Assembly (NCBI GenBank): GCA_002839805.1
Contig: PGYT01000027.1
Location: 1 to 35,972, forward strand
DNA length: 35,972 bases
DNA from: Ignavibacteriae bacterium HGW-Ignavibacteriae-2
Lineage (GTDB): Bacteria > Bacteroidota > Ignavibacteria > Ignavibacteriales > Melioribacteraceae
Direction: 5' to 3'
A program made the translations under genes and the position numbers. Shown piece after piece: positions 1 to 35,972 of this stretch (position 1 is its first letter; each line of letters starts with the position of its first letter). The notes under the pieces were generated by a model that had not been told where the DNA came from, searched no databases, and saw only the letters and a program-made list of their open reading frames with translations.

Positions 1-413
1 TCCGCGGAGATGGCAACTACAGGATTTGTTAAATCCTCACGAATCAAAGGATTTCTTTCACCCTGAACTATAACAGCAGCCATTTCTATGGAACCGGTGT
101 TCAATTCAAAATTTAATCGGGTCGTAAAATCAACATTAACTCTAACGTCTGTTACAGTCTGTTTTTGATAACCCACGATTGATGCAGTTACGGTATATAC
201 CCCGGGAGGAATATTTAGCACTGTAAAATAACCGTCAACATCTGTTGCCGCACCTAAATTAGTTCCGGCAATAAAAACATTGGCGAATGGTAAACCGTCG
301 CCATTTGCCCCGTCTGTAACACGCCCCGCCAGTTTACCGGTACTACCGGCAAATATTTGGGATGTTAACATTAGGACAAATAAAAAAGAGAATAATAGTG
401 GAATTTTTCTCAT
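1..413 (-). CDS. TonB-dependent receptor, N-terminal part (cut by window edge)
   Basis: Only the first 137 codons are in the window; the gene continues past base 1. The product begins with a signal peptide (Arg-Lys followed by a long hydrophobic run, cleavage near residue 22 after an Ile-Phe-Ala motif). Residues about 26-108 form a CarboxypepD_reg-like beta-sandwich (GKLAGRVTD, then GYFTVLNIPPGVYTV), the domain that precedes the plug in many outer-membrane receptors of the Bacteroidota. The last visible residues (VIVQGERNPLIREDLTNPVV) look like the start of a TonB plug. It probably imports or senses an extracellular compound, but the substrate-defining barrel is out of view. A consensus-like promoter lies 74 bases upstream. 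It could be another surface protein with the same N-terminal domain. Confidence 0.8.
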   Translation of the reverse strand, partial: MRKIPLLFSFLFVLMLTSQIFAGSTGKLAGRVTDGANGDGLPFANVFIAGTNLGAATDVDGYFTVLNIPPGVYTVTASIVGYQKQTVTDVRVNVDFTTRLNFELNTGSIEMAAVIVQGERNPLIREDLTNPVVAISA

Positions 414-486
414 ATTAACCGCCTCTTTGGTTAAATTTGAAATGAGTAAGATACTTCTTAATTCATACTTGATTTAAAATCTCGTA

Positions 487-515
487 AAAATAGTATACAT
501 TAAGCACTATGTCAA
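487..515 (-). promoter_or_regulatory. sigma-70-type promoter of the TonB-receptor gene
   Basis: On the minus strand a perfect TTGACA (510-515) is separated by exactly 17 bases from TATTTT (487-492). The boxes lie 74 bases ahead of the receptor ATG in otherwise AT-rich, gene-free sequence between divergent genes. Confidence 0.6.
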
Positions 516-632
516 TTTATAGGGTGATTTTTACTCAATAAAAATAATAAATTTGCGGTTAACTGAATAATAATACTCTCGGCTTCAATAAAAAGCAAAA
601 ATTAAGTTAATTACATATAAATGGAGATTAAA

Positions 633-1979
633 ATGCGAACACTTATGGTGAGTATTTCCGGAATACGAGGAATAGTTGGTAATGGTCTTGAACCTGAAGT
701 ACTTATTAAATATTTGGCGGCTTATGCGGATTTTTGTAGTCAAGGAACAATTGTAGTTGGTAGAGACGCACGAATTTCCGGTGAAATGGTAAAAAGTCTG
801 GTTATAGGAACATTATTGGCAAAAGGAAATAATGTAATTGATGTTGGGATTTGCCCTACACCAACAGTGTTATTTAACGTAAGAAAATTTGAAGCAGTTG
901 GAGGAATAGCAATTTCTGCCAGTCACAATCCTAACGAGTGGAACGCATTAAAACTTTTAAATAATCAGGGCGAATTTATGACTCCGGAAGAAAATGCAGT
1001 GATGCTTTCTTTAGTTGAAAAAGGCGATAGTCATTACAAACCTTGGGATAAATTGGGGAGTATTACAAATTACCCGGAAGGATTGGAAAATCATATGCAG
1101 GCAGTACTTAATATGCCCGGAATAGATTTAGAAGCTATAAGAAAAAGAAAATTCAGAGTTATGCTTGATTGTGTTAATGGCGCTGGCGGATACGTTATGC
1201 CGCAATTGCTGAGAGAATTTGGTTGTGAAGTAATTGAAATGAATTGCGAGAAAACTGGAATATTCCCTCGTCTGCCAGAACCTATTCCCGAAAATTTGAC
1301 TGAGACTATGAGAGCGATAAAAGAAAATAAAGTGGATCTAGGAATTGTTGTCGATCCGGATGTAGACCGACTGGTACTTATAACAGAAATTGGCGAACCT
1401 TTTAGTGAAGAGAACACAGTTGTCCAGGCAGTTAAATTTGCACTATCCCGTGAAAAAGGAAATGTAGTTGTTAACCTTTCTACAACGAGGGCGGTTGATG
1501 TTATCGCGGAATCTTTCGATTGTAAGGTTTATCGGTCACCTGTGGGAGAGGCAAATGTTGTAAAAATGATGAAAGAAGTTGATGCCGTAATAGGGGGCGA
1601 AGGCAGCGGAGGAGTTATATATCCCAAACTCCAGTATGGACGTGACGCTCTTGTTGGTACCGCAATGATTCTGCAACAGCTTGTAGAATTTAAAGGATCT
1701 ATTTCTGAATTTAAAAAAACGATTCCCGAATATTTTATTAAAAAAAGTAAAATTGAATTAAAAAATGTTGATCCTGATTTTGTCCTTAATAAACTCAAAA
1801 ATAAATACAATGGTGAAAAATTAAATGTTTCCGATGGATTAAGGATCGATTTTGAAGATCATTGGGTTCATTTTAGAAAATCGAACACAGAGCCGATTTT
1901 AAGATGTATAGTCGAAGCAGAAACTGAAGCAAAATCTGAGGAACTGATCAAAAAATATGTTGGCGAAATTTCTAATTAA
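633..1979 (+). CDS. glmM: Phosphoglucosamine mutase (alpha-D-phosphohexomutase family)
   Basis: Interconverts glucosamine-6-phosphate and glucosamine-1-phosphate, the step before UDP-GlcNAc synthesis for peptidoglycan and LPS. The 448-residue length fits the family. Visible motifs: the phosphoserine loop SASHNP with the catalytic Ser near residue 97, the metal loop DPDVD (Asp 241, 243, 245), the sugar-specificity loop GEGSGG (322-327) and the phosphate loop RKSNTEP (415-421). The ATG at 633 is preferred over an in-frame ATG at 621 because a GGAG box lies at 623-626, six bases ahead of it. The gene is alone on this strand. The GEGSGG loop differs from classical GEQSGH; from memory similar loops occur in Bacteroidota GlmM-like proteins. 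A phosphomanno/phosphoglucomutase activity cannot be excluded. Confidence 0.88.
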   Translation: MRTLMVSISGIRGIVGNGLEPEVLIKYLAAYADFCSQGTIVVGRDARISGEMVKSLVIGTLLAKGNNVIDVGICPTPTVLFNVRKFEAVGGIAISASHNPNEWNALKLLNNQGEFMTPEENAVMLSLVEKGDSHYKPWDKLGSITNYPEGLENHMQAVLNMPGIDLEAIRKRKFRVMLDCVNGAGGYVMPQLLREFGCEVIEMNCEKTGIFPRLPEPIPENLTETMRAIKENKVDLGIVVDPDVDRLVLITEIGEPFSEENTVVQAVKFALSREKGNVVVNLSTTRAVDVIAESFDCKVYRSPVGEANVVKMMKEVDAVIGGEGSGGVIYPKLQYGRDALVGTAMILQQLVEFKGSISEFKKTIPEYFIKKSKIELKNVDPDFVLNKLKNKYNGEKLNVSDGLRIDFEDHWVHFRKSNTEPILRCIVEAETEAKSEELIKKYVGEISN

Positions 1980-2079
1980 AAACGTTAGGATTTTTTAAGC
2001 AGAAAATGTAGGAGTGTTTTTCTGATAACGATTTTATATACTTAAAATTTTAACTTTGCTCTTAAATCATGTAATGAAT

Positions 2080-2985
2080 TTAATTGAGTTTGGAACGTTT
2101 CCTGAAATAAGACAGTAATGCTTTATCAAATGGTATATCTGTAGTTATCAGATTATATTCAATTCCGTTTGACAAACACTCTTTTTTGATTTTGTCTAAA
2201 TACTGTTTCATCGTATCCTGATAAGCTTTTTGAATTTGGTGCGGTTGTGTGGTCATTTCTTCACCGGTTTCTTTATCTATAAAAATGGCGTCGCTGCCGA
2301 AAGCAAAACTATTTTCAATAGGGTCGAGCAATTGAAATACTAATACCTCATTTTTTTTATAATGAAATTTTTTTATTGTCGAAAGCATAGATTCCGGGTT
2401 ATCAAATAAATCCGAAATTATAATTACAAGTCCTCTTCTTTTAATTTTATCGGCTATCGAATTCAAACATTCGGCTGTTTCCGTTTTATTGGAAGACTTT
2501 ACGTTCTCTATTGCAGTGAGCAGGTTGCGCAAATATATCCTTGAAGATTTTGGCGGGAGGTAGGATTCAATTTTATCCGAATACAATGAAAGACCCACAG
2601 CATCCTGCTGTTTATTCATTAAATAAATAAGACTTGATGCTAATATTTTACCGTATTCAAGTTTCGTAATAGGTCCCGAATGTTTGAAGTCCATAGATTT
2701 GCTCACATCCAAATTAATGTGACAAATTAAATTTGTTTCCTCTTCAAATTGTTTTATAAAATATTTTTCGCTCTTCGCAAATACTTTCCAATCGACATTT
2801 TTAAGCGGATCTCCTTGCATATAAGATCTATGTTCGCTGAATTCCACACTAAAACCATGGTAAGGGCTTTTGTGAAGCCCTACCATAAATCCTTCAACTA
2901 CATATCTTGCTTTTAATTCCAGGGTTTTTAATTTAGAAATTAATGCGGGATCTAAGTATTTAAGTACCGATTCTTTTTTATTCAC
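2080..2985 (-). CDS. DUF58 domain protein with von Willebrand A-like fold
   Basis: A 301-residue protein of the DUF58 family. The DUF58 hallmark lies near residues 46-75 (FSEHRSYMQGDPLKNVDWKV), followed by a MIDAS-like DxSxS motif (Asp93, Ser95, Ser97) that would bind a divalent metal in a vWA fold. No membrane segment is visible. Such proteins are usually encoded with MoxR ATPases and BatA/B-type proteins; none is next to this copy. The start is probably the GTG at 2985, because AAAGG sits six bases ahead of it; another GTG at 2991 has almost no spacing. The start overlaps the end of the lipoprotein gene by eight bases, so the two are probably co-translated. The biological role is unknown; chaperone-linked assembly in the envelope is the usual guess for the family. 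Confidence 0.8.
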   Translation of the reverse strand: MNKKESVLKYLDPALISKLKTLELKARYVVEGFMVGLHKSPYHGFSVEFSEHRSYMQGDPLKNVDWKVFAKSEKYFIKQFEEETNLICHINLDVSKSMDFKHSGPITKLEYGKILASSLIYLMNKQQDAVGLSLYSDKIESYLPPKSSRIYLRNLLTAIENVKSSNKTETAECLNSIADKIKRRGLVIIISDLFDNPESMLSTIKKFHYKKNEVLVFQLLDPIENSFAFGSDAIFIDKETGEEMTTQPHQIQKAYQDTMKQYLDKIKKECLSNGIEYNLITTDIPFDKALLSYFRKRSKLN

Positions 2986-3490
2986 CCTCACCCTTTGTAA
3001 CTTTTCTTCTTAAAATTTCTTCCGCCGGAACACCTAAATTTTCCAATTCCGCTTTAGCAGAGATTACCATTTCGTTATCGGGATATTTTTTGATAAATAG
3101 ATTGTAATAATATTCCGCAGAATCTAAAACCGATAATTCATTGGCATAAACGAATCCGGTCATAAACATTGAGTTTGGTGCATCTTTATAGTTTGGGAAT
3201 TCACTAAAAACTTTTCTGTAATTGTCAATGGCTTTTGTATAATTCTGATCTTTAGTTAATGATTTTACCACCTGACCATGGTATAATTTACCTAACTCGA
3301 AAAGAACTTCGGCTCGATATTTACTTTTGGGAAATTCCTGAATTAGCTTTTCATAATTATAAAGAGTTTCTTCGTAATTACCGCTATAATATTTTTCCTT
3401 TGCCGTATCATAAAGTTCTTTATCACTAACGCCGCTGCATGCGGCAAACATCGTTAAAAGTAGAAAATATAAAAAAATAATTTTCCGCAT
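2978..3490 (-). CDS. TPR lipoprotein, BamD/YbgF-like
   Basis: 170 residues starting with a lipoprotein signal peptide; the lipobox FAAC places the acylated Cys at residue 18. The remainder is made of tetratricopeptide-like helices: the segment YYSGNYEETLYNYEKLIQEF is followed by two more similar units, including KAIDNYRKVFSEFPNYKDA. This resembles outer-membrane assembly lipoproteins of the BamD type and YbgF-type scaffolds, but at 170 residues it is shorter than BamD (about 240). The ATG at 3490 has an AAGGAAAA box upstream. It overlaps the DUF58 gene downstream. Inference: a periplasm-facing scaffold anchored to a membrane; it should not be named bamD on this evidence. Confidence 0.75.
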   Translation of the reverse strand: MRKIIFLYFLLLTMFAACSGVSDKELYDTAKEKYYSGNYEETLYNYEKLIQEFPKSKYRAEVLFELGKLYHGQVVKSLTKDQNYTKAIDNYRKVFSEFPNYKDAPNSMFMTGFVYANELSVLDSAEYYYNLFIKKYPDNEMVISAKAELENLGVPAEEILRRKVTKGEGE

Positions 3491-3588
3491 ATCATTTTCC
3501 TTTATTATTTATAATTTTTCGAACGAAATATAATAGAATTGTAACGTAAAATGTAAGTGCAAATAATATTTAGAGATGGTAAATATTT

Positions 3589-4632
3589 TTAGATAGAACT
3601 TGACCGTTTGATAGAATCACCACGCGATTGTGAAATATTATGTCCCAAAGCCTCTATACGGGATTTAATTTGGGAATGTATATCTAGTGGATCTTCATTA
3701 ATTCCTCTTTTATTAGTGTAGATTAAATAATTTTCGCGGTAGGGCGCCGGAGTAAAATTTGGCATTATTACATTGGCCCCTGCAGATAATCCTTTTTCTC
3801 TTCCAAAGTCATCGATACTGTCTAATGCAGTGGTTGCCGGAATATGAACGTTTTTTAACACTAATCTGACCACTGCCATAACTTTTTGTGTCATAAGAGT
3901 ATCTCCGGCCGGCATATTCTGATAAGGAGTATTTATTGAAGGAATAAATGGTCCGAACGCAGCCATATCAACATCAAGTTCTCTGCATAATAAAATATCG
4001 TCAGCAATGTCAGCGACAGTTTGATTCGGCAAACCTATCATATTACCAGAAGCGATCTGATAACCAATTCTTTTCAAAAATTTTAGATGTTGAATTCTTT
4101 CATCTAATTTCGCTTTTTTATGGTAAATTGAATATAATTTCGGGTTTGCCGATTCGTGCTTTAAAAGGTAACGGTCGGCTCCGGCAATTTTCCAGGTCTT
4201 ATATTCATCAAATCCTCTCTGCCCTAAACTTAATGTTATGGCAACATCATACTGACGCTTAATTGAATAAATCAAGTATGAAATAAGATCTGTATCAAAA
4301 AAACTATCTTCACCCGATTGTAAAACAATTGTCCTGATGCCATTATTATAAATTATTTTGGCTGTGTCTAAAATTTCTTCGGCGGACATTCTATATCTGG
4401 GTATAATCAAATTTTCTTCCCGTAATCCACAATACAAGCAGTGCTGAGTGCAATAATTAGAAAATTCTATCACACCTCGTAAATGGATTTCTTTGCCAAA
4501 ATAACTATCCCTAATTTCTTTTGCCCGCTGAAATAATTTATCAATTTCAACGGAATCTGATAGATTAAGCAGGAAGATGATCTCCTCCCTCGAATAACTA
4601 TCTTTGTTATATAGTATCTCTTTAATATTCAT
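3589..4632 (-). CDS. hydE: [FeFe]-hydrogenase H-cluster radical SAM maturase HydE
   Basis: Radical S-adenosylmethionine enzyme that helps build the dithiomethylamine-bridged di-iron subcluster of [FeFe]-hydrogenase. 347 residues, the family length. The radical-SAM cluster motif CX3CX2C is at Cys61, Cys65 and Cys68 (CTQHCLYC), inside the HydE-typical context RGVIEFSNYC; an AGADRYLLKHE segment and a YRENYLIY segment near the C-terminus are also family-like. No other clustered cysteines are present, so the optional second Fe-S site of some HydE proteins is absent. The gene follows hydG by eight bases with no clear ribosome-binding site, suggesting translational coupling. Neither HydF nor a hydrogenase subunit is encoded nearby. 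BioB and PylB are relatives, but the neighbour makes HydE firm. Confidence 0.93.
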   Translation of the reverse strand: MNIKEILYNKDSYSREEIIFLLNLSDSVEIDKLFQRAKEIRDSYFGKEIHLRGVIEFSNYCTQHCLYCGLREENLIIPRYRMSAEEILDTAKIIYNNGIRTIVLQSGEDSFFDTDLISYLIYSIKRQYDVAITLSLGQRGFDEYKTWKIAGADRYLLKHESANPKLYSIYHKKAKLDERIQHLKFLKRIGYQIASGNMIGLPNQTVADIADDILLCRELDVDMAAFGPFIPSINTPYQNMPAGDTLMTQKVMAVVRLVLKNVHIPATTALDSIDDFGREKGLSAGANVIMPNFTPAPYRENYLIYTNKRGINEDPLDIHSQIKSRIEALGHNISQSRGDSIKRSSSI

Positions 4633-4640
4633 AAAGTTTA

Positions 4641-6032
4641 TTAGAAGAATACGTCCCTTTCACCGGAATCTACTTGATCAATCATTTTTCTAATTCGTTT
4701 TTGTGATAACTCGTTTTCTTTTTGAATTTCATTTTCAATTAATTTTTCTGCTTTAATTTTTGTTTCCGGCGATGCAAAATCGTTAGCATATTCTTTAAAC
4801 GTAGCTAAAGCGTTTGGAACACAGATTTTTCCTATGTTTCCGGTTTTAGCCAATTCCATAAATCTATCACCTGTTCTATTACTTCGGTAGCAAGCGGTAC
4901 AAAAACTAGGGAGATATCCTAAATCACAACAATCAGAAACTACTTCTTCAATAGTTCTGTGATCCCCAAGTTGAAATTGCTCCATTTGGTGTTCGTCCAT
5001 AATTTCTTGAGATTCTTTATATGATCCCGGGGAGGTTCTGCTGCCGGCACTTATTTGGGATACTCCTACTTCTAATAAGTCGCGGCGTAATTCAGCCCTC
5101 TCGCGTGTAGATAAAATAATACCTGTATAAGGAACAGATAATCTGATAACAGCAACAAGTTTCTTGAAATCTTTATCTTTAACCGCAAAAGGGGGCTTTT
5201 CAGCAACGGGAGCATTAAAGGCCGGTTCTAAACGGGGAACTGAAATCGTATGAGGACCCACGCCATATTTTGTATCCAGAGTAATTGCGTGCTGAAGAAG
5301 AGCTAAAGTCTCAAATTTATAATCTGTTAATCCGAACAATGCTCCGATTCCAACATCGTCGATGCCCGCTTCCAAAGCTCTTTCCATTGCAAATAGCCGC
5401 CAGTTATAATCCTTTTTAGGACCTTCTGGGTGCATTTTGATGTAAGTATCGTAATGATAAGTCTCCTGAAAACACTGGTAAGTGCCTATATCAAATTCTT
5501 TTAATCTTTTAAATTCATGAAGAGACAGCGGAGCACAATTTACGTTTATTCGCCTAATATTGTTTCCATTATAATTTACACTATATATAGTTTTAACCGC
5601 CTGTTCAATAAAATCTAAGGAAGATTTTTTTGGATGCTCCCCTGCGACGAGAAGAATCCTTTTTTGTCCTTGTTTAACAAGAAACTCCACCTCTTCCTTA
5701 ATTTCCTCAATAGAAAGAGTTTTTCTTTTAAGTTCCTTATTATCTTTTCTGAAAGCGCAATACAAACAATTATTTATGCATAGGTTTGTAATATATAATG
5801 GAGCAAATAATACTAACCTGTTTCCATATATTTTTTCTTTAACTTCTTTAGCGGTATGATAAAGGTGTTCTAAAACTTCTTCCGAATTTATATTTAACAA
5901 GGAGGCGCTTTCCATTAGGGAAAGTCCTTTTCCCGATCGTGCTTTTTCTATTACGTCTTTCTGAAAATCAATACTTTTTAATGAAGAATCAGAAATCAGT
6001 TCCTGAATATAATTTTCATTTATAAATTCCAC
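4641..6032 (-). CDS. hydG: [FeFe]-hydrogenase H-cluster radical SAM maturase HydG
   Basis: Tyrosine-cleaving radical SAM enzyme that makes the CO and CN ligands of the H-cluster iron synthon. The N-terminal CX3CX2C motif is at Cys85, Cys89 and Cys92 (CINNCLYC) in a ThiH-like barrel. Near the C-terminus a CX2CX22C motif (about Cys378, 381 and 404) is present; this second cluster site distinguishes HydG from ThiH. The start is probably GTG at 6032: a GAGGA box lies four bases ahead and the resulting N-terminus (EFINENYIQEL) matches the usual HydG beginning. A TTG at 6050 is the only alternative. First gene of the hydG-hydE pair. The full set of cysteines argues for an active enzyme. Confidence 0.94.
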   Translation of the reverse strand: MEFINENYIQELISDSSLKSIDFQKDVIEKARSGKGLSLMESASLLNINSEEVLEHLYHTAKEVKEKIYGNRLVLFAPLYITNLCINNCLYCAFRKDNKELKRKTLSIEEIKEEVEFLVKQGQKRILLVAGEHPKKSSLDFIEQAVKTIYSVNYNGNNIRRINVNCAPLSLHEFKRLKEFDIGTYQCFQETYHYDTYIKMHPEGPKKDYNWRLFAMERALEAGIDDVGIGALFGLTDYKFETLALLQHAITLDTKYGVGPHTISVPRLEPAFNAPVAEKPPFAVKDKDFKKLVAVIRLSVPYTGIILSTRERAELRRDLLEVGVSQISAGSRTSPGSYKESQEIMDEHQMEQFQLGDHRTIEEVVSDCCDLGYLPSFCTACYRSNRTGDRFMELAKTGNIGKICVPNALATFKEYANDFASPETKIKAEKLIENEIQKENELSQKRIRKMIDQVDSGERDVFF

Positions 6033-6225
6033 AACTTCCTCAAAAAACAATTATTAAGTATTTTGTTCCCCGTTTATCTTTTTAACAATAAGCATACCAA
6101 AGGTCAGAATATCTAATTTTCAATAGAATTTAACTATTAGGGATACTTATTTCTTAAAAAAGAGAAAGGATATGGAATTGTTTTCTATATTTTAGTGAAT
6201 AAAAGATAGAGTGTGTTAATCAAAT

Positions 6226-6251
6226 AAAAATGGGAGCTTGTGTGCTCCCAT
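6226..6251 (-). terminator. Rho-independent terminator after the LD-carboxypeptidase gene
   Basis: Eight-base-pair hairpin (ATGGGAGC at 6230-6237 with GCTCCCAT at 6244-6251) and a six-base loop. On the minus strand it is followed by a run of T. It lies 28 bases past the stop of the gene ending at 6279 and separates it from hydG. Confidence 0.8.
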
Positions 6252-6278
6252 CTTTTCAAAATTTATATTTGCTGTGGA

Positions 6279-7223
6279 TTATGAAACGGCGCTCTCAGTA
6301 ATATCAATAAAGCCTCTCGAAGCATTTACGTTACATTTAATACCAAAAGGAATTGTAATATTCTCTGAGATATGGCCGTGTTTTACGTTGTAGATTATAG
6401 GAATATTCAAATTTTCTAAATAATCTGAAATTACTTCATTTAAAGTTTGTGTTTTTTTTGAGGTATCGGAATCATAACAGTCAACAAATCTACCTAAAAT
6501 AATAGCGTTAACTTGTTTTAATACATTGCCTAAGCGCAATTGATTTAATAATCTGTCAACACGATATGGGCTCTCACCAATATCTTCCAAAATCAAAACA
6601 GAATCTTTAAAACTTGGGAAATACGGAGTCCCCATAATAGAGCCAACTAATGCGAGATTACCTCCTAAAAGTTTGCCTTCGCCCCTGCCTTTACTAAGAA
6701 TAAATAGTTTTTCCTGATTGGGATTTTGAATTTTCCCAATTTTCTTGGTGCTCGTAATCGTCCTCCAAAAAACCTCTTCTGTAAAAGTATCTACTTCATC
6801 TTTCCAAAAATCAACCGCCACCATTGGTCCGGCAAAAGTTACTAATCCTGTTTTTGCATAAAATGCTAGTTGAAGAGCGGTTATATCACTATAACCGACA
6901 AATATTTTGGGGTTCTTTTTAATCAAGTTATAGTTAATTTTATCAAGTAACCTACCGGAACCATATCCTCCTCTGACATTAAATATTGCTTTTACATTTT
7001 TATTACCAAACATTTCATGAAGATCAGAAAGTCTTTCATCGTCATCACCGGCTAAATAACCCTTCTCCTTACCAACATTTTTTCCGACTAATACATTATA
7101 ACCATTACTTTCTAAATATTTAATACCTTTTTCAATTCTTGTTAAATCATCTGGGGATGATGCTGGTGATATTACACCAATTAAATCACCCTTCTTCAAT
7201 TTTTGTGGTTTTACAGATCGCAT
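6279..7223 (-). CDS. ldcA: LD-carboxypeptidase (muramoyltetrapeptide carboxypeptidase, peptidase S66)
   Basis: Cuts the L,D-bond of the terminal D-Ala in murein tetrapeptides during cell-wall recycling. 314 residues, typical of S66. The catalytic triad can be placed by family motifs: nucleophile Ser112 in GYSDIT, Glu213 in LEDIGESPYRVDR and His284 in KHGH. The NVRGGYGSGRLLD segment (about 82-94) is the conserved strand-turn ahead of the nucleophile. No signal peptide, as expected for the cytoplasmic recycling enzyme. Single-gene unit: a terminator follows and a possible promoter (7258-7286) precedes it. Some S66 members are microcin C self-immunity peptidases (MccF), but nothing nearby suggests that role. 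Confidence 0.9.
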   Translation of the reverse strand: MRSVKPQKLKKGDLIGVISPASSPDDLTRIEKGIKYLESNGYNVLVGKNVGKEKGYLAGDDDERLSDLHEMFGNKNVKAIFNVRGGYGSGRLLDKINYNLIKKNPKIFVGYSDITALQLAFYAKTGLVTFAGPMVAVDFWKDEVDTFTEEVFWRTITSTKKIGKIQNPNQEKLFILSKGRGEGKLLGGNLALVGSIMGTPYFPSFKDSVLILEDIGESPYRVDRLLNQLRLGNVLKQVNAIILGRFVDCYDSDTSKKTQTLNEVISDYLENLNIPIIYNVKHGHISENITIPFGIKCNVNASRGFIDITESAVS

Positions 7224-7257
7224 ATGTATTATCTCTTAATGGGACAAAATTGTATTT

Positions 7258-7286
7258 AATATAAAAAATCTTTTATTTGAACGCAA
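7258..7286 (-). promoter_or_regulatory. Possible sigma-70 promoter of ldcA
   Basis: TTGCGT (7281-7286) and TATATT (7258-7263) spaced by 17 bases on the minus strand, about 35 bases from the ldcA ATG. The -35 box is a weak match. Confidence 0.35.
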
Positions 7287-7391
7287 AGAATATTTGAGTT
7301 TAGAGTAAATAATCTTTGTAATTTTGAGATAAAAAAAAAGGAGTTGTAGTTTCCGGTCAATTCCTTTGAAAACGAGAAATTTTAATGCGAT

Positions 7392-7838
7392 TTAATTCAA
7401 TAATGTCATTTTATGTGCATTTATTTGTGCTCCAGCTTAAGACCTATAAATATAGATTCCACTGGTTGAACAATTTGCTCCACAAGAAATCTCACATGCT
7501 CCGGCATTTTTAACACCTTCTAAAGAACTACAATTTGCTGCCCTAAAGCATTACAAATAGATATTTTAACATTAACCATCTTAATCAAAGCAAAAGAAAA
7601 TTTGGTTGATGGATTAAACGGATTCGGGTAATTATACGACAAATTGAAGTTTTCAGGTAAAGTTGAGTCTGTATCTCCTTTCACGGAAACGTGTGAATTT
7701 AATTTTAATAAACTCCTTTTTGCTGTCCAATTTTGTAATCCAAATGCTCCTATATAATTAGCGTTTGCATCAAAGAATCCATATGTAAGTAAATTTAATC
7801 TGTTTATTACGTTGCCTGTTGATTGTGCAATAATCTGG
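7392..7838 (-). pseudogene. Remnant of a T9SS-sorted secreted protein (C-terminal tail)
   Basis: Minus-strand translation gives an open stretch that enters a classic type IX sorting domain: LPENFNLSYNYPNPFNPSTK, then ISICNALGQQIVVL, then a TAG stop at 7520-7522. In the neighbouring frame the expected continuation follows (LEGVKNAG, CSTSGIYIYRS), a TAA interrupts it, and in the same frame AGAQINAHKMTLLN ends at 7392. The tail is therefore broken by a one-base shift and a nonsense codon. Before the sorting domain about 50 residues (including YIGAFGLQNWTAKRS) are readable, but a stop precedes them and no start codon fits. The passenger domain is gone. The consensus of the intact family member at 32.6-35.8 kb makes the identification firm. 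Confidence 0.8.
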
Positions 7839-8138
7839 TTTTTTCAAAAAATAACGAAATAGTTATAAACTTCAATTTGATAGCTCTCTAATTTTTTTTG
7901 AATTTTTTCTTGTCTCTATTCTTACCACGAAATAAATAGAAATTTATACTAATATAGTAAAAGCACGAATATTAACTGAGAGTTGTGAGAGTATTAAGTG
8001 ATATTAAACGAAGTGATATATCAGTTTTAATGAATTGTTATAGTAATGTTAATAAGTGTGATTAAGGAATGTATTGTTATATTTGATTGAAAAAAGTAGA
8101 TAAGTAAAAAGTAGAATTATTTCGGCAAATATTAATAA
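7839..8138. other. AT-rich gene-free stretch
   Basis: About 300 bases upstream of the pseudogene and downstream of the acyltransferase gene. I see no start-bearing reading frame, repeat, tRNA or convincing hairpin. It may be the decayed upstream part of the broken T9SS gene. Confidence 0.5.
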
Positions 8139-8951
8139 TTATTTTATTATATAATCTTCTCTTCCCCATTCTTTTAATTTTTGCGTGATAAAATCAATAA
8201 CTAGCTGGTGCTCTTCATTACCTCTTCCATCAACTTTAAAGGGTTTACCAAAAGCGAAGTGTACTGTTTTAGATATATCGATTTTTCCAATTTCTTTAAT
8301 CATCTTTCCATTGTCCCAAGCATCGGTAAGCAAGGCCATAGGAATAATACTAACATCATTCTGTTTTGCAAGTTTAACACCCAAAGTGTTAAAATTTTTC
8401 GTATCGAAATATTTACTTCTGGTTTTCTGTGGAAATAATACCACCGAATTTCCGCTATTAATTCTTTCCGCCCCTTCTTCCATAACCAACTTTAAATCTT
8501 CACGCGGATTTTTTCTTCCGACAATAATTGGGTTTCGTTCCGAGTTAATAGGACCAAATACCGGATAATCTGTTAGTTCTTGCTTAGTTACAAAAACAAT
8601 GTTTTTTACCGGGTGAATTATCCCTGGTAATGCCAATGTTTCCAGAGTACTCATATGATTGGAAATGATAATTACAGGCTTATCTGTAGCAGACAGGTTG
8701 TTCATTCCTTCAATCGATATTTTCATTCCACTTCTTTCAAATCCATGCAGCAAATCGAGAGATGAATAAACCCATTTAAAATCGTCGTAAATGCCCTTTC
8801 TAGCCCATCTATTTGCATAAAGGACAACTTTTAGAACACGTGCATAAAAGCTTAAAGAAGTGCCAAAAATATTTTTTGAGTGCAGTCCGGCCGGTGTTGT
8901 ATAATTGTCTTTCGCTGCTAATATTTCGTAGTATTTTTTAGGCTCAATCAT
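8139..8951 (-). CDS. 1-acyl-sn-glycerol-3-phosphate acyltransferase-like (PlsC family)
   Basis: 270-residue glycerolipid acyltransferase of the LPLAT/PlsC superfamily, which moves acyl chains onto lysophospholipids at the inner membrane. The acyl-transfer motif is SNHMSTLE at residues 97-104, that is HX4E rather than the usual HX4D. The substrate-phosphate motif reads FPQKTRS (173-179) in place of FPEGTRS. Both changes are conservative at the key positions (His99 and the Pro-x-x-Thr-Arg core remain). No long transmembrane segment is evident. The gene is transcribed towards the pseudogene and lies just behind the tRNA operon terminator. It may be the main plsC of the genome or a side-branch acyltransferase; substrate unknown. 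Confidence 0.82.
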   Translation of the reverse strand: MIEPKKYYEILAAKDNYTTPAGLHSKNIFGTSLSFYARVLKVVLYANRWARKGIYDDFKWVYSSLDLLHGFERSGMKISIEGMNNLSATDKPVIIISNHMSTLETLALPGIIHPVKNIVFVTKQELTDYPVFGPINSERNPIIVGRKNPREDLKLVMEEGAERINSGNSVVLFPQKTRSKYFDTKNFNTLGVKLAKQNDVSIIPMALLTDAWDNGKMIKEIGKIDISKTVHFAFGKPFKVDGRGNEEHQLVIDFITQKLKEWGREDYIIK

Positions 8952-8985
8952 CTATAAATAATATTATATGTAGGCTCAATTTAAA

Positions 8986-9018
8986 ATGAAAAAGCCTCAA
9001 AGTAAAACTCTGAGGCTT
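8986..9018 (-). terminator. Terminator of the tRNA operon
   Basis: Hairpin of AAGCCTCA (8992-8999) with TGAGGCTT (9011-9018), followed in minus-strand direction by a T run. It lies ten bases after the 3' end of tRNA-Glu and ahead of the acyltransferase gene. Confidence 0.75.
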
Positions 9019-9027
9019 ATTTTTTTG

Positions 9028-9101
9028 TGACCCCAACGGGGATCGAACCCGTACTCTCCACCTTGAAAGGGTGATGTGTTAACCAATTACACCATAGGGC
9101 C
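9028..9101 (-). tRNA. tRNA-Glu (anticodon TTC)
   Basis: 74 bases. Acceptor stem GGCCCTA pairs with TGGGGTC using two G-U pairs. The anticodon arm TCACC-CTTTCAA-GGTGG presents TTC, and the T arm contains GGTTCGATCC. CCA is not encoded. Last gene of the four-tRNA operon. Confidence 0.95.
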
Positions 9102-9118
9102 AAAACTTAATTGTTTTG

Positions 9119-9193
9119 GGTGAGTAATGGGACTTGAACCCATGACCTTCTGGGCCACAACCAGACGCTCTAACCAACTGAGCTATACCCACC
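9119..9193 (-). tRNA. tRNA-His (anticodon GTG)
   Basis: 75 bases. Anticodon arm TCTGG-TTGTGGC-CCAGA presents GTG. The histidine-specific extra G at position -1 faces discriminator C73, which supports the identity. The T arm has GGTTCAAGTCC. CCA is not encoded. Confidence 0.95.
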
Positions 9194-9244
9194 ATTTACA
9201 AATTCCAAAACTTATTTCGTCTTTCCATTCGGAATTTTGCCGAG

Positions 9245-9318
9245 TACGCCAGAGTGGACTCGAACCACTAACCTACAGCTTAGAAGGCTGTTGCTCTATC
9301 CGATTGAGCTACTGGCGC
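9245..9318 (-). tRNA. tRNA-Arg (anticodon TCT)
   Basis: 74 bases. Acceptor stem GCGCCAG pairs with CTGGCGT. The anticodon arm ACAGC-CTTCTAA-GCTGT presents TCT for AGA/AGG codons, which are common in this AT-rich sequence. CCA is not encoded. Confidence 0.95.
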
Positions 9319-9372
9319 GTGTAGCTTTCATCAAATTAAGAACGCTCAAGCCGTAAATCAAACGGCTAAATG

Positions 9373-9447
9373 TCGGGGCGGCAGGATTCGAACCTGCGAC
9401 CTCCTGCTCCCAAAGCAGGCGCGCTGACCGGACTACGCTACGCCCCG
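9373..9447 (-). tRNA. tRNA-Pro (anticodon TGG)
   Basis: 75 bases. Acceptor CGGGGCG pairs with CGCCCCG, and the anticodon loop TTTGGGA presents TGG. First tRNA of the operon, about 150 bases downstream of the predicted transcription start. CCA is not encoded. Confidence 0.95.
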
Positions 9448-9599
9448 AGAAATAATTTCATATAATCTTTATATGAATATGCGAGCATCTCGATGGGATC
9501 GGGGACGAACTTATCGACTAAACAGCCGATTTTCAGAACAATGCCCGGTTCATTTACCCAATATCGTCATCAATAATTTAAGAACGCATTTGAATATGG
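9448..9599 (-). other. Leader of the tRNA operon with a GC-rich structured block
   Basis: Between the promoter and tRNA-Pro lies about 150 bases of predicted transcript. The part from about 9478 to 9566 is clearly richer in G and C than the AT-rich flanks. On the minus strand it contains a seven-pair hairpin (ATCGGCT at 9524-9530, loop GTTT, AGTCGAT at 9513-9519) and a weaker GAAC/GTTC pairing. One minus-strand frame is stop-free for 42 codons (9441-9566) but has no start codon in a usable place. It does not fold as a canonical tRNA and I recognise no Rfam family in it. Confidence 0.45.
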
Positions 9600-9605
9600 C
9601 TTGCT

Positions 9606-9634
9606 AAAATATAGTTTAAAACAAACAATGTCAA
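9606..9634 (-). promoter_or_regulatory. sigma-70-type promoter of the tRNA operon
   Basis: Perfect TTGACA (9629-9634), a 17-base spacer and TATTTT (9606-9611) on the minus strand, placing the start of transcription near base 9599. No other promoter-like element is seen between it and the four tRNA genes. Confidence 0.7.
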
Positions 9635-9672
9635 TTTTTTACGAAGTATTTTTGCAATATTTATTATAACTT

Positions 9673-10926
9673 ATGCCGAATAATTTAATCTGGTTGGCGA
9701 ATTTCATGTCTTTACCTTTTTTTATTTCATTTAGATACATTCAATCCAAAAAACACTCACAATTAATCTCTTTGATTTCTTTGATTACAATTTTAGGCAT
9801 TTCTTTAGGTGTTGCTGTATTAATTCTTTCTATAACAATTTTGGATGGATTTGAAAAAGCCGTTGAAAATAAAATCGTTGGATTTAATGAACATATTGTA
9901 ATTTCAGGATATAGCAACAGAAATTTACCCGATGACAAAATGATTAGGGATGATATTGCCGCAAAGGTGAATCCGTTTTTAAACAACATTTCCCCTTTCA
10001 TATCAAAAAATGTAATAATTAAAAGCAAAAGCCAGGCAGACGGAGTATTTCTCTTTGGAGTCGAAGAAAATACAATATTGGATATTCCTAAATATATAAA
10101 AAGTGGCCTATTTGAATTCGAAAGTAAAGTTTCACCCGGTCTAGTAATTGGACAAAAATTGGCGAATAGATTAAAAATTGTTACCGGGGATAAAATTACT
10201 ATCATGGCTCTAAGAAATGATGAACCACCTTCGTTTAAGAATCCGCCAAGTCTAAAACAATTTGTAGTTACTGGTATTTATGAAAGCGGAATGGCTGAAT
10301 ATGACGATTTAAGGATTTTCACTTCTATATCCATAGCTAAAAAACTATTTTCAATGCCTAAGTCGATAACAGGCTACAATATAAAATTAAATAATATATC
10401 CAAAATCGATTCGCTTGAGCAACGCCTGCAAGAATATTTAAGTTACCCATTTTATGTTCAATCCATTTACAGGAAACATCAAAATATTTTCACATGGCTG
10501 GAGCTTCAAAAAAAACCGATACCCATTATTCTCGCAATGGTTATTTTAGTTGCGGCTTTCAATATGATTGGCACATTGCTTATGATTGTACTCGAACGCA
10601 CTTCGGATGTTGGTCTGTTAAAATCACTCGGTATGAAAAAAAGAGACGTATTGAAGGTATTTCTTTACCAGGGGACCTTTCTTTCGATAATCGGCGTAAC
10701 AGGCGGAAATTTAATTGCGCTAATACTGACCTTTCTACAGCTTAATTTTAATATTATATCATTGCCAAGTTCCGTCTATTTTCTTTCGAGTGTTCCAATT
10801 TCCGTTAACTTATATGTTTACCTAATAGTATCTATTTCTGCGCTTTTTGTCTGTTTTTTAACAACAATTATACCCGGTTATATTGCATCAAAACTAAATA
10901 TTATTACAGCAATCAGGTTTAACTGA
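9673..10926 (+). CDS. Lipoprotein-releasing ABC transporter permease (LolC/LolE family)
   Basis: Inner-membrane permease of the Lol-type system that extracts lipoproteins from the inner membrane for transfer to the outer membrane. 417 residues with the MacB/FtsX layout: one N-terminal membrane helix (about 35-58, rich in Ile/Leu/Gly), a periplasmic core domain, then three C-terminal helices (about 285-310, 330-360, 380-408). The cytoplasmic coupling segment SDVGLLKSLGMKKRDVLKVF is the family hallmark. The ATG at 9673 has no clear Shine-Dalgarno box; an ATG at 9706 (MSLPFFISFRYIQ) gives the more typical LolC/E N-terminus and may be the real start. The stop codon overlaps the ATG of the next permease gene by one base. 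Confidence 0.85.
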   Translation: MPNNLIWLANFMSLPFFISFRYIQSKKHSQLISLISLITILGISLGVAVLILSITILDGFEKAVENKIVGFNEHIVISGYSNRNLPDDKMIRDDIAAKVNPFLNNISPFISKNVIIKSKSQADGVFLFGVEENTILDIPKYIKSGLFEFESKVSPGLVIGQKLANRLKIVTGDKITIMALRNDEPPSFKNPPSLKQFVVTGIYESGMAEYDDLRIFTSISIAKKLFSMPKSITGYNIKLNNISKIDSLEQRLQEYLSYPFYVQSIYRKHQNIFTWLELQKKPIPIILAMVILVAAFNMIGTLLMIVLERTSDVGLLKSLGMKKRDVLKVFLYQGTFLSIIGVTGGNLIALILTFLQLNFNIISLPSSVYFLSSVPISVNLYVYLIVSISALFVCFLTTIIPGYIASKLNIITAIRFN

Positions 10927-12164
10927 TGTTCGAATTATTTATTTCAAAAAGGTATTTGCACTCTAAGCACAAGATAAATTTTATCTCGATCATCTCAATT
11001 ATTTCAACTATTGGCATAACGATTGGGGTTGCAGCATTGATAATTGTAATGTCGGTTTTTAATGGTTTTGGCTCATTGGTAAAATCAATTCTTATTAATT
11101 TTGATCCCCATGTAACTATTCATAGTGTAAATTCTTTGGACGAAAATCAAAGATCCGATATTACAGAATGGCTTAAAAATAACAACAATACCGAAACATT
11201 TTACGCTTTTGCCGAGGGTAAAGTGGTTTTGCAAAACGGACGAAACTATCAGGTTGTTACTCTTAAAGGAATTACTGAACAGGATTCGTCAAGAAAATGG
11301 GGAATAAAATCCTCCCTGCTTCAAGGTGATATAAATTTAGACTCCAAAAGTATAAATGAAGCTTCAAAAATTCTTTTGAGTCAAAGAATGGCGATGCGAC
11401 TTTCCTGTTCGGTTGGCGATTCGATTACTGTCAGTTCATTTGATAATCTGCAACGACTTGCAATAGATTTTACTGCTATACCACAAACAAGGATTTTTGA
11501 AGTTGCCGGCGTGTTTTCAACTGACAATCCCGATTACGATATTCAATATGTTTATTGCCCTCTTTTTGCCGCGCAGAATATTCTGGAGATGAACACAAAT
11601 ATCAGCGGTTACGAAATTAGATTGTTCCATATAGATGATTCCGATAATTTAAAAGAGGAAATTACTGCACATTTTAAAACATCGAATATTGATGTCAGTA
11701 CCTGGTACGATCTTCATAAAGATCTATATAATGTAATGCTAATAGAGAGATGGTCAGCTTTTCTGTTATTATCATTAATAATTTCTGTCGCAACATTTAA
11801 CATACTGGGCTCTCTAACTATGTCTGTAATCGAAAAACGAAGGGATATCGGAATATTGCGTTCAATGGGAGTTAAAGTAAATTCAATTATAAAGATTTTT
11901 ATGTTTGAAGGAATATTAATAGGGGTAATAGGAACTGCTTTAGGATTAATAATAGGCGTTTTTGTGTGTTATTTGCAAATCGAATTTAAATTTTACGCCC
12001 TTGACCCGGGCAAATATATAATTGACGCGATGCCGGTGGATTTACAACTGGCAGATATTTTAAGCGTTGCTTTTGCTTCACTCTTTTTAACGTTTATTGC
12101 TTCACTTTATCCCGCAAAAAGAGCCGCAAAAGTGAATTTAATTGATTCAATAAAATATGAATAA
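10926..12164 (+). CDS. Lipoprotein-releasing ABC transporter permease, second subunit (LolC/LolE family)
   Basis: 412 residues, same architecture as the preceding permease and probably its heterodimer partner: N-terminal FELFISKRYLHSKHKINFIS leading to one membrane helix, a periplasmic core, and three C-terminal helices ending at a basic cytoplasmic tail. The coupling segment is RRDIGILRSMGVKVNSIIKI. The two permeases are clearly divergent in sequence, so they are separate LolC-like and LolE-like subunits rather than a recent duplication; I cannot assign which is which. TGATG overlap with the upstream gene and 16 bases to lolD show a three-gene operon. Confidence 0.86.
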   Translation: MFELFISKRYLHSKHKINFISIISIISTIGITIGVAALIIVMSVFNGFGSLVKSILINFDPHVTIHSVNSLDENQRSDITEWLKNNNNTETFYAFAEGKVVLQNGRNYQVVTLKGITEQDSSRKWGIKSSLLQGDINLDSKSINEASKILLSQRMAMRLSCSVGDSITVSSFDNLQRLAIDFTAIPQTRIFEVAGVFSTDNPDYDIQYVYCPLFAAQNILEMNTNISGYEIRLFHIDDSDNLKEEITAHFKTSNIDVSTWYDLHKDLYNVMLIERWSAFLLLSLIISVATFNILGSLTMSVIEKRRDIGILRSMGVKVNSIIKIFMFEGILIGVIGTALGLIIGVFVCYLQIEFKFYALDPGKYIIDAMPVDLQLADILSVAFASLFLTFIASLYPAKRAAKVNLIDSIKYE

Positions 12165-12180
12165 AACTGATAGATAAATT

Positions 12181-12855
12181 ATGTCAATAATTTTAAGTTG
12201 TAACAATATTGAACGCAGATTTCTAAAAGGCAAAAACGAAAGTCTGCAAATATTAAAAGGCGTTTCCCTTGAAATTGAAACCAATAAAATTACTGTAATA
12301 GTTGGCGCTTCGGGTGCAGGCAAAAGTACGCTGCTGCATATTTTAGGAGGACTGGATAAACCAACTGCCGGAACGGTCTTATTAAACAGTAAAGAATTAT
12401 ATAAATTGGATGATTTTAGCCTCGCGGATATTTTGAATAAAGACATTGGATTCGTATTCCAATTTCACCATTTATTACCCGAGTTTAGTGCTCTTGAAAA
12501 TATAAATATTCCTCAAATGATCGCAGGGAAAAAGATTAAAGAGGCATCTGAACGGAGCCGTGAATTACTTGAAATTGTGGGTCTATCCGAGAGGTCCGAT
12601 CACAAGCCTTCTGAATTATCTGGAGGTGAACAACAACGTGTTGCAGTTGCCCGCGCATTAGCGAACAATCCAAAAATTATTTTGGCCGATGAACCCACAG
12701 GTAATCTGGATACAGCCAACAGCACTGTAATTCATGAACTTTTTATTAAGCTTAAAAATGAATATAATCAGACATTATTGGTTGTAACCCATAATCCCGA
12801 ACTTGTAAAAATTGCAGACCGTGTTATAGAAATGAAAGACGGTCTGCTCGTATAA
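12181..12855 (+). CDS. lolD: Lipoprotein-releasing ABC transporter ATP-binding protein LolD
   Basis: 224-residue ABC ATPase that powers the Lol permease pair encoded just upstream. All nucleotide-binding motifs are intact: Walker [10 protein letters not shown] (42-50), Q-loop Gln94, signature LSGGEQQR (146-153), Walker B IILADE (166-171) and the switch His204. The length and the LTP-GNLD D-loop pattern are those of the MacB/LolD subfamily. MacB-type exporters have similar ATPases, but the two LolC/E-like permeases with lipoprotein-release topology favour Lol. The gene ends 14 bases before the convergent aminopeptidase gene with no evident terminator between them. Confidence 0.92.
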
Positions 12856-12869
12856 TACCAGATTATGTT

Positions 12870-14366
12870 TTATAAATTATTAAGATAATCATACATCAAT
12901 CTTACGCCATAACCTGTTTCATATTTTTCAGTATAATTGGTGAATTTATGTTTTAACGCAGGTCCGGCCAGATCAATATGGGCATAAGGAATTTTTTCAT
13001 CCACAAAAAACTCAAGGAATTTACCGGCTGTAATTGCCCCGCCCCACCTTGGGCCCAAATTACTGATATCAGCAATTTCACTTTCAATTAATTTTTTATA
13101 ATCGTCTGAAAATGGCATGCGCCAAATTGGTTCGTTAACAAATTTTCCTGAGCTTAAAATAGATTCAGCTATTTCATCATCCTTTGTAAACAATCCCGCT
13201 GTAAATTCACCCAAAGCTACTACTACAGCTCCCGTTAGTGTCGCAAAGTCAATTATTTGATCGGGTTTGAGTTTACTGGCATAGTGCAGAGCATCCGCTA
13301 AAACAATTCTACCTTCCGCATCGGTGTCTTTTACTTCAATTGTTTTACCTGAATAACTTGTTATAATATCTCCAGGTTTATAGCTTCCGCCAGAAACCAT
13401 ATTTTCAACGGCCGGTATCACCCCAATCAGTTCTACAGGAAGTTTGTTTTTTGCGGCTGCCAAAATTGTTCCTATTACAGTTGCCGCTCCGGCCATATCT
13501 GCTTTCATTTCAAGCATACCGGAGGTTGGTTTTAGTGATAGACCACCGGAATCATATGTAACCCCTTTACCCACTAATGCAATTTTCATTTTGGCTTTTT
13601 GTTTGGGAATGTACCTTAAAACCAATAGAAACGGCTGATTGTCACTGGCGCTGCCAACCGAAAGTATAGCCCCCATTTTTTCTTTCTTCAATTGAACTTT
13701 ATTATATGAGGTAACTTTAATCCCAAATTTTGTTAATTCTTTTTTTGAACGATTAATAAGTTCAACAGGCGTTAAACTGTTAGCCGGCTCATTCACCAAA
13801 TCTCTCGCAAAATATACTGATTCAATCAAACTTCTGGTTTGTTCAATCACAGATTTTATTTTAATATTCTCACCTGTGTTGATATTTACGGATAGAACAA
13901 TTTTTTTGTTCTTCTCCGTTTTATATTTATCGAACGAATAATTGCCTAATAATATTCCCTCTATTACTGACTGAAAATATTTTTCATTGCTTGGGAATAT
14001 TTTTTCCACCGAAGTATGCAGAGGCAGATTAATTTGTAAATTTTCAATTTTCATTTTGTGCATTCTAGGAATTAATCCTGCGAGATAATTTCTAAAAGTA
14101 TCCGATGAGTTTTTTTGGGAGTCGAGTTTTTTTATAATCACAATATCGGGTGCGGCGGATGTATTTTTCAGCTCCAGTTCCTCACACTTTTTATCCTCGA
14201 AATTACGAAGATCAAGCTGTCCTATCTTCAGATTATTTCTGGAAATTAATTCGTTAGTTTCCTTAAGCAAGTTTTTTGAATCGAAAATAAATTCGATAAG
14301 TGTTGAATTTTTTTTTGATATAATATTCTTAGAAGTAGATTCTATCTTAATTTTAGAGTAAATCAT
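12870..14366 (-). CDS. pepA: Leucyl aminopeptidase (cytosol aminopeptidase, M17)
   Basis: Di-zinc aminopeptidase that removes N-terminal residues from peptides in the cytoplasm. 498 residues, normal for M17. The metal and catalytic residues are all recognisable: Lys267 and Asp272 in VGKGVTYDSGG, Lys279, Asp290 in MKADMAGAA, and Asp349, Glu351 and Arg353 in the signature DTDAEGRIVLADAL. The N-terminal 150 residues are the less conserved macro-like domain. GAGG lies seven bases before the ATG. It follows the DHH phosphoesterase gene by 20 bases and is probably co-transcribed with it. Some PepA proteins double as DNA-binding regulators; nothing here speaks for or against that. Confidence 0.92.
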   Translation of the reverse strand: MIYSKIKIESTSKNIISKKNSTLIEFIFDSKNLLKETNELISRNNLKIGQLDLRNFEDKKCEELELKNTSAAPDIVIIKKLDSQKNSSDTFRNYLAGLIPRMHKMKIENLQINLPLHTSVEKIFPSNEKYFQSVIEGILLGNYSFDKYKTEKNKKIVLSVNINTGENIKIKSVIEQTRSLIESVYFARDLVNEPANSLTPVELINRSKKELTKFGIKVTSYNKVQLKKEKMGAILSVGSASDNQPFLLVLRYIPKQKAKMKIALVGKGVTYDSGGLSLKPTSGMLEMKADMAGAATVIGTILAAAKNKLPVELIGVIPAVENMVSGGSYKPGDIITSYSGKTIEVKDTDAEGRIVLADALHYASKLKPDQIIDFATLTGAVVVALGEFTAGLFTKDDEIAESILSSGKFVNEPIWRMPFSDDYKKLIESEIADISNLGPRWGGAITAGKFLEFFVDEKIPYAHIDLAGPALKHKFTNYTEKYETGYGVRLMYDYLNNL

Positions 14367-14386
14367 TAAATAACCTCAGTATTTGA

Positions 14387-15367
14387 TTATAAATATTTTT
14401 CTGCGGCTTTTATTATTGTATCGTAATAGTCGCCTAATTTGGCATTGCTTATTCTTGTGCCGGCGGCATAAAAATGTCCACCACCGTTAAATTCTTTTGC
14501 CAATTTGTTTATTTGAACATTATCAACGGATCTGAAACTAACTTTGAATCCATTTTCTAATTCATAAAATAGAAGCCCTGCACGCACACCTTTTATCGAC
14601 AATGTATAATTTACAAATCCTTCAATGTCCGCTTCAACTGTACCTGTTTCCGTTAAATCTTTTCTAAGCAATGCCATTGTACAAAGCTGATTTGAATAAT
14701 ATAATTTTATGGAATCCAAGGCTCTTCCCAATAACCGCATCCTGCCAGGGCTCCCCTGATCATGTATCATACTGGCCGCCGTATTTGGGTCTACGCCCGC
14801 GTCTAATAGCTTAGCCGCCTTTATATGAGTTGCAGAAGTAGTTCTTTCGTACCTGAACGAGCCTGTATCTGTCATTATTGCAATGTAAAGTGGAAGAGCA
14901 ATTTGATAATCAATTTTTACAGGGGCACCAGCTTCAATCAACTCAAATATTATTTCACCAGTTGATGCGTAATTGATATCGACAAACATATATTCGCTAA
15001 AATTTTCGGGTTCGTCGTGATGGTCTATACAAATTTTTAGTTTAGTTGATTTTCTGAAACCTTCTTCCAATTCCATTATACGGCTTAGGTGATTGAGATC
15101 CAGTAAAACCAATACATCAAATTTATCAAATATATCAGAATTTTTAACTTTATCGAAATGAGATATAATTCCGGTTGGATCAAGAAATTCAAGATTGTAA
15201 GGAGTCTGGCTGCAGTTGAATATCGCTGCTTCTTTGCCAATTCGTTTTAAATAATGATAAAGAGCAAGTTCCGAACCTATTGCGTCTCCATCCGGATTAA
15301 CATGAGTAGTTATTAAAAAGGAGTTATTATTTTGAATTAAAGCATGTATTTGATCAAAAGAAATCAT
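14387..15367 (-). CDS. nrnA: DHH-family phosphoesterase, NrnA-like (nanoRNase/pAp phosphatase)
   Basis: 326-residue cytoplasmic enzyme of the DHH/DHHA1 type, which degrades short oligoribonucleotides and dephosphorylates 3'-phosphoadenosine 5'-phosphate. The catalytic metal ligands are seen at His22, Asp26 and Asp28 (HVNPDGDAIGS), Asp90, the namesake motif DHH at 115-117, and Asp167 (TDTGSFRYE). The DHHA1 domain carries GGGHFYAAG at 295-303 for substrate binding. GAGG lies just ahead of the ATG. Upstream is the terminator of korAB. Related DHH proteins act on cyclic dinucleotides (GdpP, DhhP), but those contain other domains or differ in size, so NrnA is favoured. Confidence 0.87.
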   Translation of the reverse strand: MISFDQIHALIQNNNSFLITTHVNPDGDAIGSELALYHYLKRIGKEAAIFNCSQTPYNLEFLDPTGIISHFDKVKNSDIFDKFDVLVLLDLNHLSRIMELEEGFRKSTKLKICIDHHDEPENFSEYMFVDINYASTGEIIFELIEAGAPVKIDYQIALPLYIAIMTDTGSFRYERTTSATHIKAAKLLDAGVDPNTAASMIHDQGSPGRMRLLGRALDSIKLYYSNQLCTMALLRKDLTETGTVEADIEGFVNYTLSIKGVRAGLLFYELENGFKVSFRSVDNVQINKLAKEFNGGGHFYAAGTRISNAKLGDYYDTIIKAAEKYL

Positions 15368-15443
15368 ACAACCTCAAAAACTTTGAAAGAAGAGTTCAAT
15401 TTGCTAAAAAATGGATAAAAATCATAAACTTAGTGGATGAAAC

Positions 15444-15469
15444 AAAAAAGGCGATCTAAAAGACCGCCT
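15444..15469 (-). terminator. Terminator of the korA-korB operon
   Basis: Eight-pair hairpin (15449-15456 with 15462-15469, one G-U pair, five-base loop). In minus-strand direction it is followed directly by a T run. It lies 22 bases after the korB stop codon. Confidence 0.85.
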
Positions 15470-15491
15470 CTTTTTGTAATAAGTTTTGATA

Positions 15492-16529
15492 CTATTTAAC
15501 TTCCCATGTATTTGGAGTGTTCATTAATGTTTCGTAAGTACCTACACCTTTTTTGGCTTTTACCTGATCAATTTGATTGTGATAATCTTGATCATAAGTC
15601 GGTTTATCAAATTGACGGAATACTCCAATAGGAGTAGGATATCCGGGCATATCGGTAAATCGAGCTAATAGGAAAACTCTTGTAGGATTTTCGTCAGTTT
15701 CATCGTGAATCCAAACATCGTCGATTGTATGAACGCCGTCGTTTAAATCAATAATTACAGGGTTTAGACCGTCCAGTTTAATTCCTTTTTCTTTATTAGC
15801 ACCGAACAGCAATGGTTTACCATGTTCCAGCACTAATACGTTATCAGCTTTGGTTTCTTTGTCTGTTAATAATTCGAAAGCGCCGTCATTAAATATCGGG
15901 CAATTCTGATAAACTTCTGTAAAAGCGAGTCCATTATGTTTACTCGCGCGGGTAATCATCTCTTGCATATGTTTAGGATCTCTGTCTAATGAGCGAGCAA
16001 CAAAAGTGGCACCTGAACCCGTAGCAACTTTAATCGCGTTAAAAGGAAAATCCACAGTTCCATATGGCGAAGATTTAGTAACTTTTCCTTTTTCGGATGT
16101 TGGCGAATACTGGCCTTTTGTGAGACCGTAAATTCTATTATTAAAAAGCAGTATTTTTATATTAACATTTTTCCTGCATGCATGTATAAAATGATTACCG
16201 CCTATACTCAAAGAATCTCCATCACCTGTAGCAACCCAAACCTGAAGCTTCGGATTTGCTAATTTAACTCCTGTGGCAACAGCTGCAGCTCTTCCATGAA
16301 TACTATGAATTCCATAAGTATTCATATAGTAAGGAAATCTGCTTGAACACCCTATACCGGATACCCAAACTATATTCTCAATTTTCTCGCCGAAATCGGG
16401 TGAGGTTCGTTGAACCTGAGCCAGTATTGAATAATCGCCGCAACCCGGACACCATTTAACATCAATATCCGATGAGAAATCTTTTGCAGTTAATTTAGCA
16501 ACTGGTACTTCATTTATATTATTCGACAT
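15492..16529 (-). CDS. korB: 2-oxoacid:ferredoxin oxidoreductase, beta subunit (KorB type)
   Basis: Thiamine-diphosphate and Fe-S subunit of a 2-oxoacid:ferredoxin oxidoreductase, probably for 2-oxoglutarate. 345 residues. Cluster ligands Cys27 and Cys30 (WCPGCGDYS), Cys61 (GIGCSSR) and Cys210 (QNCPIF) are all present. The ThDP/Mg site is GDGD (102-105) with Asn-Asn at 130-131 and LTKGQYSPTS after it. Reversible conversion of 2-oxoglutarate to succinyl-CoA with ferredoxin fits an oxidative or reductive TCA cycle in this lineage. The ATG has GGGAGG six bases ahead and overlaps the korA end by 11 bases. Pyruvate or branched-chain acids are possible alternative substrates. Confidence 0.9.
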   Translation of the reverse strand: MSNNINEVPVAKLTAKDFSSDIDVKWCPGCGDYSILAQVQRTSPDFGEKIENIVWVSGIGCSSRFPYYMNTYGIHSIHGRAAAVATGVKLANPKLQVWVATGDGDSLSIGGNHFIHACRKNVNIKILLFNNRIYGLTKGQYSPTSEKGKVTKSSPYGTVDFPFNAIKVATGSGATFVARSLDRDPKHMQEMITRASKHNGLAFTEVYQNCPIFNDGAFELLTDKETKADNVLVLEHGKPLLFGANKEKGIKLDGLNPVIIDLNDGVHTIDDVWIHDETDENPTRVFLLARFTDMPGYPTPIGVFRQFDKPTYDQDYHNQIDQVKAKKGVGTYETLMNTPNTWEVK

Positions 16530-18360
16530 TATTGCCTCCCAAAAGCTCTATTATTTTATTTTCTATTTCAGCAACTTTAAATGGCTGTCCCTGATATTTA
16601 TTGTATTGAATTACATCCTTTAAGAATGTACTTTTTATAATTGCGGCCAATTGCCCAGTATTCAATTCAGGGATAAGAACTTTATCGAATTTATTGAGTA
16701 ATTCTTCCAGATTTTTCGGGAATGGATTTAAATATTTCAAATGTGCGTGAGCAATTTTATTACCTTTCGCACGAAGATTTCTTATACTTTCCCTGATAGC
16801 TCCGTATGTACTTCCCCAACTTAAAACAAGTATATCGCCGTCCTCATCCCCTTTTAATTGGATTTCAGGGATAATATTTTGAACCTTCTTAACTTTCTCT
16901 TCTCTAATATTAATCATCAATTCGTGATTAGCCGGTTCATAGCTTATGTTGCCGTAAATAGCTTTTTTCTCCAATCCACCAATTCTGTGTTCAAGTCCTG
17001 GAGTACCTGGAATTGCCCACGGGCGAACTAAATTTTCATCCCTTAAATACGGGAAAAAATCTTCGGCTTCTTTTCTATGACTAACCTTAATCTCCGGCAA
17101 CTTATCAAAATCCGGTATTTTTAATGGTTCGGAACCAAAAGCTAAGTAACCGTCTGTAAGAAGTATTACGGGCGTCATAGCAGTTAAAGCAATTCGGGAT
17201 GCCTCAATAGCCATAGTGAAACAATCTGCAGGACTTTGAGCCGCCAGAACCACCAGCGGAGCCTCACCATGTCTGCCATACATAGCTTGAAACAAGTCTG
17301 CTTGTTCCGTTTTAGTAGGTAAACCTGTGGATGGACCTCCACGCTGAACATCTATAACAACCAAAGGAAGTTCAGTTATTATTGCTAAACCAAGTGCTTC
17401 GCCCTTAAGTGATAATCCTGGTCCCGATGTGCTTGTAATAGCAAGTTTACCAGCAAAAGCTGCGCCGATAGCTGAAGTTATACCTGCAATTTCATCCTCA
17501 GCCTGAAATGCTATTACATTATAGTTTTTATATTTGCTTAATTCTTGTAAAATTTCTGAAGCAGGAGTAATTGGATAGGAACCAAGAAACAGATCTATTC
17601 CGCTGCGCAAAGATGCAGCAACAAAACCGAGAGCGGTAGCTTCATTGCCGGAAATATTTCTGTATTTTCCTTTTGGAAGATGAGCTGGTTTAACTTCAAA
17701 GCGGGTTGTAAAAATCTCTGTTGTTTCACCATAATAATAACCGGCTTTTAATACTTTCTGGTTGGCTTCCATTATCTCGGGTTTATTCTTAAATTTTGTC
17801 TCCAACCATTTCGAAGTAATTTCTATTGGCCGGTTGTACATCCAATACATAAGACCGAGAGCAAAAAAGTTTTTACACTTTTCTTTTTCTTTATTTGAAA
17901 GTTTAGAGTCCTCCAATGTATTCATTGTAAGCATTGTTAGAGGTAATGATAATACATTGTAGCCTTCAAGTGAACCGTCTTCAAGCGGATTTGAGTCATA
18001 TTTGGCAAGTCTTAGATTTTTGGTTTCAAATGAATTTGTATTTACAATTATAGTCGCATTCGGTTTAAGATCTTTAAGATTTACTTTAAGTGCGGCAGGA
18101 TTCATTGCAACCAGTACATCGGGGCTATCGCCAGGAGTTTGAATATCGCTGCTGCTAAAATGTAGTTGGAAACCGCTTACACCGGCTAACGATCCGGCGG
18201 GAGCGCGAATTTCTGCGGGAAAATCTGGCAACGTACTTAAATCGTTACCAACTATTGCAGTTGTGTCAGTAAATTGTGATCCGGTTAACTGCATACCATC
18301 ACCGGAATCACCGGCAAAACGAACTGTTACATCTTCTAGTATTTGAACTAATTTGGCCAT
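16519..18360 (-). CDS. korA: 2-oxoacid:ferredoxin oxidoreductase, fused gamma-alpha subunit (KorA type)
   Basis: 613-residue partner of KorB. Residues 1 to about 195 are the gamma domain (RFAGDSGDGMQLTGSQF near 14-30), which binds CoA. The alpha domain follows from about 235, with the substrate-positioning motif YPITP at 262-266 and SGPGLSLK further on. Gamma-alpha fusions with a separate beta subunit are typical of two-subunit KGOR enzymes that lack a built-in ferredoxin (delta) chain. No delta subunit is encoded next door, so electrons go to a free ferredoxin. The predicted promoter lies 120 bases upstream. The two genes form a closed operon with a promoter and a terminator. Confidence 0.9.
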   Translation of the reverse strand: MAKLVQILEDVTVRFAGDSGDGMQLTGSQFTDTTAIVGNDLSTLPDFPAEIRAPAGSLAGVSGFQLHFSSSDIQTPGDSPDVLVAMNPAALKVNLKDLKPNATIIVNTNSFETKNLRLAKYDSNPLEDGSLEGYNVLSLPLTMLTMNTLEDSKLSNKEKEKCKNFFALGLMYWMYNRPIEITSKWLETKFKNKPEIMEANQKVLKAGYYYGETTEIFTTRFEVKPAHLPKGKYRNISGNEATALGFVAASLRSGIDLFLGSYPITPASEILQELSKYKNYNVIAFQAEDEIAGITSAIGAAFAGKLAITSTSGPGLSLKGEALGLAIITELPLVVIDVQRGGPSTGLPTKTEQADLFQAMYGRHGEAPLVVLAAQSPADCFTMAIEASRIALTAMTPVILLTDGYLAFGSEPLKIPDFDKLPEIKVSHRKEAEDFFPYLRDENLVRPWAIPGTPGLEHRIGGLEKKAIYGNISYEPANHELMINIREEKVKKVQNIIPEIQLKGDEDGDILVLSWGSTYGAIRESIRNLRAKGNKIAHAHLKYLNPFPKNLEELLNKFDKVLIPELNTGQLAAIIKSTFLKDVIQYNKYQGQPFKVAEIENKIIELLGGNNVE

Positions 18361-18479
18361 ATTATATCTCTTATTATTAAATTGATATATTTTTATTCAA
18401 AAAAACCTGCCTATTACTAATTGAATTTTTCAATCGGCAAAGCTGATTTTGTTTATTTATAGAATTTTTTCCTAATAAT

Positions 18480-18508
18480 TTTATATCTACAACTCGTAAA
18501 ATGTTCAA
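18480..18508 (-). promoter_or_regulatory. sigma-70-type promoter of korA-korB
   Basis: TTGAAC (18503-18508), a 17-base spacer and TATAAA (18480-18485) on the minus strand, about 120 bases before the korA ATG. The interval between contains no reading frame. Confidence 0.55.
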
Positions 18509-18563
18509 TTTTTATTTATGTAATAAAATATATGAATATTTGCGAAGATTATACCCATTAATG

Positions 18564-20327
18564 TTACTGAATCTTCCGCATCAATCTTAAGAAGACTTCG
18601 GCATCAACAAAACCAGTTATCCTTTCAATTTCCTCACCTTTGGAATCAATAAGTAATACAGTAGGCATGCCAACTATATTAAACTTATTTCTGATTCTAT
18701 CGGTTTCGTCGGACATTGTTTTCGTCATGTCAACTTTAATAGTTACAAAATCCTTCGATTCCATTATCACTATATCATCGGAAAACGTTAGAGCATCCAA
18801 CTCTTTGCAAGGTATGCACCAATCGGCATAAAAATCAATTATTATTTTTTTGTTTTCCTGAAGCGCAGTTTCATAAACTGAATCACTGTAGTATACCCAA
18901 TCCAGAGATTTTTTTTCAGTTGGATATAATGCATATACTGCCGCGCCAATAATTAAGAATGAAAAAATAAATTTAAATATTTTAAATCCTTTAACATCAT
19001 TCCCCATTTTATCGAAGAATAATAAAAACGCCGCGGCTAAAATTGCAAATACAGGAAGAATGAAATAATTTATTGAAGCCGGCAAAATAGGACCAAGAAA
19101 ATAGAGTGCCATACCTAAAAGCAGAAATCCGAATATATGTTTAACCCCTTCCATCCAAAATCCTGCGCGTGGTAAATTTTTAATTTTTCCTGAAAACATT
19201 GCAAGTACAAGATATGGAGTACCTAATCCTACAGCTAAAAAGAAAAACATTAAAAATCCATATAGCACGTCACCTTTTGCAGCAACAACCGTTAATAGTC
19301 CTAATACAAACGGGCCAATACAAGGCGCCGCAACTATCCCAAGTGTTAAGCCCATAAAAAAGGAACCGAAATAACCAGTTTTTGCCCCACCAGCTTTTGC
19401 TACCAGAGAGTCAGGTAATTTAAATTCGTACACACCAAACATACTTAAAGATAGACCGGCTAATATAACTGCGATTGCAATAATAACAATAGGATTTTGC
19501 AGTAGAGCGCCGAAGACCGCACCGCTTAATGAAGTAACCACACCTATAACCGAATAAGTGAGAGCCATTCCAAGTACATAAACAACACCGAGGACGAATA
19601 ATCTACCAGTTCTGCCCTCGCTCTGACCTCCGAAGTACCCTATTGTAATAGGGATTAAGGGGTAAACACAAGGCGTTAAGTTAAGCGCTAACCCACCTAA
19701 AAATACTATCAGTATTCCAAAGAAAAGTCCGCTCGATTCTAATGCGGAAGCAACTGAGTCGTTGCTATCTTTCTGTGACTCAGAATTTGCAGTAGTAATT
19801 TGTGAAAATAATTTTTCATTTAAACTTATTATAGCTGTATTGTTATTTACAATATCTATGGTCGATATTGCGGAAACCGAGTTTGGGGGCATACAGGACT
19901 GGTTATTGCAGGCCTGATAGTTCAATATTACTTCAAAATTTAATTGACCTTCATCAACTTCAATTGGAAATTTAACATCCGCAAATATTATTACCTCGCC
20001 CTCATAAACAGATACAGGTTTATCTGAAAACTCCATTTTTATTTCTTCGGGAGTAGGATATTTAATATTGGAAATCGAAATATTTTTATCAGACAGAATT
20101 ACTAATTCGGAGGGAATTAAAAATTCATCATTTGGTGTGTGCGAATTAATATGCCAAGTTTCGTTAATCTTAATTTTCACAGCAATTTTAACAGTAGATC
20201 CTTTATATGTATTTGCTTGTGAGAGTATCGCATCGAGCGATACCAAATTTTGATCGATTCCGAATTGAGCAAAAAGTGTTGAAGTGTATAAAACTGTTAA
20301 TATAATAATTGTGAATATTCTTCTCAT
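18564..20327 (-). CDS. dsbD: Thiol:disulfide interchange protein DsbD
   Basis: Carries electrons from cytoplasmic thioredoxin across the inner membrane to periplasmic thiol proteins. 587 residues with the complete three-part layout. Signal peptide 1-21. N-terminal alpha domain with Cys140 and Cys145. Eight-helix transmembrane beta domain with Cys220 (LTPCVYP) and Cys336 (AAPCIGP). C-terminal thioredoxin domain with WCIPC (Cys504, Cys507). All six redox cysteines are kept. The ATG at 20327 is chosen because GAGG lies six bases upstream; a TTG at 20339 would put the box inside the gene. It follows nadE by 17 bases. It may serve cytochrome c maturation or disulfide isomerisation; partners are not in this window. 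Confidence 0.93.
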   Translation of the reverse strand: MRRIFTIIILTVLYTSTLFAQFGIDQNLVSLDAILSQANTYKGSTVKIAVKIKINETWHINSHTPNDEFLIPSELVILSDKNISISNIKYPTPEEIKMEFSDKPVSVYEGEVIIFADVKFPIEVDEGQLNFEVILNYQACNNQSCMPPNSVSAISTIDIVNNNTAIISLNEKLFSQITTANSESQKDSNDSVASALESSGLFFGILIVFLGGLALNLTPCVYPLIPITIGYFGGQSEGRTGRLFVLGVVYVLGMALTYSVIGVVTSLSGAVFGALLQNPIVIIAIAVILAGLSLSMFGVYEFKLPDSLVAKAGGAKTGYFGSFFMGLTLGIVAAPCIGPFVLGLLTVVAAKGDVLYGFLMFFFLAVGLGTPYLVLAMFSGKIKNLPRAGFWMEGVKHIFGFLLLGMALYFLGPILPASINYFILPVFAILAAAFLLFFDKMGNDVKGFKIFKFIFSFLIIGAAVYALYPTEKKSLDWVYYSDSVYETALQENKKIIIDFYADWCIPCKELDALTFSDDIVIMESKDFVTIKVDMTKTMSDETDRIRNKFNIVGMPTVLLIDSKGEEIERITGFVDAEVFLRLMRKIQ

Positions 20328-20344
20328 TACAATCCTCAAAATTT

Positions 20345-21982
20345 TTATCTATTCCAACGCTGAACAATTGGAAACCTTCTTCCATATCCAAACGCTTTTG
20401 TTGTTACTCTTAAAGCAGGCGCGGCCTGTTTGCGCTTAAATTCATTTTTGTCCACTAACTTTAAAATCCTTTCTACGGTTTCGGGTTCACCCAACTCCTC
20501 AACAATTTCATTCAACTCTTTATATTCTTCAAGATATTTAAATAAAATCTTATCCAAAAATTCGTAAGGAGGTAGGCTATCCTCATCTTTCTGATCGGGT
20601 CTCAGTTCAGCTGAAGGGGCCTTTTGTATTATTTCTGCTGGAATAATTTCTTCATGCCTGTTGATATAGTTGCAAATATTATATACTTGAGTTTTATAAA
20701 CATCGGCAATTATGCCTAAAGCACCGTTCATATCACCGTACAATGTAGCGTAACCAACAGCCATTTCCGATTTATTTCCTGTTGTACACAACATATAACC
20801 AAATTTATTGGATAAGGCCATTAAATAAACACCGCGCAGTCTGCTTTGCAAATTTTCTTCTGTTACATCTTCCGGCTTACCGTTAAATGTTGGAGCAAGA
20901 ACCTCTTTAACTTTTTCAAATGCCGGCTGAATAGGAATTAAGTCAGATGAGATGCTCAAATTTTTAATTAGATTTTCCGAATCCTTTATACTACCTTCGC
21001 TGGAATACTGTGAAGGCATCATAACAGCATGTACATTCTCCGCGCCCAAGGCTTTTACTGCAATATAAGTTACTAAGGCGGAATCTATCCCACCGCTCAA
21101 ACCTATAAGAGCTTTCGTAAATCCTGTTTTATATGCATAATCTTTAAGTCCGTAAATAAGTGCAAGTAGCACTTCTTCCTCATACCCAGATTCCACTTCC
21201 TCAATAGATGGATAATACTGTTTTGTATCATAAATAATATAATCTTCAGCGAATTTGTCGCCCAGTTTAACCAGTCTCCCATCTTTATCGAAACACATAC
21301 TTGCGCCATCGAATATAAGATCTGTTTGAGCTCCGGTAGAGCAAACATAAGCCAGAGGAAGACCATCTGTTTTTGTGAGCACTGAAAGCATGTCGCCTCT
21401 CTCTTTTCTTCGACCGTAAGCGTAAGGACTTGCTGAAATATTTATCAATATTGTAGCACCCTTATCCACTTGTTTTTGCACAGGATCAACGCTGTATCGC
21501 CTTTGTTTCCAATAATCGGCATCATTCCAAATATCCTCGCAAACAGAAATTCCCAGAATTTCTCCCCTAAATTCAATCACATTATTCTCTTTCGCCGATT
21601 CAAAATATCTCACTTCATCAAAAACATCGTAATTAGGAAGAAGAGTTTTATGCTGAATAAATTGAATTTTACCATTAAAACACAGAACTGCAGAATTATA
21701 AACTCCAGTACCAACATTTTCCTGTACTTCAATTATTGACCCGAAAATAATCCCGACATCAGAAGTTTTTTCTGCAATAAAGCGGGTAGCAGTGAGCACT
21801 TTGCTCCTAAATTCCTGCTTTTCAACAAGGTCCAAGGGTGGGTAGCCACAAATGGCCAACTCTGGGAAAATTACGAGGTCAACTTTATCTAGAATACCTC
21901 TTGAGTAACCTTCAAGAATTTTATTTTTATTGCCCTCAATATCCCCGATAATCGGGTTCATTTGACAAAGGGCGATTTTCAT
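20345..21982 (-). CDS. nadE: Glutamine-dependent NAD+ synthetase
   Basis: Last step of NAD synthesis: amidation of deamido-NAD using glutamine-derived ammonia. 545 residues in two domains. The N-terminal nitrilase-like glutaminase (1 to about 255) has the triad Glu41 (FPELAICGY), Lys112 (HKTLLPNYDVF) and Cys148 (ISVCEDIW). The C-terminal synthetase has the ATP-pyrophosphatase loop SGGIDS at 296-301 and the family segment STGNKSE-like TTGNKSEMAVGYATLYGD. The ATG at 21982 has no strong Shine-Dalgarno box. First gene of the nadE-dsbD pair and divergent from the PspC gene. No functional link to dsbD is obvious. Confidence 0.94.
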   Translation of the reverse strand: MKIALCQMNPIIGDIEGNKNKILEGYSRGILDKVDLVIFPELAICGYPPLDLVEKQEFRSKVLTATRFIAEKTSDVGIIFGSIIEVQENVGTGVYNSAVLCFNGKIQFIQHKTLLPNYDVFDEVRYFESAKENNVIEFRGEILGISVCEDIWNDADYWKQRRYSVDPVQKQVDKGATILINISASPYAYGRRKERGDMLSVLTKTDGLPLAYVCSTGAQTDLIFDGASMCFDKDGRLVKLGDKFAEDYIIYDTKQYYPSIEEVESGYEEEVLLALIYGLKDYAYKTGFTKALIGLSGGIDSALVTYIAVKALGAENVHAVMMPSQYSSEGSIKDSENLIKNLSISSDLIPIQPAFEKVKEVLAPTFNGKPEDVTEENLQSRLRGVYLMALSNKFGYMLCTTGNKSEMAVGYATLYGDMNGALGIIADVYKTQVYNICNYINRHEEIIPAEIIQKAPSAELRPDQKDEDSLPPYEFLDKILFKYLEEYKELNEIVEELGEPETVERILKLVDKNEFKRKQAAPALRVTTKAFGYGRRFPIVQRWNR

Positions 21983-22081
21983 AGGAAGCCGATATTTTTA
22001 TAATATTTTACGCAGTAAAATAAATAAGTTAAATAGTTATCGCAAAACAATTAGTAAAAAAGAATAATTTTGTACTTTACA

Positions 22082-22090
22082 TGATATAAT
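22082..22090 (+). promoter_or_regulatory. Extended -10 promoter of the PspC gene
   Basis: TGATATAAT: a perfect TATAAT at 22085-22090 preceded by TG at the extended -10 position. It is about 75 bases before the chosen start at 22167, in the divergent spacer with nadE. No good -35 box is visible. Confidence 0.45.
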
Positions 22091-22166
22091 TAAATTCTTT
22101 TTTTTAACAAAAACCTTTTCACTTTATTAACGTCTAAAAATTCGAAATCGCTAAAGGATGTTAAAA

Positions 22167-22628
22167 ATGAAAGAAAAATTATATCGATCACGTTCAAGAG
22201 TTTTCGGCGGAGTAGCAGCGGGTTTGGGCAATTACCTAAATTTGGATCCTATTCTAGTGAGAATAATTTTTATAGTAATCGCGCTCATCAATGGAGTTGG
22301 AATTCTTCTTTATATTATTCTTTGGATAATAATTCCCGAAGAACCGTGGGAAGTGGCTTTTAATATGAATTCAAAAACTTCGTCAGGAGATTCACCACAG
22401 GATAAATCTGCAGATCAAAAATCTTATGATTTTAGTGGACTCAAGCCGGGTTCTTCATCCAATGGCGGAAAAACGATGATTGGTATAATACTAATTGGCC
22501 TGGGAGTAATATTCTTATTGGATAATCTATTCCCGTTTTTTGAATTTGTAGAATTTTTACCGATTGTTTTGATAGTAGTAGGGTTAGCATTAATTTTTAA
22601 TTCACTAAAAAATAAAGAATTGTTATGA
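22167..22628 (+). CDS. PspC-domain membrane protein
   Basis: 153 residues. Residues 1 to about 60 form a PspC domain: basic N-terminus (KLYRSRSRVFGGVAAGLGNY), then a long membrane helix ending in WIIIPEEP. A soluble linker of about 40 residues follows. The C-terminal 45 residues contain two hydrophobic segments of the DUF5668/LiaI-like type (MIGIILIGLGVIFLLDNLFP). Such proteins are linked to envelope-stress responses. The ATG at 22167 is chosen because AAAGGA (22153-22158) is well spaced before it, whereas the ATG at 22158 overlaps that box. It overlaps the next gene by four bases (ATGA). Its partner is probably the LiaF-like protein that follows. Confidence 0.82.
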   Translation: MKEKLYRSRSRVFGGVAAGLGNYLNLDPILVRIIFIVIALINGVGILLYIILWIIIPEEPWEVAFNMNSKTSSGDSPQDKSADQKSYDFSGLKPGSSSNGGKTMIGIILIGLGVIFLLDNLFPFFEFVEFLPIVLIVVGLALIFNSLKNKELL

Positions 22629-23527
22629 AAACCGGACAAATTTTTTGGGGCGTATTATTTGTGACTATCGGAAGTTTAATACTACTTCAACGATATGACA
22701 TATTTATAATGGATTGGTCTTTCGTTTGGGATTTATGGCCAGTGTTATTAATTCTATGGGGTTTATCCATTATAACAAAAGAAACCTTTGTAAAACCAAT
22801 AATTACAGTATTGATAGCTTTTTTTATCGGCGCTGTACTTTACGGAAGCGTAAGTAATATTGTGGACGGTAGCAACAATGTATTGTGGCAAAATGATGAT
22901 TATGACGTTAGAACATTTTATGAAGATTATTACGAAAATATAAAGTTTGCCGATCTTAAATTATCTGCCGGAGTAGGTACGTTTACAATTAAAGACAGAA
23001 CCAGCCGTTTAATAAAAGGAATTGCTCAGGGAAATATTGGTGAATACACTTTTAATACTTACAACAATGATGATAATACAAATATTAATGTTGAGATGAA
23101 CGAAGCGGATTTTAATCCATTTAAGAATAAAACCAGAAACCGATTGGAATTACAACTAAACGAAAATACAATTTGGAATTTGGATTTAAATTTAGGCGCG
23201 GCAAAAGCTTATTTCGATTTAACACCATTCAAAGTACAGAACCTTTCTCTTAAAACCGGGGCAACCAAAACAAAAATAAAACTCGGTAAAGAGTATAATA
23301 ATACAGATGTTAACATAGAAATGGGCGCAGCCACGTTAGATATCGCCGTTCCCAAAGAAGCCGGTTGTCGTCTGAAAGGAGATATGGTTTTAATTATAAA
23401 AGATTTGAAAGGTTTTTCAAAATTGGATTCTGGGTATTACGAAACGGATAATTTTGATAGCGCGGCACAGAAGATAACAATAAATGTTAATGGGGGAGTT
23501 TCTGCTTTAGATATAAACAGATATTAG
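22625..23527 (+). CDS. LiaF-like membrane protein with toast-rack beta domain
   Basis: 300 residues. The N-terminal third holds three hydrophobic segments of the DUF5668/LiaF-type transmembrane module (FWGVLFVTIGSLILLQRYDI, then VLLILWGLSII and ITVLIAFFIGAVLYG). The remaining 200 residues are a beta-rich domain with repeating strands and many Asn/Lys/Thr (AGVGTFTIK, GAAKAYFDL, TGATKTKIKLG, MGAATLDIAVP), the toast-rack type fold. Family members report on envelope stress. It is translationally coupled to the PspC gene. Its stop codon overlaps that of the convergent MGMT-like gene. No histidine kinase or response regulator lies nearby. Exact function unknown. Confidence 0.75.
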   Translation: MKTGQIFWGVLFVTIGSLILLQRYDIFIMDWSFVWDLWPVLLILWGLSIITKETFVKPIITVLIAFFIGAVLYGSVSNIVDGSNNVLWQNDDYDVRTFYEDYYENIKFADLKLSAGVGTFTIKDRTSRLIKGIAQGNIGEYTFNTYNNDDNTNINVEMNEADFNPFKNKTRNRLELQLNENTIWNLDLNLGAAKAYFDLTPFKVQNLSLKTGATKTKIKLGKEYNNTDVNIEMGAATLDIAVPKEAGCRLKGDMVLIIKDLKGFSKLDSGYYETDNFDSAAQKITINVNGGVSALDINRY

Positions 23528-23883
23528 AGATTTTTAGTTTTTGAAAATCTATTTCTTTTCGCGGGCAGCCATAAATGATCGGCAAGTATAACATTGCCTT
23601 CAGAATCGAATTTTACTCCTTCACCCTGAAGAAGATCTTGCATTAATTGAGGATTGCCAAAATGAATTTTTCCTGTAAGCGCGCCGAAACGGTTCACCAC
23701 CCTATGGCATGGTAGATAAGAATTTTTAGCGGAATTAAGAGCCCAGCCAACGGTGCGTGCAGATGATCTAATACCGCATGCTTCTGCAATTGCTCCGTAG
23801 GTAGTTACTTTTCCGATTGGTATCTCAGCAACTACTTCGAATACTTTATCAAAAAAATCGGATTGTGTTTTTATCTTTTTCAA
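23524..23883 (-). CDS. MGMT-family DNA alkyl-repair domain protein (short, ATL-sized)
   Basis: 119 residues made only of the winged-helix alkyltransferase domain. The active-site motif is LPCHRVV, with Cys59 retained. Residues 24-50 (GKVTTYGAIAEACGIRSSAR, then TVGWALNS) carry the DNA-recognition helix. Size and C-terminal layout resemble alkyltransferase-like (ATL/YbaZ) proteins, which normally have Trp in place of Cys. With Cys present it may act as a small O6-alkylguanine methyltransferase. The start is TTG at 23883, since no ATG or GTG fits; it lies five bases after prfB and is the last gene of the six-gene run. The stop codon overlaps that of the opposing LiaF-like gene. Confidence 0.8.
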   Translation of the reverse strand: MKKIKTQSDFFDKVFEVVAEIPIGKVTTYGAIAEACGIRSSARTVGWALNSAKNSYLPCHRVVNRFGALTGKIHFGNPQLMQDLLQGEGVKFDSEGNVILADHLWLPAKRNRFSKTKNL

Positions 23884-23888
23884 AATTT

Positions 23889-24990
23889 TTAGTTATTTGA
23901 AAATTTCAACAAAAAAGCCCTAATAAATTCATTTAAATTACCATCCATAACACCCTGCGTGTTAGAAGTTTCTACATCAGTTCTGTGATCTTTAACCATA
24001 TTATATGGATGAAATACGTAAGAACGGATTTGGCTACCCCACTCAATTTTCATTTTGCCTTTTTCTATTTCATCCAATTCTGCCTCTTTCTTTTTCAATT
24101 CTTCCTGATACATTTTGGATTTTAGAAGTTTCATGGCGTTTGTTTTATTCTGAATTTGAGATCTTTCACTCTGACAAGCCGCTACTAATCCTGTGGGTAT
24201 ATGCGTAATTCTTACGGCAGTTTCAACTTTGTTTACATTTTGTCCTCCTTTACCACCGGCTCTGTAAGTGTCTATTTTTAAATCAGCGGGATTAATTTCA
24301 ATTTCGATAGAATCGTCAATTTCAGGAATTACATAAACTGATGAAAATGATGTATGTCTCCTTTTGTTGGAATCAAAAGGTGAAATTCTAACCAATCTGT
24401 GTACGCCATTTTCGGCTTTAAGATAGCCGAAAGCGAATTCGCCCACTACTTCTATAGTTGCGCTTTTAATGCCGGCTCCGTCACCATCCAAAATATCAAG
24501 TAGATTCATTTTATACCCGTTCTGCTCTCCCCATCTTAAATACATTCGGAAAAGCATATCCGACCAATCTTGCGCTTCTGTGCCCCCTGCCCCGGCATGA
24601 ATTGTAAGAATACAATTCCTATTATCATCACGCCCGCTAAGCATACTCTTAAATTCGAGGTCCTCAACAGAGTCTTCTACAGCTTTGATTTCTATCTCAA
24701 TATCATCAAATAAGGAATCGTCCTCTTCAGCGTCGGCTAGTTTTACATAATCAAAAGTGTCGTCAAATTTGTTTTTCTGTTCATTCCATATCTCAACCCA
24801 ATGTTCCAGAGCTTTAATCGACTGGAGTACTTTTTGCGCGGCTTGTTGATCGCTCCAAAAATCTTTTTCTTCAGTTTTTTTTCTAAGCTCAAGAATTTGA
24901 TTTTCTTTTTTATCTAAGTTAAAGATAACCTCTTAATTTATGAATTCTATCCCCAAACGCCGTCATTTTTTTTATCTGATCTTCATACAT
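23889..24990 (-). CDS. prfB: Peptide chain release factor 2, programmed +1 frameshift
   Basis: Terminates translation at UGA and UAA. The gene is in two frames: 23 codons from ATG at 24990 (GGAG box five bases ahead) to an in-frame TAA at 24919-24921, then, skipping one T, 343 codons in the +1 frame from 24920 to the stop at 23889. The joined protein has 366 residues, the normal length. The stop-recognition tripeptide SPF is at 203-205 and the catalytic GGQ at 248-250, nearly the positions of E. coli RF2. The N-terminal coiled region (DLEFKS) precedes the core. The classical autoregulatory cassette is present except that the stop is UAA, not UGA. It sits in a tight run between the AtuA-like and MGMT-like genes. 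Confidence 0.93.
24918..24932 (-). promoter_or_regulatory. prfB +1 frameshift site with UAA stop
   Basis: Minus strand reads GAGGTTATCTTTAAC. GAGGT is a five-base anti-Shine-Dalgarno match, three bases ahead of the slippery CTT, then TAA and C. The layout and spacing equal the known RF2 cassette (Shine-Dalgarno-like box, TAT, CTT TGA C), but the third base pair of the cassette stop gives UAA. After the shift the frame reads Asn-Leu-Asp-Lys-Lys, matching the usual Asp-Leu-Asp context. Confidence 0.85.
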
Positions 24991-25015
24991 ATCAACTCCG
25001 AATTTTATTCAATAA

Positions 25016-25327
25016 TTATACTTCAATTTCCATTCTTAGTAAAGCCGCGGCCAAGGTTTTGCCCTGTGCATCATGTTTAAGTGATACTGTTCCACCGCCG
25101 CCCAATGTATTATTTAATATAAAATTTAACGCTCTTAAGTTTGGCAGCTCATATCTTTCTATAATGCCAAAACAAATACCCTTAAAATGTTCTTTTACTC
25201 TTTCAGTGGTCAAATGTTTTTTAATTATATCGTATCCTGCATCATCGTAAGCAATTATACCCACATTAGCTGCATCCCCTTTATCTCCACTTCTGCCGTG
25301 AGCTATGTCAATTAATTTTATTTTCAT
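25016..25327 (-). CDS. AtuA-like C-terminal (ferredoxin-fold) domain protein
   Basis: 103 residues corresponding to the domain found at the C-terminus of AtuA-type proteins: IAHGRSGDKGDAANVGIIAY at residues 8-27 is the hallmark, and LNNTLGGGGTVSLKHDAQGK near residue 70 the second conserved block. It has its own AGGA box and ATG one base after the stop of the larger AtuA gene, so the two are separate, coupled genes rather than a frameshifted fusion. Role inferred only from the family, which is linked in Pseudomonas to acyclic terpene (citronellol/geraniol) use; the actual reaction is not established. Whether terpenes are the substrate here is unknown. Confidence 0.78.
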   Translation of the reverse strand: MKIKLIDIAHGRSGDKGDAANVGIIAYDDAGYDIIKKHLTTERVKEHFKGICFGIIERYELPNLRALNFILNNTLGGGGTVSLKHDAQGKTLAAALLRMEIEV

Positions 25328-25328
25328 T

Positions 25329-26696
25329 TTATAATCCTAAAATTTCAACTTTAGGTGTAACAAGTTCTTTTGGAATTAAGGCCGGCCAATAAGCAACAAC
25401 CTCTGAAGGTCTGGGTCTTCCACCGGCAAAACCTGTTACGCTGGGAGGACCGGTTAAGATAAGCGGGGCTATTTCCCTGCCGAATCGTTCAACACTTTTA
25501 TAATCATCAGACCGAACCGCAATCCTCAACATTATTTCATTAATATTATCTTCGTCAATTTCTTTTGATAGAGGTCCATGGCAAGAATTATAACCAACGA
25601 ACTCAGTTCTTATCTCATCAAACTTAAGATCCAGATTTGATAACCGTTCTCTTAATATTTTATCCGCTGCTCTTGCTTTACTAAGGGCCTCGGGCCATGA
25701 ATAAGTCAAAGTACCCACAGAAGAGTACCCGCTCGAATATGAACAAGATACCTTGTAAAAAGGAGTTTCTATTTTCCCCTTAACATCAAATACACGAATA
25801 CGGTTGTTCCCTAATTCTTCAAGCCTAATAGAACTGAAATCGGCAACACAATCGGGTGTAATATATTCTGCTGGATTGCCAATTTCATACAACAGTTGTT
25901 CTGATACAGTCTCAATATTAACAAGCCCGCCAAGGTTTTCGTGTTTTGTAATTATTACGTCTCCATTAGGAAATGCTTCAGCAATAGGAAATCCGATACG
26001 TGAAAAATTTTCTACACTTTTCCAGTTTCCCAAATAATTTCCACCGGTAGATTGAGCTCCGCATTCAAGAATGTGTCCAGCAACGGTGCCGGCGGACATT
26101 TTATCATAGTCGTCCATCGACCAGCCGAACTCATAAATCATTGGCGCAAGTGTTAATCCAGTATCGGTAGTCCGTCCTGTAATAACAATATCAGCACCGC
26201 TATTCAGCGCTTCTACAATAGGAGCCGCGCCAAAGTAAACATTAGCGCTCAATAATTTTTCTTTATGTTCAATAATAGGTTCTCCGGTTTCCATATTGTT
26301 CAAATTACAGCCGGCTTCAATTATCGAATCTAAATCATCCAGTATATTATCACCCGAAACTACAGCTACCTTAAAATTAGAAATCCCATTTTTCTTTGCT
26401 GTTTCAACTATTGACTTGGCGCATGAATAAGGATTAACTCCGCCACCATTTGTGATTACTTTAATTTTTTTCGCCAAACAAATGGGCAAAATCCTTTCAA
26501 TAAGTACGGGCAGATCTTTGGCATAACCCAGATCAGGATTTTTTAATTTCTGTTTCTGAAGAATTGACATAGTTACTTCGGCAAGGTAATCCATTACCAA
26601 GTAGTCTATTGCACCTTCAGTTACTTGCCAAAAAGGAGCTTCAATTAAATCACCCCAAAAACCCTGCCCTGACGCTATTTTAATTTTTTCTTTCAT
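25329..26696 (-). CDS. AtuA family protein (DUF1446)
   Basis: 455 residues matching the N-terminal AtuA/DUF1446 domain: GQGFWGDLIEAPFWQVTEGA at 9-28, LVMDYLAEVTMSIL, VITNGGGVNPYSCAKSIVET near 100, GRTTDTGLTLAP near 175, and GGRPRPSEVVAYWP close to the end. No signal peptide or membrane segment. In Pseudomonas the homologue belongs to the acyclic terpene utilisation cluster, but homologues are widespread in bacteria with no terpene pathway, often beside acyl-CoA carboxylases; none is here. It lies 42 bases after miaA and one base before its C-terminal-domain gene. The function is best left as unknown acyl-CoA-related metabolism. Confidence 0.8.
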   Translation of the reverse strand: MKEKIKIASGQGFWGDLIEAPFWQVTEGAIDYLVMDYLAEVTMSILQKQKLKNPDLGYAKDLPVLIERILPICLAKKIKVITNGGGVNPYSCAKSIVETAKKNGISNFKVAVVSGDNILDDLDSIIEAGCNLNNMETGEPIIEHKEKLLSANVYFGAAPIVEALNSGADIVITGRTTDTGLTLAPMIYEFGWSMDDYDKMSAGTVAGHILECGAQSTGGNYLGNWKSVENFSRIGFPIAEAFPNGDVIITKHENLGGLVNIETVSEQLLYEIGNPAEYITPDCVADFSSIRLEELGNNRIRVFDVKGKIETPFYKVSCSYSSGYSSVGTLTYSWPEALSKARAADKILRERLSNLDLKFDEIRTEFVGYNSCHGPLSKEIDEDNINEIMLRIAVRSDDYKSVERFGREIAPLILTGPPSVTGFAGGRPRPSEVVAYWPALIPKELVTPKVEILGL

Positions 26697-26738
26697 ACCT
26701 AATTCACACTTATTAGCATAATTGATAGATTACTTGAA

Positions 26739-27665
26739 TCAATAATTTTCAATTTCATAATAAATAAAATCTGCCACATTTTCTAATGTTGAATATTCGG
26801 ATATATTTATCCATTTAATTCTTTTGTCCTTATTGAACCAGGTCATCTGTCTTTTCGCGTATCTTCTTGTATTTCTTTTAATTAATTCAACCGCTCTATC
26901 AAGTGTAATTTCTTTGTTTAAATGTGAGATTATCTCTTTATAGCCAACTGTATTCAACGAATTTAAATTCGGGGATAAACCACTTTCCAAAAGAGAATTA
27001 ACTTCATCCACCAATCCATTTTCTATCATTTTATCTACACGGTCATTAATATTATCGTATAGAATTTCGCGTTCCAAATACAATCCGAATTGCAAAAATT
27101 TAATGTCACTGTTGCTTGTCTGTTCCTTGTGATATTGCCAAATCGGAATCCCGGACAATTTAAAAACCTCCAACGCTCTAATTATTCTTTTCCAATTTTG
27201 CGGCAACATGGTCCTTGCGCTCTCAGGATCAACTTTTTGTAACATAGTATAAAGTTCCTCTATTCCCTTCTCATTCTTTATGGAAATAAGTTCCTCGCGG
27301 TAATCGTCATCTACATCTACCGCGTCAACAATTCCGTCAACAAGCGCTTTTATATATAATCCTGAACCTCCGGTTACAATTGGAATTTTGTTTTGTTCTG
27401 AAAGCAATTCAATTTTTATCAAAGCTTCTTTTTCAAAACGACTAACGTTATAATTTTCATCTGGATTAAGGTAATCGATAAAATGATGCATAATAGTCGT
27501 TAATTCATATTCTGACGGTTTTGCAGTACCTATATTCAAGAGTTTGTATATCTGTCGACTATCAGCGGAGATAATTTCGGTCTCAAGTTTTAACGCAAGT
27601 GCCAGCGCAACGGATGTTTTCCCAGAACAAGTTGGACCGACTATTATTATTGTCCTTCTTTCCAA
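26739..27665 (-). CDS. miaA: tRNA dimethylallyltransferase
   Basis: Adds the isopentenyl group to A37 of tRNAs that read codons starting with U. 308 residues, normal length. The P-loop GPTCSGKTS is at 10-18, followed by ISADSRQIYKLLNIGTAKPS, which contains the catalytic Asp and the DMAPP/tRNA contacts, and the HHFIDYLNPDENYNVSRFE block. RRYAKRQMTWFNKD near the C-terminus is the tRNA-binding signature. The only usable start is TTG at 27665 (a stop codon lies two codons upstream in frame), and it overlaps the end of pcm by 19 bases, so translation is probably coupled. A rare start may keep expression low. Confidence 0.94.
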   Translation of the reverse strand: MERRTIIIVGPTCSGKTSVALALALKLETEIISADSRQIYKLLNIGTAKPSEYELTTIMHHFIDYLNPDENYNVSRFEKEALIKIELLSEQNKIPIVTGGSGLYIKALVDGIVDAVDVDDDYREELISIKNEKGIEELYTMLQKVDPESARTMLPQNWKRIIRALEVFKLSGIPIWQYHKEQTSNSDIKFLQFGLYLEREILYDNINDRVDKMIENGLVDEVNSLLESGLSPNLNSLNTVGYKEIISHLNKEITLDRAVELIKRNTRRYAKRQMTWFNKDKRIKWINISEYSTLENVADFIYYEIENY

Positions 27666-28288
27666 CCCTGTTTACCCACTAATGGAACAAATGTAAAATT
27701 TGATATTTCGTCAATCTCATATTTATCTTTTGAGATTTTTGTAAGAATTTTCATCACCTGACTGCTGCGGCCTCCAACAGGAATAACCAGTTTACCTCCA
27801 ACAGCCAACTGAGTTTTAAGATTTTCAGGAATAACCGGACTGCCTGCCGTAACTATAATACCTTTAAAAGGAGCATATTCTTCCCAGCCAAGAGTTCCAT
27901 CAGCGCATCTTAAAACCACTCTAAGATTCATTTTATCGAATAATTTTTGGGTTCTTGAATAAATTTCGAAATTTCGTTCAATAGAGTATACTTTTATACC
28001 CATATGGTTTAATATGGCTGCCTGGTAACCGCTGCCGGTTCCGATTTCAAGCACTTTTTCGTTTTTAGAAGCTTTTAAGTACTGTGTCATTATAGCAACA
28101 GTATATGGCTGAGATATTGTTTGACCATATCCAATCGGTAAAGCAGTATCCTTATAAGCATGATGACCAATAACATTTGGGATAAATAAATGTCTTTCTA
28201 TGGAATTAATAGCATTTAAAACCAAATCATCTTTAATACCCTTTTTCCTTAAAGTATCAACCAACTCTTGTCTTTCATGTTCAAACAT
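27647..28288 (-). CDS. pcm: Protein-L-isoaspartate O-methyltransferase
   Basis: SAM-dependent repair enzyme that methylates isoaspartyl residues in aged proteins. 213 residues, normal length. Conserved blocks: LPIGYGQTISQPYTVAIMTQ around 48-67 (substrate site), the SAM-binding VLEIGTGSGYQAAIL around 78-92, and IIVTAGSPVIPENLKTQL near 145, then LVIPVG. The ATG at 28288 is used; a TTG one codon earlier is unlikely. First gene of the run pcm-miaA-atuA-atuA C-terminal domain-prfB-MGMT. A perfect 15-base palindrome (28333-28347) lies about 45 bases upstream. In other bacteria pcm is often beside surE; that is not the case here. Confidence 0.93.
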   Translation of the reverse strand: MFEHERQELVDTLRKKGIKDDLVLNAINSIERHLFIPNVIGHHAYKDTALPIGYGQTISQPYTVAIMTQYLKASKNEKVLEIGTGSGYQAAILNHMGIKVYSIERNFEIYSRTQKLFDKMNLRVVLRCADGTLGWEEYAPFKGIIVTAGSPVIPENLKTQLAVGGKLVIPVGGRSSQVMKILTKISKDKYEIDEISNFTFVPLVGKQGWKEGQ

Positions 28289-28332
28289 CAAATAATCTCA
28301 TAATTTTTACTGCTGCAAAAATAGGATTTATT

Positions 28333-28347
28333 TTACTCATTGAGTAA
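28333..28347. promoter_or_regulatory. Perfect palindrome upstream of pcm (possible operator)
   Basis: TTACTCATTGAGTAA: two seven-base arms around one central base. It lies between the pcm start and the terminator of the next gene upstream, where the promoter of the six-gene run should be. It is not followed by a T run, so a terminator role is unlikely. Confidence 0.35.
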
Positions 28348-28400
28348 TAAAGATTCTAATTTCATTAATGTCATTTTAAAAAATAAAATATAAGGTGGGT

Positions 28401-28432
28401 ATAAATAACAAAAGCCGGATTTCCGGCTTTTG
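28401..28432 (-). terminator. Terminator after the HEAT-like secreted protein gene
   Basis: Ten-pair hairpin CAAAAGCCGG (28409-28418) with CCGGCTTTTG (28423-28432) and an ATTT loop, followed on the minus strand by TTATTTAT. It lies 30 bases after the stop of the gene at 28463. Confidence 0.8.
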
Positions 28433-28462
28433 TTTAGGATGCGTGCCTCAAAGTAATACTAG

Positions 28463-28924
28463 TTACTTTTGATCACTAAACATGTGTGAGAAAAGCATTT
28501 GTTTATCAGGTGTTTCGCCGCCGAAATTAGATACAAGATATGCGTTATAAAAACGCTCGCATAAATTTCTGACCTTTTCAGAATCGTTAAAACGAACTCC
28601 GTCCTGAATTACATAAATACTTCTTTCGGTATCAATTTTAAGCAAAGATAGAGCCGCGACTAAACGTATTCTATCGTCCTGGCTATTTCTTAATATACTT
28701 GTCAGTGGGTTTACTGCTTTTTTAGATTGAATTTCACCAAGCATATATGCTGAACTGATGCTTAGCCCAAAATTATCAGAATTAAGTCCGGCGAGTAAAT
28801 TTTCTTCAATTTGGGCATACTTTATGCTGTTATCAAGCACATTTTTACCGCCACCGAATGAAGTATTTATAAGGAGAAGAGAAACTACTAATGCTAATGC
28901 TAAAAGTTTACTTAAATTACCCAT
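28463..28924 (-). CDS. Secreted HEAT-repeat-like protein of unknown function
   Basis: 153 residues beginning with a signal peptide (LSKLLALALVVSLLLINTSFG, cleavage near residue 24). The mature part looks alpha-helical with one to two HEAT-like units: AGLNSDNFGLSISSAYMLGE, then KAVNPLTSILRNSQDDRIRL and VAALSLLKIDTERSIYVIQD. Such repeats bind other proteins; the partner is not known. The ATG at 28924 is preferred to the ATG directly before it because the strong GGGGGGA box would otherwise touch the start codon. It is a single-gene unit with its own terminator. I do not recognise a named family. Confidence 0.7.
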   Translation of the reverse strand: MGNLSKLLALALVVSLLLINTSFGGGKNVLDNSIKYAQIEENLLAGLNSDNFGLSISSAYMLGEIQSKKAVNPLTSILRNSQDDRIRLVAALSLLKIDTERSIYVIQDGVRFNDSEKVRNLCERFYNAYLVSNFGGETPDKQMLFSHMFSDQK

Positions 28925-29110
28925 CATTCCCCCCGAAAAGATAAGTTATTATTGAATTCAAATTTTAAGACGAATTGCTTTCCAAAAAGTTTCAAATTCC
29001 ATTTTAAAGAAAACTTTGAAAACTGTTTTTAATGGACTCTATTATTAAAAATCCTAAAATTTAATTGTTCAGAGCGTCGTATAAATAATCACATTCGCAC
29101 ATTTATTCCT

Positions 29111-29138
29111 TTAACATATACTTTATGAATATTATATT
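29111..29138 (+). promoter_or_regulatory. Possible promoter of the unknown gene at 29169
   Basis: TTAACA (29111-29116), a 16-base spacer and TATATT (29133-29138), about 30 bases ahead of the ATG. Both boxes are one mismatch from consensus, but the region is very AT-rich, so chance is possible. Confidence 0.35.
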
Positions 29139-29168
29139 AAGCTAACAAAATGAGATTTCGGGTGAACG

Positions 29169-29522
29169 ATGAAAAAAAGAATTATTATTAATGGTGATTT
29201 AAAAGATCTGCTAACTTATTGTACTGCGATTTATAGTATGGAAGACGACATTGATTTGGAATATCTGAAATTAATCTTCGAAGGGAGTCCAATTTTCGAG
29301 AATAAATCTTTTGATTTAAAAGTCCTCGGTACTCTTCAAAAAACATCCGTTAACAGATCCAGTAATTTTTTCCTTAAAGATAAAGTTGTAACACTTCAAA
29401 TTAGATATGAAATAAAAAAAGTGACAGATATAGAGTTGAATGAAGAAGACGAAAATTGGATTAAAAATGATGTAAGTCGATTATTGGAGCATTTTGAGGC
29501 ATTAATATCTCCGCTTGATTAA
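29169..29522 (+). CDS. Small cytoplasmic protein of unknown function
   Basis: 117 residues, not recognised. No signal peptide or membrane segment; acidic overall, with a Lys/Arg-rich start (KKRIIINGDLKDLLTYCTAI) and a Glu/Asp-rich end (IELNEEDENWIKNDVSRLLE). Alternating hydrophobic residues suggest a mixed alpha-beta fold. GGGTGA lies close before the ATG and a possible promoter about 30 bases upstream. The stop codon overlaps that of the convergent gene (shared TTAA at 29519-29522). It looks like a real gene from its ribosome-binding site and codon pattern, but nothing points to a role. Confidence 0.6.
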   Translation: MKKRIIINGDLKDLLTYCTAIYSMEDDIDLEYLKLIFEGSPIFENKSFDLKVLGTLQKTSVNRSSNFFLKDKVVTLQIRYEIKKVTDIELNEEDENWIKNDVSRLLEHFEALISPLD

Positions 29523-29911
29523 AATTCATTTAAGCGACGTACTTTTGGACGAATAATTTTAATCTCAGCAATAACATCCACAACATTTCTATGTTCAAGA
29601 AACAATGGAATGTTTGATTCAAAATTAAATCCCACTACAACAATTCTGTATTTATTACCTGAAAGCAATTTATTTTGTAATGCATCAGCATAGTCTTTAT
29701 TGTGCAAATAATAGTTTCTATTTTCAAATATTTCATCTTTAGTATGAATAAGGTAGTACTTTTCATTTTCGGGTGTAAACATTTCATCAACTTTAAGGAT
29801 AGTTATCTCAACTTCTTTTCTAGTTAAAAAAGATTCAAAATATAGAGCTCCGGCAATAGTTAATAAAACAACAATTAATAGCCCAAAAAAGAACTTCAAA
29901 AAATTAAGCAT
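29519..29911 (-). CDS. Membrane-anchored protein of unknown function
   Basis: 130 residues: one N-terminal membrane helix (about 5-27, FFGLLIVVLLTIAGALYFES) followed by a 100-residue domain with beta-strand character (KEVEITILKVDEMF, KYYLIHTKDEIFENRNYYLH, YRIVVVGFNF). The layout, a helix plus a small beta domain with a conserved-looking YLIHT...FENR.Y segment, recalls DUF1523-type proteins, but I cannot confirm that. The C-terminal domain probably faces the periplasm. It lies 34 bases downstream of the next unknown gene in the same direction and converges on the small gene at 29169, sharing the stop region. Confidence 0.6.
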   Translation of the reverse strand: MLNFLKFFFGLLIVVLLTIAGALYFESFLTRKEVEITILKVDEMFTPENEKYYLIHTKDEIFENRNYYLHNKDYADALQNKLLSGNKYRIVVVGFNFESNIPLFLEHRNVVDVIAEIKIIRPKVRRLNEF

Positions 29912-29945
29912 CCGTTTTCGCCAATATTATCCCAAATTAAAAAAT

Positions 29946-30314
29946 TTATTTTGATTTAAAGTAACTATCATATTGATTAATTATATGATTTCTCATCTCA
30001 AAAACATCAATACTCAAATCGCCTACAATAATTCTGGATCCATTTTCGTCCAATTCAACCATAAAAGATTGTTTAGCTCTGGCAATAGATTCACATAATT
30101 TGATACTTTCATCACTCGAAATTCTTTTAAGAATTCGTTTCATAACTTCTGAACCTATTAATGGAGAATTCTTAATCCAATGCTGTAAATGAAAAGCGCT
30201 GGAAACAAAATTAAAAACATTATCTCCATTTACCTCAACATTTAATTTCTCGCCATCGCGGATAAGTTTTTCGTAAAGATTTCGCGGATTACTAAAATCA
30301 TGTAATTCAGCCAT
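29946..30314 (-). CDS. Small alpha-helical protein of unknown function
   Basis: 122 residues, no signal peptide or membrane segment. The N-terminus HDFSNPRNLYEKLIRDGEKL and the following FNFVSSAFHLQHWIKN resemble small HEPN-like or nucleotide-metabolism-associated hypothetical proteins seen in scattered genomes, but I cannot name a family with confidence. GGGG lies well placed before the ATG at 30314. Probably co-transcribed with the membrane-anchored protein gene 34 bases downstream. There is no toxin or antitoxin signature such as an RX4-6H motif that I can see. Confidence 0.6.
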   Translation of the reverse strand: MAELHDFSNPRNLYEKLIRDGEKLNVEVNGDNVFNFVSSAFHLQHWIKNSPLIGSEVMKRILKRISSDESIKLCESIARAKQSFMVELDENGSRIIVGDLSIDVFEMRNHIINQYDSYFKSK

Positions 30315-30466
30315 AACATTACCCCGGTTAATTATTAACTAATAATCCGAAAATAACAATAATTTTTTAACAGTCAATAACTCAAAACAATTTTTAGTGA
30401 AACTCTATAATTAAACTTACTTAAAATACTAAAGAGGACAAATGCATCCCATAATTTTCCATTCAA

Positions 30467-31843
30467 TTAGATGAACTTTTTCAATAACTTAAAATTATTA
30501 AATGGTGCATATTTCAAAGGGAGATCCAACCAGGTAGGTGAGTTTACAATACCCCGTGAATTGCTAAAAGCTAAAAAACTTTCATGTCCATGATATTTGC
30601 CCATGCCGCTATTCCCGACTCCTCCAAATGGCAGATCGTGATTTGTAATATGCAGCATGGTGTCGTTTATACACCCCCCGCCAGATGTTGTTTTTGCAAA
30701 AACATCTTTTGCGTTAGCGTTTGATCCAAAATAATAAAAGGCTAATGGTTTTTCGTTAGCATTAACATAGTCAAGAACTTCTTGAATATATTTGAATGTG
30801 AGTACAGGTAAAATTGGACCAAATATTTCCTCCTGCATTACAGGAAATTCGGTCTTTACATCATCAATTATCGTTGGTGATAAATATTTCTCATTAATAT
30901 CAACCTCACCGCCGAAAACTATTTTACCATGCAGCATTAATTTTTGTAAACGTTCTACCGCTTGTTGATTTACAATTCTCGGATAATATGGACTCAGCTT
31001 TATGTTGGTTCCGTACATCTTTTGTAAATTTGTTGCTATTTTTTCAATTAGTTTTTTCTTTATTGAATGATGGGCGAAAAGGTAATCGGGCGCAATACAA
31101 GATTGCCCTGCGTTGATTGTTTTCCCCCAGGCTATACGTTTCGCGGCAATATCAATATTCGTGTCGGCATCAACTATACAAGGACTTTTTCCACCTAATT
31201 CCAGTACAACGGGTGTAAGATTTTCAGCCGCGGCCTTCATAACAACTCTCCCCACAGCCGGACTTCCTGTAAAAAAGATTATATCGAATCGTTGGTGAAA
31301 AAGTATTTCGTTCACCTTTCTGCCTCCCTGAACAATTCCAATATATTGAGATTCGAAAGCAGATTGAATTAATTCTTCCATTACCTTGGCAACTGTTGGA
31401 GTATATGGCGAAGGTTTGAGAATAACGCAACAACCTGCCGATATTGCTCCGACAAGTGAATTCATAAGAAGTTGAAATGGATAGTTCCAGGGCGCGAAAA
31501 TAAGCGCAATACCAAGCGGTTCATAAATAGTTTTACTTGAAGAAGGAAAAAGATAAATAGGAGTTTTGGCGCGTTTTGGTTTAACCCAGCGTCTAAGATT
31601 TTTAAGATGATTATCAATCTCTTGTAGAACAATGCTTATTTCAGTCATATACGCTTCTTCATAAGATTTTCTCAAATCGGTATAAAGCGCATCACTGATT
31701 TTTGATTCGTATTTAAGAATGGCTGCTTTAAACTTTGTTAGACTTTCTATTCTAAAGTCCACATTTTTAGTTTGATGGGATGAAAAATAATTCCTCTGTC
31801 CCTTCAATAAAATTTCGATTTTCTCTCTAGTGGTATCTTCCAT
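30467..31843 (-). CDS. Aldehyde dehydrogenase (class 3-like, NAD(P)-dependent)
   Basis: 458 residues of the class-3/fatty-aldehyde dehydrogenase type, shorter than the usual 490-500 residues of other ALDHs. Catalytic residues: Asn120 (APWNYPF), Glu215 (LELGGKSP) and nucleophile Cys249 (NAGQSCIAPDY). Cofactor turn FTGSPAVGR at 191-199. The C-terminal 20 residues (LDLPLKYAPFNNFKLLKKFI) are hydrophobic-basic and may touch the membrane, as in fatty-aldehyde enzymes. It oxidises aldehydes to acids; coniferyl or long-chain aldehydes are plausible substrates by similarity only. Single-gene unit with long spacers on both sides. Confidence 0.9.
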   Translation of the reverse strand: MEDTTREKIEILLKGQRNYFSSHQTKNVDFRIESLTKFKAAILKYESKISDALYTDLRKSYEEAYMTEISIVLQEIDNHLKNLRRWVKPKRAKTPIYLFPSSSKTIYEPLGIALIFAPWNYPFQLLMNSLVGAISAGCCVILKPSPYTPTVAKVMEELIQSAFESQYIGIVQGGRKVNEILFHQRFDIIFFTGSPAVGRVVMKAAAENLTPVVLELGGKSPCIVDADTNIDIAAKRIAWGKTINAGQSCIAPDYLFAHHSIKKKLIEKIATNLQKMYGTNIKLSPYYPRIVNQQAVERLQKLMLHGKIVFGGEVDINEKYLSPTIIDDVKTEFPVMQEEIFGPILPVLTFKYIQEVLDYVNANEKPLAFYYFGSNANAKDVFAKTTSGGGCINDTMLHITNHDLPFGGVGNSGMGKYHGHESFLAFSNSRGIVNSPTWLDLPLKYAPFNNFKLLKKFI

Positions 31844-32520
31844 TTTTCAATTCAATAGATTTTATTAATAAATAATTTTATTCAATCAGTTTACTTAATT
31901 CCTTAGTTTGAGGATTTACCAATTCGCTTCATATTTATTTTTTATAAATAAAAAGATCAAAATAAAATGACGTAAAGTTTAAAACAGCTCCCTAAAACTA
32001 AAGTAATATCAATTCTTATCAAATTATCATAAGTAAATTTATTTTTATAAAAACGACAAGATAGTTTTATTTGGAATGATCATCTAAGATATTGAAGATA
32101 TTTCGAAATTTATTCTAACTGAGTATCTATCCAAATCACTCAGAACCCTTTCACGTATCGGAAGAAGCAGAAAATTGAAAACGAATTGTTTCTTAACCAA
32201 AGATAGTCTAATTCCACATAACCTGATTAAAATATCGGATGGTCCAAACAATATTTACACTTAAAGTAGTTCTAAAATTCTGAATGGTATTGTGTTAATT
32301 CGAAGAATTCTTTAAATAGTGATAAGCTAATTTCCAGTAACATCATAATAATTAAAATTGAAATGCTATTGACACGTGAAGCTGAATAATTTTTTGCTTA
32401 GATGTGCGTAGGATGTTTGTGTCTCATATACTCTCAACCTTTATATGCTTTATAACTGAGTTAACAATAAGACGGAATTTTATAAATAAACTGTGCGGGA
32501 ATTAATATAATTTAAATTAG
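31844..32520. other. Long AT-rich non-coding stretch
   Basis: About 680 bases with no convincing gene on either strand. The longest stop-free piece I checked is 58 codons on the plus strand (32088-32261) with no ATG or GTG start and no recognisable product. A lone TTGACA near 32369 has no partner -10 box. No tRNA, repeat or riboswitch was recognised. It presumably holds the aldehyde dehydrogenase promoter. Confidence 0.55.
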
Positions 32521-32548
32521 AAAAGCCCCTATCTAATTTGATAGGGGC
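32521..32548 (-). terminator. Terminator of the beta-helix protein gene
   Basis: Nine-pair GC-rich hairpin GCCCCTATC (32525-32533) with GATAGGGGC (32540-32548), six-base loop, followed on the minus strand by TTTT. It lies 24 bases after the stop codon. Confidence 0.88.
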
Positions 32549-32571
32549 CCATAAAGCTTGATGTAACAAAT

Positions 32572-35500
32572 CTATTTAAGCAGCAACATTTTTTTAGTTT
32601 GCGAGAAATTATTCCCGGAAAAGTTATAGAAATATATTCCTGAAGATAAATTCGAAGCATTAAAATCAACAGTATAAATTCCCGCTTTCTCATATCCATC
32701 GATCAAGGAAGTTACTGATTCACCCAGAATATTATAAACTGTTAATTTATAATTTCCGGCCGATGGAATACTCACCTTTATTTGCGTGGTTGGATTAAAA
32801 GGATTTGGATAGTTTTGATCCAAATTGAATTCTGTTGGAATTGTTTCATCAGTATTCACTGCAGTAGTTGGTTTATTTACAGCCCATCTTAAATCACCTA
32901 AAGCTTCCCCATCATCGGCAGAATTATACATAGTTGAACCTTCTAAAAGGGTAAAATCCCCTGTTGACACATCAGCATACATAGGATCTACATCAAATAC
33001 AACATATGCTCCCATACGAAAAGCTGAAGAATCGTGTATAGAAATAGAGCCAACATTATAGAAATTAGTATAGTCTATAACAGATGCACCATAAATTAAA
33101 ATAGTTCTATTATGGGGTTCAATTGTATTTGAAAATATAGAGTTTTTAATTTCCGCATTAACTACGTAACGAGGTCTAATCATCTCGGCACGAAGTCTTC
33201 CTAAGTTGTTAAAAGTACAATGATTTACTTTAAATACTACTTCATTTCCTTGAATATAAATGCCTTCAGTATTTGTATCATACATCGTTGAATTACTAAT
33301 CTCGAAGTATTTTACTGTATTATCTGCGTCTTTTATTCTTATTCCTTCTTTGCCGCTATTGTACATTATACAATTTGTAAACATTACTGTATCAGCGAAT
33401 GCTTTGCTGTATCCTCTAAAAAAGTTACCGTTAGAATTATCCGGATAAACATCATGAAGAATGCAGTCATCAACAAATAAATTATATAACCCATCAACTT
33501 GTTCAGCTGATTTTAATAAATATTTTGCTGGTGTAGATGTGCTTGAGATACCATCGAGATCCAAACCTTTTAAATAGAGATTTCCGCCGGTTTTAATTTC
33601 AAAAAGAAATCTTGTAGTTGCCAAAGGATTAACATTTTTTAAAACTGGTTTTGTTGAAAGACCTTCAGCCGCTCTTACAGTTATTGTTTTGTCAACATAT
33701 AGTAAACTATCCAATAAATAGTCACCACTTTCTGTAAGCTCAATAATATCTCCGCTGTTTGCTTTTACAAGAGCTTCATAAATGGAGTTTCGCGCTGCGG
33801 TAACATGTATAACATTTAAGTCCGTATTCGGAGTATTGGTTGCCCACCTTAAATCACCCAATGCTTTACCATCATCAGCAATATTATATAGTGCAGAGGT
33901 CCCTAATAAAGTGAAGTCCGCATTTGCATGATCGGCATACTGAGGGTCGACTTCAAATAATACATTTTCACCCATCTGAAAATTTGCCGGATCATTAACT
34001 ATAATTAAACCAACATTGTAAAAGTCACAATAATCGATCACTGATGATCCGTAAATTACAATTGATGTGCTATGCGGCACCGGTGTATTTGAAAAAATGC
34101 TGTTTTTAATTTCGGCATCCAAAATATAACTTGGTCTAATCATATTTGTCTTATTATAGCCGAGATTATCAAAAGTACAATGATTTATTCTAAACTTAAC
34201 TTTGTCTCCCTGAACATAAATAGCCTCAGATTTAGTATTGTACATTGTGGAGTTGCTAATCTCAAAGTATTTTACAGTATTATCTGCATCTTTTATTCTG
34301 ATTCCTTCTTTGCCGCAGTTATAAAGAACACAATTAGTAAATTTTACACTATCAGCAAAAGTATCTCCATATGCCCTAAAAAAATTGCCATCTGAACCGG
34401 AAACAACATCACGGAGAATACAGTCATCGACTATTAGCTTATATTTTCCTGAAACCGAACTTGCGGTTTTGATGAGATATTTGGCAGGTGTTTCCGTATC
34501 GGCCATTCCATCAATATCCAGTCCTTTAAGAAATAAATTGCCTCCTGTTTGAATTTCGAATATGTATCTGGTACTAAGATTCGGATTGTTATTTTTGATA
34601 ATTGGTTTTGAAAGAAGATCTTGAGAAGCCACTATTGAGATTGTTTTATCAATAATCAGCAGGCTATCCAATAAATATTCACCACTTTGAGTTAGTTCCA
34701 GAACATCTCCATTTTTGGCAACTTTCAATGAATCATACAGTTCATTGTGCGCTAAGCCAACCTTGTGAATTTTAGGAATAAAAAGTTTTTTTTGTGCAGC
34801 TTTAGGATCGCCGATGGGACCGCCATTTTCGGCATAGTTATACAGTGGCGAGGATTCCAATATTGTAAAGTTTCCATTTTCCCTATCTGCGTATTGCGGA
34901 TCAACGTTAAATAAAACATTTTCACCAAAATCGAATACTGAGGTATCATGTATATCGATAGCGCCGACATTATAGAAATCGCAATAATCTACTATTGAAG
35001 CTCCGTAAATCAGTAATGCGCGCGTTTGAGGTTCTGGTACATTCGAAAAGATTGTGTTTTTGATTTGCGAGTCAGTTATAAATCTCGGTCTTACCATATC
35101 ATGATGCATATAACCCAAGTTATCGAATGTACAATGATTTACCCTAAAAATAACATTGTTCCCCTGAACATAAATACCTTCATGACCGGTATTAAACATA
35201 GTGGAATTTGATATTTCAAAATAATTAACTTGATTATCTACTTCTTTTAATCTAATTCCCTCTCTACCGCTATTATATAGCAAACAATCATTAAAAATTA
35301 CAGAATCAGCATATGTATCAGCGTACGCAATAAAAAAGTTACCGTTCTCATCTCCGGTATTAACATCACGCAGAATGCAGTCGTTTACAAACAATTTATA
35401 CGAGCCCACAATTGAACTCGCAGTTTTGATTAAGTATTTAGCCTGAACTCCAGATCCGGAAGCACCATTTAGGTCAAGTCCCTCAAGTGTGAGATTTCCT

Positions 35501-35793
35501 CCGGTCTTAATTTCAAATAAAAATCTTGTACCTATAGATGGATTATCAAATTTGATTATTGGTTTAGTTTTTAATTCTTCTGCAGCTTTAACGGTTATCG
35601 TTTTATCAATATATAAGAGGCTATCCAGTAAATATTCACCACTTTCAATTAATTCTAAAACGTCACCATCTTTAGCATTCAATAATGCGTCATAAATTGA
35701 ATTTTGCTTACTCAGAACAGGTATAACATTTTGACCATATATATCTCCAGCTAAAAAAGCAGATATCAAGGTCATAAAAATAAATCGTTTCAT
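32572..35793 (-). CDS. Secreted triple beta-helix protein with T9SS type A sorting domain
   Basis: 1073 residues: signal peptide (1-20, ending IYGQ); three tandem repeats of 319 residues (from 31, 350 and 669); and a type IX C-terminal sorting domain from about 987 (FNLDQNYPNPFNPTTQIKVS to QTKKMLLLK). Each repeat begins NSIYDAL..KDGDVLEL, continues YLLDSLLYIDKTITV and GGNL.L.GLDL.G, then a run of short beta rungs (DCILRDV, YFEISNSTM, GIYVQGN, NHCTFDNLG, KN.IFSN, DFYNVG), the pattern of DUF4957/DUF5123-like right-handed parallel beta-helices. Such proteins bind or cleave polysaccharides; no catalytic residues can be assigned. It is exported through the outer membrane and probably anchored. GGGG precedes the ATG and a strong terminator follows. 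Confidence 0.9.
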   Translation of the reverse strand: MKRFIFMTLISAFLAGDIYGQNVIPVLSKQNSIYDALLNAKDGDVLELIESGEYLLDSLLYIDKTITVKAAEELKTKPIIKFDNPSIGTRFLFEIKTGGNLTLEGLDLNGASGSGVQAKYLIKTASSIVGSYKLFVNDCILRDVNTGDENGNFFIAYADTYADSVIFNDCLLYNSGREGIRLKEVDNQVNYFEISNSTMFNTGHEGIYVQGNNVIFRVNHCTFDNLGYMHHDMVRPRFITDSQIKNTIFSNVPEPQTRALLIYGASIVDYCDFYNVGAIDIHDTSVFDFGENVLFNVDPQYADRENGNFTILESSPLYNYAENGGPIGDPKAAQKKLFIPKIHKVGLAHNELYDSLKVAKNGDVLELTQSGEYLLDSLLIIDKTISIVASQDLLSKPIIKNNNPNLSTRYIFEIQTGGNLFLKGLDIDGMADTETPAKYLIKTASSVSGKYKLIVDDCILRDVVSGSDGNFFRAYGDTFADSVKFTNCVLYNCGKEGIRIKDADNTVKYFEISNSTMYNTKSEAIYVQGDKVKFRINHCTFDNLGYNKTNMIRPSYILDAEIKNSIFSNTPVPHSTSIVIYGSSVIDYCDFYNVGLIIVNDPANFQMGENVLFEVDPQYADHANADFTLLGTSALYNIADDGKALGDLRWATNTPNTDLNVIHVTAARNSIYEALVKANSGDIIELTESGDYLLDSLLYVDKTITVRAAEGLSTKPVLKNVNPLATTRFLFEIKTGGNLYLKGLDLDGISSTSTPAKYLLKSAEQVDGLYNLFVDDCILHDVYPDNSNGNFFRGYSKAFADTVMFTNCIMYNSGKEGIRIKDADNTVKYFEISNSTMYDTNTEGIYIQGNEVVFKVNHCTFNNLGRLRAEMIRPRYVVNAEIKNSIFSNTIEPHNRTILIYGASVIDYTNFYNVGSISIHDSSAFRMGAYVVFDVDPMYADVSTGDFTLLEGSTMYNSADDGEALGDLRWAVNKPTTAVNTDETIPTEFNLDQNYPNPFNPTTQIKVSIPSAGNYKLTVYNILGESVTSLIDGYEKAGIYTVDFNASNLSSGIYFYNFSGNNFSQTKKMLLLK
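32836..33789 (-). repeat. Beta-helix repeat 3 (residues 669-986)
   Basis: Third copy of the internal repeat, opening NSIYEALVKANSGD. It shares the stretch from RIKDADNTVKYFEISNSTMY exactly with repeat 2, but its N-terminal third (RFLFEIKTGGNL) is closer to repeat 1. Confidence 0.85.
33790..34746 (-). repeat. Beta-helix repeat 2 (residues 350-668)
   Basis: Second copy, opening NELYDSLKVAKNGDV. Exactly 319 residues (957 bases), the same length as repeat 1, with no net indel. It ends in GDLRWATN, shared with repeat 3 but not repeat 1. Confidence 0.88.
34747..35703 (-). repeat. Beta-helix repeat 1 (residues 31-349)
   Basis: First copy, opening NSIYDALLNAKDGDV directly after the signal peptide. 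The end differs from the other two (PIGDPKAAQKK in place of ALGDLRWA), so it is the most diverged at its C-terminal edge. Confidence 0.88.
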
Positions 35794-35923
35794 TTTTACC
35801 CCGACAGTTGAAAAAAAGTGATTGTATATTAATTCGACAGTATAACATTATGATCTGTGAGAAATTCAGCGAGGAATTGAGGATCTTATTATGTGATTTG
35901 TTAAAAATCATAAAATATTAAGT

Positions 35924-35953
35924 TGTATGACAACATACATATGATGACATATG
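35924..35953. repeat. Two adjacent inverted repeats upstream of the beta-helix gene
   Basis: TGTATG-ACAA-CATACA (35924-35939) is followed by CATATG-ATGA-CATATG (35938-35953), the two sharing two bases. They lie about 130-160 bases upstream of the beta-helix protein ATG, at the window edge. They could be operator sites or chance in AT-rich DNA. Confidence 0.35.
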
Positions 35954-35972
35954 CAATATAACAATCGTAGTG

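Follow-up and report, generated by a model that had tools for sequence, protein, structure and literature searches.

A gene at one end of the DNA stretch that we analyzed from Ignavibacteriae bacterium HGW-Ignavibacteriae-2 (35,972 nucleotides of contig PGYT01000027.1; here called the window) encodes a protein that we consider likely to be a triple array of PL6 C-terminal domains with a type IX secretion system (T9SS) tail, acting as a multivalent holder of alginate or another uronate, the copies of which diverged along one tree (Table 1). Ancient tandem duplication suits the copies better than a recombined mosaic does; gene conversion among them, the mechanism proposed in a preliminary description of this DNA, is not the leading reading because a rooted-topology test was flat, and some statistics remain unclean.

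Table 1. Features of the three-unit gene and its product (positions are those of the window)
Feature	Position	Strand	Remarks
CDS, 1,073 aa	32572..35793	−	Apparent signal peptide, three PL6-C-terminal-like beta-helix units, and T9SS tail
Apparent signal peptide, residues ~1-20	35734..35793	−	Judged by eye from the translation
Unit 1, residues 31-349	34747..35703	−	DUF4957 and DUF5123
Unit 2, residues 350-668	33790..34746	−	DUF4957 and DUF5123; predicted fold is that of the PL6 lyase C-terminal domain
Unit 3, residues 669-977	32863..33789	−	DUF4957 and DUF5123
T9SS type A C-terminal sorting domain, residues 995-1069	32587..32811	−	PF18962, 4e-10; TIGR04183, 1.1e-11
Unit 2 copy of the 25-residue stretch GKEGIRIKDADNTVKYFEISNSTMY, identical to unit 3	34240..34314	−	Largely ancestral residues
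Unit 3 copy of the 25-residue stretch GKEGIRIKDADNTVKYFEISNSTMY	33280..33354	−	Largely ancestral residues
Terminator-like hairpin and T run, directly 3' of the stop codon	32523..32550	−	11 pairs, at gene end

The presence of three tandem units, as first described, is confirmed by the Pfam domain triplets and by their spacing: the units start at positions 35703, 34746, and 33789 on the minus strand, and both start-to-start steps measure 319 codons. Pfam searches returned DUF4957 (PF16318) three times, DUF5123 (PF17161) three times, and Por_Secre_tail, with DUF4957 preceding DUF5123 in every unit; at 92.5 bits for DUF4957 (curated cutoff, 30.8) and 93.6 bits for DUF5123 (curated cutoff, 35.1), three stretches of the protein belong to each family. 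The tail scored 44.6 bits against NCBIfam TIGR04183 (T9SS type A sorting domain; cutoff, 23), and SprA is present in the same genome (SprA_N, 194.8 bits; cutoff, 27), so that the protein carries both marks of T9SS type A cargo, a sorting domain above the cutoff and a SprA channel in its genome. Judging from these sequence features, the three-unit protein is probably exported and displayed at the cell surface. Terminator-like hairpins numbered three in the whole stretch, versus 1.8 expected by chance.

Each unit is most readily taken for a PL6 C-terminal domain that stands by itself, without a catalytic domain, and homology in both sequence and predicted fold places the units among the PL6 C-terminal beta-helices. 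A phmmer search of PDB sequences found the alginate lyase BcAlyPL6 (7dmk; E value, 4.9e-21) over one stretch, chain residues 428 to 744. The model of unit 2 (pLDDT, 75.9; pTM, 0.80), built from a four-row alignment and poorly predicted at residues 266 to 310, had PL6 lyases in the first 11 rows of a Foldseek search; when it was compared with C-terminal domains by VIA-align 2, Z scores were 31.7 for 7dmk, 30.0 for 7o77 (Patl3640), 29.8 for 8bwk, and 29.7 for 5gkd (AlyGC), with 250 to 272 residues aligned to 7dmk, 5gkd, and 7o77, and the next different protein was alginate lyase 6kfn (Z score, 23.8). A two-unit model (pLDDT, 54.7) was too poor to show packing. The window gene differs from the PL6 lyases in its three tandem copies, its lack of an N-terminal catalytic domain, and its T9SS tail. 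The catalytic domain PF14592 had no match in the window protein at an E value of 0.001, so that by domain content it is not a PL6 enzyme, whereas the two-domain PL6 relatives that were scanned matched PF14592 at E values of 1e-105 to 1e-111; the 976-aa enzyme of the same genome, L032, and the 908-aa enzyme of genome G104 each combine a PF14592 match with one C-terminal unit. DUF4957 and DUF5123 are Pfam entries without a function, but here the two together make up one beta-helix unit, which is also found in PL6 enzymes.

A quick tree built from 66 units placed the three window units in a clade of their own (SH-aLRT, 99), which grouped with 13 units labeled PL6 C-terminal (support, 81); these labels were set by frame length, and PF14592 was confirmed in 3 of the 13, the ones scanned. 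Since the window units form their own clade, the array appears to have arisen by tandem duplication within the lineage, to which unequal exchange is the ordinary route. The preliminary account is therefore upheld in part, but the gene conversion that it read from the mosaic is not supported. A horizontal origin of the gene was considered because the nearest unit by tree path, that of the 908-aa G104 enzyme, belongs to another family; the G+C content of the gene (33.7%) is near that of the rest of the window (34.4%).

The PL6 family includes chondroitinase B, and for this reason the ligand could be a uronate polymer other than alginate. A surface-displayed array would hold alginate or a similar uronic acid polymer at several sites, perhaps with a gain in avidity, and the held polymer would feed PL6 lyases encoded at other loci of the same genome, which has three PF14592 genes elsewhere; its 132 matches to the query protein are nearly all to the T9SS tail. 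According to a review (PMC8618178), the C-terminal domain of BcAlyPL6 helps to fix the substrate and has weak lyase activity; that of AlyGC has been described as a dimerization domain that partly covers the active site (PMC6879350); and a 2024 paper called the function of the second beta-helix domain in PL6 lyases not known, with substrate access and binding proposed (PMC11381880). Were the units themselves weakly active lyases, the protein would be a three-headed enzyme and not a binder, as the activity reported for BcAlyPL6 and the many fold matches that are polysaccharide-acting beta-helices might suggest; we regard this as unlikely, given that PF14592 is missing and that the half of PL6 to which the units are homologous is the C-terminal one and not the catalytic one.

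No alginate locus is visible around the gene, and the ten neighboring proteins that were scanned include no carbohydrate genes: an aldehyde dehydrogenase is closest, and the others are mostly housekeeping proteins, an IPP transferase, PCMT, a release factor, and NAD synthase among them. The contig ends 179 bases from the gene on its upstream side (the 4.16-Mb genome is in 147 contigs), so an operon partner could lie beyond. Such neighbors, and the presence of the pneumococcal adhesin PfbA among the fold matches (Z score, 22.9), would suit a surface adhesin or structural beta-helix with a ligand that is not a uronate, but PL6 C-terminal domains stand clearly above the other listed folds and are also indicated by sequence, which makes this reading improbable. 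Among the papers searched, none joined gene conversion, polysaccharide utilization, and alginate, and none joined Ignavibacteria, type IX secretion, and alginate; one mentioned DUF4957 or DUF5123, and two joined concerted evolution, gene conversion, carbohydrate binding, and tandem arrangement, neither of them bacterial by title.

The proposal of a mosaic was built on similarities that are real. The strings quoted for it are correct: units 1 and 3 share RFLFEIKTGGNL, units 2 and 3 share RIKDADNTVKYFEISNSTMY, and units 1 and 2 share CDFYNVG and GENVLF. That units 1 and 2 have the same length, 319 residues, is true as a net value, but their alignment contains a one-residue gap and cancelling linker differences; unit 3 has 309 residues up to an end that we chose ahead of the tail. 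Overall, the three unit pairs are nearly equal in amino acid identity (189/315, 183/309, and 194/308, or 60%, 59%, and 63%), and their nucleotide identities are 64.4%, 64.7%, and 66.9%. When identity is scored in windows of 40 columns, the closest pair changes 6 times along the unit, and each of the three pairs is closest somewhere. The switching is not beyond chance, however: of 500 alignments simulated on a single tree, 86% had each of the three pairs nearest at some point, and 29% had at least 6 switches.

Rooted comparisons gave a similar picture. With ten outgroup units, the topology (u1,u3)|u2 was best (AU, 0.955, versus 0.070 and 0.028 for the other two), no segment significantly preferred any topology (permutation P values of 0.326, 0.330, and 0.322), and 40-column windows leaning to another topology did so by at most 1.3 log-likelihood units. 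The branch of unit 2 is short (0.18), and those of unit 1 (0.36) and unit 3 (0.29) are long. There are 42 columns in which units 2 and 3 share a residue that unit 1 lacks, and 22 of these could not be polarized against six PL6 C-terminal outgroups; the pair had the outgroup letter and the odd unit did not in 19 of the other 20, with the reverse in 1. Because these columns retain the outgroup letter, the "identical" stretch of units 2 and 3 is largely ancestral; the G104 outgroup reads KEGIRLKDESSNVKYFEVSNST at this segment. Shared-derived columns numbered 7 for units 1 and 2, 11 for units 1 and 3, and 1 for units 2 and 3, and those of the first two pairs were interspersed along the unit, not segregated (P = 0.25). 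Unequal branch lengths and retained ancestral residues probably account for the changing nearest neighbor; on this reading, the three copies arose by tandem duplication in their own lineage, and purifying selection acted on them as they diverged along (u1,u3)|u2, with unit 2 as the least changed copy.

Several statistics within the gene leaned the other way. The longest pair-identical run, the stretch of units 2 and 3, was marginal (P = 0.022 by simulation), as was the number of switches between agreeing-pair labels (62, versus 72 expected; P = 0.024 by permutation), and a scan of these labels was not significant (P = 0.21 by permutation and 0.24 by simulation); we infer that the run and switch statistics are liberal, since their nulls assume independent columns and real proteins have clustered constraint. 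Recombination testing, which the preliminary description had recommended, gave a divided answer. GENECONV-like permutations (six statistics for each of three pairs, 18 tests) had their lowest P values, before correction, for a codon-identity tract of units 1 and 3 (columns 108 to 145, 18/20 codons; P = 0.011) and an all-site tract of units 2 and 3 (columns 146 to 165; P = 0.015); corrected for three pairs, these become ~0.03 and ~0.045, and they fail only over all 18 tests. The two tracts adjoin and involve different pairs, which is what a mosaic would produce, but the sole codon tract falls where the amino acid identity of units 1 and 3 is low (0.47 to 0.53 in 40-column windows from 81-120 to 111-150), which is unlike a converted tract, as conversion should raise amino acid identity and silent identity alike.

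Silent sites gave little sign of exchange beyond this codon tract. Identical codons made up 91/187, 90/181, and 99/190 of the same-amino-acid codons of the three pairs, versus 89, 86, and 91 expected from the units' own codon usage; silent sites are thus saturated overall, so any exchange between units would be old. In columns where all three units are identical, scans of silent third positions gave no tract (P of at least 0.11), the silent excess inside the stretch of units 2 and 3 was not significant (15/24 versus 84/166; P = 0.19), and silent identity inside amino acid-defined tracts of the window units was not significantly raised (Fisher P values of 0.19 to 0.35). A true mosaic maintained by gene conversion among the three units is therefore doubtful, despite the uncorrected P values of 0.011 to 0.024 and the precedents among relatives that are described below: rooted trees are flat, one-tree simulation reproduces the switching, and the silent third positions lack a tract. 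Nor was the suggestion of a varied ligand-binding face supported, since 149 codon columns (Met and Trp excluded) have one and the same residue in all three units, which, together with the saturated silent sites, indicates purifying selection on the units.

Copy number in relatives, a comparison that the preliminary description had called for, does vary: related proteins hold one, two, or three units. Genomes with domain matches numbered 21 among 164 of the order, 23 among 395 drawn from the phylum, and 18 among 391 from the class. Another protein with three window-like units did not appear in these genomes, nor did an orthologue of the three-unit gene appear in overlapping sets of 58 (among the matches listed), 164, 395, and 391 genomes, with the best 5 to 13 candidates per genome scored. 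One scan of genome contigs turned up a single relative, which is a PL6 enzyme from Bacteroidales UBA5342. Synteny was unusable for finding orthologues because the flanking aldehyde dehydrogenase has only 24 to 29% matches in the two other genomes of the genus. The closest counterparts in layout are three-unit proteins of 1,355 to 1,426 aa in genomes G001, G002, G015, G016, G017, and G119, which adjoin PL6-type genes (called by similarity and length; the G002 neighbor frame is cut at a contig end). The one scanned, from G001, resembles the window protein in its T9SS-type tail and in having no PF14592 match but also contains InlB-type repeats; the units of these proteins have only ~21 to 36% identity to the window units, and their units 1 and 2, but not unit 3, evolve in concert. 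Two-unit proteins of 796 to 839 aa (families f43 and f53; G313, G437, G448, and others) likewise have tandem units and, as scanned in G313, a T9SS tail, but each position is an old separate lineage without concerted evolution; next to the gene for the G313 protein are two genes with PF14592 and one of the heparinase II/III type. In G125, two units are 99.3% identical (7 differences in 1,050 bases) with unlike flanks, and this pair is a recent duplication or exchange.

The mechanism proposed for the window gene does occur in relatives, although it is not shown in the window gene itself. Concerted evolution of units 1 and 2 in the 1,355- to 1,426-aa proteins is clear. Grouping of these units by protein has a bootstrap value of 100 in G002 and in G016 and of 92 in G017, is weak in G015 (54), and does not occur in G119; the G001 pair is split from all others (100), and unit 3 groups by position. 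For units 1 and 2, AU testing rejected the position-wise tree (1.9e-15) and did not reject full grouping by protein (0.30). Every 40-column window within columns 41 to 300 favored grouping by protein, by ~32 to 107 log-likelihood units, whereas windows 1-40, 21-60, and 281-320 favored the position-wise tree by ~51, 17, and 67 units; this pattern of interiors by protein and edges by position indicates that the unit pair predates the genome split and that the interior has been homogenized since, and selection for position-specific edges could contribute to the edge signal. The best nucleotide tracts lay at columns 1-67 in G119, 118-194 in G016, 151-268 in G015, 171-284 in G002, and 224-298 in G017 (P = 0.001 to 0.003 each, with columns treated as independent), and G001 had no nucleotide tract between units 1 and 2 (P = 0.80). 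Within-protein identity clearly exceeded the best same-position identity elsewhere in stretches of G002, G015, G016, and G017; G119 had a slight excess toward the start of the unit, and in G001 the excess did not go above 0.11. Silent support in the amino acid-defined tracts was modest (one-sided Fisher P values of 0.24 for G002, 0.07 for G015, 0.02 for G016, 0.20 for G017, 0.07 for G119, and 0.86 for G001). Concerted evolution was absent from the two-unit controls: the proteins of seven genomes favored the position-wise tree in 16/16 windows, by 168 to 324 units.

The window gene carries a caution, in that a mosaic cannot be shown from three diverged copies alone. The six-genome comparison, with a matched control that lacks the effect, provides a clear case of concerted evolution between neighboring glycan-handling domains, and the free-standing arrays, found beside PL6 genes in relatives, offer a means of measuring binding in proteins that lack the catalytic domain. 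More tentatively, the PL6 C-terminal domain may be an alginate-binding module that is also used in tandem surface arrays, in which intragenic conversion would keep the interiors of units alike while their edges stay position specific; the window gene might then be an array in which exchange stopped long ago.

The two beta-helix units of a further relative, encoded at locus L102 of genome G125, are nearly identical in DNA, and their flanks are unlike each other; this pair is a recent internal duplication or exchange. In the three-unit relatives of 1355-1426 aa (loci L034-L037, L039 and L099), the interiors of the neighbouring units 1 and 2 evolve in concert, with the edges of both units remaining position-specific; support for this concerted evolution is strong by tree likelihood and modest at silent sites.

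Loci of the near-identical unit pair and of PL6-like sequences
Locus	Coordinates	Strand	Feature
L102	4549-7134	-	Unit pair with 99.3% DNA identity
L138	1390-3738	+	PF14592 match, window genome
L033	3-2489	+	Paired with L046; contig C82 or C28, window genome
L046	171-1820	-	Paired with L033; contig C82 or C28, window genome

The L138 protein carries a strongly diverged stretch (29% match to residues 7-173 of unit 2 of the window protein), and inspection by eye revealed no T9SS tail in it. Judged against genome G001, contigs C82 and C28, which carry L033 and L046, each start inside or at what may be a single PL6 locus broken by assembly. Since nearly all of the 132 matches of the window protein in its own genome are confined to the T9SS tail, this genome seems to export a large set of T9SS cargo.
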